This document shows positions 1 through 58,101 of a DNA stretch of 58,101 nt, in pieces; the stretch's first letter is position 1, and each line of letters begins with the position of its first letter. A program made the translations under genes and the position numbers. The notes beneath the pieces are model-generated. The model was not told the origin of the DNA. It saw only the letters and a program-made list of their open reading frames with translations, and did no database searches. Source of the stretch: an uncultured Spirochaetales bacterium (GTDB lineage: Bacteria; Spirochaetota; Spirochaetia; Sphaerochaetales; Sphaerochaetaceae); the NCBI GenBank assembly GCA_949285145.1, contig CASDXQ010000010.1, forward strand, positions 1-58,101. The letters are read 5' to 3'.

Positions 1-180
1 TGGATATGATCTAAGCTTAGCATGCTTTGCTGATTCAAATGAAATTTGGTAAAGGTTGTTGCAACATGCGCTTATTTGTTGCATCAAGAATTACTATCTG
101 CATGGTGTGAATTATTGAGTAAAATCGTTATCCCTGCTAGACTCAGAAGCGGTAAATTTTTCAATTGAAGGTATGTTGCA
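1..180. promoter_or_regulatory. Upstream region of the exopolysaccharide export operon
   Basis: No gene is seen here. The stretch holds two perfect 10-bp palindromes, ctaagcttag at 11-20 and tgttgcaaca at 57-66, and a second ttgttgca at 77-84. Together they could be a repeated regulator site. A purine-rich gaagg at 167-171 lies before the GTG at 181. No convincing -35/-10 pair was found, so the promoter may lie partly outside the window. Confidence 0.3.
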
Positions 181-1740
181 GTGTTAAAGCGTTTTTCACA
201 AATCACACTTTTTCTGATACTTGCAGTCTCTCTCTCTCTTGCCGCAGACAATCAGGTGGTCACAAGTTCGCGTCTTGCCCTGATCTCCGAAAGCGGCAGT
301 GCGGACATGGTTCATACATGGCAGAATTACAGCGGGCAGCTGGGTTATACGGCATCTTCGTCAGACACGGATTATGACCATGTCCTCCGTATGCGCCTTT
401 TTCAGGCTCGCAGTGACATAAACTATCCTGTGACTGTCGGAGATGTCTATTCGCTGTCTTACATCTACAACAATACTGTTGTCACAGTCCCTGTTTCAAT
501 CTCTCACTCCGGAAGTTTTTCCATCCCGAACATCGGCTCTTTCTCATGGAAGGAAAAAACTTACAATGAGCTGAAAAACGAAGTGGAGAATGCTGTGACA
601 GCCAGGTATCCGTTCTCCAACCCCGAGTTTGAGATCACGGCAACAGGTTCCTTCAGCGTGAGGATATCAGGACTTGTCTCTTCCAGCCAGAGAGTCCCGG
701 CATGGGGTTTGTCAAGGCTTTCAGATCTTATCCCGTATGCATCTGATAATGCATCAACACGCTCTGTCAGCATAATCAGCAGTGACGGCACATCTCATTC
801 ATATGATCTGTTTGCCGCACTCATGGAAGGAGACGAGTCGGACAATCCGCTTCTCCGTCCTGATGATCATGTCATTTTCAATATGCGCGGGGCCATGGTT
901 CTTGTAAATGGCTGTGTGATGCGTAGCGGATCTTATCAGATATCAGAGGAAACGACGCTGGATGTATTCATCGAAAGATATGCGCTTGGGTTTTCAAATC
1001 AGGCTGATCTGTCAGCGGTATCCGTCACACGCTATGAAAACGGAAACTACAGGGAAATCAAGGTGGAGGATCTTTCAGCTTTCGTCCTGCAGGACGGAGA
1101 TATGATTGATGTCAAGTCAGTTGAGGTTCCTGTCGGTTCTGTAACCCTGCATGGAGCACTTCTTTCAGACAGGACATCTTCAGGTTCATTTTCTGTCCAG
1201 GGGCAGGTAAGCAGCCAGTATTTCTACCGCTTCATCATCGGAGACACTGTAGAGGACATGCTTGTGGAGATGAGCCCTTATTTCACCTCATCATCGGATC
1301 TTGACGGGTGTTATCTCACCAGGGACGGAAAAAATTATCCGATTTCATTCCGCAGCGTGCTTTATGGAGAAGACCCGGACGGAGATATCATCCTCCAGAA
1401 CGGCGACAGCTTCACCGTTCCTTTCAGCAATCAGGTTGTTACCGTAAACGGGGCTGTCAACAATCCGGGCACGTATGCTTATGTTCCGGGAAAGGATGTC
1501 TCATATTACGTGAATCTTGCAGGAGGACTTGCAAGCAGTGCGAAGGGACTTGAGAAATATACTCTTTACAACAGCTATGGTGAGAAAATCGACAGGAATT
1601 CTCCTATAAGCGCGGAAACGACAATAGAGATGGATAAATCTACTTTCTCCCAGGATCTTGCGATTGCCGTTTCCGTGATCGGAGTTGTAAGCACGATTAC
1701 TACAATAATCCTTAATTGCCTTGACATTGCCGGCAGATGA
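181..1740 (+). CDS. Polysaccharide export protein with SLBB domains (Wza-like)
   Basis: Predicted periplasmic/outer-membrane exporter of surface polysaccharide, 519 aa. Residues 1-22 form a signal peptide ending LSLAAD with no lipobox cysteine, unlike E. coli Wza. A poly-export domain follows at about 75-150 (DINYPVTVGDVYSL, then FSIPNIGSFSW). Several SLBB-type repeats come next, recognisable by the V.V.G.V...G.Y pattern, for example VTVNGAVNNPGTYAYVPG near 420. The last 25 residues form a hydrophobic helix (LAIAVSVIGVVSTITTIIL), as expected for a membrane anchor or pore helix. Translation starts at GTG 181. The stop overlaps the region of the next gene, a Wzc-like kinase, so the two form an operon. 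Glycosyltransferases and Wzx/Wzy are not in the window. Confidence 0.85.
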   Translation: MLKRFSQITLFLILAVSLSLAADNQVVTSSRLALISESGSADMVHTWQNYSGQLGYTASSSDTDYDHVLRMRLFQARSDINYPVTVGDVYSLSYIYNNTVVTVPVSISHSGSFSIPNIGSFSWKEKTYNELKNEVENAVTARYPFSNPEFEITATGSFSVRISGLVSSSQRVPAWGLSRLSDLIPYASDNASTRSVSIISSDGTSHSYDLFAALMEGDESDNPLLRPDDHVIFNMRGAMVLVNGCVMRSGSYQISEETTLDVFIERYALGFSNQADLSAVSVTRYENGNYREIKVEDLSAFVLQDGDMIDVKSVEVPVGSVTLHGALLSDRTSSGSFSVQGQVSSQYFYRFIIGDTVEDMLVEMSPYFTSSSDLDGCYLTRDGKNYPISFRSVLYGEDPDGDIILQNGDSFTVPFSNQVVTVNGAVNNPGTYAYVPGKDVSYYVNLAGGLASSAKGLEKYTLYNSYGEKIDRNSPISAETTIEMDKSTFSQDLAIAVSVIGVVSTITTIILNCLDIAGR

Positions 1741-1754
1741 CGGGAGGACAGCGG

Positions 1755-4103
1755 ATGGATAATTCAGTACATAACAGGCCACAGGATGATGAGATAGAAA
1801 TCTCTCTTTACGATATAGCCGTAGCAGTCTTCAGAAAAAAAATCATGATCTGCATCTTTATCATTGTATCTCTTGCCGCAGCTATATTATATCTCAGTGT
1901 TGCAGATCCTGTTTATGAAGCGAAAGCCACAGTCATGGTTTCTTCTCTTTCCGGTGAGGGAAGCGATATTTCCAGTCTTCTGTCAGGTTTTGCCGGCGGC
2001 GGTTCTGCAGATATCGCGACTGAAGTTGCGCTGCTTACAAGCCGGACGACAATGGAGAATGCTCTTTCTTCTCTTGATCTGAGCCGTTATACCGATCCTG
2101 AAGGAGTGAAATACAGCGAGCTGGAATTCCCGATAAAGGCTGAGAACCTTATACGGGGAAACAAGGTCAGTGTGTCATCCGTATCTGACACCAACATAGT
2201 AAGTATTACGGTGCAGGACACAAATCCCCGGTTTGCCGCCGATCTTGCCAATGCTGTTGCGCTTGCCTTCAACAAAGTTCTCACCGGTTTTGCGAAGGGT
2301 GGCTCGGAGGCTTCCATAGATTTTGTTGAATCACAGATTCCTGTCGTGCAGGAACAGCTTGTCCAGGCAAGCCGCCAGCTTGCGGATTTCCAGAAAGACA
2401 ACGATGTTCTGCTGACCACACAGGAAAGTCAGATCAGTCTGCTGCGCTATAATTATCTTTCCAGCAGGAAAGCGCCGCTGGAACTTGAATGCGGTGAGGC
2501 TGATGCGATTCTCTCCGCTGCTACATCTGCGCCTACATATGATGATGTGGTTTCCATGGAACCCGTGAAGTCTCTTGCTGACGAAATATCAGCAATACAG
2601 AGAGAGCTTCTGAGCTATGATCTCCTGGCGGTTTCCACCGCGGCAGGAAATACTGGCGGAATCACCTCCGTGCTCACTGCCAGCCAGCAGAACCGTTACT
2701 TCACGCTTTCAAACAGACTTGTATCAATACAGACGCAGATCGAACAGATTGCCGCATCTGTGCCGCAAAGCGGTTTCAGCGCACAGGATGCCGCAATGTA
2801 CTCAGGTGCTGTCACACAGAAACTGTTTGCCGAAAAAGAGATTGCACTGATCAGCGAAATGATGGCAGTTGAGAATGCGTCGCTTGAATCCATTCCTGAG
2901 CTTGAGATGCAGCTTGCTGCTCTTACCAGCAACGTCGAGGTTTATCAGACAATGGTTGTCTCACTCATGCAGATGCAGCAGGAGGCCCAGCTCCGCGATG
3001 CGGCCATCAGCGATAACGTCACCTTGATTGACAATGCGCTTGTTCCTGAATTGCCGGTAAGTCCGAACAAGCTTGTCGTTCTTGCAGTCGCGTTCTTCCT
3101 CGGAGCTTTTGCCGGTGTCGCTCTTGCTCTTGTCATGGAACTGAGCGACAAATCGATTTTCTCCAGCGACGATTTGAGAAAAGCCTTGCCTGATGATGTT
3201 CCCTTCCTTGGCTGGATACCAATGCTGAAGGTTCAGAAAAAATCCAGATATGTGAAAAATGTCGTGTATTCCAACCCGAACAGTTATGAGAGCGAGAAAT
3301 ACAAGCTTATCGCTTCAAATATAGTGTTCGGCAGAAACAGCAGAAACCGTGTCATGACTGTCTGCTCGACTGAGAAGAATGAAGGCAAGACTTCAGTCAT
3401 GGCCAATATAGCGATAGCCCTCACCCAGAACGGATATAAAGTCATTCTTGTGGACGGTGATCTCAGAATGCCGAGCTGCGAACAGTTTTTCAATCTTGAG
3501 CATCAGGAAAGAGGACTGGTCGACATACTCATGAATGAAGAACCTCTTGATAACTGTATTGTGCTGCCTATCCCTGAGGTCGATATGCTCAATCTGCTTC
3601 CATGCGGTACAAAGCCTGCGATACCTTCAATGGTTTATGCTTCTGACAAGTTTCCACGTGTGATTGAAGAGCTCAAACACCGTTATGATATTATCATTTT
3701 CGATGCTCCTCCTCTTGCTTATGCCTCAGAACTTCTTGCCCTCACGAAGCTTGCTCCCGAAGTGATCATAGTCACCCGTGCCGGTGTGACAAACAAATAT
3801 GTACTCGGTGATATGATAGACAATTTCAAGGCGGCGGGAGCTACTGTGATAGGTGCATGTCTGAATGCAGTCATTGCGTCTCACGGCAAGTCGAAAGGCT
3901 ATGGCAGCTACAGCTATTCGTATGCGGACAAAAATCCTGAAGCCATGGCTTCTGTCATGAAGAGGGTGCCTCTTTTCAGTTCAAGAAAGATGTATTACAG
4001 AAAACGTTACAGACGTGACGAGAAATTCAGGGGAAAGAAAGAGAATATGAAGAAAAACAGACCGATGCATCCTTATAACCCGGAGCTTGATCTGGATATG
4101 TGA
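1755..4103 (+). CDS. Chain-length regulator fused to tyrosine kinase (Wzc/CpsCD-like BY-kinase)
   Basis: Inner-membrane co-polymerase and autokinase controlling polysaccharide chain length and export, about 782 aa. A Wzz domain is flanked by two membrane helices (about 30-50 and 438-462) with a long coiled-coil-like stretch between them. The cytoplasmic BY-kinase domain has Walker A EKNEGKTS near 540-547, Walker A' ILVDGDLRMP near 565 and Walker B IIIFDAPP near 645. The tail carries a tyrosine cluster (GYGSYSYSYAD, then MYYRKRY), the usual autophosphorylation site. ATG 1755 is preferred because GGGAGG lies at 1742-1747. An in-frame ATG at 1737 overlaps the upstream stop but has no good ribosome site. 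The C-terminus is strongly basic (RKRYRRDEKFRGKK), which is unusual after the tyrosine cluster. Confidence 0.88.
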   Translation: MDNSVHNRPQDDEIEISLYDIAVAVFRKKIMICIFIIVSLAAAILYLSVADPVYEAKATVMVSSLSGEGSDISSLLSGFAGGGSADIATEVALLTSRTTMENALSSLDLSRYTDPEGVKYSELEFPIKAENLIRGNKVSVSSVSDTNIVSITVQDTNPRFAADLANAVALAFNKVLTGFAKGGSEASIDFVESQIPVVQEQLVQASRQLADFQKDNDVLLTTQESQISLLRYNYLSSRKAPLELECGEADAILSAATSAPTYDDVVSMEPVKSLADEISAIQRELLSYDLLAVSTAAGNTGGITSVLTASQQNRYFTLSNRLVSIQTQIEQIAASVPQSGFSAQDAAMYSGAVTQKLFAEKEIALISEMMAVENASLESIPELEMQLAALTSNVEVYQTMVVSLMQMQQEAQLRDAAISDNVTLIDNALVPELPVSPNKLVVLAVAFFLGAFAGVALALVMELSDKSIFSSDDLRKALPDDVPFLGWIPMLKVQKKSRYVKNVVYSNPNSYESEKYKLIASNIVFGRNSRNRVMTVCSTEKNEGKTSVMANIAIALTQNGYKVILVDGDLRMPSCEQFFNLEHQERGLVDILMNEEPLDNCIVLPIPEVDMLNLLPCGTKPAIPSMVYASDKFPRVIEELKHRYDIIIFDAPPLAYASELLALTKLAPEVIIVTRAGVTNKYVLGDMIDNFKAAGATVIGACLNAVIASHGKSKGYGSYSYSYADKNPEAMASVMKRVPLFSSRKMYYRKRYRRDEKFRGKKENMKKNRPMHPYNPELDLDM

Positions 4104-4112
4104 GTGTACATG

Positions 4113-4142
4113 ATATTAGCCTGCAATGCCGCAGGCTAATAT
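4113..4142. terminator. Strong hairpin after the kinase gene, no T-run
   Basis: A perfect 12-bp inverted repeat (atattagcctgc / gcaggctaatat) with loop aatgcc lies 10 bp after the kinase stop. The T-tract expected of an intrinsic terminator is missing, so it may act as an RNA 3'-end stabiliser or with a factor. It separates the polysaccharide operon from the pyr leader. Confidence 0.55.
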
Positions 4143-4150
4143 ACGTTATA

Positions 4151-4194
4151 AGGTATGAATTTGCAAAAATTCATTTAAAAAGCTTTACATACCT
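4151..4194 (+). other. Nested inverted repeat upstream of the pyr promoter
   Basis: An outer pair aggtatg (4151-4157) / catacct (4188-4194) encloses, with a one-base overlap, an inner hairpin tgaattt-gcaa-aaattca (4156-4173). Part of it overlaps the predicted pyr -35 box (4184-4189), so as DNA it could be a regulator site. It would not be in the transcript if the start near 4219 is right. Confidence 0.35.
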
Positions 4195-4212
4195 CCGCTT
4201 TGCTGATATTCT
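4184..4212 (+). promoter_or_regulatory. Predicted promoter of the pyr operon
   Basis: TTTACA (4184-4189), a 17-bp spacer and TATTCT (4207-4212), with an extended -10 TGA at 4204-4206. The expected start near 4219 lies just before the AGGAG of the leader peptide, giving a very short 5' leader as in E. coli pyrBI. Confidence 0.6.
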
Positions 4213-4233
4213 CCAGACTTAGGAGCCTGGATT

Positions 4234-4293
4234 ATGGAAAAATTAAATGATTCCTTTTTGATTCTTCTTGACCACAGGCTCATTGTTTTCTGA
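4234..4293 (+). CDS. pyr operon leader peptide (19 aa), PyrL-like
   Basis: A short ORF, MEKLNDSFLILLDHRLIVF, with AGGAG at 4221-4225, eight bases before its ATG. Its stop (4291-4293) lies three bases before the first base of the attenuator stem. The coding sequence is T-rich (4254-4268 and 4282-4290), which gives U-rich RNA where polymerase would stall when UTP is scarce. A ribosome finishing this ORF would cover the 5' arm of the terminator. By analogy with E. coli pyrBI this is a coupled-transcription sensor of UTP. The ORF, spacing and hairpin are seen; the mechanism is inferred. The leader's ribosome site can itself pair (ctcc/ggag around 4211-4225), a possible extra control. Confidence 0.7.
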   Translation: MEKLNDSFLILLDHRLIVF

Positions 4294-4296
4294 CAG

Positions 4297-4321
4297 AATC
4301 CCTTTTCAGGGATTTTTTTTT
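4297..4321 (+). terminator. Intrinsic terminator (attenuator) before pyrB
   Basis: A 7-bp stem aatccct / agggatt with loop tttc is followed by a run of T (4313-4321). It lies 20 bp before the pyrB ATG and inside the operon leader, so it must be conditional. A strong GGGAGAAGG ribosome site for pyrB follows at 4330-4338. Confidence 0.8.
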
Positions 4322-4340
4322 AGCTTTACGGGAGAAGGAA

Positions 4341-5954
4341 ATGAGTGATAACGTATTTGCCGGACGTTCGTTGACAGTAATTGAGGATTTCTCGATTGAT
4401 GAGAGAAGATATTTTTTCAAGAAAGTCCATGAACTGAAAAAAGCGATTCTTTCAGATGATCGGAAGAAAATGGATGAGTTCAGGATAAATGATCCTGATT
4501 TCGGTATTTATGAAGTTTTTCTTGAAGACAGTACGAGAACAAAGGAAAGTTTCCGCAATGCTGCAAAGTTCCATCATGCAAAGGTGAGCGAACTGATCTG
4601 TTCCTCTTCATCAATCAATAAAGGGGAAAGTTATGCCGACACTTTCAACATGCTTTCCGGATATGACAATGCGATTTTTATCGTACGCAGTAAAGTTGAA
4701 GGTCTGTGCCGCTACCTGGATGAACAGAGCAGGGCTTATCAGCAGAGGAACAATCTGAAACTGAAAAGGGCATTCATCAATGCCGGTGACGGAAAACATG
4801 AACATCCTACGCAGGAACTTCTGGATGAATTCACCTTCCTTGAAGACAACAATATGGATTTCTCTTCCCTGCATGTGGCTCTTGTAGGTGATCTTTATCA
4901 TGGCCGCACAGTGCATTCAAAAGCTGACGGACTTAAGGTTTTCGACAAGGTGAAGGTTGATCTTATCGCACCGGCAGAACTTGCGATGCCGGACAGCTAT
5001 GTGGAGAAAATGAAGGAAAATGGCTTTGAAGTCAGAATCTTCCCGTCAATCGAGGAGTATCTCAGATGCGGAGAAATTGCATGCAAGTGGTATTTCACAC
5101 GCCCGCAGCTCGAGAGAATGGGAGAGCGTATCCTTCAGAAACAGGATGAACTGAGAAAAAGCATCACTTTCAGAAAAGAATTCATGCCTTTGCTGAAAGA
5201 AGGCACGAAATTCTATCATCCGCTTCCGCGTCATAAAGAACATCCCACAATACCGACATTCCTTGATAACACACCGCTCAATGCATGGGAAAGACAGGCA
5301 ATCAACGGCATGTACTGCAGAATGGTTCTTCTTTCTCTTATCGCAGGGAAGATCGGAAGCGATTACACAGGAAAGATGAAGGATGATGTGGAAAATGCCT
5401 TGAAACAGGAGGAATATATTGTCAGCGTGGATCTGTCATCACGTCCTTCAGACGGAAAAGTCAAGAATTATTCCGAGGGAGTTCATCCTATCGACAACGG
5501 AATTGTAATTGATCATATCTGCAAGGGTGACAGTCCTTCTGAGATCAGGGAGCATATGAGGCTGATTTCTTCTGTCCTCGGTGTGGATGAAGGCCGTGGC
5601 GGAGAGTGGATAAGCCGTGGTGCGGACGGTTCTTTCAAAGGTATAATATTCCGTCCGGGCGAATACAACCTTTCAAGAAAGGATCTGAAGAGACTTGCGG
5701 CTGTAGCCCCGCATTGTACGCTGAATATAATAAAAGACGGAAAGGTAATTGAGAAATTCAGGACGCACATGCCTCCGAGGATCTATAATTTCGATGATCT
5801 GTGCTGCGCGAATGAAGCATGCATCTCTCATCCGGGTCAGGGGGAGGGTGTAAGTTCCATGTTCATCCGTACCCAGGACGGACATTATGCCTGTGCTTAC
5901 TGCGGCCGTTTCCATACATATAAGGAAATATGGAAACGCGGGGGTAGAAACTGA
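4341..5954 (+). CDS. pyrB: Aspartate carbamoyltransferase, catalytic-regulatory fusion (PyrBI)
   Basis: Cytosolic enzyme joining carbamoyl phosphate to aspartate, the first committed step of UMP synthesis. At 537 aa it is far longer than catalytic chains (about 305). The N-terminal catalytic part shows the carbamoyl-phosphate motif STRTK near 64-68, HPTQ near 155 and HPLPRH near 292. From about residue 365 a PyrI-like regulatory domain follows. It ends in a zinc site of the PyrI pattern: C-x4-C (CANEAC, about 488-493) and C-x2-C (CAYC, about 517-520). PyrB-PyrI fusions are known in Thermotoga and in treponemes. It is the first gene of the pyr operon behind the attenuator. Allosteric control by nucleotides is expected from the zinc domain but not shown here. 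Confidence 0.93.
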   Translation: MSDNVFAGRSLTVIEDFSIDERRYFFKKVHELKKAILSDDRKKMDEFRINDPDFGIYEVFLEDSTRTKESFRNAAKFHHAKVSELICSSSSINKGESYADTFNMLSGYDNAIFIVRSKVEGLCRYLDEQSRAYQQRNNLKLKRAFINAGDGKHEHPTQELLDEFTFLEDNNMDFSSLHVALVGDLYHGRTVHSKADGLKVFDKVKVDLIAPAELAMPDSYVEKMKENGFEVRIFPSIEEYLRCGEIACKWYFTRPQLERMGERILQKQDELRKSITFRKEFMPLLKEGTKFYHPLPRHKEHPTIPTFLDNTPLNAWERQAINGMYCRMVLLSLIAGKIGSDYTGKMKDDVENALKQEEYIVSVDLSSRPSDGKVKNYSEGVHPIDNGIVIDHICKGDSPSEIREHMRLISSVLGVDEGRGGEWISRGADGSFKGIIFRPGEYNLSRKDLKRLAAVAPHCTLNIIKDGKVIEKFRTHMPPRIYNFDDLCCANEACISHPGQGEGVSSMFIRTQDGHYACAYCGRFHTYKEIWKRGGRN

Positions 5955-6003
5955 GTGCTTCATCAGGTAAGCTTATACAAAAGAAAGAAAACAGGAGTAT
6001 TGC

Positions 6004-6702
6004 ATGAAGACTATAGAAGAAATTACGAAGTATTATGGTCCGCAGCTTGCAAAGGCTGCTTTTGAACTCGGAGCGATCCGCCTTTCTCCCAGAGATCCTT
6101 TTACATGGGCAAGCGGTTACAGAATGCCGATTTACAATGATAACAGGCAGTTTCTTGCAAAAGCAGGTTACAGAGCTCTTATCTGCGATGCTTTCACGGA
6201 TATGCTTGAAGCGCTCGCTTTCGATCCGAAGAATATCGCGGGAACTGCAACTGCAGGTATTCCTCATGCTACAACTCTGGCAGACAGACTCCAGAAACCG
6301 CTTTCCTATGTGCGCAGCTCATCAAAAGATCACGGACTTGGTCACCAGATCGAGGGACTTGGAAAGGATGGAAGCTATCATGGCGAGAGCGTCTGTCTGA
6401 TAGAAGATCTCATCAGCACGGGCAAGAGTTCCATAGCCGCAGTGAAGGCCATTGTCGAAGCCGGCGGAAACGTTCCCTGCTGCCTTGCAATTTTCACATA
6501 CGGGCTTGATGCAGCAGCAGAGGCATTCAAGGCTCTTGATCCGGCATGCGAAGCTTACACAATTCTCAGCTACCCCGTGATGATAAAAACTGCAGTCGAA
6601 GTGGGTTATGTAAGTCAGGAGGAAGCAGATATGCTCCATTCATGGAGGGAAGACCCGTTCGGCTGGGGTGAGAAAAACGGATTCAGGAAGGTGGAAAGAT
6701 GA
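6004..6702 (+). CDS. pyrE: Orotate phosphoribosyltransferase
   Basis: Converts orotate and PRPP to OMP in the cytosol, 232 aa, a normal length. The PRPP-binding motif VCLIEDLISTGKSS lies near 130-143, and the substrate-loop region ASGYRMPIYNDNRQ near 37-50. AGGAG lies eight bases before the ATG. The gene follows pyrB by 49 bp and its TGA overlaps the ATG of pyrF (ATGA), so the two are translationally coupled. No part looks truncated. Confidence 0.93.
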   Translation: MKTIEEITKYYGPQLAKAAFELGAIRLSPRDPFTWASGYRMPIYNDNRQFLAKAGYRALICDAFTDMLEALAFDPKNIAGTATAGIPHATTLADRLQKPLSYVRSSSKDHGLGHQIEGLGKDGSYHGESVCLIEDLISTGKSSIAAVKAIVEAGGNVPCCLAIFTYGLDAAAEAFKALDPACEAYTILSYPVMIKTAVEVGYVSQEEADMLHSWREDPFGWGEKNGFRKVER

Positions 6703-7577
6703 GCTATGTTGATTATCTGAGAGAAAGCGCCTCCTTTGCGGGAAATGTCACATGCATGGGACTTGATCCGGTTCTGGAAGTTCTTCCCGGCGAAGGAAAT
6801 TTCCGCGACAGGGTGAACTGTTTTTTTGAGAAGCTTTTCAGAAGAATGAAGATGGAAGGTGTCTCTCCTGCAGCATTCAAGCCAAATATAGGTTATTACG
6901 TCATCAATGACAGAGCAAGAGACGAGGATTTCTCAGGTTCACTGGCACTCTCTGATGTGCTTGACATGCTTGATTCATTTTTCCCTTCAATTCCTGTCAT
7001 TCTTGACAGCAAGAGAGGGGATATAGCGAAGAGCAGCCTTAACTATGCGCATGAGGCTTTTGATGTATGGTCAGCTGATGCCGTGACTATTTCGCCGTAT
7101 ATGGGAAGCGACTCCGTACTTCCGTTCGCTTTCGAGGACAAAGGTGTCTATATTCTCAATAGGACAAGCAATCCGGGCGGCAGGGATCTTCAGAATACAT
7201 TGACGATAGACAAGGTAGAAGACAGGGATGTCTATCCGCTTTACATTGCGGTTGCCCATCACATCGCGTTCTGGGCAAATGAGCATCCCGGTATCGGAGC
7301 TGTTGTAGGAGCAACCAACATGGATGAGCTTAAGGATATTGTCCGCTATTATGCCAATAAGGATATTCCTGCACTCATACCGGGTGTCGGCAGTCAGGGT
7401 GGCAGTGCAACTGATGTCATGAATGCGCTCAGAGGCGCAGATTATGATGTACGTCTTGCCCGTATCAACTCATCAAGCGGCCTTACCCACCCGTGGAAAA
7501 AGGGTCCATGTCCTGAAGACTGGCTTGAGATGTGCATGAAGAATATAAAGAGTTTGATTGAAGAAACAAGGATATAA
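6699..7577 (+). CDS. pyrF: Orotidine-5'-phosphate decarboxylase, long (type 2) form
   Basis: Decarboxylates OMP to UMP, completing the pathway. At 292 aa it belongs to the long subfamily (typically 270-310 aa) found in mycobacteria, spirochaetes and others rather than the 230-aa E. coli type. The catalytic motif ILDSKRGDIAKSS near residues 98-110 carries the Asp-Lys-Asp set. A phosphate-binding region PALIPGVGSQGG lies near 225. It overlaps pyrE by 4 bp, and the next ORF starts one base after its stop. Confidence 0.92.
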   Translation: MSYVDYLRESASFAGNVTCMGLDPVLEVLPGEGNFRDRVNCFFEKLFRRMKMEGVSPAAFKPNIGYYVINDRARDEDFSGSLALSDVLDMLDSFFPSIPVILDSKRGDIAKSSLNYAHEAFDVWSADAVTISPYMGSDSVLPFAFEDKGVYILNRTSNPGGRDLQNTLTIDKVEDRDVYPLYIAVAHHIAFWANEHPGIGAVVGATNMDELKDIVRYYANKDIPALIPGVGSQGGSATDVMNALRGADYDVRLARINSSSGLTHPWKKGPCPEDWLEMCMKNIKSLIEETRI

Positions 7578-7578
7578 G

Positions 7579-9291
7579 ATGACAGACAGAATTGCCAGAC
7601 TTGTAAAAGCACATAACAGAAGGGAAGTATTTCTGACTACTGTCAGCGGAGTTGCTTCCACGAAGAAGGAGATGATTTCATATTTTGATTCATCGACCTG
7701 TATTGATGTGATTACGACAAAAAGCTTTCAGGTTGTGCCCAACAGCGGCAACAGGGAACCTGTGATCTGCTGTCTCGGAGACGGCAATTTCGGCAATTCC
7801 GTCGGTCTGAGAAATCCCGGCATGGAAGCTGTGCTTCCCGAGCTTGAAGAGCTGAGGAGAAAAGGCCTTTCAAAGCTTCTAAATGTTTCCGTAAGCGCAT
7901 CCAGTGCGGAAGATTTTATCACCCTCATAAAGGCTTTCGACCACGTCGCTGATTCAATCGAGCTGAATTTCTCATGTCCTCATGCCGCATCTGGCTACGG
8001 TGCCAGCATTGGAAGCGATATCTGCATTGCAACTGATTATGTCAGGGCGATAAGAAAGGCTTATCCTGAACAGAAAAGCGCGCTTCTGATCAAGCTCACT
8101 CCGAATGTTGGGAATATAGGGGAGATTGCCGCATCTGTAATGTCTGCAGGCGCTGACGGTATTGTCGCGATAAATACGGTCGGACCGAAACTTTACATTG
8201 AACCGCATTCTGGAAAGCCTGTCCTCAACAACAAACTCGGCGGAAAAGGAGGGGCATCCGGACGCTGGATCAATGAGAGGGCGCTTGAATGTGTGCGGGA
8301 GATAAGAAATGCTGTAGGTGACAATGCCGTAATTATCGGCATGGGTGGTGTGAGTACATCTTCTGATGTGGCTGCAATGATCGATGCCGGTGCAGATGCT
8401 GTGGGTATCGGCTCTGCGCTGGGAACGGTGCGTCAGCAGGACTGGCCGGCTTATCTTGAAACACTCAAGAGGGAAGCCGGGGAGCGGAACGGCGATACAA
8501 GCAGCCGGTTCCTCATAAGCGAAAACCGTATGGCCTACAGAGAACATACAGTCACAAAACTTACGGTTCATACGCCCGAGATGCTGCTTATCGAGCTGGA
8601 CGGAGAACTTGACTGCAAGGCAGGTCAGTTTGCTTTCCTCTTTGTTCCGGGACTGGGTGAGAAACCGTTCTCAGTTGCCCATAACAAACCGCTTACATTC
8701 CTCATAAGAAAGCGGGGTTATTTCACAAGCGGGCTTTTCAGTCTGAAAACCGGCGATAAAGTCTACACCCGTTCCCTTTATGGCAGTCCGCTTGAGATGC
8801 CGCAAAGTGAGAATGCGCTTTTCATTGCAGGAGGAAGCGGAGTCGCCGTACTTCCGTCTCTGTGCCGCATGGCAGAAGGCCGGCACACTTCAATTTCCGT
8901 ACTTGTCGGTACTTCGGCATCATCTTCCATCGGAGTTGACGGCAAGGCGCTGTTTGAAGACTATTTCATGGAAAAAGCAGGGGAATATAAGGTCGTTTCC
9001 GATGATGGAAAGGTCGGCCGTGTCCTTGATTATCTTCCAGCCGCGGTTGAAGGAAAGAAAGACCTGAAGGTCTATATTGTCGGTCCGGAGAAATTCATGG
9101 CCATAGCAACAGAGAAGCTCATCTCTCTCGGATTGAATGAGTGTGACATCTTCCTCTCCCTTGAGAGAAGCACTCTGTGCGGAATAGGACTTTGCGGCGA
9201 ATGTGTATGCGGTGACCGCCTGACATGCCAGTGGGGTACATTCCAGCCATATGAATACATTCTTGAAAATGCACCGGAGCTTCTGAAATAA
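7579..9291 (+). CDS. pyrD: Dihydroorotate dehydrogenase fused to its electron-transfer subunit (PyrD-PyrK)
   Basis: Oxidises dihydroorotate to orotate; about 570 aa. Residues 1-300 are a class-1B dihydroorotate dehydrogenase barrel with FMN site ELNFSCPHAASGYG, GGKGGASG and IIGMGGVSTSSD. From about 315 to the end is a PyrK-type module: an FAD/NAD domain (EKPFSVAHN, then IAGGSGVAVLPSL) and a [2Fe-2S] site LCGIGLCGECVCGDRLTC near 535-552. In Gram-positive bacteria these are two subunits (PyrD and PyrK); here they are one chain, so electrons probably go to NAD+. ATG 7579 is chosen over 7558 because AAGGA lies at 7568-7572. Its last base is shared with the first base of pyrC. Confidence 0.9.
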   Translation: MTDRIARLVKAHNRREVFLTTVSGVASTKKEMISYFDSSTCIDVITTKSFQVVPNSGNREPVICCLGDGNFGNSVGLRNPGMEAVLPELEELRRKGLSKLLNVSVSASSAEDFITLIKAFDHVADSIELNFSCPHAASGYGASIGSDICIATDYVRAIRKAYPEQKSALLIKLTPNVGNIGEIAASVMSAGADGIVAINTVGPKLYIEPHSGKPVLNNKLGGKGGASGRWINERALECVREIRNAVGDNAVIIGMGGVSTSSDVAAMIDAGADAVGIGSALGTVRQQDWPAYLETLKREAGERNGDTSSRFLISENRMAYREHTVTKLTVHTPEMLLIELDGELDCKAGQFAFLFVPGLGEKPFSVAHNKPLTFLIRKRGYFTSGLFSLKTGDKVYTRSLYGSPLEMPQSENALFIAGGSGVAVLPSLCRMAEGRHTSISVLVGTSASSSIGVDGKALFEDYFMEKAGEYKVVSDDGKVGRVLDYLPAAVEGKKDLKVYIVGPEKFMAIATEKLISLGLNECDIFLSLERSTLCGIGLCGECVCGDRLTCQWGTFQPYEYILENAPELLK

Positions 9292-10322
9292 TGATTGACT
9301 TTCATGTACACCTGAGGGATTGGAACCAGAAACAGAAAGAAACAGTGGAGCACGGCCTGGCTGTTGCGAAGATGTGCGGCATAAATGCCGTTGCAGACAT
9401 GCCTAACTGTGATCCGCCGCTTACAGACCGGGAAACCGTTCTCGACCGGCTTGCACTTGCGGCTCCTTCCGTAAAGCGACATAAGGTTTCATACCATGTG
9501 TACATGGGGCTGACAAAAGAAGTGGATCAGATCCGCGGAGCAGTGAACACCTACAACGAGCTCTATCCTCTTGTGATCGGTCTTAAAATGTTTGCCGGCC
9601 ATTCTACCGGTAACATGGGCATAACAGAACTTGAAGACCAGAGAACGGTATTCAGGATACTTTGTGAAATGAATTATTCCGGTGTTCTTGCACTGCACTG
9701 TGAGAAGGAATCGCTCATGAGGAGTGATCTCTACATTCAGGGAAAGTATGAAACACAGTCACTTGCCCGTCCTGCCGAGGCCGAGATCGAGTCCATAAAG
9801 GATATGATACGTCTGGCTGATGAGACTGGATACAAAGGAGGGCTTCATATCTGTCACATTTCTACAAGAGACGGTATTGAAGAAGTTGTCAGGGCAAAGA
9901 AGAAGGGGATGAAAATCACCTGTGCCGCTACCGCACACCATGCACTTCTGACAAGTGCGGATGCCTGTGACCATTCACGCTATCTCAGGATGAATCCTCC
10001 GCTGCGTGATGAGGAGAACCGCAGGGCGGTATATGAGGGACTCATCAACGGGGAAATTGACTATGTTGAGTCGGATCATGCCCCGCATACCATAGAAGAC
10101 AAGGAAAAAGGGATGGGCGGCATACCTGGCTTTGCAGGAGACTTGATCCTCTTGCGGACTCTTAAGAAAGACAATGTGCCTCAGCAGAGGCTTGAAGAGC
10201 TTTTTGCGCTGAACTGTGCTCATGATTTCGGCATTGAGTCTGAAGGCAGAATAATTCCGGACAGGATAGACTGGAGAATTGAACAGGCTGCAAAAGAGTA
10301 CCCGTACAACGGGTTCGCGTGA
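9291..10322 (+). CDS. pyrC: Dihydroorotase
   Basis: Zinc amidohydrolase interconverting carbamoyl aspartate and dihydroorotate, 343 aa, shorter than the common 420-aa class I enzymes. The metal motif DFHVHLRDW is at residues 3-11. Further ligand regions are ALHCEKE, GGLHICHIST and ESDHAPHTIEDK (near 260). The ATG overlaps the pyrD-pyrK stop (TAATG). It is the last gene of the operon. carAB is not in the window, so carbamoyl phosphate must come from elsewhere. No terminator was seen directly downstream; a new promoter begins 18 bp later. Confidence 0.9.
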   Translation: MIDFHVHLRDWNQKQKETVEHGLAVAKMCGINAVADMPNCDPPLTDRETVLDRLALAAPSVKRHKVSYHVYMGLTKEVDQIRGAVNTYNELYPLVIGLKMFAGHSTGNMGITELEDQRTVFRILCEMNYSGVLALHCEKESLMRSDLYIQGKYETQSLARPAEAEIESIKDMIRLADETGYKGGLHICHISTRDGIEEVVRAKKKGMKITCAATAHHALLTSADACDHSRYLRMNPPLRDEENRRAVYEGLINGEIDYVESDHAPHTIEDKEKGMGGIPGFAGDLILLRTLKKDNVPQQRLEELFALNCAHDFGIESEGRIIPDRIDWRIEQAAKEYPYNGFA

Positions 10323-10339
10323 AATTTACTTTTCTCCGA

Positions 10340-10368
10340 TTGCAAACAATAAAATTTAAGTGTATAAC
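10340..10368 (+). promoter_or_regulatory. Predicted promoter for the corA leader
   Basis: TTGCAA (10340-10345), exactly 17 bp, then TATAAC (10363-10368). The expected start is near 10375, about 145 bases before corA, which leaves a long leader containing a small ORF and a hairpin. Confidence 0.6.
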
Positions 10369-10404
10369 CAAATAGGTTGAAATTTTTTTATGGAGGTCAC
10401 GGCT

Positions 10405-10488
10405 GTGAGAGCGACAAACGACGATTCGAACCCTTTGTCTAGAAGAAACAAGTCGGAATATTTGAAATCAGCCGGAACCGGAGAATGA
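10405..10488 (+). CDS. Small upstream ORF in the corA leader (27 aa)
   Basis: A GTG-initiated ORF of 27 codons with GGAGG at 10392-10396, eight bases before the start. An in-frame ATG at 10390 would overlap that ribosome site. The peptide is hydrophilic (RATNDDSNPLSRRNKSEYLK) and resembles nothing I recognise. It ends 33 bp before corA. Its stop falls inside a hairpin whose outer arms are gccgga (10471-10476) and tccggc (10504-10509), directly before the corA GGAGG. By analogy with CorL of Salmonella corA, translation of this ORF could control folding or termination in the leader; that role is inference. Confidence 0.5.
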   Translation: MRATNDDSNPLSRRNKSEYLKSAGTGE

Positions 10489-10521
10489 TGATCATGTTCC
10501 CTGTCCGGCAGGAGGCAGAGA

Positions 10522-11487
10522 ATGATCACTATCAGAAACACAAGTGAAAAGTATACATGGATTGATGTCCGGGATATAAACCGTGATGATATTACCGTAC
10601 TCAGTGAGGAGTATGCCATCTCCTCAGAACTCCTTGCAGATATTCTGGATCAGGATGAGCAGAGCCGCATGGAGAAGGAGGACGATTATCTTGCATTCAT
10701 CGTCCGTATCCCAAAGGATGAGGAGGATGAGGATAATCCGCTTACCCGCAATGCCGTACCGCTCGGCATAGTGCTTTACCCTGATAAAGTAATAACCGTA
10801 TGTCAGGCCGACAGTGTCGTGCTGGAGGATTTCGCACGCTCGCGTTTCCGCCAGTATCCTGTGGATACGAAAGAAGGTTTCGTTCTCTCGATTCTGGGAC
10901 GTTCTGCACTTGTTTTCATCAGAATACTGAAATATATCAACCGCCAGAAGGATCTCGTGGAAGAGCAGCTTCACAAGAGCGTCATGAACTACGAGCTGAT
11001 CCAGCTTCTGGAAATACAGAAGTCACTTGTCTATCTGACGACAAGCCTGACAAGCAATGAAATGCTGCTTGAGAAAATGGTCAAAAGCCCGATATTCAAG
11101 CTGAACAATGAGGATGAGACCGACTTCCTTGATGATGTCATCACCGATAACAAGCAGGCCATCGCAATGGCAAACATCTATTCGGACATCCTCACCGGAA
11201 CGATGGACGCCTTTGCCTCCGTTATCGGCAACAACATGAATGTCATCATGAAGAGGCTCACGATAATTTCCCTTGCCCTCATGTTCCCGACCTTCATCAC
11301 AGGATTCTTCGGCATGAACATCCACATACCGGGGACTGACAGCCCGTATGCCTGGCTGTTCCTTGCCTTCGGCTGTCTTCTTGTCGCCATCATAGGATCC
11401 TATGTGATTTCTGACAGACATAACAAGAGACTTATCAAGGCGAACATAGGTGAAAGGAAGGCAAATAGGAAAAAAGCCAGGAAATAA
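10522..11487 (+). CDS. corA: CorA-family divalent cation transporter
   Basis: Inner-membrane magnesium (or cobalt/nickel) channel, 321 aa, normal length. The long N-terminal cytoplasmic funnel is rich in acidic residues (DEEDEDN near 70-76). Two C-terminal membrane helices at about 255-275 and 290-310 are joined by the loop FFGMNIHIPG, which contains the family signature GMN. A basic tail follows (ERKANRKKARK). GGAGG lies at 10511-10515. It is preceded by a structured leader with a small ORF and followed 11 bp later by an S41-like gene, perhaps cotranscribed. Confidence 0.92.
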   Translation: MITIRNTSEKYTWIDVRDINRDDITVLSEEYAISSELLADILDQDEQSRMEKEDDYLAFIVRIPKDEEDEDNPLTRNAVPLGIVLYPDKVITVCQADSVVLEDFARSRFRQYPVDTKEGFVLSILGRSALVFIRILKYINRQKDLVEEQLHKSVMNYELIQLLEIQKSLVYLTTSLTSNEMLLEKMVKSPIFKLNNEDETDFLDDVITDNKQAIAMANIYSDILTGTMDAFASVIGNNMNVIMKRLTIISLALMFPTFITGFFGMNIHIPGTDSPYAWLFLAFGCLLVAIIGSYVISDRHNKRLIKANIGERKANRKKARK

Positions 11488-11498
11488 GGGGGCGGGCC

Positions 11499-12689
11499 GT
11501 GAAGAGAACTCTTCTGCTTCTTTTGTCAGTATCAGCCATGCTGTTTCCGCTTCATCCGGCTGTGAACAGCGGGGATCTTGTCTATCTATATGATTTTCTT
11601 GAGAAGAACCATCCTGACTTCTACAACAGCATTGATGAGGATGATGCACGGGCAATACTGAATGAAGAGAAAATGAAAACAGAAATGAAACAGGATGATG
11701 AGGTTGCATTCTTTTTCTCTCTCCAGCATATAGCATCAATACCGCATGATTCCCACACAGGCATGATGCTGACATCAGAACTGTTTTACATGTTGAGTGC
11801 CTTTCCTGTGGTTTTCGACTTTTTCTCAGACGATCTTGTCGTCACTGCAATTGAATCATCGCATTCTTCTTTCCTTGCCGCGAGGGTCGAAAGCATAAAC
11901 GGTGTGGATGCGGATGAAATCATAAAGAGGGCAGCTGAAATAATCCCGCATGACAATGATGTGTATCTGAAGCTGCAGCTGAAGAACAACTATCTTTCCT
12001 TTGCACAGTTCTATTCTGCCATCGGCATTGATGCTGATGAAATGAACCTGTCTTTTGCTGACGGCACATCTCTCACTCTTGAGAAGATGCCGTATGAACA
12101 GTTTGCTTCCGCATCCTTTGCATACCTCAGACAGGCTTACCCTGATACACTCGGGCAGGGCAGCTATTACAGTGCGTATGCTCTTCCCGATCCCGACATA
12201 CTGCTGATCAATTATCATGCATGTGCTGAAATGCCGAATTTCCCGTTCAGAGACTTTGCCTCGGCTGTATCAGATCTCATTGATGAGAATAAATACGGCA
12301 GGGTAGTGATCGACCTGCGCTACAACGGCGGCGGCAACAGCGAGGTGATCAATCCTCTGATTGATGTATTGAAGGAAAAGGATGTTGAGGTTTTCGTCCT
12401 CATAGATGAGGGTACATTCTCATCCGCAGTCCTCAATGCACTGACGCTTAAAGAAGAGCTTGGAGCTATCTTCGCAGGACGTCCTTCGGGCGGAAGTGCA
12501 AGTCATTACGGAGAGCTTAAGAGCGGTACTCTTCCATATTCCGGTCTGGCTTTCAGTTACTCGACAAAGTTCTTTGACAACGGTGTTTCCGGTCCTCTCA
12601 TGCCTGATATCCTGATAGAGAAAGATATTGACGATTACAGAAGAGGCGTTGATACTGATCTCAGAGTACTTGGATTTCTGGAGAAATGA
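11499..12689 (+). CDS. Exported S41-family peptidase-like protein
   Basis: 396 aa with a signal peptide (MKRTLLLLLSVSAMLFPLHPA). The C-terminal half matches tail-specific/tricorn-type S41 proteases: VVIDLRYNGGGNSE near 269-282, the nucleophile region VLIDEGTFSSAVLNAL near 304-319, and AGRPSGGSASHYGE near 332-345. No separate PDZ domain is evident between the N-terminal region and the protease core. The serine is retained and no lysine follows at +4, as in tricorn-like members. Probably periplasmic. Start is GTG 11499. Its stop overlaps the ATG of the next small ORF (ATGATG). Confidence 0.75.
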   Translation: MKRTLLLLLSVSAMLFPLHPAVNSGDLVYLYDFLEKNHPDFYNSIDEDDARAILNEEKMKTEMKQDDEVAFFFSLQHIASIPHDSHTGMMLTSELFYMLSAFPVVFDFFSDDLVVTAIESSHSSFLAARVESINGVDADEIIKRAAEIIPHDNDVYLKLQLKNNYLSFAQFYSAIGIDADEMNLSFADGTSLTLEKMPYEQFASASFAYLRQAYPDTLGQGSYYSAYALPDPDILLINYHACAEMPNFPFRDFASAVSDLIDENKYGRVVIDLRYNGGGNSEVINPLIDVLKEKDVEVFVLIDEGTFSSAVLNALTLKEELGAIFAGRPSGGSASHYGELKSGTLPYSGLAFSYSTKFFDNGVSGPLMPDILIEKDIDDYRRGVDTDLRVLGFLEK

Positions 12690-12916
12690 TGTTTTTCAAA
12701 AAAAAGAAGGAAACAGCTGACGCTTCTGTTTACACGAAGGCGGAATATGAAGCGGCAGTAAAGAAGAGCATATGCACAGGCGAGATGACCTTCGGTTTCA
12801 TAAGAAAGGCTGACGGGCATTTTGTTGACATTGCGCTTGTGAGAAGTGAAGAGGAAATGAAAGCCCTCGCTGCCGGATACGGCTTCGGGGACTGTGAGAT
12901 AAGGGAAATATATTAA
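12686..12916 (+). CDS. Small conserved-looking protein, function unknown
   Basis: 76 aa, starting in the overlap ATGATG with the S41 gene and therefore translationally coupled to it. The N-terminus is lysine-rich (MMFFKKKKE), followed by a compact alpha/beta-like sequence and no membrane segment. I recognise no family. It ends two bases before the convergent U32 gene, with no terminator between them. Confidence 0.6.
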   Translation: MMFFKKKKETADASVYTKAEYEAAVKKSICTGEMTFGFIRKADGHFVDIALVRSEEEMKALAAGYGFGDCEIREIY

Positions 12917-12918
12917 CT

Positions 12919-14148
12919 TCAGTTGATTGTCTTTATATCGGCTTCAGAGCGGATAATATACCCGCTTTTAAGCTTCTTGCTGCTCATGATATAGCCACTC
13001 TTGCCATGGTCCAGCTTTTCAACAGGATTGAAGTCGGCATCAAGCAGACTGAAGTCATTGTCTTCGATCTTGTACACATCGCTTCCTATATACTCGAGCT
13101 GTCTGCCTTTTCTCAGCTGGTTCTTTATGTCGATTGACCAGATGCCGGGCCTGACTTCATCTCTTATTGTGCCGAGGAACAGATATTCTCTCTGGTAGCC
13201 ATAGCTGGTAGGCTTATCGATGTCATTTACATCGATGGCATCGTGGCCGTAGAAGAATCCGGTTGAGTATTCCCTGTGCGAGACATTGAAAAGATCATCG
13301 CGGTAGAGAGAGAAGTCCGGATCCCTGTCCAGAGCCTTTCGGTATGCTCTTGTGACAAGCGCGATGTAGTAAATGGATTTCATCCTGCCTTCAATCTTCA
13401 GGGAGGAAAGACCGCTTGCGGCAAGATCGTCAAGATGGTCGATCATGCACAGATCTTTTGATGAAAGGATGGTCGTGTATCCGTCCTGTTCCTCGATGGG
13501 GAAATACATTCCCTTTCTCTCTTCCTCTTCAAGCGCATAATGAAGCTTGTAGTTCCAGCGGCAGGTGTGCGAGCAGTCTCCCTGGTTTGCACCGCGTCCG
13601 GTAAGGAAGCTTGAAAGCATGCAGCGTCCCGAATATGACATGCACATGGCACCGTGAACGAAGGCCTCGAGTTCCAGTTCGGGAACAGCATCCTTTATCC
13701 TCTTTATGTCATCCAGCGATGCCTCACGGCCCAGAATGACCCTCTTGAAACCGAGCTTGTGATAAAGCTTCGCAGCCGAACTGTTGATGCAGCTTGCCTG
13801 TGTGGACAGGTGAAGCTCCTTATCGGGAAGGTACTTGTGGAAAAGATCCACAAGTCCCATGTCAGTGATTATGAAAGCATCGAAAGGACTGTCCTTCAGC
13901 GTCGGCAGGAATGATTCCACATCCCTGATCTGATCCTCGGAAAAGAGGATGTTCATGGTACAGTACAGCTTGCGGCCGAAGCGTTCCTTTATCTTCCTGA
14001 CATCTTCCAGCTCCTCAGCGGTGAAATTTCCGGCATTCTTTCTCAGTGAGTAATTTGTCATTCCCATATATGCGGCATCCGCACCGAAATTGAATGCAGT
14101 GAGAAGTTTTTCCCTGTTTCCCGCAGGAGCCAGAAGTTCTATCGCCAT
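12919..14148 (-). CDS. Peptidase U32 family protein (RNA hydroxylation/tRNA modification type)
   Basis: 409 aa, complete. The U32 signature ELEAFVHGAMCMSYSGRC lies near residues 160-177, followed by conserved cysteines in DCSHTCRW that in characterised relatives bind an Fe-S cluster. The N-terminus MAIELLAPAGN is typical. Family members once called collagenases are now known to hydroxylate tRNA or rRNA (TrhP, RlhA); which substrate applies here cannot be told from sequence. It lies 10 bp behind lon on the same strand and is probably in its operon. Confidence 0.87.
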   Translation of the reverse strand: MAIELLAPAGNREKLLTAFNFGADAAYMGMTNYSLRKNAGNFTAEELEDVRKIKERFGRKLYCTMNILFSEDQIRDVESFLPTLKDSPFDAFIITDMGLVDLFHKYLPDKELHLSTQASCINSSAAKLYHKLGFKRVILGREASLDDIKRIKDAVPELELEAFVHGAMCMSYSGRCMLSSFLTGRGANQGDCSHTCRWNYKLHYALEEEERKGMYFPIEEQDGYTTILSSKDLCMIDHLDDLAASGLSSLKIEGRMKSIYYIALVTRAYRKALDRDPDFSLYRDDLFNVSHREYSTGFFYGHDAIDVNDIDKPTSYGYQREYLFLGTIRDEVRPGIWSIDIKNQLRKGRQLEYIGSDVYKIEDNDFSLLDADFNPVEKLDHGKSGYIMSSKKLKSGYIIRSEADIKTIN

Positions 14149-14158
14149 AAAAGTTCTC

Positions 14159-16648
14159 CTAATCGAGGACAGAGCGCAGTGCTCTTTCCAGTTCTCTGAA
14201 TCTGTCAGCTTCCTGAGTCTTCACATCTTGGGCCTCTCTGTCAAGACGGGCCTTGTATTCTGCCTCGCTCATGAGAACTGTTTTGTCATCGGGGAATGCG
14301 ATCCTGAGCACTTCATCCATCTCGCTGACAAGGTGGAAATCAACTCCCTGTCTGACGTCTTCCGTGAGTTCCTTCAGATCCCTTTCGTTCCTCTTTGGAA
14401 TGATGATGGTCTTTATGCCGTTCCTCTTTGCGGCAAGCACCTTCTCCCTCAGTCCTCCGATCGGCATTACCTTTCCGGTCAGAGTCAGCTCACCTGTCAT
14501 CGCGAGGTGGTCTTTTATAACCTGATCCGTGAGCAGGGAGTAAAGCGCGCATGTCAGCGTGATACCGGCAGAAGGACCGTCCTTCGGCGTTGCGCCTTCC
14601 GGAATGTGGAGGTGGACGTTGTTCTGCTCAAACCATGCTCTGTCAATGCCGCGTCTCTCTGCAGTTCTCTTGAGGTAGGTCCATGCAATTGAGACACTTT
14701 CCTTCATCACATCGCCCAGCTGGCCTGTGACTTTCATCTCGCCCTTGCCGGGGTAATTCTCGGCTTCGATGAGAAGAGTGTCGCCTCCCATGCTGGTCCA
14801 TGCAAGACCGATAGCCGTGCCGACTTTGTCCGCTTTCACGATGTCATCGACAGGGAAGATAGGAAGTCCGAGGTATTTCTCGATGAGAGGCTCATCGACA
14901 TTCACAGGTCTTTCCTTGTCCGGGTTCTCAAGAAGATCAAGCAGGACCTTTCTGTTGATCTTGTCAAGACTCTTCTCAAGGTTTCGCACACCGGCTTCCC
15001 TTGCATACTGGTTTGCAATGGAAAGCAGTGCCTTGCTTGAATACTTCACGTCATTCTTCGACAGACCTGTCTTCTCATAGCTCTTTGGAAGCAGGTATTT
15101 CTTTGCAATGTTGAGCTTCTCATTTGAAGTGTAGCCTGACAGCTCGATGATCTCCATTCTGTCAAGAAGCGGACCGGGAATGGTCTCAAGCGTGTTTGCC
15201 GTGACAATGAAGAGAACCTGCGACACATCGAAGGGGATGTCGAGATAGCGGTCGCGGAATTCTTTGTTCTGCTCGCTGTCGAGTGCCTCAAGCAGGGCAG
15301 AAGCAGGATCCCCGTTGTAGCTCTGACCCATCTTGTCGATCTCATCGATGAGGAAGACAGGACTTTTTGTCTTCACGATCTTGAGCCCCTGTATGATCTT
15401 GCCCGGAAGGGCACCGACATATGTTCTCCTGTGACCTTTGATCTCGGCTTCATCCTTCATTCCTCCTACGGAGAAACGGTAATACTTCTTTCCCAGTGCC
15501 CTTGCAATTGAACGTCCGACACTTGTCTTTCCGACTCCCGGAGGACCGACGAGACAGATGATTGCGCCTTTCGTATCCTGCTTCTGCTTTCTCACGGCAA
15601 GGAACTCAAGAATCCTGTCTTTCACTTCCTTCATCCCGTAGTGATCCTTTTCAAGAATCTTTCTTGCCTTCTGGATGTCGAAATCCTGGAATCCCTCATC
15701 CTTCCAGGGCAGGGCCGCAACTGTCTGAAGATAGTTCAGACAGACAGAGTAATCAGGACTGTTCGGCTCAAGCGAGACAAAGCGGGCATATTCATTCTCA
15801 ACCGTTTCCTTCGCCTCTCCCTGCAGGTCAAGGGCATTGAGCTGGCTGCGCAGCTTTTCGACAATGTTCGTGCTCTTGCCGTCCATTCCCAGCTGTTTCT
15901 GGATCTGCTTCATCTCCTCGCGCAGGAAGTAATCCCTCTGGTTCTTTTCAAGTCTCTTGTTTATGGTCGTCTGGATGTCAGCCTGGATCTCGGCGATCTT
16001 CCTCTCCTGGGATATATAGAAGAGAACCTCCTCAATTCTTTTTTTCACATCAAGAATCTCAAGCACGGACTGAGCCTTCTCGCCGTCGATAGGCAGAATT
16101 GATGCCACATAGTCGGCAAAACGGCTCGGATCTTCGATGTTGACCATGTTGAGCCTGTTCTCCTCGCTGAATATCGGAGTCTTTGTGTTTATTTTCGTGA
16201 ATTCGGCATTGAGGCTCTTTATCCAGGCCTTGAGACTGTCCGTATCATATGGCTCGTCCTCAAGGTATGTCACCCTTGCCGCTGTATAGTTTGCCGTGCT
16301 GAAAAAGCTTTCGACCCTGAATCTCCTGATTGTGGAGACGAAAATGTTCATTCCCCCGTCGGGCATCCTCAGACTCTTGAGGATCCTGCATACCGTTCCG
16401 ACACTGTGGAAACGCTCATGGTCAGGGCGGTTCTCTTCCTTGTTCTCGTTCGGCCGTTCAAGAATGGCACCGAAGATGCCGTCATTGGAAAGCGCCTGAT
16501 TCACCGTGACCATATCCTTCTCTCCGGAAATGAAGAGAGGCGCGAACATCCCCGGAAAAAGCGGTTTTGTCGTAAGCGGCAGAACCAGCAGGTTTGCGGG
16601 AAGATTGTTCTGATCTTCTCTGATCTGTGTATTGTTATCTGTTGCCAT
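14159..16648 (-). CDS. lon: ATP-dependent Lon protease
   Basis: Cytosolic quality-control protease, 829 aa, normal for LonA. An N-terminal substrate-recognition domain (LVLPLTTKPLFPGMFAPL) is followed by a coiled-coil region (about 200-300). The AAA+ module has Walker A GPPGVGKTS near 367-375 and Walker B VFLIDEID. The protease domain has the catalytic serine in PKDGPSAG near 694 and lysine in REKVLAAKR near 737. The start is preceded by GGGAGAG, eight bases away. The U32 gene follows 10 bp downstream. No clear heat-shock promoter or CIRCE element was seen in the 190 bp upstream. Confidence 0.96.
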   Translation of the reverse strand: MATDNNTQIREDQNNLPANLLVLPLTTKPLFPGMFAPLFISGEKDMVTVNQALSNDGIFGAILERPNENKEENRPDHERFHSVGTVCRILKSLRMPDGGMNIFVSTIRRFRVESFFSTANYTAARVTYLEDEPYDTDSLKAWIKSLNAEFTKINTKTPIFSEENRLNMVNIEDPSRFADYVASILPIDGEKAQSVLEILDVKKRIEEVLFYISQERKIAEIQADIQTTINKRLEKNQRDYFLREEMKQIQKQLGMDGKSTNIVEKLRSQLNALDLQGEAKETVENEYARFVSLEPNSPDYSVCLNYLQTVAALPWKDEGFQDFDIQKARKILEKDHYGMKEVKDRILEFLAVRKQKQDTKGAIICLVGPPGVGKTSVGRSIARALGKKYYRFSVGGMKDEAEIKGHRRTYVGALPGKIIQGLKIVKTKSPVFLIDEIDKMGQSYNGDPASALLEALDSEQNKEFRDRYLDIPFDVSQVLFIVTANTLETIPGPLLDRMEIIELSGYTSNEKLNIAKKYLLPKSYEKTGLSKNDVKYSSKALLSIANQYAREAGVRNLEKSLDKINRKVLLDLLENPDKERPVNVDEPLIEKYLGLPIFPVDDIVKADKVGTAIGLAWTSMGGDTLLIEAENYPGKGEMKVTGQLGDVMKESVSIAWTYLKRTAERRGIDRAWFEQNNVHLHIPEGATPKDGPSAGITLTCALYSLLTDQVIKDHLAMTGELTLTGKVMPIGGLREKVLAAKRNGIKTIIIPKRNERDLKELTEDVRQGVDFHLVSEMDEVLRIAFPDDKTVLMSEAEYKARLDREAQDVKTQEADRFRELERALRSVLD

Positions 16649-16841
16649 ATTGTTAACTCTCCCGGTTGTTCCTAAAAGATATGGAAAAAAACATTAAAAG
16701 GGAAGGAGAAAATTCAAAAAGCCGCAAAAGAACAATACAGGCACTTGTCTGAATTTCTGACAGAATGGTTCTTCTGCATATTCCTTCTGTTTTCTATTTG
16801 TAATATATTTCAGACAGCGGAATTTAAGGAGACTGGGTGAA

Positions 16842-17345
16842 ATGACCGGAGATTGTAAATTGTTTATCTGCATTGCACTTTGTCATATCCTTGTCTCATA
16901 TTCCGTCAACAGGATGCCGTACAGGACTCTTGCCTCCCTGCGCCTTCGTACTGTTCCCTGTAAAAAGGAAAAAGAAATATATGAGAAGGTTTTCCGCATA
17001 AAGGCGTGGAAAGACTATGTTCCAAGTGCCGGACCTTTTGACAAGAAGGTGATGAAAGGAAACGGGGCGGAGTATCTTTCACTCTTCATCCTTGAGACGG
17101 TGAGGGCGGAAGCCGTCCATATGATATGCCTTATTGTCACCTTCCTTGTGCTTCTTGTTTATGATCAGCCGTATGGCTGGTTCATACCTGCCTTTTTCAC
17201 AATGATCAATGTGCCGTGCATCATGATACAGCGCTATAACCGACCGCGTCTTGAGAATGTTCTGCGCATGCACGGATATGATCTTGTTGTTCCTGAAGAT
17301 GATGAGAGCTTCACAAGAAGATTACTCATGCTGAGGAAACGGTGA
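16842..17345 (+). CDS. Membrane protein, possibly CrtO-like acyltransferase family
   Basis: 167 aa with an N-terminal hydrophobic segment (about 6-22) and two further helices (about 92-108 and 110-125). The central block IKAWKDYVPSAGPFDKK and the C-terminal YNRPRLENVL resemble the glycosyl-diaponeurosporenoate acyltransferase (CrtO) family, a set of small membrane proteins widespread outside carotenoid producers. No carotenoid genes are nearby, so the substrate is unknown. The family call is from memory of the motif pattern only. Confidence 0.5.
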   Translation: MTGDCKLFICIALCHILVSYSVNRMPYRTLASLRLRTVPCKKEKEIYEKVFRIKAWKDYVPSAGPFDKKVMKGNGAEYLSLFILETVRAEAVHMICLIVTFLVLLVYDQPYGWFIPAFFTMINVPCIMIQRYNRPRLENVLRMHGYDLVVPEDDESFTRRLLMLRKR

Positions 17346-17404
17346 TGATGCTGTTGCCTTCATGAATTGTGTTGTACAGGAACTGAACTGTGTGGATGAT
17401 TTTG

Positions 17405-17434
17405 TTGACCTATGATATATACTATGGTATATAT
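17405..17434 (+). promoter_or_regulatory. vapBC promoter with overlapping operator palindrome
   Basis: TTGACC (17405-17410), 17 bp, then TATATA (17428-17433). A perfect inverted repeat ATATATAC-TATG-GTATATAT (17415-17434) covers the spacer and -10. That fits autorepression by a VapB dimer. Confidence 0.65.
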
Positions 17435-17448
17435 TCATTGAGGTGAGA

Positions 17449-17679
17449 ATGGAAACAGCAAAACTCTTTGAAAACGGAAGAAGCCAGGCGGTGCGCCTTC
17501 CTAAAAAATTCAGATTTACAGGAGAAGAAGTATTTGTCCGCAAAGTCGGGCATGTCGTGATGCTTATACCGAAAAATGCAGCATGGGAGACATTCATGGA
17601 TGGTCTTAACAGTTTTTCGGATGATGTTTTCAAGGATGGACGCAGTCCGGAAGTCCCTTCAGAAAGGGACATGCTATGA
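17449..17679 (+). CDS. vapB: VapB-type antitoxin
   Basis: 76 aa from ATG 17449, where GAGG lies five bases upstream; the GTG at 17443 is inside that ribosome site. The AbrB/SpoVT-type swapped-hairpin DNA-binding motif is clear: [20 protein letters not shown], followed by [14 protein letters not shown]. The C-terminal tail should wrap the toxin active site. It overlaps vapC by 4 bp, the usual antitoxin-first arrangement, and sits behind a palindromic operator. Confidence 0.9.
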
Positions 17680-18080
17680 CATACATGCTTGATACGAACA
17701 TCTGTATTTATGCAATTAAAAACAAACCTGAATACGTATTGAGGAAAATAAAGGATAATATGCAGGAAGGACTCTGTATATCAGCAATTACACTCGCAGA
17801 ACTTGTGCATGGTGTTGAAAAGAGCATGTATCCGGAAAAGAACAGGGATGCGCTTGTTCAGTTTCTTGCATTACTTGATGTTCTGGCATTTGATGAGCTT
17901 GCTGCTGCAGAATATGGAAATATATGTGCATTTTTGCAGAGAAACGGTATATCTATCGGCACAATGGATACTCTGATTGCGGGCCATGCAAGGGCCGAAG
18001 ACCTGATTCTTGTTACGAATAATGTCCGGGAATTTTCCCGCGTACCTGATCTGAAGATCGAAAACTGGGCCGAATCATGA
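17676..18080 (+). CDS. vapC: VapC-type PIN-domain ribonuclease toxin
   Basis: 134 aa. PIN-domain acidic residues are present: Asp in [10 protein letters not shown] (residue 6), Glu in ITLAELVHG (about 43) and Asp in [13 protein letters not shown] (about 98). The last position is LVTNNVREF, as in many active VapCs. Relatives cut initiator tRNA or other tRNAs; the target here is unknown. The reading frame is intact and pairs with vapB. Confidence 0.9.
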
Positions 18081-18117
18081 ACACTCTTTTTCATACGGAA
18101 GCATCAGAGGTGAGAAA

Positions 18118-18534
18118 ATGTCTGAATATATAGAAAAAGAAGTACATCACCTGTATTACGATTATGACGAGAACTGTGCACGCACTTCTCTCAGGTGTCT
18201 TTCCCATCTTTTTGCCTTTCCTGTCGGGGAAGATGTTCTCTCTGCTGCTACCGGCATGCACGGGGCAGGCTACTACCGTGCCCAGTGCGGCCTGGTGGAA
18301 GGGGCTCTTATGTTCATAGGACTTTACGGAAACAGAAAAGGGTTTGACCGTGACGAAATAGTGGAGCTCTGTCATGACTTTGCGTCTGAGTTTGAGAAGA
18401 TGTTTTCATCACTTAGATGCAAAGAACTCCGTCCGGGAGGATTCAATTCTGATGACCCTCCACATCTGTGCGAAGGCCTGAGTGTGAAAGCCATCCGCTT
18501 CAGTTATGAATTCCTGAAAGACCGTATGGGATGA
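18118..18534 (+). CDS. C_GCAxxG_C_C family-like protein
   Basis: 138 aa with GAGGTGA before the ATG. Conserved cysteines are spaced as in the C_GCAxxG_C_C family: ENCARTS (about 20), GAGYYRAQCGLVEGALM (about 49-65), LRCKELRP (about 101) and HLCEG (about 119). The family often occurs near redox or membrane genes and is thought to bind metal or an Fe-S cluster; function is unproven. It has no signal peptide. It lies 37 bp after vapC and may be read through from it. Confidence 0.6.
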   Translation: MSEYIEKEVHHLYYDYDENCARTSLRCLSHLFAFPVGEDVLSAATGMHGAGYYRAQCGLVEGALMFIGLYGNRKGFDRDEIVELCHDFASEFEKMFSSLRCKELRPGGFNSDDPPHLCEGLSVKAIRFSYEFLKDRMG

Positions 18535-18666
18535 ATCCGGTAAATGCCTTTGTGAATTTCTGTTGCCTTGATCTTTTGTCCAGCCTTCCCGCATGTTTCA
18601 TTATTCCTGGAAATTGTGATTCTGAAAAAAGGAGTGTTCCTGCTTTGAGAATGAAGAGTTGTCATA

Positions 18667-18701
18667 TTGACTAGTTTGTAACGATGTTATATAACGCTGT
18701 T
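18667..18701 (+). promoter_or_regulatory. tetR promoter and 22-bp operator
   Basis: TTGACT (18667-18672), 17 bp, TATAAC (18690-18695). A dyad AAC-N3-GTTATATAAC-N3-GTT spans 18680-18701, covering the -10. The expected start near 18702 is only four bases before the ATG and no ribosome site exists, so the mRNA should be leaderless. Confidence 0.7.
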
Positions 18702-18705
18702 ATAT

Positions 18706-19317
18706 ATGAGTGAAACAGAGAGAAAAATACTAGAGACTTCCAAGAAGGAATTCCTTGAAAGAGGATTCAATGGAACATCGATGAGACGCATTGCAGCCCT
18801 CGCCGGTGTCACCACGGGAGCTCTTTACGGCTATTTTGATTCAAAAGAGAAAATCTTCGATTCACTCGTAAAGGATTCATATGATGCAGTAATGGCTGCA
18901 TATAAGGGTGCTCATGAGGAATTCGCCGCACTGCCGTATGATGTTCAGGTCTCAGGGATGGGCGATATAACAGCGCGTTGCGTCGAGTGGTGTCTGGAAT
19001 ATATCTATGACCATCTTGACGAGTTCCGTCTGATCCTGATGTGTTCTGAAGGAACACGCTATTCGGATATGGTCGATGAGATGATGAAGGTGGAAGAGGA
19101 ATCCACGGAAGAATTCATCGCCCTCATGCGCAAAAACGGAATGGAGATACCGCAGATCGATCCCCTTCTTGAGCATATGGTCACATCAGGCTACTTCACA
19201 TCCTTCTTCGAGGTGGTGAGGCATTCTGTACCACGTGAAGATGCCAGGATTTATATTCAGAACCTGCAGGCTTTCTACAAGGCAGGATGGGAGCGTCTTT
19301 TCGGCATGAGACTTTGA
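18706..19317 (+). CDS. TetR-family transcriptional regulator
   Basis: 203 aa. The N-terminal TetR helix-turn-helix is clear: ILETSKKEFLERGFNGTSMR, then IAALAGVTTGALYGYFDSKE (residues 5-46). The ligand domain is of generic TetR type. The operator over its own promoter indicates autoregulation. Being directly upstream and co-directional, it probably controls the ABC exporter genes that follow. Start ATG 18706 fits the family N-terminus exactly; there is no Shine-Dalgarno. Confidence 0.88.
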   Translation: MSETERKILETSKKEFLERGFNGTSMRRIAALAGVTTGALYGYFDSKEKIFDSLVKDSYDAVMAAYKGAHEEFAALPYDVQVSGMGDITARCVEWCLEYIYDHLDEFRLILMCSEGTRYSDMVDEMMKVEEESTEEFIALMRKNGMEIPQIDPLLEHMVTSGYFTSFFEVVRHSVPREDARIYIQNLQAFYKAGWERLFGMRL

Positions 19318-19339
19318 TGTCTCTTTTTTTTGATTTAAT

Positions 19340-19357
19340 AGTTAGCAATTGCTAACT
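19340..19357 (+). promoter_or_regulatory. 18-bp perfect palindrome before the ABC exporter
   Basis: agttagcaattgctaact is a perfect dyad ending 12 bp before the exporter ATG (19370), with GGAGG between. Its sequence differs from the tetR operator at 18680-18701, so either the regulator tolerates both or another protein binds here. Confidence 0.55.
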
Positions 19358-19369
19358 TATGGAGGTTTT

Positions 19370-21117
19370 ATGAAACAGAACAAAGACCTTGAACGCCTGC
19401 TCGGATATGCGGGCGGATATAAGGCACTGACGTACCTTTCGTGGGTACTGTCAGCGATCTCGGCAATATTGGCTCTGCTTCCGTTTATCTGCATCTGGCT
19501 GATAATCCGGGATGTGCTTGCATCGGAATATGGGATGATAGCCCGCTATGGCGCTTATGCCGTGGCTCTGGCGATCGTTTCGATGCTTGTCTACATCGCA
19601 GCCCTCATGTGCTCGCATGTGGCCGCATTCCGTGTTGCGGCGAACATGAGGAAGGAGATGCTTTCCCATGTGATCAGCCTGCCTTTGGGCGTGGAAGACC
19701 GTTTCGGAAGCGGAAAGATGAGGAAGATCATCAACGACTCAAGCGCGGCTACCGAGACATATCTTGCTCATCAGCTGCCGGACAGGGCTGCGGCGATTGC
19801 CACTCCGATAGGACTCATTGCAATGCTTCTATGGTTTGACTGGAGGCTCGGACTTCTTTCCCTTCTTCCGGTCGCTCTTGGCTTCCTGATCATGATGCGG
19901 ATGACAGGAGAGCGGATGCAGGAAAGGATGAAGCAGTATCAGGATGCGCTTGCGGACATGTCGAATCAGGCTGTCGAGTATGTCAGGGGAATCCCTGTCG
20001 TAAAGACGTTCGGGCAGACCATTGCCTCTTCAAGGATTCAATAGACCGATATGAGAAGTGGGTGATTGAATACACGAAGGAACTTATGAGACCGATGATC
20101 ATATATACCGGAGCGATAAACAGCTCGTTCGCCTTCATAACAGCCGGGGCATTCATACTCTCATCCGGCGGAATCACGCCTGAGATCATCCTGAACGTGC
20201 TTTTCTATGTGATCATTACGCCAGTCATCTCGATAACGCTTACGAAGATCATGTTCAAAAGCGAGGAGGCGATGATCGTCCATGATGCGATCATGAGAGT
20301 GGATACCATAATGAAAGAGAAGCCGCAAAGCGATGCACATAACTGTCTTGTACCCTCTGACAGCTCTGTGAAACTGGAGCATGTGACATTCAGCTATGAT
20401 GGAAAAAAGGATGCTGTTCATGATGTCTCAGCCGATATTCCTTCAGGTTCACTTGTCGCCTTCGTCGGCCCTTCTGGAGGGGGAAAGACTACGCTTGCTT
20501 CCCTCATCGCACGATTCTTTGATCCGCAGGAAGGAACAATCAGGATCGGCGGACTGGATATCAGGGATATCCCGAAGGAACGTCTCATGCAGCATGTATC
20601 CTTCGTCTTCCAGGACAGCCACCTCATAAAAGGAACGATAAAGGACAATGTGAAGCTGGCAAAACCGGATGCAGGCGATGATGAGGTGCTTGATGCCCTC
20701 AGGAAAGCCGAGTGCATGGATATCATCGAGAAGCTTCCTGACGGCATAAACACAGTGCTTGGAAGCGGAGGGATATACCTCTCAGGCGGAGAGACGCAGC
20801 GCATAGCGATAGCCCGCACGATCCTGAAGAATTCTCCTGTGATCATACTTGATGAGGCGACGGCATTCGCAGATCCCGATAACGAAGTGAAGGTCCAGAA
20901 GGCATTCTCCTCAATGCTTGATGGCCGTACCGTCATCATGATCGCCCATCGTCTTTCATCAATCACAAATGCCGGCAGGATATATGTTCTGTCCGACGGC
21001 GAGATAAGAGAGAACGGTACATTCAATGAGCTTCTGGAGAAGAACGGGCTCTTCAGCCAGATGTGGAATGATTACAGAAGCTCCGTGGAATGGAAAGTCG
21101 GCAAGGAGGCTATGTGA
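19370..21117 (+). pseudogene. ABC exporter (permease-ATPase), interrupted by a frameshift
   Basis: First half of a two-gene exporter. Residues 1-225 encode the membrane domain up to VVKTFGQTI, then the frame runs into TAG at 20042. The next frame (-1) continues at once with FKDSIDRYEKWVIEYTKEL and the remaining helices. It then reaches the full ATPase: Walker A GPSGGGKTT, signature YLSGGETQR, Walker B VIILDEATAFADP and switch IAHRLSS. The join lies near 20018-20030, and one missing base there explains everything. No slippery heptamer is present, so programmed frameshifting is unlikely. The rest of the gene looks undecayed, so it is either a very recent mutation or a sequencing error. It overlaps the partner gene by one base (TGATG). 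Confidence 0.8.
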
Positions 21118-22844
21118 TGATTAAGAAACTGGAAAAAATATTCGCACTCTCCCAGAAGGGTGCAAGGGATCTGGTAAAGGGCTTCATTGCCTGCGCCGTG
21201 CACAATCTGATGCTTTTCATTCCTGTCGGTATTCTCTATCTTCTCGCTTCCGACATGCTGATGAACACCATTGCCGGGCGGGGGCTACTCTATGCCGTCT
21301 TATGCATTATCTCCGTTTCACTCATCATGATTTCATACCGGTGTGTATATAAAGCAACCTATTTCTCGACCTATGTCGAAAGCGGCGTGAGAAGAGTGAG
21401 CCTTGCCGAGAAGCTGAGGAAGATACCTCTTTCATACTTCGGAAAGAAGGATCTTGCGGATATAACAAGCACGATCATGTCGGATGCCGCAACGCTTGAG
21501 ACTGGCCTCTCGCATTGGGTTCCCGAGCTTATAGGAGCAATCATTTCGACAACGATTGCAGCATTATCAATCCTGTTCTTCGACTGGAGGATGGGACTTG
21601 CTGCCCTCTGGCCGATTCCTGTCGCCATCCTGATAGTAGTACTCTCAAGAAACGTTCAGTACAGACTCTCAAGACGCTCGATGGATGCGAAGATGGAAGT
21701 TGCAGACGGCATTCAGGAATGCATAGAGACGATGAGGGATCTCAAGAGCTGCAATGCTGAGAAACAGTATCTCAAAGGACTCTTCAGGAAGATAGACAAG
21801 GTGGAGAGGAGAGCAATCATCTCTGAAGTCGGTACGGCTGTGTTCGTTGTCTCCGCTTCATTCATTTTGAAGATGGGAATCGGAACCGTAGCATTGTCAG
21901 GTTCTATACTGCTTGTCTCCGGCGAGATCGATGTGCTCACGCTCTTCATGTATCTTCTCATCGCCTCCCGCCTTTATGATCCTCTTCAGAGTGCATTGCA
22001 GAACCTTGCGGCAGTCATCTCGCTCAGGACCAATGTGGAGAGGATGGATGAGATTCTCTTCCATCCACTGCAGGAAGGAAAGCCTGAGCTTACGAACAGC
22101 GGTTATGATATCGCATTCAAGGCTGTTCGCTTCGGCTATGGCAACGGCGAGGAAGTCTTGTCCGATGTGACATTCACGGCAAAACAGGGAGAGGTGACGG
22201 CGCTTGTCGGGCCGTCGGGCGGTGGAAAGACGACAGTCTCAAGACTTGCAGCCCGCTTCTGGGATCCTGATTCCGGGAAGATAACAGTCGGAGGCATGGA
22301 GGTAACCGATACAGATCCGGAGTCATTATTATCACTCTATTCAATCGTATTCCAGGATGTGACTCTCTTTGACAACACCATAATGGAGAACATCAGAATA
22401 GGACGGCGGGATGCGACGGATGAAGAGGTGATTGAAGCCGGAAAGATGGCGCAGTGTCTTCCGTTTGTACAGAAGCTTTCCGACGGCTGGAACACGATGA
22501 TAGGAGAGAACGGATGCGAGCTTTCAGGAGGGGAGAGACAGCGCATATCAATCGCCCGTGCATTTCTGAAAGACTCTCCGATAATTCTTCTTGATGAGGC
22601 AACCGCATCACTGGATGCCGAGAACGAGACAGAGATCCAGAAGGCACTCTCGAAGCTGATAAGGAGCAAAACTGTTCTTGTCATCGCCCACAGGATGCGG
22701 ACTGTCGAGAATGCGGATAAAATCGTCGTGCTCTCCGGCGGCCGTGTGGTAGAAGAAGGAAGTCCTGAGGAATTGATGAAGAGGAACGGAATCTTCTCTC
22801 ATATGGTTGCATTGCAGAAAGAAAGCAGCGAGTGGAAGATCTGA
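21117..22844 (+). CDS. ABC exporter (permease-ATPase fusion), second subunit
   Basis: 575 aa, intact. An N-terminal six-helix exporter domain (about 20-300) is followed by an ATPase with Walker A GPSGGGKTTV, signature ELSGGERQR, Walker B PIILLDEATASLD and H-loop IAHRM. The start is fixed by overlap with the upstream stop. With the preceding gene it forms a heterodimer of the type often called IrtAB/YbtPQ-like; substrate could be a drug, peptide or siderophore. Both follow a TetR regulator. If the upstream gene is truly broken, this subunit would have no partner. Confidence 0.88.
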   Translation: MIKKLEKIFALSQKGARDLVKGFIACAVHNLMLFIPVGILYLLASDMLMNTIAGRGLLYAVLCIISVSLIMISYRCVYKATYFSTYVESGVRRVSLAEKLRKIPLSYFGKKDLADITSTIMSDAATLETGLSHWVPELIGAIISTTIAALSILFFDWRMGLAALWPIPVAILIVVLSRNVQYRLSRRSMDAKMEVADGIQECIETMRDLKSCNAEKQYLKGLFRKIDKVERRAIISEVGTAVFVVSASFILKMGIGTVALSGSILLVSGEIDVLTLFMYLLIASRLYDPLQSALQNLAAVISLRTNVERMDEILFHPLQEGKPELTNSGYDIAFKAVRFGYGNGEEVLSDVTFTAKQGEVTALVGPSGGGKTTVSRLAARFWDPDSGKITVGGMEVTDTDPESLLSLYSIVFQDVTLFDNTIMENIRIGRRDATDEEVIEAGKMAQCLPFVQKLSDGWNTMIGENGCELSGGERQRISIARAFLKDSPIILLDEATASLDAENETEIQKALSKLIRSKTVLVIAHRMRTVENADKIVVLSGGRVVEEGSPEELMKRNGIFSHMVALQKESSEWKI

Positions 22845-22862
22845 TCCGAAAAAATCATGTCG

Positions 22863-22900
22863 GGAGCAATCTGCTCCGCCTCGCTGGATTTTGCTATACT
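22863..22900 (+). promoter_or_regulatory. Hairpin and extended -10 promoter before grpB-like gene
   Basis: A short stem GGAGCA-ATC-TGCTCC (22863-22877) lies after the exporter. It is followed by an extended -10, TGcTATACT (22892-22900). The GrpB ribosome site AAGGAGA follows at 22914-22920. Confidence 0.4.
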
Positions 22901-22925
22901 GGAAAAAGGAATCAAGGAGAGATCT

Positions 22926-23447
22926 ATGCATCTTGGGCTGGAAAGGGGAAAGACGGAATTGCTCCCCCATGACAATGAATGGAAAACTGAGGCGGAAAGA
23001 GTAATAAGGATCTTATGGAAAGTCATACCGGAAGCAAGGGATATCCAGCATGTGGGAAGCACAGCAATAAAATCAATATCTGCAAAACCCATTGCGGACA
23101 TAGCCGTAGCGCTTGATGATGTTCAATCAGTAATTTCTCATATCGGTGAACTGGCTGAATACGGGATTATATACAGGGGAAGTGATGTACCGGACCAGAT
23201 TCTCTTCATTATAGGAGATGGCAGCATACGCACTCACCATATCCATATTGTGAAATGGCATGGGAAAGCATGGGATAACTATATAATGTTCCGTGACTAT
23301 ATGAATTCCCATCCGGACAAAGCCGCTGAATATGAAAAGCTGAAGAAACAGCTTACCTCTTCCTTCCCTGATAACCGCAGAGCCTATACGGAAGGAAAGG
23401 CTGGATTCATTGAAAAGATTATTACTGAAGCCGGGGAGCACTTCTGA
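22926..23447 (+). CDS. GrpB family protein (UPF0157)
   Basis: 173 aa. GrpB signature features: DIQHVGSTAIKSISAKPIAD near 36-55, then HHIHIVKWHGKAWDNYIMFRDYM near 106-128. The fold belongs to the nucleotidyltransferase superfamily, and some relatives make CoA-like or antibiotic-related nucleotides, but the role here is unknown. ATG 22926 follows AAGGAGA. Thirteen bases after its stop begins repeat copy A, an arrangement repeated after the orphan ORF at 24542. Confidence 0.85.
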   Translation: MHLGLERGKTELLPHDNEWKTEAERVIRILWKVIPEARDIQHVGSTAIKSISAKPIADIAVALDDVQSVISHIGELAEYGIIYRGSDVPDQILFIIGDGSIRTHHIHIVKWHGKAWDNYIMFRDYMNSHPDKAAEYEKLKKQLTSSFPDNRRAYTEGKAGFIEKIITEAGEHF

Positions 23448-23459
23448 GCATATCGCCAG

Positions 23460-23753
23460 TGATGTGTGACGGAAAGAGGCGGGGTAGTGATTGCTCCGCC
23501 TCACTCAATTTGAACCCTGAAACGAAAATCACACTATGAAACGAAAATACCTATAGGGGTGGCTAAACAATCTGAAAGCACATAAGAGGACTGGTTTTCC
23601 TCATCGACATCTTCCTGCTAATCTCTATAGCGGTTCTTATCCAAAGATGATATCAAATTTATAATTCCTTTTAATGTAAAGAATAATACTGTAAGTTGTG
23701 AAACTGCTGAAATATGCCTCAAAATCCCGATTGTATCAAAAGTGTAAACATCA
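23460..23753. mobile_element. MITE-like repeat, copy A (full length)
   Basis: A 294-bp non-coding unit. The left end tgatgtgtga and the right end (read on the other strand) tgatgtttac form imperfect terminal inverted repeats. Inside the left end is a stem GAGGCGG/CCGCCTC (23476-23503), enclosed by a second pairing GTGTGA (23464-23469)/TCACAC (23529-23534). A direct repeat gaaacgaaaat occurs at 23519 and 23538. The last 35 bases are identical to copy C. The multiple internal repeats near the ends resemble IS21-family ends; an internally deleted derivative is possible. Confidence 0.65.
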
Positions 23754-23902
23754 CATGTGTTTAATATACTTGATAATACAATCAAACAGAATGTCTTAGA
23801 ATATGGCTGAAAATCAATATGGTTTGTGGTAATCAGATTTGCGTTCAATCGCAGTAAATTTTCAGTTCCTTTTCATTGAGCTAGGTTTATCTGATGTTTT
23901 TG

Positions 23903-24181
23903 TCAGAATAGGTCGCTATGTGTTCCTGTCCTGATAAGTTCAAGAATAAGTCTTTCTGCTTCAATCCTGTATATCAGAAGCCAGTCTGGCTCTATATGGC
24001 ATTCCCTCATGCCTTTGTAATTTCTCGAATTCTGTAATTGATGATCCCTGAATTTCTCCGGAAGAGGTTTCTCTTCGCATAAAAGAGTGATTACCTCTTC
24101 CAGCTTCTCTGGTCTGCAGCCTCTTTTGATTGCAAGTTTATAATCTTTCTTGAACTGGCCAGTGAATTCAGGTTTAAGCAT
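23903..24181 (-). CDS. YafQ/RelE-type mRNA interferase toxin
   Basis: 92 aa, typical length. YafQ features: FKKDYKLAIKRG near 10-21, then FRDHQLQNSRNYKGMRECHIEPDWLLIY across 44-71 with the catalytic histidine and tyrosine region, and a C-terminal LIRTGTHSDLF that includes the conserved terminal His and Phe. Relatives cut mRNA on the ribosome. It overlaps its antitoxin by 8 bp. The frame is complete, so it is probably active. Confidence 0.9.
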   Translation of the reverse strand: MLKPEFTGQFKKDYKLAIKRGCRPEKLEEVITLLCEEKPLPEKFRDHQLQNSRNYKGMRECHIEPDWLLIYRIEAERLILELIRTGTHSDLF

Positions 24182-24446
24182 TTAGAGCCTCCATGAGCTC
24201 CTTCACACTGTTATATGGACCATGCATATCCCTGTCATTTTCCGCATCATCCATTGCTTTGTATGTAGTCTCATTGGGTTCATCTAGCTTGACTTCAAAT
24301 GGAAGGCCATGGCACCTGAGGGCCTGACGATAGAAAATTCCGGTTGCCGTGCTCAGGTCTAAACCTAAAGATTTGAAGAGGGATGAAGCCTCTTTCTTGA
24401 GTTCCGGTTCTATGCGAATAGTGAGATTGCTTTTCTGTGTCTGCAT
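24174..24446 (-). CDS. RelB/DinJ-type antitoxin
   Basis: 90 aa with an N-terminal ribbon-helix-helix (NLTIRIEPELKKEASSLFKSLGLDLSTATG), matching DinJ/RelB, and a C-terminal acidic toxin-binding tail. AGGAG lies about seven bases before the ATG. It precedes the YafQ-like toxin in the same operon, and the pair sits within the repeat-rich island. Confidence 0.9.
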   Translation of the reverse strand: MQTQKSNLTIRIEPELKKEASSLFKSLGLDLSTATGIFYRQALRCHGLPFEVKLDEPNETTYKAMDDAENDRDMHGPYNSVKELMEALNA

Positions 24447-24465
24447 ACTGCACTCTCCTGATTAA

Positions 24466-24493
24466 AATATAGCACCATTTACTGAATTTGCAA
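24466..24493 (-). promoter_or_regulatory. Promoter of the dinJ-yafQ-like operon
   Basis: On the minus strand TTGCAA (24488-24493), a 16-bp spacer and TATATT (24466-24471). It lies 20 bp before the antitoxin ATG, in the 95-bp region shared with the divergent ORF at 24542. Confidence 0.6.
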
Positions 24494-24541
24494 ATGCAAT
24501 GCACATAAATTCCGATTTAAAATTCATACATCTGATTTCCT

Positions 24542-24898
24542 ATGTCAGAGAAATACCAGAGACCGGATCACATCCGCGTTATCAAAGCGGTTTGTGTCGA
24601 GTTCGGAAACAATGATGACACCTGGACTTGGTGCTATCTTGATGTGCGTGAGGCGCTGACGAAAGCAAAGGAGCTTCTGATGAAGCTGGAACCGGAAGAG
24701 AGGCTTGTCGTCGGCACTGCCTATTGCGGACAGAACCTGAGGACAGGAGAGATCCTTGAGCTTGTCCCTGCGGAAGATTATCTTGAAATCGGCGGGGTTA
24801 AGTACGGGGACTACAAAGAGGAACTCCTCAGGATCGAGCCTGCTGATTTCAGCAGCTGGCCGGAAGGGACTCCTGAGCACATCTTCGGTGATGTGTGA
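24542..24898 (+). CDS. Orphan protein, function unknown
   Basis: 118 aa, acidic and soluble, with no signal peptide or membrane segment. Notable is an N-terminal aromatic stretch (NDDTWTWCYLDVREAL). I recognise no family. It is divergent from the antitoxin and lacks a clear Shine-Dalgarno. Its last codons (TPEHIFGDV) overlap the start of repeat copy B, and a similar base pattern (ctgagca.atc...tgatgtgtga) follows the grpB-like gene. The 3' end may therefore have been supplied by the repeat. Confidence 0.5.
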   Translation: MSEKYQRPDHIRVIKAVCVEFGNNDDTWTWCYLDVREALTKAKELLMKLEPEERLVVGTAYCGQNLRTGEILELVPAEDYLEIGGVKYGDYKEELLRIEPADFSSWPEGTPEHIFGDV

Positions 24899-25020
24899 TG
24901 GAAAGAGGCGGGGTAGGTGGCTCCGCCTCTCCAAACTCCGACAAATTCCACTGATTTCACACCATTTGTCAAAACTCGATACAATTGGGCGAAACTCAAA
25001 GAGGGGTGGCTAAAATTTCC
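24889..25020. mobile_element. MITE-like repeat, copy B (left half only)
   Basis: Shares with copies A and C the left end tgatgtgtga, the stem GAGGCGG/CCGCCTC (24905-24929), TCACAC (24956-24961) and the block gaggggtggctaaa near 25001-25014. Its middle differs (two gataca/gaaactc-like units instead of the gaaacgaaaat pair). The conserved right end is absent; sequence passes into recombinase remnants instead. A truncated or diverged copy. Confidence 0.55.
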
Positions 25021-25600
25021 AAGGAAATACAGAGGTTGCCGTAACAAGTCTTGAAAACGCCTGTTTCCTTGGCTGCTGATGGTCTCCAGATGATAGCAGG
25101 ATCTCGGTAGCTTGCATCGCAACTCTTTGTATATAAAGAAATAAGGAGCGGCTCCTTGGAATACCGCGCCTCGCTTCATAAGAAAAGGCTTTGCACCACC
25201 TTCCGTGTCTTAATAAGATGTGGAGCCAATCCTGCAAAGATCGTAAGCATGAGCTTTCCCTGCGATATAGAAGAGTCTATGTTCTCCTTTAAGGAAATGA
25301 AGGCTGCTCCTTTCTTCTCAAGCTCCTCAACGATTGATAGAATGTCTTTGGTCTATAAAGTATGATTCCACGACAAAGGTGTCCTCATATCTTACGTAAT
25401 CAAGCATAGCCTTAAGTTGAGGTCTCTTGCTACGGCCTTGACCGCTGACGAGATATTGTTCTCAACCTTGATTATGACTTTGCCTGTGTGGGCATGGCGT
25501 TTCCTTATAACAGGAAGGCTACAGATGCGCTTTGCAGAATTTTCTTTTCTTCTCCCTTTTCGTCTGTTAACATTTTCTTGTAGAAAAAAGGAGATTGTTT
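25021..25600. other. Intergenic stretch with decayed mobile DNA
   Basis: Apart from the recombinase remnant, this holds a block at 25138-25208 (ataaggagcggctcct ... cttccgtgt) that recurs at 27635-27689 just before repeat copy C. The arrangement of the shared blocks differs between the two places, which points to rearrangement. No promoter for the lipoprotein at 25601 could be assigned with confidence. Confidence 0.5.
25222..25461 (-). pseudogene. Serine recombinase (resolvase/invertase) remnant
   Basis: Two out-of-frame pieces of one protein are visible on the minus strand. The first (25461 down to 25360) reads GRSKRPQLKAMLDYVRYEDT followed by FVVESY. The second (25352 down to 25224) reads TKDILSIVEELEKKG, AFISLKENIDSS and QGKLMLTIFAGLA. 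This is the catalytic-domain core of serine recombinases. The catalytic N-terminus, the DNA-binding C-terminus and the SRLSRS-like link between the pieces are missing; only seven bases remain where about twenty are expected. The gene is dead. It may be the remains of the mobile element that brought the surrounding repeats. Confidence 0.75.
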
Positions 25601-26545
25601 ATGAAAAAGAGGTCTTTGTTACCATCATTAATTTTTTTTTGGGGGGGGGTAATATTTCTTCTAGCCCTCCTGACTTCCTGTCCGGGAAGCTCTGATATTA
25701 AGATTCATACCGTGACGTTCGATCTTGGATATGATGGCGCGTCGCCACCTGAGAAGATCGAGATAGAAGATGGAGCCGTACTTCCGTCTGTCGAGGATCC
25801 AGTACGGTATGGCTATCAGTTCGATGACTGGTACACTGCGGATGGCATGCTGTATGACTTCAAGACACCGGTAACAGAGAGCTTCACGCTTACAGCACAC
25901 TGGATACAGAACAGCGGAGGCGGTGGTGGAGGCAGTTCAGCTCCTACTGAAGAAGATCTGACAGGGCAGTGGGCTTTTTATTATTTAGAGTCTTCCGATA
26001 ATTTTTACCTGATTGATATCCAGCATACTCTGCAAGGATACTGGATTGCTATGCATCGCGGAGGTGAAAATCCTGATAACGCTGCTTTAGCTGTTAAATC
26101 AGACCGTACAGAAATAGAAGGTGACTGGTTTGTTGTTTCGGGGGATGATACGCTTGATGAAATAAAATACAGATTCATGGACGGTGAACGGGACATTCTG
26201 GAAGCTATAGTAGTTTTTAGCGACGGAGATTCCTTGGATTTACAGTTGAAACGAATCACCAGTGACCAGGAAATTAAACTGCATATTGTTACATTCCAGC
26301 TCGATGATTCCATTTCACCAGATGATGGCTATGTTTTTTACGCTACAGATATACCTGAGGTCAGTTCTCCTCTATTAATCGCTGTAAAACATGGCGAGTC
26401 TCTCGGAGAGTACTTCCCAAATCTGAAACAGAATGGATCCGAGGTTAATGCGCAGTTTACCGTTGATGGCACTGAGTTCACGGAAGATACCACTGTAAAT
26501 GAAGATATCACAGTAACAGTAACCCCTCTATCCCCTCAGGAGTGA
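25601..26545 (+). CDS. Surface lipoprotein with Listeria-Bacteroides-type repeat; G9 tract in signal peptide
   Basis: 314 aa from ATG 25601, with AAAGGAG eleven bases upstream. The lipobox LLTSC lies near residue 27. Residues 35-100 form an InlB/Listeria-Bacteroides repeat (VTFDLGYDGASPPEKI, then YGYQFDDWYTADGMLYDF and FTLTAHW). A glycine linker (GGGGGGSS) and an unfamiliar domain follow. Nine T then nine G (25632-25649) encode FFWGGV inside the signal peptide, so a one-base slip would turn the protein off. The ORF ends at a TGA where the next ORF, in the -1 frame, encodes the repeat domain such proteins normally carry; the gene is probably split. Confidence 0.7.
   Translation: MKKRSLLPSLIFFWGGVIFLLALLTSCPGSSDIKIHTVTFDLGYDGASPPEKIEIEDGAVLPSVEDPVRYGYQFDDWYTADGMLYDFKTPVTESFTLTAHWIQNSGGGGGGSSAPTEEDLTGQWAFYYLESSDNFYLIDIQHTLQGYWIAMHRGGENPDNAALAVKSDRTEIEGDWFVVSGDDTLDEIKYRFMDGERDILEAIVVFSDGDSLDLQLKRITSDQEIKLHIVTFQLDDSISPDDGYVFYATDIPEVSSPLLIAVKHGESLGEYFPNLKQNGSEVNAQFTVDGTEFTEDTTVNEDITVTVTPLSPQE
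25632..25649 (+). repeat. T9G9 homopolymer pair, candidate phase-variation tract
   Basis: Nine T (25632-25640) followed directly by nine G (25641-25649), within the coding sequence of a lipoprotein signal peptide. The present length keeps the frame open through the lipobox. Confidence 0.8.
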
Positions 26546-27366
26546 TTGGTTCTACGCATTATGTTAGTACGGAAGAGGAATTGTTAGACTGGGCAGATGC
26601 GCTAACAAACAATACTTCTCTCAACTGCGTGCTTCTTGATGATATCACGCTAACAGAAGAATGGATTCATATTGGTTTTGGAAAGGGTTATGCTGGCACG
26701 TTCGATGGCAGAGGGCATAAGATAAGCAATCTAAAAATAAAAGCACAAGGATCAAATTGTGGCCTGTTCTTCGGCATTTTAGAAAATGCGGTTGTGAAGA
26801 ATCTGACCGTAGAAGTGCCATCATATACCGATACGAGGAGCTATGGAAATGTGGGTGCTGTTGTAGGAAATAACAATGGCACAATCGAAAACTGTCATTC
26901 CATAATCAATACTGGTGTATCTGCATCAGTGAATTTCGGTGGAATCGCTGCAACAAACGATGGAATTATCAAAGGCTGTAGTTCAAAAATAAGCGGAACA
27001 TTTTCTGGTGGTAAAAATGCAGGAGGAATTGCTGGCACCAATAATGGGAAAATAGCAGCATCATTCATGATCCTTGAAGAAACCGGAAGTCTCTCTTCCA
27101 CGGATAGCGTTTATTGCGCAGGAAACGCAGGCAATAATACTACTGGTTCAGTGACAGGTTGCTATTCTGTCATCAATGGAACTATTTCTAACAATCAGAG
27201 TGAATCATACGCGATTGCTCTTGATGGAGACTGTACAGCCTGCTACTGGCAGTCTTCTGATGAAAGTTTTGAGGACAATACTTCACACGCAAAAAAAGTT
27301 ACTGCCCCGGAAGGCTGGGGAGAGGTGATGAGTACGATGAACGATGTCATTGGAAAAATGGGCTAA
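26542..27366 (+). pseudogene. GLUG-repeat surface domain, 3' part of the split lipoprotein gene
   Basis: 274 codons encoding VSTEEELLDWADAL followed by GTFDGRGHKISNL and repeated GLUG-like units (NVGAVVGNNNGTIENC, GGIAATNDGIIKGC, NAGGIAGTNNGKIAA). This is a beta-helical adhesin-type domain. It has no signal peptide, and the AGGAG is too close to the GTG at 26542 to serve it, so on its own it would not be exported. One base lost in GAG(G)TGATT at 26541 would join it in frame to the lipoprotein upstream, giving PQE-V-IGSTHYVS. Hence it is read as the 3' part of one broken gene; a coupled GTGA restart is the alternative. Confidence 0.6.
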
Positions 27367-27412
27367 CAGTTCCAGGAAAATGAAGGCACTGATGCAGGAA
27401 CGATTCCTCTCA

Positions 27413-27601
27413 TCATCGTCCCAGTTTCAACCTGATGTACTCAGCCTTCTCGGATAAATGCTTCCTGAAGTTCAGTTGAATGAGCTTCAGGATTTGCATT
27501 GTCATGTAAAGCAAATCCATCGTGGAGCCGTGGAATGGAAGATGTCTGAACTCCCCGGTTTCACTGTCAACAATCGGAAGGAAACTGTCCGTGACGTATG
27601 A
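27413..27601 (-). pseudogene. C-terminal gene remnant, family unknown
   Basis: On the minus strand an open stretch reads SFLPIVDSETGEFRHLPFHG, continues STMDLLYMTMQILKLIQLNF, and ends about 18 residues later with KLGR and a stop. Its 5' side runs into stop codons. The sequence is protein-like and sits among mobile-element debris, but I cannot name the family. It is probably the tail of a decayed gene. Confidence 0.35.
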
Positions 27602-27693
27602 TAGTTACCTTCCGCATTTATACTGCAGGACAATAAATAAGGAGCGGCTCCTCGTTTGCTTTTGAAAGGCTTTGTATCACCTTCCGTGTTTCA

Positions 27694-27982
27694 TGATGTG
27701 TGATGAGATGAGGCGGGGTAGGTGCTCCGTCTATCAAATTGAACTCTCAAACGAAATTCACACTATGAAACGAAAATACCCATAGGTGTGGCTAAAGGAT
27801 TTAAAAATACAGAAGAGAGTAGATTCTCCTCTTTGGCGTCTTCTTGTTAATCACTATAAAGATGTTTGTGCAAATACGATGCCTAATTTATAACTCATTG
27901 TAATAAAAAGAATAATATCTGTGATTAAGCCACTTCTGAGATATGTCTCAAAATCCCGATTGTATCAAAAGTGTAAACATCA
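27694..27982. mobile_element. MITE-like repeat, copy C (full length)
   Basis: 289 bp, same ends as copy A (left tgatgtgtga, right complement tgatgtttac). It shares tcacactatgaaacgaaaat and gtggctaaa, and the right-terminal 35 bases starting ctcaaaatcccgattgtatc are identical to copy A. The GAGGCGG stem is degraded on its 3' side (ccgtcta). The middle is about as long as in A but clearly diverged, so the copies are old while their ends are conserved. Confidence 0.65.
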
Positions 27983-28107
27983 AATGATCGATGACACTGA
28001 TTTCAAAGATTCATCCTCAGTCTTTGTGTAATCCGTAAGCGATACCATGTGAAGACAGCCCACTGCTTTTCGTTGACATCGATCTATGCTGGTAACACCG
28101 ATTTTTG

Positions 28108-28135
28108 TTGCGCTTTGTTGCATATGTGCTATGAT
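28108..28135 (+). promoter_or_regulatory. Predicted promoter of carbamate kinase
   Basis: TTGCGC (28108-28113), 16 bp, TATGAT (28130-28135), then GGAGG at 28142-28146. Confidence 0.45.
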
Positions 28136-28153
28136 GAGGGTGGAGGAACATTT

Positions 28154-29101
28154 ATGGACTCAAAACTCATTGTAATAGCAATCGGCGGAAATTCCCTCAT
28201 TGAAGACAGCAGGCATGTGACTGTCAGCGCACAGGCCGAGGCTGCTGCCAAGACAGCCCATCATATTGCGAAGCTCATAAAGGAAGGCCATAAAGTCGTT
28301 ATCGCACACGGTAACGGACCTCAGGTCGGTTATATCCTCCTGAGAGCGGAGTATGCCAGAAAGATTCTTCACACCGTTCCTCTGGACAGCTGTGTCGCAG
28401 ACACTCAGGGTGCGATAGGATACCAGCTGCAGCAGGCTCTTTCCAATGAACTGAGAATTCTGGGAATCGGGAAAGATGTCGCCACAATTGTCACTCAGGT
28501 TCTTGTTGATGATGACGATCCCTCGTTCAGCAATCCCACAAAGCCCATCGGCTCATTCATGGGAAAGGAGGAGGCTGACTACCACAGGGAGCATGACAGC
28601 TGGTCAATAGTTGAGGATGCCGGGCGCGGTTACCGCCGTGTCGTCGCTTCCCCCGTGCCCCGTGAGATCATAGAGCTCGGCGCGATAAGGAAAATGATTG
28701 ATTCCGGTGTCATAACAATCGCCGTGGGCGGAGGCGGCATTCCGGTCGTAAGGGATAAAGACGGCGCTCTTCACGGAAGGGAAGCTGTTGTCGACAAGGA
28801 TCTTGCCGCATGCATCCTTGCAAAGGATCTGAAGGCTGATGTGTTTGTGATCTCCACTGCAGTTGAGAAGGTGTGCATCAATTACAACAAGCCGGATCAG
28901 AAGGCCATTGACAGGATGACAATTGCCCAGGCCGGGGAATATATGAAACAGGGACAGTTCGCCCCAGGTTCCATGCTTCCCAAGATTCAGGCAATCGTCG
29001 ACTTCGTATCATCTACCGGCTGTGAGGGAATTGTGACTGATCCTGCCCACCTTTACGATTCCCTGTACGGGAACTCGGGAACGAAGATCATCAAAGGCTG
29101 A
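28154..29101 (+). CDS. arcC: Carbamate kinase
   Basis: Transfers phosphate from carbamoyl phosphate to ADP, yielding ATP, CO2 and ammonia. 315 aa from ATG 28154 (GGAGG seven bases upstream), a normal length. Signature features: IAIGGNSL near 6-13, AHGNGPQVGYIL near 51-62 and AVGGGGIPVV near 194. It is usually the last step of arginine, agmatine, allantoin or purine breakdown, but no carbamoyltransferase is in the window. The nearby dihydropyrimidinase-like and PLP enzymes may belong to the same catabolic route. A strong terminator follows. Confidence 0.93.
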   Translation: MDSKLIVIAIGGNSLIEDSRHVTVSAQAEAAAKTAHHIAKLIKEGHKVVIAHGNGPQVGYILLRAEYARKILHTVPLDSCVADTQGAIGYQLQQALSNELRILGIGKDVATIVTQVLVDDDDPSFSNPTKPIGSFMGKEEADYHREHDSWSIVEDAGRGYRRVVASPVPREIIELGAIRKMIDSGVITIAVGGGGIPVVRDKDGALHGREAVVDKDLAACILAKDLKADVFVISTAVEKVCINYNKPDQKAIDRMTIAQAGEYMKQGQFAPGSMLPKIQAIVDFVSSTGCEGIVTDPAHLYDSLYGNSGTKIIKG

Positions 29102-29122
29102 TCACTTTTCCATATATGGTTT

Positions 29123-29152
29123 CACCCTGCACGCATGGCAGGGTGGCTTTTT
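29123..29152 (+). terminator. Intrinsic terminator after arcC
   Basis: A perfect 8-bp stem CACCCTGC/GCAGGGTG, loop acgcatg, then gcttttt. It lies between convergent genes. Confidence 0.85.
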
Positions 29153-30134
29153 ATCTCAGTGAAAGTCTCAGCAGCGGAATTTCCGTGAATGAAAGTCCAA
29201 GCCGTAAGTTGAGATAATCAATACTCAGGCTCAAAAGCTGTGAGTCATTCGGCAGGTCTCCTCCGTTCATGGCTTCAAGCATCAGGTTAATATCATTCAT
29301 GACGGCCCGTCCCTCATCGCTGTCCGCACTAAAACCGAATGATGCAAGATAATCGTTTCTCATCTGTTCAAGGCGGGCCCCCATCAGCATGGATACAAGC
29401 AGGGGGATTGAGAATGATTCCTGATCATCGCAGATGAAAAGATATGGCCCCGGGTTGTCTAACATGAAGAGAAGGGCATCCTTATACTGATCTGCAGATG
29501 TGGCAGTGAAATGGGGAAGAGTTACATATGAAGCCTCGTCTTCAGTATTGCCCGTGAGGTTTATCACGGAAGCGATGCCGTATTCCTGAAGAACATTGCC
29601 ATCTGCATTTTTGTATATGCAGATGAAATTGTTCCTTACCGAACCGCCGTTGAGTGTAAGCACTTTCTCAGGTCCCTCCGGTGCGATTGAAGAACTGTTC
29701 CATGCATTTCCCGTGACAGATGAGATGGAAAGTGTATCGCCTTCTTCAAGCGATGCGCCATCAAGTTTCAGATATGCTCCGTCATCATTGAAAATAATGT
29801 AACTGCCGTCCCTTGCGAAAGTCTCCGGTGATGAGACTGCGTATACAGTTTGCTCTTTATCTTCCGCACGTATTTTCATTCCCGAATAAAGGGGCGCTGT
29901 GAAATTGCATGAAAGGACCGCATAAGAGTCTGTCACGCCGGTCACCACAGCAGTCTCGCCATCCGCTTCCTGCGGCTTTTCAACTATTTCTTCTTCATTT
30001 ACCATCGATCCGGCAGGAATTGTTTCCTCAGGGGTGGATGATGTCTGTCTGAGTGCACTTGTCTCTTCTGTTGAAGCACATGAACATATAAGGACAAGTG
30101 CCGCCAGAGCTGTCAGCACGTATCTTGTTTTCAT
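29151..30134 (-). CDS. Predicted lipoprotein, function unknown
   Basis: 327 aa from the ATG at 30134. A signal peptide with lipobox region LVLICSCAS places the cysteine near residue 19. The mature part is acidic, with beta-rich stretches (VVTGVTDSYAVLSCNFTAPL, then KVLTLNGGSVRNNFICIYKN), and the middle resembles a small glycine-rich barrel. I recognise no family. It lies alone between the arcC terminator and the threonine synthase-like gene. Confidence 0.65.
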   Translation of the reverse strand: MKTRYVLTALAALVLICSCASTEETSALRQTSSTPEETIPAGSMVNEEEIVEKPQEADGETAVVTGVTDSYAVLSCNFTAPLYSGMKIRAEDKEQTVYAVSSPETFARDGSYIIFNDDGAYLKLDGASLEEGDTLSISSVTGNAWNSSSIAPEGPEKVLTLNGGSVRNNFICIYKNADGNVLQEYGIASVINLTGNTEDEASYVTLPHFTATSADQYKDALLFMLDNPGPYLFICDDQESFSIPLLVSMLMGARLEQMRNDYLASFGFSADSDEGRAVMNDINLMLEAMNGGDLPNDSQLLSLSIDYLNLRLGLSFTEIPLLRLSLR

Positions 30135-30235
30135 TTTTCTTCTTCTCTTTTCATTACAGGCAAACACCACAGAAGGCTGTTTGTTACAGCCCCTGTGTGA
30201 AGATTGTGTGTGTAATGAAAAGAAAACTGTGAATT

Positions 30236-31441
30236 TCAGAACGTCAGTTTCCTTATTTCAGCCTTGTCATTCTCGATTGCAGAGGGTAGTGTGATCTTGC
30301 CGTCAAATACCGCCATGTCCTTGAAGCCTGTTCCTGTGAGAAGCACTGTGACCTCTTCATCTTTGTCCATTCTGCCGCTGTCCTTGATGAATGCCGCATA
30401 TGCCGCGGCGCTGGCCGGCTCGACGAAGAGTCCTGAAAGAGCAGCAAGCTCTCTCTGGGATGCAAGAATTTCATCATCCGTGACAACAGTTGCCCATCCG
30501 CCGCTTTCCCTTATCGCACGTACTGCCATGCGGCCGTTTGCGGGACTGGAGACCGAGATGCTGTCGGCTATTGTGGTTGCCTTCACGTTTGTGTATTCAC
30601 CGGTTTCAAATGCTTTTGCGATTGCATCCGAGCAGCTGCTCTGACAGCATACAAGACGCGGAAGCTTTTCTATGAGACCTGCCTGTACGAGATCATAAAA
30701 GCCCTTGTAGATTCCGCCGAGTATGCATCCGTCTCCGGTGGGGACATAGACGGTATCGGGAGCCTTCCTTCCAAGCTGCAGGAAAAGTTCGATGGAACAG
30801 GCTTTCTTTCCTTCGATCGTCATCGGATTGTATGCTGTGTTCCGGTTTATTCCGCCTTTCTCCTTTGTGTATTCAAGAGAAAGTGCGAATGCATCATCAT
30901 ATGTGCCTTTCACAGGCACGACATGAGCACCGTATAGCACTGACTGCATCAGTTTGTTCGCAGGTGCCGTGTAGGGCACGAACAGTATGATGTCAAGTCC
31001 GTATGCGGCTCCTATCGCACTCATCGCGGCACCTGCGTTGCCGGTTGAGGCAAGAGCTATTCTGTTTTCATTGAAATGCAGAGCCTGGTTTGCAACAAGC
31101 AGGCTGGCCCTGTCCTTGAAGGAACCGGAGAGAAGCTGACTGTCCATTTTGAAGGATACCTTTCTGCCGTATTTTTCCCTTATTCTCCTGCTTTGCACCA
31201 CGCTGGTCGGACCGCAGGGAAACCATGCGGGATTCTCGATACTGTAGGGAAGGAAATCATAAACGGACAGATCCTTTTTGTTCCTGAGCTTTCTGATGTC
31301 ATCTTCATCATAGATGACGGAGAGAATGCCTTTGCGGAATTCTCCTTCCTTTTCACTTCCTCCGCATACCGGGCACAGGTATTCAATCCTGTCGCTTTCA
31401 CTTTCCCATCCGCAGTCATGGCATTTGTATCTGAATCTCAT
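30236..31441 (-). CDS. thrC: Threonine synthase-like PLP enzyme
   Basis: 401 aa. A zinc ribbon at the N-terminus (C7, C10, C23, C26 in YKCHDCGW and YLCPVCGG) precedes a fold-type-II PLP domain, with the cofactor lysine in LLSGSFKDRASLL near 107 and the phosphate-binding ASTGNAGAAMSA near 128. This arrangement is typical of archaeal-type threonine synthases (O-phosphohomoserine to threonine). No homoserine genes are nearby and it neighbours another PLP lyase, so a catabolic ammonia-lyase role is possible. A terminator separates it from the upstream gene. Confidence 0.75.
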   Translation of the reverse strand: MRFRYKCHDCGWESESDRIEYLCPVCGGSEKEGEFRKGILSVIYDEDDIRKLRNKKDLSVYDFLPYSIENPAWFPCGPTSVVQSRRIREKYGRKVSFKMDSQLLSGSFKDRASLLVANQALHFNENRIALASTGNAGAAMSAIGAAYGLDIILFVPYTAPANKLMQSVLYGAHVVPVKGTYDDAFALSLEYTKEKGGINRNTAYNPMTIEGKKACSIELFLQLGRKAPDTVYVPTGDGCILGGIYKGFYDLVQAGLIEKLPRLVCCQSSCSDAIAKAFETGEYTNVKATTIADSISVSSPANGRMAVRAIRESGGWATVVTDDEILASQRELAALSGLFVEPASAAAYAAFIKDSGRMDKDEEVTVLLTGTGFKDMAVFDGKITLPSAIENDKAEIRKLTF

Positions 31442-31457
31442 GGTATTCCGTCCTTAT

Positions 31458-31489
31458 AAAAAAGGAGGAAGGCGGATATGTCTTCCTCC
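31458..31489 (-). terminator. Intrinsic terminator between the two PLP genes (minus strand)
   Basis: On the minus strand GGAGGAAG / CTTCCTCC with a 10-base loop is followed by a T-run. It ends the 31508-32971 transcript just before the ribosome site of the threonine synthase-like gene, so the latter is either read through or has its own start. Confidence 0.75.
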
Positions 31490-31507
31490 ACTGTCATGGT
31501 TTGTTTT

Positions 31508-32971
31508 TTATTTCCTTATTTCGGCATTGAACTCGTCAATGAGCGCATCGATCTTCTCAGTAAGCTGCGGGAGTTCCTTCCAGTAGTTCCTGTCATACCA
31601 CTGTCTGTTGAGCTCCTCGTATGTCTTGCCCTGCTGTTCCACCCATGTGTAGTACTTGAGGTTATGAATCCTCAGCCTATCGTAGTAGCCCAGCTCAAGG
31701 GCATTGTCGATCCCCTGATGCATGAGGGCGGCAGCATGAACTTTTGCGGCTTCTGTTTTTGTGAATCTGCCCTGCTGTTCTTCAAGTTCCCTGAGGCGGC
31801 TTGTGTACATCACGCTGCTGTCCGTGAGAATCGTGAAGACGACATCATCTTCATCCATCTCATAGAACTTGGCCATTTTGATGGCTGAAAGCATGTTGCC
31901 GATTCCCGAGATACCGAAGAGGGCAAGGTTCTCAATATCCTGATCACTGACTCCGGCTGAGGAGAGGTATTCCTTTCCATCCTCTTCGTTGAAAAGACGG
32001 TAAATATCCATGCAGTCCTGATCATCAATGGAGAGAACCATGTCGGTGTTCTTCACATTGTGTATCCATGGAACATGCTTGTCTCCGATACCTTCGATAC
32101 GGTGTGCTCCGAACCCGTTTCTCAGCAGGGTCGGGCACTGCAGAGCTTCTCCGGCTCCGATCTTTATTCCCGGATAGACATTCTTGAGATGATCGCCTGC
32201 GGCAAGAGTGCCGCCGCTTCCGGTGCTGGATGCATATGCACGTACGTTCTCCTCTTTTATGCCGAGCTCCTTGAGAACTTCAAGAATTGCCGCACCGGTG
32301 ACCTCGTAGTGCCACAGGTAATTTTCGAACTGTTCGAACTGGTTGAATATTACAATATGGTTTCCTCTCTGCTCGTCAAGTTCATGGCATTTATCAAATA
32401 TTTCCTTGACGTTAGATTCACAGCCGGGGGTTGCTATGACCTCTCCTGCAACGCTCTTGAGCCAGTTGAAACGCTCCTGAGACATGTCCTCAGGCAGTAT
32501 AGCTATGCTGTCGCATCCCAGAAGGGCGCTGTTATACGCACCTCCGCGGCAGTAATTGCCTGTGCTCGGCCAGACTGCCTGCTGACTTGATGCATCAAAG
32601 TTTCCTGTCACAAGTGCAGGGGCAAGGCAGGCATACGTGGCGCCAACCTTGTGCACGCCGCAGGGAAAGAATTTTCCGGCAAGGGCGAGAATGCGCGCTT
32701 TCGTTCCTGTGATCTCTCTTGGAATTTCTATAAAGTTAACACCTGCAAAGAGTCCGCCTTTCTCTTTGGGCTCGTTATGCCATGTGATCCTGTACAGATT
32801 TACGGGATTGACATCCCAAAGTCCGACGCTTGTGAGCTTTGATCTTATCTCATCGCTTACAAGAGAGGGATTAATCATTTCCCTGAAAGTCGGAAGCAGG
32901 ATACCTTTTTCCCTGCATCGGTCAACGTTTTTCCTGATCACGTCAGGTTTTTTTTCAAGATTGATCAGCAT
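31508..32971 (-). CDS. PLP-dependent fold-type-II enzyme, substrate unknown
   Basis: 487 aa from ATG 32971 (AAGGAGA seven bases upstream). The PLP lysine is likely in FFPCGVHKVGATYACL near 115. Phosphate/cofactor loops are WPSTGNYCRGGAYNSALLGC near 142-161 and SSTGSGGTLAAGD near 250. The fold is that of cysteine synthase/threonine dehydratase, but the long C-terminus (YYTWVEQQGKTYEELNRQWY) is a distinct subfamily. I do not know its substrate. Neighbouring genes suggest a role in amino acid or diamino acid breakdown. Confidence 0.7.
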   Translation of the reverse strand: MLINLEKKPDVIRKNVDRCREKGILLPTFREMINPSLVSDEIRSKLTSVGLWDVNPVNLYRITWHNEPKEKGGLFAGVNFIEIPREITGTKARILALAGKFFPCGVHKVGATYACLAPALVTGNFDASSQQAVWPSTGNYCRGGAYNSALLGCDSIAILPEDMSQERFNWLKSVAGEVIATPGCESNVKEIFDKCHELDEQRGNHIVIFNQFEQFENYLWHYEVTGAAILEVLKELGIKEENVRAYASSTGSGGTLAAGDHLKNVYPGIKIGAGEALQCPTLLRNGFGAHRIEGIGDKHVPWIHNVKNTDMVLSIDDQDCMDIYRLFNEEDGKEYLSSAGVSDQDIENLALFGISGIGNMLSAIKMAKFYEMDEDDVVFTILTDSSVMYTSRLRELEEQQGRFTKTEAAKVHAAALMHQGIDNALELGYYDRLRIHNLKYYTWVEQQGKTYEELNRQWYDRNYWKELPQLTEKIDALIDEFNAEIRK

Positions 32972-33090
32972 ATTCACTTCTCCTTATGTGAAGGATAAGC
33001 TCAAAAATGCTGATTTGTAAATAAAAACTTAATTATTTGATTAAAACTGATGTAAAAATCAATTTTAAAGACATGAATTAAGTAAATACG

Positions 33091-33642
33091 TCAAATGTAA
33101 TATGTGCAGGATCTGGTTTTCGATACGAGTCCGGCCTCAAGCGCATACTTAAGACTTTTTCTGAAAAGTTCCCGGAGATCCGAGCCGCTTTTCTTGTATC
33201 CCAGTTCTGCAATGAATGCATAATACACAGGATCTTTTTTCAGGCGTTTTGAACTGTCTTCGAGTACCTTCACTATCACATTCGCACCTTCGCATGGCGG
33301 AATCTGGTGGGAGAAACGGAATTTCTTCGTGTCCGGCCGGAAACAGCTCTGCATTTCGTTCTCGCAATGATAGACACATACTCCCTGCTCATCTTCCGCA
33401 TACTTCTCGAAATCTGCCAGTACAGTCTTGAAATACTCATTGACGCGCCAGCCGACTTTGTAGATGTCGAAGGAATTTATGACCCGTTTCAGCAGGAGTT
33501 CTCGGGTTATAGGACTCTCGCACTCGATTACGGAGTGAAGACGTCTTACCACTTCATCATTAAGCTGGCCGCTTTGCAGGACCTCGCTTTTAACCGGCAG
33601 AAGTTCGAGTTCTGTCTTAACATAAGGAATCTTCTCAATCAT
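33091..33642 (-). CDS. DUF3320-like stand-alone protein
   Basis: 183 aa. The segment RRLHSVIECESPITRELLLKRVINSF (about 33-58) matches the DUF3320 pattern usually found at the C-terminus of large superfamily-1 helicase proteins. Here it stands alone with an extra C-terminal region (KKSGSDLRELFRKSLKYALEAGLV) that looks like a winged helix. It probably binds nucleic acid. It is divergent from the amidohydrolase at 33759 and lacks the helicase part, so it may be a detached module or a small regulator. Confidence 0.5.
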   Translation of the reverse strand: MIEKIPYVKTELELLPVKSEVLQSGQLNDEVVRRLHSVIECESPITRELLLKRVINSFDIYKVGWRVNEYFKTVLADFEKYAEDEQGVCVYHCENEMQSCFRPDTKKFRFSHQIPPCEGANVIVKVLEDSSKRLKKDPVYYAFIAELGYKKSGSDLRELFRKSLKYALEAGLVSKTRSCTYYI

Positions 33643-33672
33643 AGCGTTACAATTAGCCTAGCATGGTTATTT

Positions 33673-33695
33673 GCACTCTTCAAGAAAAAGAGTGC
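33673..33695. promoter_or_regulatory. Inverted repeat between divergent genes
   Basis: Perfect 8-bp arms gcactctt/aagagtgc with a 7-base loop, halfway between the DUF3320-like gene and the amidohydrolase. It may be an operator for both. Confidence 0.35.
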
Positions 33696-33722
33696 GTCAA
33701 ATTTCGAATTTCCTAAATTCTT

Positions 33723-33751
33723 TTGATCAACGGCTTTTTCTGTATTATTAT
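33723..33751 (+). promoter_or_regulatory. Predicted promoter of the amidohydrolase
   Basis: TTGATC (33723-33728), 17 bp, TATTAT (33746-33751). The start would fall at about 33758, next to the ATG at 33759, and no ribosome site precedes it, so the mRNA is probably leaderless. Confidence 0.45.
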
Positions 33752-33758
33752 TATGATT

Positions 33759-35129
33759 ATGAGTAGTATTTTGATTCAGAACGGTCTGCTGATTGATACA
33801 GAGTGGAAGCGCAGGGCCGATATTCTTGTAAGAGGATCCAGAATTGTCAGGATCGCACCGCATATAGATCCTTCGTCGGTTCATGACAATGTCAACATAG
33901 TGCATGCGGACGGATTGCTTGTCCTTCCGGGAATAATAGACGCACATACGCATTACAGTCTTGTCTCGCGTGGCACTGTCACTGCGGACGGTTTCAGGGA
34001 AGGCAGCAAGGCTGCAAGTTTCGGCGGTGTCACGACAGTTGTCGATTTTGCTGATGACAACAAGACAAGTCTTGAAACATCGCTCAGAAGCAGGATAAAC
34101 GCCATGGGTGCGGAAATGTGCATTGATTTCGCGCTTCATCAGGGAGTATATGCATGGCGGCCTTCGCTGAAAGAAGAGCTTAAGGCTGTCCGTGATGCGG
34201 GAATCAGGGCAGTGAAGCTTTTCACGACTTACAGGGATGTCGGTTACCTCGTTGAGAAGAGGGATGAGCTGCTGGATATATTCCGCATGTGCGGGGAACT
34301 CGGCCTCATGGTGTGCGTCCACTGCGAGGATGACGGCTATCTTGAAGAAGTGAAGAAGAATTACAAAGGCAGCTTTGAGGCGAAGGATCATCCGGTCCTG
34401 CGTCCGGCAAAGGCTGAGGCTCTTGCAATCGAGTATGTCGGCTCGATCGCACTTGAAGCGGGAATTCCTCTTTATGTCGTGCATCTGTCAAGCGCTATGG
34501 GCCTTGAGACTGTGAGAAGCCTCCGCGACAGGGGGCTGGAGGTGATTGTCGAGACGACACCTCACTATCTTTTCCTCAACAGGAAGAAGCTGGACGGACC
34601 TGATGCTCCTCTTTACATAATGACGCCGCCGCTGAGGGAAGAGGAAGACAATATGGCACTGCAGGAAGCCTTGTGCAACGGAGAAATACAGGTAGTTGCT
34701 ACAGATCACTGTGCATTCTCAAGGGCACAGAAGCTTGAGAGCAAAGACTGCAGGACGATATACCCGGGCATTCCAGGAAGTGAGGAAATGCTGCCGCTTA
34801 TACATAATCTTGTGGCAAACGGTGCTCTGCTGACAATAAACGAGATGGTGAACGTCCTTTCGGCAGGGCCTGCAAAACTATTCGGACTCTATCCGGAAAA
34901 AGGTGTTCTCAGAGAAGGCAGCGATGCAGATATCGTTCTGTTCAATCCTGACATCACATGGACGCTTTCAAGCGAGAGCATCCATTCCGAGTGCGGTTAT
35001 ACTCCTTATGAAGGAACAAGCGTAATCGGCAAGGTTCTCATGACTTATCTGCGCGGGCGGCTGATCATGGGAGGAGGAATGTTCCTGGGAATTCCGGGAG
35101 ACGGACGTTTCATAAAGGCAGGGAGCTGA
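33759..35129 (+). CDS. Dihydropyrimidinase/hydantoinase-like amidohydrolase
   Basis: Cyclic-amide hydrolase of the dihydropyrimidinase-allantoinase group, 456 aa from ATG 33759. Metal ligands: DAHTHYSL (about 56-63), the likely carboxylated lysine in AVKLFTTYRD (about 148), CVHCEDD (about 184), VVHLSSAMG (about 240) and VATDHCAFSR (about 317). N-terminal MSSILIQNGLLIDTEW is typical. It should open a pyrimidine, hydantoin or allantoin-type ring. It is first in a run with the HAD-cytidine deaminase fusion, which links it to nucleobase metabolism. The exact substrate is not determinable. Confidence 0.82.
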   Translation: MSSILIQNGLLIDTEWKRRADILVRGSRIVRIAPHIDPSSVHDNVNIVHADGLLVLPGIIDAHTHYSLVSRGTVTADGFREGSKAASFGGVTTVVDFADDNKTSLETSLRSRINAMGAEMCIDFALHQGVYAWRPSLKEELKAVRDAGIRAVKLFTTYRDVGYLVEKRDELLDIFRMCGELGLMVCVHCEDDGYLEEVKKNYKGSFEAKDHPVLRPAKAEALAIEYVGSIALEAGIPLYVVHLSSAMGLETVRSLRDRGLEVIVETTPHYLFLNRKKLDGPDAPLYIMTPPLREEEDNMALQEALCNGEIQVVATDHCAFSRAQKLESKDCRTIYPGIPGSEEMLPLIHNLVANGALLTINEMVNVLSAGPAKLFGLYPEKGVLREGSDADIVLFNPDITWTLSSESIHSECGYTPYEGTSVIGKVLMTYLRGRLIMGGGMFLGIPGDGRFIKAGS

Positions 35130-35133
35130 AAGT

Positions 35134-36279
35134 TTGTATAACACGATTCTTTTCGATATGGACGGTGTGCTCATCGACAGTGAGCCCGTCTCCGTACAGA
35201 CTGCACTGAATTATTTCGCAGCAAAGGGAATGAAGGTAAGACGTGAGGACATACTGAATCATCTGGGTGCGGGTGAGGCAGAGTTTTTCCTCTCTCCCGC
35301 CCGGGATAACGGTCTGAGTGTTGATCTTGCGGAGGCTTCCTCCTATTTCAGGGCGCATTATGAAAAGCTGCTTGCCGCTTATCCTCATGCGGATTACGGT
35401 AGCCGTGAAACGGTGAAAAGACTCAGATCTCTGGGCTTTTCGCTTGCATTGTGCTCATCCGCTCCGCGCTGGAAGGTGATGGTGAATATAAAGGCTATCG
35501 GGCTTGATGAAAATGACTTCGATTTCGTGCTTTCAGGGGAGGATGTCACACGTAACAAGCCGGATGGACAGATCTATGAGCTTGCCGCAGCCGGACTCGG
35601 AAAGAAGAGAGAGGAATGTCTTGTCGTTGAGGACAGCATTGCGGGAGTGAAGGCTGCATGCAGTGCGGGAATTGACTGTCTCGGCCTTACGACAGGTGAG
35701 ACTGCCCACGCCCTTGCTTCAGCCGGGGCGCTTTACACTGCCAGTGATGTTTCCATCCTGCAGTGCGGCAGCAGTATGAAAGAGGTGAATGACATGCTTT
35801 GTGAGAACAATGCTGATGAAAGAAAGCTTTACGGAGTGAACTATATCCTGAGACGCCGGGAAAGTGCAGGCGATGCCGATGTCGATAAAATGCTGAAATT
35901 TGCGCTCAGGGCAAGGGAAAACGCCTATACTCCATATTCAGGCTTCAAAGTCGGCGCATGCGTGAAATCGGCAGCTACGGGCAGGCTGTATGCAGGATGC
36001 AATGTGGAGAACTCGTCATTCGGCGCAACCATATGTGCCGAGCGCAATGCCATAACCACTGCAGTCGCGGCGGAAGGAATCATCGGCATTGAGACGCTTG
36101 TGGTTGTTTCGGATGATGATCCTCCGGCCCCTCCGTGTGCGCTCTGCCTCCAGGTTATGGCAGAGTTTACATCGCCTGATTCGCTTGTTATACTCTCCTC
36201 GCTGGATGGAAAACAGTGCAGGTATAAGTTCAGTGAGCTTTTACCCAATCCTTTCATATTCCCAAGTGAGAGAAAATGA
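35134..36279 (+). CDS. Fusion of HAD phosphatase and cytidine deaminase
   Basis: 381 aa from TTG 35134, four bases after the upstream stop, with GGGAG about eight bases before. Residues 1-225 form a beta-phosphoglucomutase-like HAD hydrolase with all four motifs: FDMDGVLIDSE, LALCSSAP, KPDGQ and VVEDSIAGVKA. Residues from about 245 form a complete cytidine deaminase: AYTPYSGFKVGACV, the zinc site CNVENSSFGATICAERNAI, and PPCALCLQVMAEF (the usual CRQ arginine is leucine). One chain could dephosphorylate CMP or dCMP and deaminate the nucleoside, but coupling is inference. It is co-directional with the dihydropyrimidinase-like gene and its stop overlaps the next ATG. Confidence 0.85.
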   Translation: MYNTILFDMDGVLIDSEPVSVQTALNYFAAKGMKVRREDILNHLGAGEAEFFLSPARDNGLSVDLAEASSYFRAHYEKLLAAYPHADYGSRETVKRLRSLGFSLALCSSAPRWKVMVNIKAIGLDENDFDFVLSGEDVTRNKPDGQIYELAAAGLGKKREECLVVEDSIAGVKAACSAGIDCLGLTTGETAHALASAGALYTASDVSILQCGSSMKEVNDMLCENNADERKLYGVNYILRRRESAGDADVDKMLKFALRARENAYTPYSGFKVGACVKSAATGRLYAGCNVENSSFGATICAERNAITTAVAAEGIIGIETLVVVSDDDPPAPPCALCLQVMAEFTSPDSLVILSSLDGKQCRYKFSELLPNPFIFPSERK

Positions 36280-37547
36280 GAAAACATATTCTGAAGTTTG
36301 CAATCGTATTGTGCCTGGTTCTAACTTCATGCGGCAGTACCAGGCCCTTTGTCGAGGGCTTTGCATCTGATCCTTCACTGCCTCTTGAACAGAAGCTTGT
36401 CATGGGCGGCGGCATAAAGGTTTCATTCGGCTGTCCTGAGATGTATTTTGATGCCTCTGCCTTTCTTGATAGGTACATAGAACTCATAGAAGGTGCAGAG
36501 GAATATGTGATTATAACGACATTTCTCGGCAGCTCATCCGGAGAACTGAAGGAACTTTATGATGCGATTGCTGATAAAGCTTCCTCGGGTGTTCCCGTTT
36601 ATATGATCATAGACGGTATCTCCTCATATGACATGACGGCAAGCGCATCTTTCATGACGCCGCTTTATTTCCTGAGGGAAAGCGGTGTGCATCTAATAGA
36701 GTATAACCCGCTTTCGATACTTAATGTTATCCATCCTTCATCACTGCTTGTGAGAGAACACCGAAAGCTTGTCGTCATTGACGGACAGTGGGCGGTGCTT
36801 GGCGGAATGAACATGAATTACATTTCCATGGGTGCCGGAGATATCGACCTGCAGAGAGACAGCATGTATGTTTTTGATTCCCCTTCGCTGGCGGCATGCC
36901 TGGTTGATGAGTTTGTCTCAATCTGGAATGAAAGCAGTGTGGAGAAAATCGACAGGAACGATTTTGCCGACAAACCTGCTCAAGATGGGGATATCACAGG
37001 ATATCTTTTCAATCAGGGACCGGGTGGACATGCTGATATGGCAAGCATGTATTCATCTCTGTTCTCAAGTGCGGAGGAGGAAATAGTGATGCTTCCATAT
37101 CTTGCATTTTTTGATGACAATATGTATGCATCGCTCAAAGCTGCGCAGAATAGGGGTGTGAAGGTCAGGATATATCTGCCGATTGACTCCAGAGCATATG
37201 TGCAGGGGGCGCTTTTCTATGACTATCACCGGCTTGTGGAGGCGGGTTTCGATGTCTTTATTGAATTTGCAGGAGAAGATACAGGTCTTTCGCTTCTGCA
37301 TCAGAAACTTGCCGTGATTGACGGCAGATACACAGTTATCGGATCAAGCAATATAAATTACAGATCGATGACTCTTTCTCATGAGATAGCTCTTGTAATC
37401 GACAGCGTGGAATTCGCATCGGCTTCTCTTGCCCAGGTAGAGGAACTGAAAAAAAATATGGCTCCCCTTGATGAGGAGACGGCACTCAGGCTTAAAGAAG
37501 AGAAAGGAAGCTGGCCTATGTATCTCTTCAGCTTTTATGGAGGCTGA
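36276..37547 (+). CDS. Phospholipase D / cardiolipin synthase-like lipoprotein
   Basis: 423 aa. A lipoprotein signal peptide (FAIVLCLVLTSCGS) gives Cys near 20. Two HKD motifs are present: EHRKLVVIDGQWAVLGGMN near 164-182 and LHQKLAVIDGRYTVIGSSNIN near 346-366. That is the phospholipase D superfamily, cardiolipin synthase-like. Anchoring by lipid rather than by the two membrane helices of ClsA is less common and suggests periplasmic or surface phospholipid work. The start overlaps the preceding stop (ATGA), and an exported protein follows 3 bp later. Confidence 0.85.
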   Translation: MRKHILKFAIVLCLVLTSCGSTRPFVEGFASDPSLPLEQKLVMGGGIKVSFGCPEMYFDASAFLDRYIELIEGAEEYVIITTFLGSSSGELKELYDAIADKASSGVPVYMIIDGISSYDMTASASFMTPLYFLRESGVHLIEYNPLSILNVIHPSSLLVREHRKLVVIDGQWAVLGGMNMNYISMGAGDIDLQRDSMYVFDSPSLAACLVDEFVSIWNESSVEKIDRNDFADKPAQDGDITGYLFNQGPGGHADMASMYSSLFSSAEEEIVMLPYLAFFDDNMYASLKAAQNRGVKVRIYLPIDSRAYVQGALFYDYHRLVEAGFDVFIEFAGEDTGLSLLHQKLAVIDGRYTVIGSSNINYRSMTLSHEIALVIDSVEFASASLAQVEELKKNMAPLDEETALRLKEEKGSWPMYLFSFYGG

Positions 37548-37550
37548 GAT

Positions 37551-38045
37551 ATGAGAAAAACAGTACTTCTTCTTCTGCTGGTGATACTGATTCCCTGTAC
37601 GCTTTCCGCTCTTTCTTTCGGCTATGGGGTGTCGCTTGAAGGCTGGTCCGGCTTTAATGAAAGTTCAGCCGCGCGTCTTTCATTCATGCTTGATCTTACA
37701 GACAGCCGTCATGTCACGCTGGAAGGCGGTGCGGCTCTTGGCATAAGTTCAGGCTGCATGATATTCAGCGGACTCAATGCTGACCTGAGCGTAAGGACAT
37801 TCTCAGTGACACATCATCCTTTTTCTTTCATGTTCGCCAATACCGTGATCTGGTCTCCCGGATTAAGTTTCGGTATCATAGCGGATGATTCATTTGACTA
37901 TGCCTGGAGATTCGGGCTGTCCCTTCTTGATTTCATTGATGTTCATTTCCGCTATGAATTCCTGAAGGCTTATGTGACATTTAACAGATCATTCTCATAT
38001 GCAGGATGGGCTGTTGATCTTTTCAGGGTCAGCTACTATTTCTAG
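37551..38045 (+). CDS. Exported protein, outer-membrane-like, unknown
   Basis: 164 aa with a clear signal peptide (MRKTVLLLLLVILIPCTLSA). The rest alternates hydrophobic and polar residues and ends in aromatic FRVSYYF, like a small outer-membrane beta-barrel. No known family. It is tightly linked to the phospholipase D-like gene (3 bp) and to the similar exported protein downstream. Confidence 0.6.
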   Translation: MRKTVLLLLLVILIPCTLSALSFGYGVSLEGWSGFNESSAARLSFMLDLTDSRHVTLEGGAALGISSGCMIFSGLNADLSVRTFSVTHHPFSFMFANTVIWSPGLSFGIIADDSFDYAWRFGLSLLDFIDVHFRYEFLKAYVTFNRSFSYAGWAVDLFRVSYYF

Positions 38046-38062
38046 GGGAGGGGGAATGGAAT

Positions 38063-38599
38063 ATGAAGAAAACAGCAGCATTTGTTCTGATTCTTGCCGC
38101 AGCATTCTCTCTTTATGCCGGATCGTATAATGACCTGTCATTTACGTTCGGCCATCAGTCTGGCGGAATAAAGAATGCTGACGGTCTGAACATGATGTAT
38201 GGTTTCAATCTCGGGCTGAGCGGCCGTATGGAGATGGGTTTATGGACAGAAAGCATGCTTACTCCATGTTTCTTCAGCGATAATGCCGTCGGACTCTCTT
38301 TCAGCTTTGCCCTGCTGGGACCGCGCTCTACAGGTACATCCGTTCCTGGCAGTGCGATCAATATGTTCGTGAATGCTGGAATGATGTTCACAATGCATAA
38401 TCCGCATGATCTTTTTCTCCCGACAACTGCCTATATAAGCATAACGCCGCTTTCCATCGGAAGTTCTGTTCTAGGCCGGAGGGAGAGATTCATGGAAATG
38501 GGAGCCGCATACAACTGGTTTGAGAACGAGTTCACTTTCTTTTTCAGCTTCCTCAGGCTTGATTATTTCATCACCGGTACCTGGCGCGATTATCTCTGA
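38063..38599 (+). CDS. Exported protein, outer-membrane-like, unknown
   Basis: 178 aa with signal peptide MKKTAAFVLILAAAFSLYAG. The mature part is aromatic and beta-rich (YNDLSFTFGHQSGG, then FTFFFSFLRLDYFITGTWRDYL). It resembles its upstream neighbour in style but not obviously in sequence. Probably a small barrel or periplasmic partner of the phospholipase D-like lipoprotein. It is last in the operon, before a strong terminator. Confidence 0.6.
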   Translation: MKKTAAFVLILAAAFSLYAGSYNDLSFTFGHQSGGIKNADGLNMMYGFNLGLSGRMEMGLWTESMLTPCFFSDNAVGLSFSFALLGPRSTGTSVPGSAINMFVNAGMMFTMHNPHDLFLPTTAYISITPLSIGSSVLGRRERFMEMGAAYNWFENEFTFFFSFLRLDYFITGTWRDYL

Positions 38600-38624
38600 T
38601 AGCTGAAATTGTATATTCATAGTG

Positions 38625-38653
38625 AAAAACTCTCAAATTTTCTGAGAGTTTTT
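38625..38653 (+). terminator. Intrinsic terminator
   Basis: An 11-bp stem aaaaactctca / tgagagttttt with a 7-base loop, continuing into a T-run. Confidence 0.9.
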
Positions 38654-38683
38654 TTGTATTATGCTAAAAAAGATAAATAAAAA

Positions 38684-38712
38684 TTGACAAATATATAAAT
38701 ACATCTGATACT
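38684..38712 (+). promoter_or_regulatory. Promoter of the ser operon
   Basis: TTGACA (38684-38689), 17 bp, GATACT (38707-38712), then AAAGGAGG before the serA ATG. Confidence 0.6.
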
Positions 38713-38746
38713 GATTATACGGAAAACCGGAAAAGGAGGACTTCGT

Positions 38747-39637
38747 ATGCTTATTTTGATATCAGATGCTTTCGACAAGAGCCTGCCTGATAAACTCTCC
38801 GTATTCGGAGAAGTGACAGACGACACATCGAGAATCAGCGAGGCTGATGTGATTCTTGTACGCTCAAAAACAAAATGCACAAAGGAATATATTGACCAGG
38901 CTTCCAGATGCCGTCTGATCATACGCGGCGGTGTCGGTATGGACAACATCGACAGGGAATACTGCAAAGAGAAGGGGATAACGGCAGTCAACACACCTAA
39001 ATCCTCTGCTATAGCCGTTGCTGAATTCGCTTTTGCCTTCATGCTTTCAACTGCAAGCAAAATCTGCTTCTATGACAATACCATGAAAAAAGGCGAGTGG
39101 GCCAAGAAAACAAAAAGGAGCGAACTTTACGGCAAGACCCTTGCGCTTCTGGGATATGGAAACATCCCGAAGCAGGTCGCCCTGCGTGCAAAAGCTTTCG
39201 GCATGAACGTCATTGCATACGATCCTTATGTCAAGGAAGCCGAGAATGCTGTTCTCGTGCCGGCTCTTGAAGAGGCCGTGAAGAATGCCGATTACATCTC
39301 GATGCATCTTCCGTATACATCAGAGACTGACAAGATCATGAACTCAACCCTGATTGAGAAAATGGAAAAGGCTCCTGTGATCATCAATACCGGGCGAGGC
39401 AAAACTGTTGATGAGAACGCGATGGCTGAAGCATTGAAGAGCGGAAAGGTTTCATGGTTCTGTGCCGATGTTTATTCTGCGGAACCTCCTGTAAAAGGAG
39501 AAAACCCGCTTCTTGGGTGCGAGAATGTGACACTGAGTCCGCATGTCGGTGCCAACAGCAATGAGAACCTGCTGAGAATAGGGCAGGAAGTGTATGATAC
39601 CATAGATGCGATGGTTAAGGAGGGCAAGCTGAAATGA
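38747..39637 (+). CDS. serA: D-3-phosphoglycerate dehydrogenase, short form
   Basis: First step of serine synthesis, NAD-dependent, cytosolic. At 296 aa it lacks the C-terminal ACT domain, so serine feedback is not expected at this enzyme. Features: RGGVGMDNID near 61-70, nucleotide site LALLGYGNIPKQ near 132 (the last glycine of GxGxxG is proline), NTGRGKTVDE near 206 and the catalytic histidine in SPHVGANS near 262. Followed by serC with a 4-bp overlap. Other 2-hydroxyacid dehydrogenases are similar; the serC neighbour decides the call. Confidence 0.88.
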   Translation: MLILISDAFDKSLPDKLSVFGEVTDDTSRISEADVILVRSKTKCTKEYIDQASRCRLIIRGGVGMDNIDREYCKEKGITAVNTPKSSAIAVAEFAFAFMLSTASKICFYDNTMKKGEWAKKTKRSELYGKTLALLGYGNIPKQVALRAKAFGMNVIAYDPYVKEAENAVLVPALEEAVKNADYISMHLPYTSETDKIMNSTLIEKMEKAPVIINTGRGKTVDENAMAEALKSGKVSWFCADVYSAEPPVKGENPLLGCENVTLSPHVGANSNENLLRIGQEVYDTIDAMVKEGKLK

Positions 39638-40713
39638 GAAAGAAAAACTTTTTTGCAGGTCCGTCAGTGCTTCCAGTGGAAGTTCTGGAGGAAATCCGTG
39701 ACAATATTGTCGATTATAAAGGACAGGGTCTCAGCATGATCGAAGCCAGCCACCGCGGCGGCATGTTCGAGGAAATGTATGATGAGTGTCTCGCTCTCTT
39801 CCGTGAGCTTCTCTGCATTCCCGATAATTATGATGTCTACTTCCTCGGCGGCGGTGCCACCCTCCAGTTCACCATGATTCCGATGAACTTCCTCCTGAAC
39901 GGGAAGTGTGCGGATTATGCGAAAACCGGAAGCTGGGCGAACAAAGCGGCATCTGATGCGCAGAAACTTGGAAACGTCAATGTGTTCTTTGATGACAAGG
40001 CAAACAATTATACGCATCTTCCGGATGCGGAATCCGTAAAACCAAGCGAGAACAGCGCATATGTCTACATCTGTGCCAATGAGACAATCGGCGGCATCGA
40101 ATGGAAGGAATTCCCGGATACAGGAGACGTGCCACTGATTGCGGATATGTCGTCCGATATTCTTTCCCGCCCCATTGATGTATCTAAGTTCGGCATGATC
40201 TACGGCGGTGTTCAGAAGAATCTCGGGCCTGCAGGCGCGACATTCATCATCATGAGAAAGGATATGCTTGAAAGGCGCAATGAGAATCTCACGGCTTATA
40301 TGGATTATTCCCTGCATGCAAAGAACAAGGGGCTTTACAACACACCTCCGGTATTCTCTATCTGGGGCGTGAAGCTTGTTCTTGACTGGATAAAGAGAAA
40401 CGGCGGTGTAGAAGGCATGGACAAGAGAGCTGAAAAGAAGAGTTGCATGATCTATGATGTGATCGATTCTTCCGGCTTCTTCATCTCTCCCGTGGATAAA
40501 GCCGTACGCTCACGCATGAATATCGTATTCCGTCTGCCAAGCGAGGAACTTGAGGCAAGATTCGTCGAAGAGTCAAAGAAGGAAGGCATGCTTGGGCTCA
40601 AGGGACACCGTTCTGTCGGCGGTCTGAGAGCTTCACTGTATAATGCACTTCCAGAAGAAGACGTTAAGGCTCTTGCCGAATTTATGAAGGAATTTGAAAG
40701 GAAAAACGGATGA
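39634..40713 (+). CDS. serC: Phosphoserine aminotransferase
   Basis: Converts phosphohydroxypyruvate and glutamate to phosphoserine; PLP fold type I, 359 aa, normal length. N-terminus FFAGPSVLPVEVLEEI, a HRGGMFEEM block near 47, the cofactor lysine in YGGVQKNLGPAG near 195-206 and RASLYNALPEEDV near the end are all typical. ATG overlaps the serA stop and its own stop overlaps the Lrp ATG, so all three are translationally coupled. Confidence 0.95.
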   Translation: MRKKNFFAGPSVLPVEVLEEIRDNIVDYKGQGLSMIEASHRGGMFEEMYDECLALFRELLCIPDNYDVYFLGGGATLQFTMIPMNFLLNGKCADYAKTGSWANKAASDAQKLGNVNVFFDDKANNYTHLPDAESVKPSENSAYVYICANETIGGIEWKEFPDTGDVPLIADMSSDILSRPIDVSKFGMIYGGVQKNLGPAGATFIIMRKDMLERRNENLTAYMDYSLHAKNKGLYNTPPVFSIWGVKLVLDWIKRNGGVEGMDKRAEKKSCMIYDVIDSSGFFISPVDKAVRSRMNIVFRLPSEELEARFVEESKKEGMLGLKGHRSVGGLRASLYNALPEEDVKALAEFMKEFERKNG

Positions 40714-41162
40714 GAAAACTCGATGACACGAATATGGAGATCATAAGACATCTGAGGGATGGCAGAAAAGCTTATGCCGCCATCGCAGATGAACTTGATA
40801 TCACCGAAAACACTGTGCGCAGCAGGGCGAACAAGCTTGTCGATGACAAAGTCCTTTCCTTCAGGGGGCTTGTGAATCCTGAGTACATGCCGGGTCTGCA
40901 GATTGCCATAATGGGAATCAAGGTGAGCACGATGGATCTTGAGAAGAAAGCAAAGGAACTGTCTGCTCTGCGCGGGGTGATAAACTGCTGCATCGTTACC
41001 GGCCGCTATGATCTCATACTTCAGATCGAACTGTCGGAAGATGAGAACTGTTCGCTCCTGAATTTCTTCAAGAACGAGCTTACCCGTATCGGCGATATTT
41101 CAAGTGTCGAGACTTTCGTGGTATACCAGAGTCATAATCTTGAAGTGCCGTATCTTCTCTGA
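40710..41162 (+). CDS. Lrp/AsnC-family regulator
   Basis: 150 aa. The N-terminal helix-turn-helix reads NMEIIRHLRDGRKAYAAIAD, then DITENTVRSRANKLVDD. The C-terminal RAM (effector-binding) domain has GRYDLILQIEL near 105. Being last in the ser operon with overlapping start, it probably senses an amino acid such as serine and controls the operon or wider metabolism. The terminator at 41187 follows. Confidence 0.9.
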   Translation: MRKLDDTNMEIIRHLRDGRKAYAAIADELDITENTVRSRANKLVDDKVLSFRGLVNPEYMPGLQIAIMGIKVSTMDLEKKAKELSALRGVINCCIVTGRYDLILQIELSEDENCSLLNFFKNELTRIGDISSVETFVVYQSHNLEVPYLL

Positions 41163-41186
41163 GAAGAAGAGCAGCTGTCTGAAAAC

Positions 41187-41216
41187 AGAAGCCCGCCGTT
41201 TGATGAGCGGGCTTCT
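41187..41216. terminator. Bidirectional terminator
   Basis: Perfect 10-bp stem agaagcccgc / gcgggcttct with a 10-base loop, between the convergent Lrp and ABC permease genes. Confidence 0.75.
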
Positions 41217-41222
41217 TCTGTA

Positions 41223-41879
41223 TCAGCTTATCGAGGTGCTTTTCACCGCACAGTGTTTTTCTGCATAAAGGAAATAGTTCACCGCAGTCAGGATTGCAGC
41301 TATGATAAGCAGGATGATGAACCTCATGCCGCCTTCGCTTTCATCATAAACTTCTGCAATCAGATTGAGATAGACCAATGCGGCAACTGCAATTGAGATA
41401 CCGGCAACAGGCTTGCTGCTGATTGAAAGCGCCATGATGCCGAAAAGCTGCCCTGCGGCCTGAAGTGTGAGTGCTGCCGCAAAGGAAACGGTAATTATTT
41501 CACAGATGAACCAGTTTGTGTGCATCATGAACATGCAGGGAAGGGACAACAGTGAAAGAAGCACTGTCATGGCGGCTGTGGCGGCAAGAGTATACAGCCA
41601 GTGTCTGATGAATGCTTCCTTTCTGTTCAGTCCTGCAAACATATAAAAGCGTAAAAACTGCTGACTCAGTATACCGCCGACAAGAGACCAGATAAGGTAG
41701 GCGAATGCTGAAATCATTGTCATGTTCATCGACATTACAGAGAGCAGGGGACGATGAAAACGTTCTTCCCTGATGACAAAGAGTGATATCACAAGTCCTA
41801 TTGTGACAGTGATCAGAAGACTCACTGCAAGTGAAAAAGCATATTCATGAAGTTCATAGTGTTTCTTTTTCAGGTTCAT
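41223..41879 (-). CDS. ABC transporter membrane subunit
   Basis: 218 aa with about six hydrophobic segments (for example SLAVSLLITVTIGLVISLF near 16-34, and FIILLIIAAILTAVNYFLY near the end). No recognised family beyond small ABC permeases found beside YtrA-type regulators. It overlaps its ATPase by 4 bp. The substrate is unknown; relatives respond to cell-envelope antibiotics. Confidence 0.7.
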   Translation of the reverse strand: MNLKKKHYELHEYAFSLAVSLLITVTIGLVISLFVIREERFHRPLLSVMSMNMTMISAFAYLIWSLVGGILSQQFLRFYMFAGLNRKEAFIRHWLYTLAATAAMTVLLSLLSLPCMFMMHTNWFICEIITVSFAAALTLQAAGQLFGIMALSISSKPVAGISIAVAALVYLNLIAEVYDESEGGMRFIILLIIAAILTAVNYFLYAEKHCAVKSTSIS

Positions 41880-42727
41880 TTTCCGTTTCCTCCTTTTGTC
41901 ATCTCAATGAAAAGCTGCTGAAGGTCTGTAGCTTGCGCTTTGACAGATGCAGGAACTTCCTCAATTTTTCCAAGTATGCACATATATTCAGAACCGAGCC
42001 GGTTTCCTCTGGAGATTATGCTGAAATTGCCCTTTACACCGGCAAGATCCCCGCTGCTGCCGGACAGAATGAAACCTTGCTGCTGGATCAGTTCGCTTTC
42101 TCCTTCCAGCACGATTCTCTTTGAATCAAGGAAGTATATGTATGAGGCGAATGATGCGACTTCATCAATAATATGGCTTGAGATGATGTATGTTTTCTCC
42201 TCTGAGAAATCTTCAAGCAGACGTCTGTAAAGTTCATCACGGTTTATGGCATCAAGACCGAGCACCGGTTCGTCGAGAAAGATGAATGATGCTCCGCTGT
42301 TGATTGCGAACACATTCTTAAGCATCGTTCTCTCTCCTGTTGAGAGCTTTTCCCATTTCCTCTTTAAAGGGATGGAAAAACGTTCAATATCTGAAAGGAG
42401 TTTTTCCTCATCGATGTTTCTCAGATATGCGTATGCACATGCCATTGCCTTTATATTTGCATCGGCGGGAAAAAGATTGTCTTCGTTCGCAATTGCAAGC
42501 AGTTTTCTCTTTTCCTTGCGATGTTCTCTGTATTCTGATCCATCCAGCAGTATGCTGCCCTCATCATACGGGATCAGGTCATTTATACAGCGGAACAGGG
42601 TGCTTTTTCCCGCTCCGTTACGGCCGAACAACCCATATATGTTCCCGCTTTCAAAAGTAAGCGATATACCATCAAGGACAAGATTCTGCCCATAGCGTTT
42701 TCTCAGATTTTTCACTTCAAGCTTCAT
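41876..42727 (-). CDS. ABC transporter ATP-binding protein
   Basis: 283 aa. Walker A GLFGRNGAGKSTLF near 33-46, signature KLSTGERTML near 127-136, Walker B SFIFLDEPVLGLDA near 146-159 and H-loop ISSHIIDEVA. The LSTGE form of the signature is slightly unusual. It lies between a GntR regulator (11-bp overlap) and the permease, forming a three-gene operon. Confidence 0.9.
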   Translation of the reverse strand: MKLEVKNLRKRYGQNLVLDGISLTFESGNIYGLFGRNGAGKSTLFRCINDLIPYDEGSILLDGSEYREHRKEKRKLLAIANEDNLFPADANIKAMACAYAYLRNIDEEKLLSDIERFSIPLKRKWEKLSTGERTMLKNVFAINSGASFIFLDEPVLGLDAINRDELYRRLLEDFSEEKTYIISSHIIDEVASFASYIYFLDSKRIVLEGESELIQQQGFILSGSSGDLAGVKGNFSIISRGNRLGSEYMCILGKIEEVPASVKAQATDLQQLFIEMTKGGNGK

Positions 42728-43088
42728 TTTTTTCCTCCATTATCATGGATACTATATCCTCATTGCCGAGATTGAGTTTCTCTGCCTCCTTCTTCATCGG
42801 AGTGATGAAAGTGTCATAGAAACTTTCCCTTCTTTCCTTTCTTATGCTTTCAACGGCACCTTTCACAACGAACATGCCAAGACCCCTTCTTTTCTCAATC
42901 CAGCCTTTTGAGACCAGAATATTCATTCCTTTCAGCACGGTAGCCGGATTGATATGTCCTTCCGTACTGATCTCGGTAGTGGAGGGTATCTGCTCATCTT
43001 CCCTGTAACGTCCTGTGAAGATTGCATCTTCAAGATTCTTTGCAACCTGCATGAAGAGCGGAATGTCTGATGAAAAACTGTATGTCAT
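42717..43088 (-). CDS. GntR-family regulator, YtrA type
   Basis: 123 aa, the short YtrA type with no large effector domain. The winged helix is clear: PLFMQVAKNLEDAIFTGRYR, EDEQIPSTTEIS, NPATVLKGMNILVSKGWIEK and RGLGMFVV. It heads the ABC operon and should repress it through the dyad at 43104-43127. GGAGG lies before the ATG. Confidence 0.9.
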   Translation of the reverse strand: MTYSFSSDIPLFMQVAKNLEDAIFTGRYREDEQIPSTTEISTEGHINPATVLKGMNILVSKGWIEKRRGLGMFVVKGAVESIRKERRESFYDTFITPMKKEAEKLNLGNEDIVSMIMEEKNEA

Positions 43089-43103
43089 TCAGCCTCCTTA
43101 TTT

Positions 43104-43155
43104 AGTTAGTTACTTGACTAATTAACTATATAACAGTTCATGTGCGGCTTGTCAA
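43104..43155 (-). promoter_or_regulatory. Promoter and operator of the GntR-ABC operon
   Basis: On the minus strand TTGACA (43150-43155), 17 bp, TATATA (43127-43132). Directly downstream an inverted repeat agttagtta-N6-taattaact (8 of 9 pairs, 43104-43127) covers the start region, a good YtrA-type operator. Confidence 0.7.
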
Positions 43156-43212
43156 GGGAAATATGGATCGGATGCTTTTAATCATAAATATGATGCAGAC
43201 TCACAAAACGAA

Positions 43213-43242
43213 AGGAGGACGGGCATTCCTGTCCGTCCTCCT
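43213..43242 (-). terminator. Intrinsic terminator after adhE
   Basis: Perfect 10-bp stem aggaggacgg / ccgtcctcct with a 10-base loop, followed on the minus strand by ttcgtttt. Confidence 0.8.
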
Positions 43243-43267
43243 GATCTTTAAGAGCTGATGTATCAGA

Positions 43268-45931
43268 TTACTCTTCTTCTTTCCATTCTCTGCCGTAGAA
43301 AGAATCGAGGTAAAGCTGCTTGATCTGGCTGATGAGCGGGTAGCGCGGGTTGCTGCCTGTGCACTGGTCATCGAATGCCTTGACTGAAAGTTCATCGACA
43401 ACAGCGAGGAATTCCTTCTCGTCAACTCCCCATTCCTTGATGGAAGCAGGTACGCCGAGTTCCTTCTTCAGCTTTTCGATACCTTCGATAAGAGCATCCA
43501 CCTTCTGATCCATACTCATACCCGGCTTGATGTCGATGTAGTTGCCGTTCGGTGTGTCATTGCACCTCATTGCAACATAGTCGGCTGCTCTTGCATAGCG
43601 GCTTGTCACTGACGGGTATTCGTACTGCGGGAAGCTTGCCTGCTTTGTCGGGTTGTCGTTCCTGTTGAAGCGGATGACATTTGTAAGCAGGAGTGCATTG
43701 GCCATTCCGTGCGGTACATGGAACTGTGCGCCGAGCTTGTGAGCCATTGAGTGACAGACACCGAGGAATGCATTTGCGAATGCCATACCTGCGATACATG
43801 CGGCGTTGTGGACCTTTTCCCTTGCCTTGACGTTTGTACCGTCAGCATAAGCCTGAGGCAGATACTTGAAGATCAGGCGGGTAGCCTCAAGTGCAAGACC
43901 GTTGGTGTAGTCTGTTGACATTGAGGATACGAGAGCTTCAAGTGCGTGGGTGAGAACGTCGATACCGCAGCTTGCCGTAAGGCCTTTCGGCTGTCCCACC
44001 GCAAGTTCGCTGTCAACGATTGCCATGCTCGGTGTGAGGGCATAGTCTGAAATTGCCCACTTCATGCCGGTGTTCTCATCTGTGATGATTGCGAACGGAG
44101 TGACCTCACTTCCTGTACCGGATGTTGTAGGAATACATACGAGTTCTGCCTTCTTGCCCATGTTCGGGAAGTTGTAGATTCTCTTCCTGATATCCATGAA
44201 GCGCAGTGCGAGACCTTCGAAGGATACTTCCGGGTGCTCATACAGAAGCCAGATGATCTTTGCGGCATCCATCGGAGAACCGCCGCCTACAGCGATGATG
44301 ACATCCGGGTTGTATGCATTGACAAGTTCCATTGCCATGTTGATTGTACCGAGTGTCGGATCGGGCTTGACCTGGTGGAACACTTCAGTCTCGACACCCA
44401 TGGATTCGAGCTGGTCGGTGATCCTGTCGATCATGCCGGAAGAGAAGAGGAAGCTGTCTGTGACGATGAATGCTCTCTTCTTTGTCTCAAGCTCCTGCAG
44501 TGCAACCGGCAGACAGCCGTACTTGAAATATACTTTTGGCGGTAAGCGGAACCACAACATATTCTCTCTCCTCTTTGCAAGTGTCTTGACGTTGAGCAGG
44601 TGCTTCGGACCTACGTTCTCTGAAATAGAGTTGTTGCCCCATGAACCGCATCCGAGTGTGAGACTGGGCTCAAGGCGGAAGTTGTAGATGTCACCGATTG
44701 CACCCTGGCTTGCCGGCATGTTGATGAGGATTCTGCTTGTCTTGACAGCCTTGCCGTAAGCATCAACCTTGTCTTTTTCCTTCTCATCGATGTAGAGAAC
44801 CGATGTATGGCCGAAACCGCCCAGTGCGATGAGGCGTGCAGCCATGTCTGCACCTTCACCGAAATTGTGGCACTTGTACATGCCGAGAACCGGGGAAAGT
44901 TTCTCATGTGCGAACGGCTCATCAGCTGCAACCTTGGAAACTTCGCCAATGAGAACCTTTGTTGTCCTTGGCACTGAGAATCCTGCAATCTCTGCGATCT
45001 TGTAAGCCGGCTGACCTACAATCTTCGGGTTTACCGTACCTCTCTGCGGATCAAGGATGATCGGGCTGAGCTTCTCCATTTCGTCTTTTGTCAGGAAGTG
45101 CGCGCCCATGTCCTTGAATTCCTTCTTGACCTCGGCATAGATTTCCTGATTTACGATGACTGCCTGCTCTGAAGCACAGACAACGCCGTTGTCGAATGTC
45201 TTTGACATGAGAATGGAGGCAACTGCCATCTTGATATTTGCACTCTTGTCAATGAGGGCAGGGGTGTTGCCTGCACCGACACCGATTGCCGGCTTGCCGG
45301 AGGAGTAGGCACTCTTTACCATTCCGGGACCGCCTGTAGCAAGGATGAGGTTCACAAGAGGATGAGTCATGAGGTAGTTTGTCTTCTCCATTGACGGTTC
45401 TTCAATCCATGCGATGATGTCTTCAGGAGCACCGGCCCTGACTGCAGCGTCTCTTACGATGCGGGCTGCATCGCATGTGCACTTCTTTGCTCTCGGGTGC
45501 GGTGAGAAGATGATTGCGTTTCTTGTCTTGAGTGCAATGAGTGATTTGAAGATTGCGGTACTTGTCGGATTTGTTGTCGGGATGATGCCGCAGATAACGC
45601 CTTTGGGTTCTGCGATCTTCTCGATGCCGAATCCTGTGTCTTCCTCAATGATTCCGCAGGTCTTCTCATCTCTGTATTTATGGAAGATGTATTCTGCTGC
45701 GAAGTGATTCTTGATAACCTTATCCTCAACGATGCCCATACCTGTTTCCTGCACGGCATCCTGTGCAAGGGTGATACGTGCGTTGTTAGCTGCGATTGCG
45801 GCTTCACGGAAGATCCTGTCGACCTGCTCCTGAGAGAAGGATGCAAACATGATCTGTGCACGCTTTACTCTTTCAATTAGCTCCTGGAGTTCTTTCTGTC
45901 CGGGAAAAGTTTCAGCATTCACATTAGCCAT
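43268..45931 (-). CDS. adhE: Bifunctional acetaldehyde-CoA/alcohol dehydrogenase
   Basis: Reduces acetyl-CoA to ethanol in two steps, recycling NADH in fermentation; forms spirosome filaments in relatives. 887 aa, full length. Residues 1-440 are the aldehyde dehydrogenase with catalytic Cys in DNGVVCASEQA near 252. Residues 450-887 are the iron alcohol dehydrogenase with AVGGGSPMDAAK near 555 and metal ligands in GIDVLTHALEA and GVCHSMAHKLG. Single gene with its own promoter and terminator. It indicates an anaerobic ethanol-forming metabolism. Confidence 0.97.
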   Translation of the reverse strand: MANVNAETFPGQKELQELIERVKRAQIMFASFSQEQVDRIFREAAIAANNARITLAQDAVQETGMGIVEDKVIKNHFAAEYIFHKYRDEKTCGIIEEDTGFGIEKIAEPKGVICGIIPTTNPTSTAIFKSLIALKTRNAIIFSPHPRAKKCTCDAARIVRDAAVRAGAPEDIIAWIEEPSMEKTNYLMTHPLVNLILATGGPGMVKSAYSSGKPAIGVGAGNTPALIDKSANIKMAVASILMSKTFDNGVVCASEQAVIVNQEIYAEVKKEFKDMGAHFLTKDEMEKLSPIILDPQRGTVNPKIVGQPAYKIAEIAGFSVPRTTKVLIGEVSKVAADEPFAHEKLSPVLGMYKCHNFGEGADMAARLIALGGFGHTSVLYIDEKEKDKVDAYGKAVKTSRILINMPASQGAIGDIYNFRLEPSLTLGCGSWGNNSISENVGPKHLLNVKTLAKRRENMLWFRLPPKVYFKYGCLPVALQELETKKRAFIVTDSFLFSSGMIDRITDQLESMGVETEVFHQVKPDPTLGTINMAMELVNAYNPDVIIAVGGGSPMDAAKIIWLLYEHPEVSFEGLALRFMDIRKRIYNFPNMGKKAELVCIPTTSGTGSEVTPFAIITDENTGMKWAISDYALTPSMAIVDSELAVGQPKGLTASCGIDVLTHALEALVSSMSTDYTNGLALEATRLIFKYLPQAYADGTNVKAREKVHNAACIAGMAFANAFLGVCHSMAHKLGAQFHVPHGMANALLLTNVIRFNRNDNPTKQASFPQYEYPSVTSRYARAADYVAMRCNDTPNGNYIDIKPGMSMDQKVDALIEGIEKLKKELGVPASIKEWGVDEKEFLAVVDELSVKAFDDQCTGSNPRYPLISQIKQLYLDSFYGREWKEEE

Positions 45932-45970
45932 TGAATTTTTCTCCTTGAATTCTGTTTTGTTTCTTTAGAA

Positions 45971-46001
45971 ATTATAGCAGCGTAAACGAAAAGTAAGTCA
46001 A
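45971..46001 (-). promoter_or_regulatory. Predicted adhE promoter
   Basis: On the minus strand TATAAT (45971-45976) with an upstream TG (extended -10) and TTGACT at 45996-46001; the 19-bp spacer is longer than ideal. The rest of 45932-46205 is AT-rich with no gene. No good Rex site was found. Confidence 0.5.
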
Positions 46002-46205
46002 GCAAAATCAAGTAAAATGTGAAAAAGCAAAGAATAACAATGATTTTAGGTGAAAATTGTGCAGTTTTTACAGTTTGAATGCAAAATAAAATGCTAAGCG
46101 GAACATTATTTGTGATATTTTCGTGTTTAATTGGTTTTGTGATTATTTTCTAAACCAGTTTAAGCGTAAAATGTTATTCCGTCAGATTATGAAATGCAGA
46201 TTACA

Positions 46206-47267
46206 TTACAATAAACTGTGCATGATCGTAAATGAAACAACTGCCAGTATCACAATAATGGAGTCTGCAGCGATGAAAGGAAGACGGGGCACTTCTCGCA
46301 TTTCTGCGGATGCAGAGGTGAAATCATCAAGCTTCAGTGCCTCATTCAGCCTTTCGGCGGCTTTTCCGTCCGATGAGAAGAATTTCTCATTTATTGCAGC
46401 ATACACCGACATTATCTCAGATGCCATGCTTGCGGATGTGAGCGGCAGTGTTGACATGCTCTGCGAAAGCGCGACTGCCGTCATGAGTCTCAAGGCTTTC
46501 ATCATTCCTTCTTCAAGAGCGCCTTTAGTCACAAATGCGAAAATAAGACGTCCGGATGGAGAGAAAAGATTGAATACCACGACGGATAAGAAACTTATGA
46601 TGTAGAAAAAAGGACGTATCCTTCTTCCGCTCATGAAACAAAGGACAAGTGCAATGATGAACTGAAGTGCAAGTACAGGTATGCTGTGCGTGAAGAGGAC
46701 TGAGGCGAGAGCCGCAAGAGAGAAGACAATCATACTTCTGCTTCCATTACTTTTTTTTTCCGGGTATGTTTTTTCCCTTCTGATCTTCACATCATCTGCC
46801 GGAGAAATATGATAGGCAATGAATGCAAGGACAAGTCCTGTGAACAGATTGAAGATCATCATCACGGGAATGAGTGACAGGACGCTGCTGCTGAGGAAAA
46901 GAGAAGCCGACAGCAGCTGGAATACCGCCGATATTACGGAACCCGATGCGGATACAGAGTAGAGAGAGAATAACCTGCTGGAGTATCTGAAAATGATGAA
47001 CATCACTATACTGCTTGAAGCGTTGCCTGCAAAACTCACAAGTGCATATGGGGAAAAAAGCGTTCCCGCAATGAATGACGAGAGCAGCCATTTGATCAGA
47101 GCCAGAATGAAATAATCCTTTGCACAAAGCCGTGTCAGCGCCCACAGCAGTGACAGATTCGCAAGTCCGAGGCGCAGGAATGGAAGCGCATGAGGAAGGC
47201 TTGACTCTATTACGGAGAGTGCAAGGCCCAATGCCGCAAGATATGAGACTTCAGAACGCTGCCGCAT
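46206..47267 (-). CDS. Gx/HepI-type membrane protein with EcfT-like C-terminal half
   Basis: 353 aa, many membrane helices. Residues 1-165 match the Gx transporter/HepI family (LGLALSVIESSLPHALPFLRLGLANL near the start). The second half (about 180-350) looks like an EcfT/CbiQ-type transporter: helices, then GALEEGMMKALRLMTAVALSQSMS near 260-280. If so, it joins a substrate-binding membrane part and an energy-coupling transmembrane part in one chain. The NusG-II gene overlaps its start by 17 bp. Substrate unknown; relatives are near quinone or flavin genes. Confidence 0.6.
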   Translation of the reverse strand: MRQRSEVSYLAALGLALSVIESSLPHALPFLRLGLANLSLLWALTRLCAKDYFILALIKWLLSSFIAGTLFSPYALVSFAGNASSSIVMFIIFRYSSRLFSLYSVSASGSVISAVFQLLSASLFLSSSVLSLIPVMMIFNLFTGLVLAFIAYHISPADDVKIRREKTYPEKKSNGSRSMIVFSLAALASVLFTHSIPVLALQFIIALVLCFMSGRRIRPFFYIISFLSVVVFNLFSPSGRLIFAFVTKGALEEGMMKALRLMTAVALSQSMSTLPLTSASMASEIMSVYAAINEKFFSSDGKAAERLNEALKLDDFTSASAEMREVPRLPFIAADSIIVILAVVSFTIMHSLL

Positions 47268-47613
47268 CTACTTCACCTCCGCTGTCCGCTTCCATGCTCA
47301 CGGCAATCCTGTTGGGAAGGCAGACAAGCATTTCAGGGTATTTGCTGATTGAACCTCTCATGCAGGTTTTGTTATCGCACGGGGATGAGAGTATCCTGAC
47401 CCTTCCGTCTTCAATCTGTATTGTCGTGATTCCTATTTCCCCCTCGGCCTTTATCGTCCTGTTTTCAGAGAGGGTGTAGCGGAAAATTCCCTCCGGTGTC
47501 TCAATCTGCACATAGGAAGCACCTGATGAAGAGAAAAGCAGCATTGAGACAGATGCTGCAAAGATGAATGCTATAAGAACTATGTCTGCAATCTTCAGGT
47601 GTTTTTCCTTCAT
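47251..47613 (-). CDS. NusG domain II-containing membrane-anchored protein
   Basis: 120 aa from ATG 47613. One N-terminal helix (IVLIAFIFAASVSMLLF) then a NusG-II-like beta domain with GIFRYTLSENRTI, IEDGRVRILSSPCDNKTCMR and ISKYPEMLVCLPNRIAV. The CDNKTC cysteines are conserved in this family. It regularly precedes Gx-type transporter genes, as here; function unproven. No good Shine-Dalgarno was seen before the ATG. Confidence 0.75.
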   Translation of the reverse strand: MKEKHLKIADIVLIAFIFAASVSMLLFSSSGASYVQIETPEGIFRYTLSENRTIKAEGEIGITTIQIEDGRVRILSSPCDNKTCMRGSISKYPEMLVCLPNRIAVSMEADSGGEVDAAAF

Positions 47614-47662
47614 ATTAAGGAAAACTATACAACAGGAGGAGAATTTCAGAAAGCATATTTTC

Positions 47663-47691
47663 TTGACAATACTTCCGGGGGGGGGTACTTT
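47663..47691 (+). promoter_or_regulatory. Promoter with G9 spacer tract (candidate phase-variable switch)
   Basis: A consensus -35 TTGACA (47663-47668) and -10 TACTTT (47686-47691) are separated by exactly 17 bp, of which nine (47677-47685) are G. A gain or loss of one G would move the spacing to 18 or 16. Poly-G promoter spacers of this kind control tpr genes in Treponema pallidum. Confidence 0.75.
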
Positions 47692-47723
47692 TGAGTTAAA
47701 GGTGAAAAAAAGAGGGGATTGTT

Positions 47724-49658
47724 GTGAGAAAAGCATTAACAATCTTGTTTGCAGTATTATTGGCATGCACATTTGTTTCCTGCAGCAGTGGTAATCCAGA
47801 ACCGCCGGCTGATAACAGAACACAGCTTGAAAGAGCAGATGAGGCGATATCTTCAGTTTCCCATGTTTTCAACGGAGTCGCTGCTGAGATAGATGATAAA
47901 GGCAATGATGTATATAAAATTGAGAATCCTGTTCAGATAAACGGCATGACAGTCAACGGTGGTACAAAAACTGTTTCAGAAGACGGATTCAACACTTCTG
48001 TTGAGATTGAGATTTCATATGAGGAAAACGGTCAGAATGTCAGCATTAAGAGCAGTGAGACTACGGATATATCAGTAACAGTAGACGGAAGTGATGCTGA
48101 TGTGTCGCTTGAGGAAACAAACAACATGCTTGCAAAAGCAAAGCAAATTCCAGCTTCTGTCTTTACAGAGACAGCAGGAGAAAATGGTACTGTTGTATAT
48201 ACATATGAAGCGATTTCTTCAGAACTGGCTGTTAAGAGGATACTAGCAGATGAAAATACAAATACGAATGAGATAAAGAAGGTCGTAATTACTTTTACAT
48301 ATGAAAGCAATAAAGCATCTTATGAATATGCTGTCACTTACAGTAGCGGAGATGCTGAGTGTATTGTAAAAAAGAATTTTTCAAAAGAAGTTGTAATAAT
48401 GTATGATTCGACCAGAGTTGAAATTTCATCTGATCTCAGGAATGAATTCACACTTTCTAATTTACAGACTACAGAGGACATTGAAAGCGGTAAAATATAT
48501 GATGGAATAGAACTCACAATGTGGTCAATGTGGAACGCTGAGGAATCCCAGGCCCAGATCATCCAGAAAGCTGCAGCTGCATTCAAGGAAAAGAAAGGTG
48601 CAGTCATCAACATCAAATTCTGCGGACGCGATATAGCAACAACTATAAATACAGCTCTTCAGAATGGCGAGCATATTGACATCTTCGAAGAAAACTACAC
48701 AAAAATCGGTCAGCAGTATGCCGCATATTGCTATGATATGAGCGCAATGGCGGAAGCTTCCGGTTACTTCGGCAACAGTTATCCGCTCTTCAACAACATG
48801 ACAAAAGAATGGACAGGCGGCAAGCTTGTTTCAGTCGCAGAGCAGCCGAACATGGGCGGTATCTTCTACGACAAGGCAAAGTTTGAGAAAGCCGGCATCA
48901 CAGAGACTCCGACAACATGGACAGAATTCCTTGATGTATGTCAGAAGCTTGTTGACGCAGGCTGCCAGCCGCTCGCACTTGACGGAACATACGCAGACTT
49001 CAACTTCGGTTATCACCTTGATAGATACATCGGCGAGGCAAAGACAAGAGAGCTTTCCCTCAACGGCGGCTGGTCAAATGAGCCGGGTGTCATTGCTGCA
49101 GCTGAAGACATCATCGATTTAGTGAAGCTCGATTATCTTGCTGATGGTGCTCCGGATGAATATCCCACAAGTCAGAACAAGATCGGTTTTGAAAATGTTG
49201 CAATGATTGTATGTGCTGACTATGTAACTTCAGAAGTCAACAATAACACAGATGCCGGAATTGAATGGGGAGTGTTTAATTATCCGTCTGTTCCCGTGGA
49301 AGACGGCGGTAATGGTTCCAGAAATGTATATGCCGGAGCTAATTCTTTTGCCATAACTGCACAATGTGCGGCTCCCAAGGCTGCTTATGATTTTCTGATG
49401 ACACTTGTGACTGGTGATTTCGATCAGGAAAGAGCTGACCTCATTCCTCAGATTCCTGCAGATCCTTCCAATCAATGTACAGCTCTTGACGGTGCTGTTG
49501 ATACACTTATGGAGGCAGAAGAGGCTCTGTCGTGGACAATGGGCATCAATGCAAACAGTGACCTCAAAGCAGAGCTGAAAAATACAATAATTGAATTGTT
49601 CCGTGGAAATTTTAAAACCGGAGAGGAATTTGCAGCTGCTCTTGATGCGCTCTACTGA
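47724..49658 (+). CDS. Chimeric lipoprotein: unknown N-terminal domain and family-1 solute-binding domain
   Basis: 644 aa from GTG 47724 with GAGGGGA seven bases before. Lipobox TFVSCSSG near 20. Residues 25-255 form an unfamiliar beta-rich domain; from about 260 (GIELTMWSMWNAEESQAQII) to the end is an ABC sugar-type solute-binding protein (IFYDKAKFEKAGITETPTTW, then YDFLMTLVTGDFDQERADLI). Typical binding proteins are 400-450 aa, so the N-terminal part is an addition. No permease or ATPase is nearby. The N-terminal part is richer in A+T than the 48,500-49,120 stretch, suggesting mosaic origin. Expression is probably phase-variable. Confidence 0.75.
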   Translation: MRKALTILFAVLLACTFVSCSSGNPEPPADNRTQLERADEAISSVSHVFNGVAAEIDDKGNDVYKIENPVQINGMTVNGGTKTVSEDGFNTSVEIEISYEENGQNVSIKSSETTDISVTVDGSDADVSLEETNNMLAKAKQIPASVFTETAGENGTVVYTYEAISSELAVKRILADENTNTNEIKKVVITFTYESNKASYEYAVTYSSGDAECIVKKNFSKEVVIMYDSTRVEISSDLRNEFTLSNLQTTEDIESGKIYDGIELTMWSMWNAEESQAQIIQKAAAAFKEKKGAVINIKFCGRDIATTINTALQNGEHIDIFEENYTKIGQQYAAYCYDMSAMAEASGYFGNSYPLFNNMTKEWTGGKLVSVAEQPNMGGIFYDKAKFEKAGITETPTTWTEFLDVCQKLVDAGCQPLALDGTYADFNFGYHLDRYIGEAKTRELSLNGGWSNEPGVIAAAEDIIDLVKLDYLADGAPDEYPTSQNKIGFENVAMIVCADYVTSEVNNNTDAGIEWGVFNYPSVPVEDGGNGSRNVYAGANSFAITAQCAAPKAAYDFLMTLVTGDFDQERADLIPQIPADPSNQCTALDGAVDTLMEAEEALSWTMGINANSDLKAELKNTIIELFRGNFKTGEEFAAALDALY

Positions 49659-49685
49659 TTCATAAATTCTGACTGATGGTGGAAA

Positions 49686-49717
49686 ATCCTCCTGTGCTGA
49701 TGCGGGTGCAGGAGGAT
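49686..49717. terminator. Bidirectional terminator
   Basis: Stem atcctcctg / caggaggat with a 14-base loop, flanked by aaaa and attttc, between convergent genes. Confidence 0.65.
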
Positions 49718-49725
49718 ATTTTCAC

Positions 49726-50364
49726 TTATACCGGATTTTGACTGTTTTCTGGATGTTTTTCATTTCTGAGAAGCTCTTTTAACGGGTATTGGAACAATCC
49801 GTCCCTGATGCAGTACAGGTACAGCTTGCCATTCCGTCTTACAGCCGGCATGCGGAAAGCCGGGCTCTGCTCTGGATAGAGCCGCTGGAACCAGAGACAG
49901 CTGTCATTGACCCATGCTGCAAAAGAAATATAGTGGGATTTGCTCATTTCATGGCTGATACTCACATAGTATTCTGTATCCATTTCCTCTATGGAGATTT
50001 CAGGTCCAGAATCATCGTCTGCGGGTGTCAGCGGCATAAGATGACGACCGCAGCAGGAGATATTTGCCTCTCCTGTGCTTGTCAGGATATTCCCGCAGAC
50101 ATGACAGACATACAAGCGTGTCTTGTCTATCTTTCCAGGATCCGTCCGGTTTGGATTCATCTCTCCCTGCAGAAGTTTATGAATGTCGGCACCAAGTACC
50201 GAGGAAAGTTCTCCCAGAAGGGCTATATCCGGCGCCCCGTGTCCGCATTCCCATTTTGAGACTGCTTTGTTGCCGATATGAAGCCTTTCAGCAAGCTGCT
50301 GCTGTGTAAGTCCTTTTTCTTTTCTCAGCTGCAAGATCAGCTGTCCGACTTTTGCATTATCCAT
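49726..50364 (-). CDS. XRE-type regulator with desulfoferrodoxin/superoxide-reductase-like C-terminus
   Basis: 212 aa. Residues 5-60 are a Cro/CI helix-turn-helix (LILQLRKEKGLTQQQLAERL, then IGNKAVSKWECG). Residues 83-110 resemble the rubredoxin-like desulfoferrodoxin centre (YVCHVCGN, then ISCCGRHLMPL). Residues 128-200 resemble the superoxide reductase core (SISHEMSKSHYISFAAWV, then LYLYCIRDGLF). The CxxH of the active site is CIRD, so the last histidine is lost and catalysis is doubtful; a redox or oxygen sensor is more likely. Such fusions occur in anaerobic Firmicutes. It is near the solute-binding lipoprotein but convergent with it. Confidence 0.7.
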   Translation of the reverse strand: MDNAKVGQLILQLRKEKGLTQQQLAERLHIGNKAVSKWECGHGAPDIALLGELSSVLGADIHKLLQGEMNPNRTDPGKIDKTRLYVCHVCGNILTSTGEANISCCGRHLMPLTPADDDSGPEISIEEMDTEYYVSISHEMSKSHYISFAAWVNDSCLWFQRLYPEQSPAFRMPAVRRNGKLYLYCIRDGLFQYPLKELLRNEKHPENSQNPV

Positions 50365-50457
50365 TTCATCCTTCCTGTCAGTTTTTGCCGGCCCGGTTTC
50401 TCATCAATATGGATGAGTAAAACTGCTGTTATCCGGTACCTGCTGTATTGTGTCTAT

Positions 50458-50802
50458 TTATCTTGCAAGCTTTACTGCATGCGGATGCTCCAGCAGGAAG
50501 CTGTCCAGCATGGCTGTCAGTTTTGCACTCTGATCTTCATCCTGATTATCATATTTGAGAGTGCTCTCAACTTTATATTCAAAGCCCTCTTCGCCATGCT
50601 CGTTCCACAATTCCTGAAGCCGTCTGCTGCTGTGAAGAGCCGCAGACAGCCGGAAACGGTGGCTGTTGAATGCCCTCTGCAGGTCTTTGGAGATATCTGC
50701 AAAAATCTCTCCTGTGGCTTTGCATTGCATGGAAATGACTCCCATCTCAGGATGACGGGTCTTCCACTGCATCAGAAGTTCTTTTTTCTTTGTTTTGTCC
50801 AT
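50458..50802 (-). CDS. Small GIY-YIG nuclease-like protein
   Basis: 114 aa. The pattern MQWKTRHPEMGVISMQCKAT, then LQRAFNSHRFRLSAALHSSR and LQELWNEHGEEGFEYKV, matches a family of about 110-residue GIY-YIG-related proteins from anaerobes. The GIY and YIG tripeptides are degenerate (GVI, FADI), so nuclease activity is doubtful. Stand-alone gene, 93 bp downstream of the XRE regulator start on the same strand. Confidence 0.5.
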   Translation of the reverse strand: MDKTKKKELLMQWKTRHPEMGVISMQCKATGEIFADISKDLQRAFNSHRFRLSAALHSSRRLQELWNEHGEEGFEYKVESTLKYDNQDEDQSAKLTAMLDSFLLEHPHAVKLAR

Positions 50803-50863
50803 AACCTATGAATCATAATGGGGAAAGACTTTGGTTACAATCTTCGCTCTGTAGACTTACAGA

Positions 50864-52084
50864 TCATTTTATGACGCGGATAAGCAGTCCCTTGAGGTAT
50901 TCGCTCTCGGGAAGGGAAATGCGTACGGGATGGTCGAAACCTGCGCTCATCTGCTCAAGTATCTGGATTTCCACGCCGGCATCGCTTGCCGCATAGCTGA
51001 CCATCATGCGGAAAGCTTCCTTTGTGAGACTGCCTGAACATGAGAAAGTCGCTATGATTCCGTCAGGCTTTATCTTGAGCATTGCCATCCTGTTGAGATC
51101 CTTATAAGCCTTGAGTGCATTTTCAAGCTTGCTTTTCGTAGATGCAAGCTTCGGCGGATCCAGTATGATCATATCATACTTGTTTTCCTCTGCGCTTCTC
51201 ATGTATTCAAAGACATTGGCTTCTTCTATGGAGACTTTATCACGGCTGCCTGTGGGGAGCACCTTTTCGTTTTCATTCAGATGGATCTGATAGAGAAGGT
51301 GGCGCAGTGCGCTCTGGGAGGAATCCACGGCATGCACGGATTCTGCTCTGCCCCTGAGACAGTGAAGCGTGAATGCTCCGGTGAAGGAACATGCGTCAAG
51401 GACAGTCTTGCCATTTGCATATTTTTCGACAATATTCCTGTTGTCCCTCTGGTCGCAGTAGAAGCCGCTTTTCTGGCTTATTCCGGGTTCAATTTCGTAA
51501 TATATTCCGCTTTCACGGAATCTTATGTTCCCTTTTCCGCTTTCAATGCCGTTTCCGGCTTTGTCGAAGGAGAGAACCCTGCGGCTGAGACCTTCGGAGG
51601 GCGCGTAGAAACTGTCAGGAATTATTGTAAGTGTCTCATAATCCACACTCTTCTGCAGTGCATTTGTGATGACATCGAGATGATCCTGCGCATAACGGGA
51701 GGATATTATGGCTTTAAGATGCCCGTTATAGATATCAAGTGCGAGACCTGGAATGAAATCGGCTTCCCCGTGGATGAGGCGCATCGCATCTGTATCTTCA
51801 CGGGATGCGAGGACTTCTCTCCGCCTCAGGGCATCCTTTATTCTTTCTTCAAGCCATTCATCATCCGGAATGATCCTGCGGTTCCATGAAAGAAGATGCA
51901 GCGTTATGTGGCTTTTCTCATCATACCAGCCGTATGCGATGAACTGCCCGTCCTCGCTCATGACTTCAGCAAGAGAGGCTTGCGTGAATGACGGCGAGAC
52001 TTTCTTTATCGCACCGGTGAATACCCATGGATTGTGGCGGACGAGGATTTTCTCTTTTCCCTTTCTTATTATGATTTCATACAT
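50864..52084 (-). CDS. rlmI: Class I rRNA methyltransferase, RlmI type
   Basis: SAM-dependent 23S rRNA cytosine-5 methyltransferase, 406 aa. An N-terminal PUA domain (KEKILVRHNPWVFTGAIKKV) is followed by a central RlmI-specific region. The methyltransferase domain has VLDACSFTGAFTLHCLRG near 231 and the catalytic IILDPPKLASTK near 309. Complete. It is divergent from the gph-pgm genes. Confidence 0.88.
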   Translation of the reverse strand: MYEIIIRKGKEKILVRHNPWVFTGAIKKVSPSFTQASLAEVMSEDGQFIAYGWYDEKSHITLHLLSWNRRIIPDDEWLEERIKDALRRREVLASREDTDAMRLIHGEADFIPGLALDIYNGHLKAIISSRYAQDHLDVITNALQKSVDYETLTIIPDSFYAPSEGLSRRVLSFDKAGNGIESGKGNIRFRESGIYYEIEPGISQKSGFYCDQRDNRNIVEKYANGKTVLDACSFTGAFTLHCLRGRAESVHAVDSSQSALRHLLYQIHLNENEKVLPTGSRDKVSIEEANVFEYMRSAEENKYDMIILDPPKLASTKSKLENALKAYKDLNRMAMLKIKPDGIIATFSCSGSLTKEAFRMMVSYAASDAGVEIQILEQMSAGFDHPVRISLPESEYLKGLLIRVIK

Positions 52085-52151
52085 GCCCGATAGCTTAAGT
52101 CAAAGACGGCAGTATGGCAACAAGCGGATGAAACAGTTAGAATGTGTTTCC

Positions 52152-52808
52152 ATGAAAGCTTTACTATTCGATCTTGACGGAACTCTGGTAAACAGTCTTG
52201 AAGACATAAGAAGGGCACTCAATCATGTTCTGAAGATGTGCTATGCCTCTGAAATAGACAGCAGCCAGTGCATGTCGGTTGTGGGACATGGACTGAGAAA
52301 TGCACTGCGCGATGCTCTCTGGTTCTCCCGTGCGGCTTATCCTGAAGATGAGTTTGAAATTCTCTATGGTGAGCTTATGTCCTATTACTCGGCACATGCG
52401 TGCGACTGTTCCCGTCCCTATGACGGAGTGATTGAATTTCTGGAAAGGGCAAAAGGGCGTGGCTGTTTTCTCGGTGTGCTGTCAAACAAGAGCGATGAGC
52501 TTGTGAAAAAGATAACAAACCGGCTTTTTCCCATTTCCCTTTTTGATTTTGTCAGGGGACTGAGGGAAGGAGAGAAGCCGAAACCTGACAATAATGGCGT
52601 TCTGGACTATGCAAAGCTTTGCAATGTGAGCCTTGATGATGTTACAATGATCGGTGACAGCGATGTTGATTACCTCACTGCCCGCAACACGGGAGTGAAA
52701 AGCATCATTGTAAGTTATGGATTCAGAAGCGAAGCAGAACTCAGGGCTGCGGGTATAAGTCCTGTCGTCCCGGATCTGGAGGAGGTTGAGAAATTATTAT
52801 GGAACTGA
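52152..52808 (+). CDS. gph: Phosphoglycolate phosphatase-like HAD hydrolase
   Basis: 218 aa from ATG 52152; an upstream in-frame ATG at 52128 is possible and neither has a clear ribosome site. HAD motifs: FDLDGTLVNSLEDI near 5-18, LGVLSNKS near 111-118, EGEKPKPDNNG and MIGDSDVDYLTARNTG near 165-180. It removes phosphate from 2-phosphoglycolate or a sugar phosphate. The stop overlaps the start of the phosphohexomutase. Confidence 0.8.
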   Translation: MKALLFDLDGTLVNSLEDIRRALNHVLKMCYASEIDSSQCMSVVGHGLRNALRDALWFSRAAYPEDEFEILYGELMSYYSAHACDCSRPYDGVIEFLERAKGRGCFLGVLSNKSDELVKKITNRLFPISLFDFVRGLREGEKPKPDNNGVLDYAKLCNVSLDDVTMIGDSDVDYLTARNTGVKSIIVSYGFRSEAELRAAGISPVVPDLEEVEKLLWN

Positions 52809-54517
52809 CTGCTGAAATGATTGCCGATATCAGGGCAAAGGCTGAAAGCTATGTTGAAAGCGAGAAGGAAGAATTTTTCAGAAATGAGGTGCTCTCTCTT
52901 CTTGACAAGGGAGATAATGATGCTCTTTATGATGCTTTCTATACAACACTTGCATTCGGTACGGCAGGTATGAGGGGTGTGATCGGCGGCGGCACGAACA
53001 GAATCAACACATACATGGTAAGAAAAGTCACGCAGGGGCTTGCCGATTACTGCAACAGATACACATCATCGCCCAGTGTTGTCATCGCATATGATTCCCG
53101 TCACTGGTCAGCTGAGTTCGCGCGCTCTGCCTCTCTCGTGCTGAGTGCCAACAATGTCAGAACATATCTTTATGATGTGCTGCATCCGGTTCCGATGCTT
53201 TCATTTGCGGTGAGGCATCTCAAAACCACAGCAGGCATTGTCATAACCGCAAGCCATAATCCGTCGAAATACAACGGCTACAAGGTTTACTGGTCCGACG
53301 GTGGTCAGGTGACACCTCCTCATGATATAGAGATTGCCGCCCTCGCGAACAATGTAGGCCCCTCAGACATAAAGGATATTGATGAGTGGGAGGCAAGGGA
53401 GAAAGGTATTCTCTCGTCTGTTCCTTCATCCGTGGATGAAGCATATTACAGCATGGTACTCTCTTCCCTCCGACGTCCGGAGATAGTCAAGGCATCTCCG
53501 ATCACAGTTGCATATACTCCTCTTCACGGTTCCGGGAACATTCCTGTGCGCGAGATGCTTTCAAGACTTGGCATCAGGACTGCCGTTGTCAGCGAGCAGG
53601 AGCTGCCTGACGGTGCATTCCCTACTGTGAAGCTTCCGAATCCGGAATCTGCCGAAGCCATGACAAAGGTTATCGAACTTGCAAAGGAAGTCAAGGCAGA
53701 TATAGTTCTCGGTACTGATCCGGATGCGGACCGCCTCGGCATTGCCATACCTAAGACTCCCGAGAAGAATGACTATCTTCTGCTTACCGGAAACCAGATC
53801 GCCACTCTCCTTGCCGATTACCTTATCGCAACGGCAAGGGAACAGGGCGGAAAGGACAGGAAGCCTCTTGTCGTCAAGAGTCTTGTCACAACAGATATCG
53901 TGAAGCGCATCGCCTGTGAAAACGGTGCCGACTGCAAGGATGTGCTGACAGGGTTCAAGTACATCGCGCGTGAGATGAACGCCATCGATACGGGAGAGAA
54001 CAAAGACAACTGCTTCCTCTTCGGCTGTGAGGAAAGCTACGGCTTCCTTACAGTAAATGATGTTCATGACAAGGATGCTGTCTCATCCGCAATGGCCGCG
54101 GTGGAGATGATGTGCTATTACGCAAGCAAGGGCATCACACTTCAGCAGAGACTTGACAGCATATATGCACATTACGGCTATTATACCGAGCTTGTCTTCT
54201 CCCGTGATTACGAAGGAGCTGAAGGCAAGATTAAGATGCAGGAGATCATGAAGTCCCTCAGGTCTCTCAAGAAAGGCGACAGGTTTGTCAGCAGGGAAAT
54301 CGAATCCATTGAGGATCTCATCAATGGCACTGAAAATTTCCCGAAGGCAGATGTCGTGATCATCAGATTCCAAAGTGGTGAAAAGCTTGTTGTACGTCCT
54401 TCCGGCACGGAGCCGAAGATCAAGTACTACATCTTCCTTGCAGAGGGAAAGGAAGGCCGTGCGGCTCTTGAAGAAAGCAAGGGTGCTGTCCTTGATGAGT
54501 TCAAAGCAAGTCTTTAA
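52799..54517 (+). CDS. Phosphoglucomutase/phosphomannomutase family protein
   Basis: Interconverts hexose 1- and 6-phosphates, 572 aa, the length of PgcA-type enzymes. The phosphoserine loop GIVITASHNPSKYNGYKVYW lies near 142-161, the metal site LGTDPDADRLGIA near 303-315, the sugar loop GCEESYGFL near 409 and the phosphate site VRPSGTEPKIKYY near 531. It overlaps gph by 10 bp and is overlapped by the next ORF. It may feed sugar nucleotides to polysaccharide synthesis. Confidence 0.92.
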   Translation: MELTAEMIADIRAKAESYVESEKEEFFRNEVLSLLDKGDNDALYDAFYTTLAFGTAGMRGVIGGGTNRINTYMVRKVTQGLADYCNRYTSSPSVVIAYDSRHWSAEFARSASLVLSANNVRTYLYDVLHPVPMLSFAVRHLKTTAGIVITASHNPSKYNGYKVYWSDGGQVTPPHDIEIAALANNVGPSDIKDIDEWEAREKGILSSVPSSVDEAYYSMVLSSLRRPEIVKASPITVAYTPLHGSGNIPVREMLSRLGIRTAVVSEQELPDGAFPTVKLPNPESAEAMTKVIELAKEVKADIVLGTDPDADRLGIAIPKTPEKNDYLLLTGNQIATLLADYLIATAREQGGKDRKPLVVKSLVTTDIVKRIACENGADCKDVLTGFKYIAREMNAIDTGENKDNCFLFGCEESYGFLTVNDVHDKDAVSSAMAAVEMMCYYASKGITLQQRLDSIYAHYGYYTELVFSRDYEGAEGKIKMQEIMKSLRSLKKGDRFVSREIESIEDLINGTENFPKADVVIIRFQSGEKLVVRPSGTEPKIKYYIFLAEGKEGRAALEESKGAVLDEFKASL

Positions 54518-55250
54518 CCGCTGCGTCTCTTATTACCTGCGTCTCAGGCATTATTCCCTTCTTCTCACATACCGTGAGAGGAAGGAAGAATGCGGCAAGC
54601 CTGTTTTCTCTCTTTTCTCATCCGGCATGATAAGCGATGAGGAAAGAGATGACGTGAGAAGCAGTCTTTATGCCGCACAGATAAAAATCATCCGTGCATT
54701 TGTCCAGGATCGCTATTACATACCGCGCCTGATAATCTGTGCGGTGATATTCCTTGTCTTCTATCTGTTCTTCTCGCTTGTGATCCGTGATCCGCTTCCC
54801 ATCATTGATGAGATAATCCTGTCAGCTGCCGCTGCTTTTATCTGCTATGTGCTTCTTTCGCGTACTGATGAGAAACTTGCCATATACCGCAATCTTGCAT
54901 CAGCTTCCCATGATTCTCTTTCTCTCATGAAAGAGGAATACAGCGGGGAATGCTCCTCTCTTGAGGCGTATTACGACAGCCTTTCATCTTCCTGTGACAT
55001 CCCTTCAATGATAGACAGCCTTGTCAGCAGGAGTGAGGATTATCCTCCTCTGCAGTTCAGTATTTCAGATGAATTGAGAAATGCATTCATAGGCTATGCC
55101 GATGAAAACAGGATATACAGGAGTTATATGAAACATCTGAGGAATGTCAGGACAGATGGAGATCTCCGCCTTTCATCCCTGATGCGTCAGGCGGCGGCAA
55201 ATGATAACCTTGACGTGTATCTTCTGTGCATTCTGATGCAGATTATGTAA
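54495..55250 (+). CDS. Membrane protein, function unknown
   Basis: 251 aa from ATG 54495, which overlaps the mutase by 23 bp. Two adjacent hydrophobic helices (LIICAVIFLVFYLFFSLVI near 80-98 and EIILSAAAAFICYVLL near 108-123) lie between basic N-terminal and acidic C-terminal soluble parts. No family recognised. The overlap suggests translation coupled to the mutase. Confidence 0.55.
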   Translation: MSSKQVFNRCVSYYLRLRHYSLLLTYRERKEECGKPVFSLFSSGMISDEERDDVRSSLYAAQIKIIRAFVQDRYYIPRLIICAVIFLVFYLFFSLVIRDPLPIIDEIILSAAAAFICYVLLSRTDEKLAIYRNLASASHDSLSLMKEEYSGECSSLEAYYDSLSSSCDIPSMIDSLVSRSEDYPPLQFSISDELRNAFIGYADENRIYRSYMKHLRNVRTDGDLRLSSLMRQAAANDNLDVYLLCILMQIM

Positions 55251-55339
55251 ATCAAGGCAATATTCAGTACTGCTTATTAATTAGTTTTTTCATATGAATT
55301 TTAGCCGTATCCGCACTTTTTGGTGTATATAAGTGCAGA

Positions 55340-56698
55340 ATGGTATCATATTTTTCTTTCACTCTGCTCTTCGCACTGCACCTCACGGCGCTTTATTTTC
55401 TTTCTCCATTTGCCTGTCCGCTTGGCATTGCCGCGGGCATCTTTTTCATCATATGGCAGGGACGGGAGAAAATTATACTGAGCATTTCCGTATCATCCGT
55501 TTTTGTTTTCATGACACTTGCACTTCTGCTTGAAGGAACAGTTTCCTATGGGTTTGGCAAAGCAGACATAAAGGCAGTATGCGGCACGGTGATTCAGGAC
55601 AGCGTCAGGGGAAAGTACGGAACAAGACGGATTGTGCTTTCTCTTGATGAATGTTTCATTTCAGGAGGAGCAAGCGCAAGTGCCCGTGGGGTTGTGAATG
55701 TGACATACACCGGAGACGGGAAACTTTACTGCGGCGACAGAGTTCTCTTTTACGGTTCTTTAAATGATTACGGTTTCAAGGCTGCGCATTTCCGTCTGAT
55801 GTCGGCAACTACGGTGAGAGAAAAAAGGAAGACAGTGCTTGAGATGCTTGAAAGAATGATTGATCCGGATAGCAGCAGGGAGAATAATCTGAGTCTCATG
55901 CTGCTTACCGGCTGCTGTGCAGATCCGGATTTCCCGCTTTCTTCTCTTGCACGTGAAAGCGGTACAAGTTATGTTCTTGCCTTGTCAGGCATGCATCTTT
56001 CCGTCTTCTCCGTTTTCATTCAGGTTCTGCTGAAGCCTTTCCTGGGACGGCGCAATGCACGATTCATCTCTATCCTGATAATAGCCTTCTATGTGTTCTA
56101 CATCGGCCCGAAGGCATCCATATTGAGGGCCTTCATACTGTCTGCTGTGTTTTTCGCATCCGGGGGACGACTTTCAGGCGTGAAGGCCCTGTTTCTCACT
56201 TTCACTCTTCATTCCATTTTCTTTCCGCTCACTCTTCTCTCGCTTGCAAGCTGTTACAGCTATTTGTCGCTTCTCGGTATAATGAGTCTTTCTCCGGTAT
56301 TGAAGACAGCCTTTGATGAAATAATCCTCCTGCCGGAAAGCATTGTCTCAAACATAAGTGCCGGTGCCGCCGCGATACTTTTCACAAGTCCGCTGTCTTA
56401 CTGTGTGTTCGGAACATACCAGCTTTCAGCTATTATCACAGGCGGAGTCATTTCATCTCTTGTCTATCTGTACATGCTCTTATCCATCATCCCGTTTCTG
56501 TTTCCTCTCAGGAAGTACGTCTACTTCCTTATTGAGAGTCTGATGATCATCGGAGCGCGCTTTCCGCACTCTGATACAATGACACCGTATATTGTTTTTT
56601 CCTCATCCGTGTTGCTTCTCCTCCTGCTTTCCTATATTCTCAAGAAGAAACGGAGACTCAGGTGTGGAACTTTAATTATGACAGCCCGAAAGAAATAA
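55340..56698 (+). CDS. comEC: ComEC/Rec2 competence-type membrane protein
   Basis: 452 aa with about ten membrane helices. An N-terminal OB-like region (ADIKAVCGTVIQDSVRGKYG) is followed by the competence domain with SYVLALSGMHLSVFSVFI near 208-225, the conserved ComEC block. The C-terminal metallo-beta-lactamase nuclease part of Bacillus ComEC is absent, as in many other bacteria. It would form the inner-membrane DNA uptake channel. A TATATA at 55326-55331 lies so close to the ATG that the mRNA may be leaderless. It overlaps rsmA by 37 bp. Confidence 0.85.
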   Translation: MVSYFSFTLLFALHLTALYFLSPFACPLGIAAGIFFIIWQGREKIILSISVSSVFVFMTLALLLEGTVSYGFGKADIKAVCGTVIQDSVRGKYGTRRIVLSLDECFISGGASASARGVVNVTYTGDGKLYCGDRVLFYGSLNDYGFKAAHFRLMSATTVREKRKTVLEMLERMIDPDSSRENNLSLMLLTGCCADPDFPLSSLARESGTSYVLALSGMHLSVFSVFIQVLLKPFLGRRNARFISILIIAFYVFYIGPKASILRAFILSAVFFASGGRLSGVKALFLTFTLHSIFFPLTLLSLASCYSYLSLLGIMSLSPVLKTAFDEIILLPESIVSNISAGAAAILFTSPLSYCVFGTYQLSAIITGGVISSLVYLYMLLSIIPFLFPLRKYVYFLIESLMIIGARFPHSDTMTPYIVFSSSVLLLLLLSYILKKKRRLRCGTLIMTARKK

Positions 56699-57504
56699 GC
56701 CAGATACTTGATCTTGCATCGCTTGCAATGACGAAGAAGTTCGGACAGAACTTTCTCTATTCTGCCTCTGCGCGTGAGCATATTGTCAGAGCTTTGAATG
56801 CACAAGAGGGTGCCTGCGTGTGGGAAATAGGGCCTGGACTGGGATCTATCACATCGCTTCTTCTGAAAAGCGGGGTAAAGGTCAGGGCTTTTGAAATTGA
56901 CAACGGATTCTGCCGCCTTTTAAAGGAGCAGGCTTTTGCAGATGAAGAGGGTTTTTCACTTGTGCAGGGAGATGCTCTTAAAACACTTTTCACCCAGGAG
57001 GAGACGCCTGATTACATCTGCGGCAATCTTCCTTATAATGTCGGCTCAGTATGCATTGCTAAGCTCATTGAGAATGATATCAGGGTAAGACGTATGGTCT
57101 TCACACTGCAGAAGGAAGTGGTTGAGAGAATGTGTGCCTCAAAGAACAGTGCTGCCTATTCATTCTTCTCTCTGCTCACCCAGATCGATTACAGAAACCG
57201 CCTGCTGTTCACAATACCGCGTTCCTGTTTCTATCCGCAGCCGAATGTCGACAGTGCTGTCGTTGTAATGGAAAGAAGAGAGACGAGTCTCGTGCCTGAT
57301 GAAATGAGGAACGACTTCCTCAGCATAGTGAGAATGCTTTTCTCTCAGAGGAGAAAGACTATAAGGAATAATCTTTCATCAGCCTATTCAAAGGATAAGC
57401 TTTCATCTGCATTTGACAGAGCATCTCTTAGCGGTATGGAAAGAGCGGAAGCTCTTGATATTGATCAGCTTATAAATCTTGTTAATATTCTGAAATCGGA
57501 ATGA
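56662..57504 (+). CDS. rsmA: 16S rRNA dimethyladenosine transferase
   Basis: KsgA-type enzyme dimethylating two adenosines in the 3' helix of 16S rRNA; 280 aa from GTG 56662. KKFGQNFLYSASAREHIV near 25-42 and the SAM site VWEIGPGLGSITSLLLKSG near 53-71 are clear. The catalytic motif NLPYNVGS lies near 121 and the family C-terminal block YPQPNVDSAVVVMERRE near 193-209. It is complete and translationally linked to comEC. Confidence 0.95.
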   Translation: MWNFNYDSPKEISQILDLASLAMTKKFGQNFLYSASAREHIVRALNAQEGACVWEIGPGLGSITSLLLKSGVKVRAFEIDNGFCRLLKEQAFADEEGFSLVQGDALKTLFTQEETPDYICGNLPYNVGSVCIAKLIENDIRVRRMVFTLQKEVVERMCASKNSAAYSFFSLLTQIDYRNRLLFTIPRSCFYPQPNVDSAVVVMERRETSLVPDEMRNDFLSIVRMLFSQRRKTIRNNLSSAYSKDKLSSAFDRASLSGMERAEALDIDQLINLVNILKSE

Positions 57505-57507
57505 AAT

Positions 57508-57765
57508 ATGAGAAAAGTTGTTTTATATATAGCAATGAGTCTGGACGGGTTTATTGCAGATGAAGAAGGCGGGGTAGACTGGCTGCGTACAGAAGACGGC
57601 GTTGAAAGTACAGGCAGCTGGGAAGAATTCTCAAAGACTTTCGATACCATAATCATGGGCTGGAATACTTATCATCAGGTGCGCTTTGAGTTTTCTCCGG
57701 ATGAATGGGTGTATAAGGGTTATAAGAAATCCAGCAGAAAACTCCAGTCTTCAGGCGGGGGATGA
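57508..57765 (+). pseudogene. RibD/DHFR-like reductase, truncated by insertion
   Basis: 85 codons: MRKVVLYIAMSLDGFIADEE, then GVDWLRT and FDTIIMGWNTYHQVRFEFSPDEW. This is the N-terminal half of a RibD C-terminal/dihydrofolate-reductase-like family that is normally about 170-180 aa. After YKGYK (near 57725) the sequence turns into unrelated residues and stops. The downstream part is replaced by the left end of an IS200/IS605-type element with tnpB, so insertion broke the gene. The second half may lie beyond the element, outside the window. Confidence 0.75.
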
Positions 57766-58101
57766 ATGCTGTAATATAGTGGAAATAAGCAATTTTCTTT
57801 GCTGAATATATTCCAATAATTCTTTTCATATGGTATAATAAATCATGATTAAGGCATGCCGTTTCAGACTATATCCGACTCTCTTCCAGATTCCTCTTCT
57901 GGCATCTTCTTTCGGTGCTGTACGGTATGTCTACAACACGGCTCTCTCCTACCGTTCAAAAGCATATAAACGCCGTAAGGAATCAATCAACTACTACGAC
58001 AATGTGAAGCTTCTGAACATACTGAAAAAAGCAAAGCCGTGGCTTAAAGATGCATACAGTCAGTCGCTGCAGATGGCATTGAGAAATCTCGATACAGCTT
58101 T
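57726..58101 (+). mobile_element. IS200/IS605-family element, left part
   Basis: Begins near the point where the RibD-like gene loses homology (about 57725) and contains the start of tnpB. The left end includes caatttt..aaaataa-like AT-rich DNA and an extended -10 TGgTATAAT (57831-57839). A tnpA was not seen upstream of tnpB. The right end is outside the window. Confidence 0.65.
57845..58101 (+). CDS. tnpB: TnpB (IS605 OrfB family), N-terminal part
   Basis: 85 codons, running off the window. MIKACRFRLYPTLFQIPLLA, FGAVRYVYNTALSYRSKAYK, YYDNVKLLNILKKAKPWLKD and SQSLQMALRNLDTA give the classic TnpB N-terminus (helix-turn-helix region). TnpB proteins are RNA-guided nucleases ancestral to Cas12 that promote retention of the element. 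The RuvC-like active site and zinc finger would lie beyond the edge, so activity cannot be judged. The ATG is close to the predicted transcription start. Confidence 0.85.
   Translation, partial: MIKACRFRLYPTLFQIPLLASSFGAVRYVYNTALSYRSKAYKRRKESINYYDNVKLLNILKKAKPWLKDAYSQSLQMALRNLDTA

Follow-up and report, generated by a model that had tools for sequence, protein, structure and literature searches.

A poly-G tract in the spacer of a spirochaetal lipoprotein promoter: a probable spacing-dependent phase-variation switch

Does a run of nine G between the −35 and −10 hexamers of a lipoprotein promoter, found in an uncultured gut spirochaete, act as a switch whose length sets expression of the gene, or is it a fixed or incidental property of that promoter? 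The window, by which we mean the whole stretch of 58,101 nucleotides that was analysed, is contig C10 of a 61-contig assembly, and the genome-wide statistics given here come from pattern searches.

The promoter, its gene and the same site in sister species

The locus comprises the following features, with the basis of each in brackets.

47663–47668, + strand: −35 hexamer TTGACA (sequence; same in sister species G012)
47677–47685, + strand: G9 tract, the 3' half of the 17-bp spacer, abutting the −10 (sequence, shuffles, family class)
47686–47691, + strand: −10 hexamer TACTTT (sequence)
47712–47717, + strand: Shine-Dalgarno (SD)-like GAGGGG (sequence)
47724–49658, + strand: lipoprotein gene, 644 aa, GTG start (ORF, profile search)
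47724–47783, + strand: lipoprotein signal peptide, lipobox FVSC, Cys20 (kept in G012; homology ends just after)
47784–48482, + strand: N-terminal domain, aa 21 to ~253 (sequence comparison)
48483–49655, + strand: fused solute-binding-protein (SBP) domain, aa 254–644, ~390 aa, sugar-type (profile match, homology)
47789–~49673, + strand: cassette, the gene body non-homologous to that of G012 (comparison with G012 and G001)

A preliminary description of the window had read here a TTGACA-17-TACTTT promoter with nine of its spacer bases being G, and this is exact to the base at 47663–47691. The −35 is perfect, TACTTT shares its first two bases and its last with TATAAT, and the 17-bp spacer (47669–47685) consists of ATACTTCC followed by GGGGGGGGG, its last nine bases all G, which places a homopolymer of at least 8 bases between a recognisable −35 and −10, the arrangement of the porA/TP0126 type. 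The lipoprotein gene begins 32 bp beyond the promoter, and given a transcription start ~7 nt 3' of the −10 the 5' UTR would be ~25 nt long. A pattern search found this TTGACA-N17-TACTTT to be the sole copy in the 2.06-Mb genome. In the window itself TTGACA-N17-TANNNT alone is not significant (1 seen against 0.40 expected) and G9 was seen twice where shuffles predict 0.11; it is thus the promoter match and the G9 combined that give significance, the 17-bp promoter pattern alone being insufficient. Tracts of at least eight G are rare in this genome (7 in 2.06 Mb), and five of the seven fall at lipoprotein genes, in the promoter, the leader or the signal-peptide region.

The gene was rightly called a chimeric solute-binding lipoprotein. 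Residues ~254–644 match SBP_bac_8/SBP_bac_1 (Pfam, E 1e-17), with PF13416 and PF01547 scoring 65.2 and 60.4 bits against cut-offs of 27 and 26 over aa 276–581. In G012 a stand-alone SBP of 427 aa, whose gene has membrane-protein genes next downstream, shares 81% identity with this domain. The window's own genome has a stand-alone copy too, apparently in two pieces, one at an end of contig C49 and the other at an end of C4. The domain is fused to the N-terminus of another kind of protein: aa 1–249 resemble, at 34–37% identity, the N-termini of separate 650–680-aa lipoproteins in G001, G012 and G005, and the N-terminal domain of the 644-aa lipoprotein gave no Pfam match. Homologues of this domain at three loci (L325, L326 and L327) are without poly-G and have instead a poly-A8-9 tract that abuts TAGCCT in the likely promoter.

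At the same site in G012 the flanks are ~95% identical and the promoter, G9 and signal peptide are likewise conserved, but the body behind them belongs to an unrelated 867-aa lipoprotein. Promoter and signal peptide thus form a constant module, behind which the body is exchanged. In G001 the promoter and the whole gene are absent, with 47 bp in their place between flanks that are 90–92% identical. G012 is the sole close relative with this promoter, and its tract is also G9, in a comparison that rests on one assembly per species. Similar promoter and signal-peptide modules with differing bodies occur within single genomes of a sister genus, g31. Four contig ends of G001 (L135, L137, L139 and L140) have in common an identical repeat of ~77 bp, which ends ~4 bp short of a G9, and the sequences downstream of it at two of these ends correspond to G012 promoters with poly-G; the repeat is perhaps a mobile element inserting beside poly-G, and it had no match in the viral contigs searched.

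Poly-G-spacer promoters as a class

The pattern TTGACA-N6-12-G8+-TANNNT occurs at ~220 sites in 41 of 139 genomes of the family, a hand sum from a per-genome table in which the counts are partly non-independent, some g31 sites being recent paralogues; the reversed pattern occurs at 0, so the architecture in the window is not due to chance. The sites are concentrated in two genera, the organism's own (g1) and g31, and under this strict pattern single genomes reach a maximum of 7 in g1 and 12 in g31. With TTGAC-N-G7+-N-TANNNT, ten g1 genomes yield 26 sites against 0 for the reversed form. When the tracts of at least eight G in ten g1 genomes were gathered regardless of promoters (n = 127, with few left unfetched), 26 were found to abut a −10 (class I) and 11 to abut a −35 (class II), the others lying in or opposite ORFs or being unassigned. 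Class II promoters have a TANNNT −10 at 15–17 bp, as in TTGACGGGGGGGGTAAATACTCTACTCT, and number ~18 in the family versus 2 in the control. Since the tract may stand at the −10 end or at the −35 end, the feature common to these promoters is only its place inside the spacer. Right after the tract the g1 consensus is TA(G/C)(C/T)(C/T)T, and in g31 an ACC is conserved before it. A C-tract version of the same architecture is found at 2 sites in the family against ~220 for G, and this near absence indicates that the identity of the base matters somehow beyond spacing.

The genes behind these promoters are mostly lipoprotein genes. Of 75 sites of classes I and II taken together, 67 are followed by a lipoprotein gene, compared with 44 lipoproteins among 407 background ORFs that have no such tract and were drawn from the same loci rather than from whole genomes (Fisher p ~1e-42); a lipoprotein signal peptide comes next in 36/39 cases in g31, 21/25 of g1 class I and 10/11 of g1 class II. 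The start codon usually lies 20–40 bp 3' of the −10, after a good SD. The bodies vary: of ten that were scanned, most had no Pfam match, and the others carry Big_3, GLUG or Listeria-Bacteroides repeats. These lipoproteins may be exposed at the surface. Because nearly all such promoters precede variable, surface-type lipoprotein genes, slips in the tract probably turn expression of the genes on and off in a random manner.

Homopolymers also occur in other positions of lipoprotein genes. Another lipoprotein gene in the window, ORF 25601–26545 (+), which has a List_Bact_rpt domain, carries T9 then G9 at 25632–25649 (context MKKRSLLPSLIFFWGGVIFLLALLTSC) among its signal-peptide codons, where translational phase variation is likely and would make this a second switch in the window. 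An orthologous lipoprotein in three species has G8 in all three, in the codons just past the lipobox Cys (L057, positions 402–409, on contig C47 of the window's own genome; L138; L160), a likely frameshift-type switch. On contig C1 of the window's own genome (L047; 16005–16038, − strand), TTGACAATAC-T9-G9-TATCTT stands upstream of a 264-aa lipoprotein, and its spacer of 22 bp, with two adjacent homopolymers, is predicted to be OFF. In other lineages, poly-G-spacer promoters numbering at least two on one or two contigs were seen, among the matches listed, in L175 and L206 (Alphaproteobacteria Emb289P3bin18), L203 (Lentisphaerae) and L271 (Streptobacillus notomytis), which suggests that the architecture arose several times; the hits of the underlying scan are a mixture of chance and real ones and serve here as leads.

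Tract length, spacing and competing explanations

Tract lengths run from 8 to 13, with a mode of 9 in both g1 and g31. Within single g31 genomes, paralogous promoters differ by one G between identical flanks: G10/G9 in G062 (contigs C6/C48; 56 bp upstream and 118 bp downstream), G8/G9 in G060 (C68/C90; 45 and 92 bp), G10/G9 in G063 (C27/C13; 75 and 42 bp) and G9/G10 in G067 (C1/C10; 28 and 100 bp), with a one-base assembly error possible in single cases. Judged by these pairs the tract changes faster than its surroundings, and no other indirect evidence for slippage is as strong.

Whether such changes would matter depends on the spacing that the organism's promoters prefer. Ordinary g1 promoters, defined by TTGACA, TANNNT and GGAGG without poly-G, have a 17-bp spacer in 18 of 47 cases and an 18-bp spacer in 16 (together 34/47), which places the optimum of the genus near 17. 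An estimate by way of TTGACA-N-TATAAT was dropped, with too few sites and a count near the control. The poly-G promoters of g1 are distributed differently, 12/26 having 16 bp and 3/26, the window copy included, 17–18 bp; in g31 the mode is 19 bp (24/41), a distance that a 17-bp rule would rate as weak and longer than an ON state leads one to expect, so that most copies there may be OFF or the optimum may be a different one for poly-G DNA. When T9+G9 variants are included, the tracts give spacers of 15–22 bp. From the g1 optimum of 17–18 bp the window copy (G9, 17 bp) is predicted to be ON and many others to be weak or OFF. This accords with the earlier proposal that nine G give the optimal 17-bp spacing and hence the ON state, and also with its expectation that a slip to G8 weakens the promoter; its expectation for G10 probably does not hold, since 18 bp is about as common as 17 and a G10 promoter should therefore stay ON, clear weakening being predicted only for G8 or for at least G11.

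We envision a scenario in which the spacer of a sigma-70-type promoter gains or loses Gs through slippage during replication, and in which the changed number of Gs would alter the distance between −35 and −10 and, through it, transcription of the lipoprotein gene, with G9 and G10 ON and G8 and at least G11 weaker. The locus would be one of a repertoire of lipoprotein genes with similar promoters and signal peptides and different bodies, the body at this site having been exchanged between species. That the G9 tract is a slippage-prone spacer-length switch, giving phase variation of the porA/TP0126 type, is in our judgment highly probable; slippage as the cause, the effect on transcription and reversible switching in the population are what we infer from sequence comparison. 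The proposal of a phase-variable lipoprotein promoter is thus strongly supported comparatively, by the class, its link to lipoproteins, the length differences and the 17–18-bp optimum, but would change in its choice of the tpr genes as analogue and in the weakening expected at G10. A wider hypothesis, to which we give an even chance, is a whole-genome system of phase and antigenic variation in gut spirochaetes, in which a many-copy module switches independently from site to site and the bodies are recombined. The module would consist of TTGACA, a poly-G spacer, TANNNT, an SD and a lipoprotein signal peptide, with interchangeable bodies behind.

Other explanations of the tract have to be set against these data. 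If poly-G were a fixed promoter element (a regulator site, stiff or A-like DNA, or a sigma contact) whose length is no switch, the strand bias, with G and not C on the non-template strand at ~220 sites against 2, would be accounted for, as would the ACC conserved before the tract in g31 and a modal length of 9 that g1 and g31 share despite their different total spacings (16 and 19). However, the tract sits at either spacer end depending on the gene, its length ranges from 8 to 13 and differs between promoters with otherwise identical flanks, and with the T9+G9 variants it produces spacers anywhere from 15 to 22, all of which makes a fixed element unlikely. If the promoter were strong and constitutive and tolerated the G run, with switching rare or without effect, this would agree with the presence of G9 both in the window assembly and in G012 and with the optimal spacing; yet runs of at least eight G are rare in this genome and clustered at the 5' ends of lipoprotein genes, and without selection it is difficult to account for the link with lipoproteins across the family, so we regard constitutive expression as quite improbable.

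We attach very little credence to the view that the tract is an artefact introduced when the genome was sequenced or assembled, or that it represents a poly-C in the N-terminal extension of a minus-strand NusG_II ORF. Homopolymers in metagenome-assembled genomes (MAGs) can be off by one base, but the same G9 promoter stands in the independent assembly of G012 (CASFTW010000020), and MAGs from different studies show the pattern as well. A 190-aa minus-strand ORF does cross the tract; the Pfam NusG_II match, however, lies inside the short form that starts at 47613, and G001 retains the NusG_II gene without the tract, and on these grounds a minus-strand coding role for the poly-C was rejected. The reading that we favor remains a spacer-length switch.

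Relation to known poly-G switches

Among spirochaetes, poly-G promoter switching is known from the agent of syphilis, a bacterium in which genetic work is difficult. Its occurrence as a system of many genes in uncultured spirochaetes of the gut would indicate that it is not just a pathogen's device, and would offer many natural replicates of tract length, spacing and placement for testing spacing rules. It would also serve as a warning that lipoprotein expression in these organisms is unreadable from a consensus genome. A poly-G lipoprotein repertoire was not described in the literature searched, which covered phase variation or lipoproteins in Sphaerochaeta and Sphaerochaetaceae and phase variation in MAGs.

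The preliminary description had taken the tpr genes of Treponema pallidum as its analogue. Poly-G tracts do lie upstream of tprE/G/J and tprL (7–11 Gs in tprL) and their length alters expression (PMC7864442), and what they share with our locus is a spirochaete host and poly-G ahead of genes for surface-type proteins. In the tpr type, however, the tract overlaps the −10 or lies beside the transcription start; that of tprL covers part of the −10 and leaves the −35/−10 spacing unaltered (PMC7864442), whereas the tract described here is inside the spacer, and the tpr genes are thus the wrong model. The geometry is that of T. pallidum TP0126, an OmpW homologue with poly-G between −35 and −10 and an optimum at a distance of 17 (PMC7864442), and of porA of Neisseria meningitidis, in which poly-G occupies the −10/−35 spacer and, as PMC7864442 describes, shortening of the 17-bp spacing abolishes activity. 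TP0126, like our locus, belongs to a spirochaete, but it is a single gene for an outer-membrane barrel in a pathogen, whereas the genes here encode lipoproteins of uncultured gut spirochaetes, with promoters that number from several up to a dozen in a genome, the tract at either end of the spacer and, at this site, a body exchanged between species. The porA gene encodes a porin in a proteobacterium, at a single locus and with no shared promoter and signal-peptide module of the kind described here. The class of mechanism would therefore be one already known from porA and TP0126, and what is unusual in these spirochaetes is its scale.
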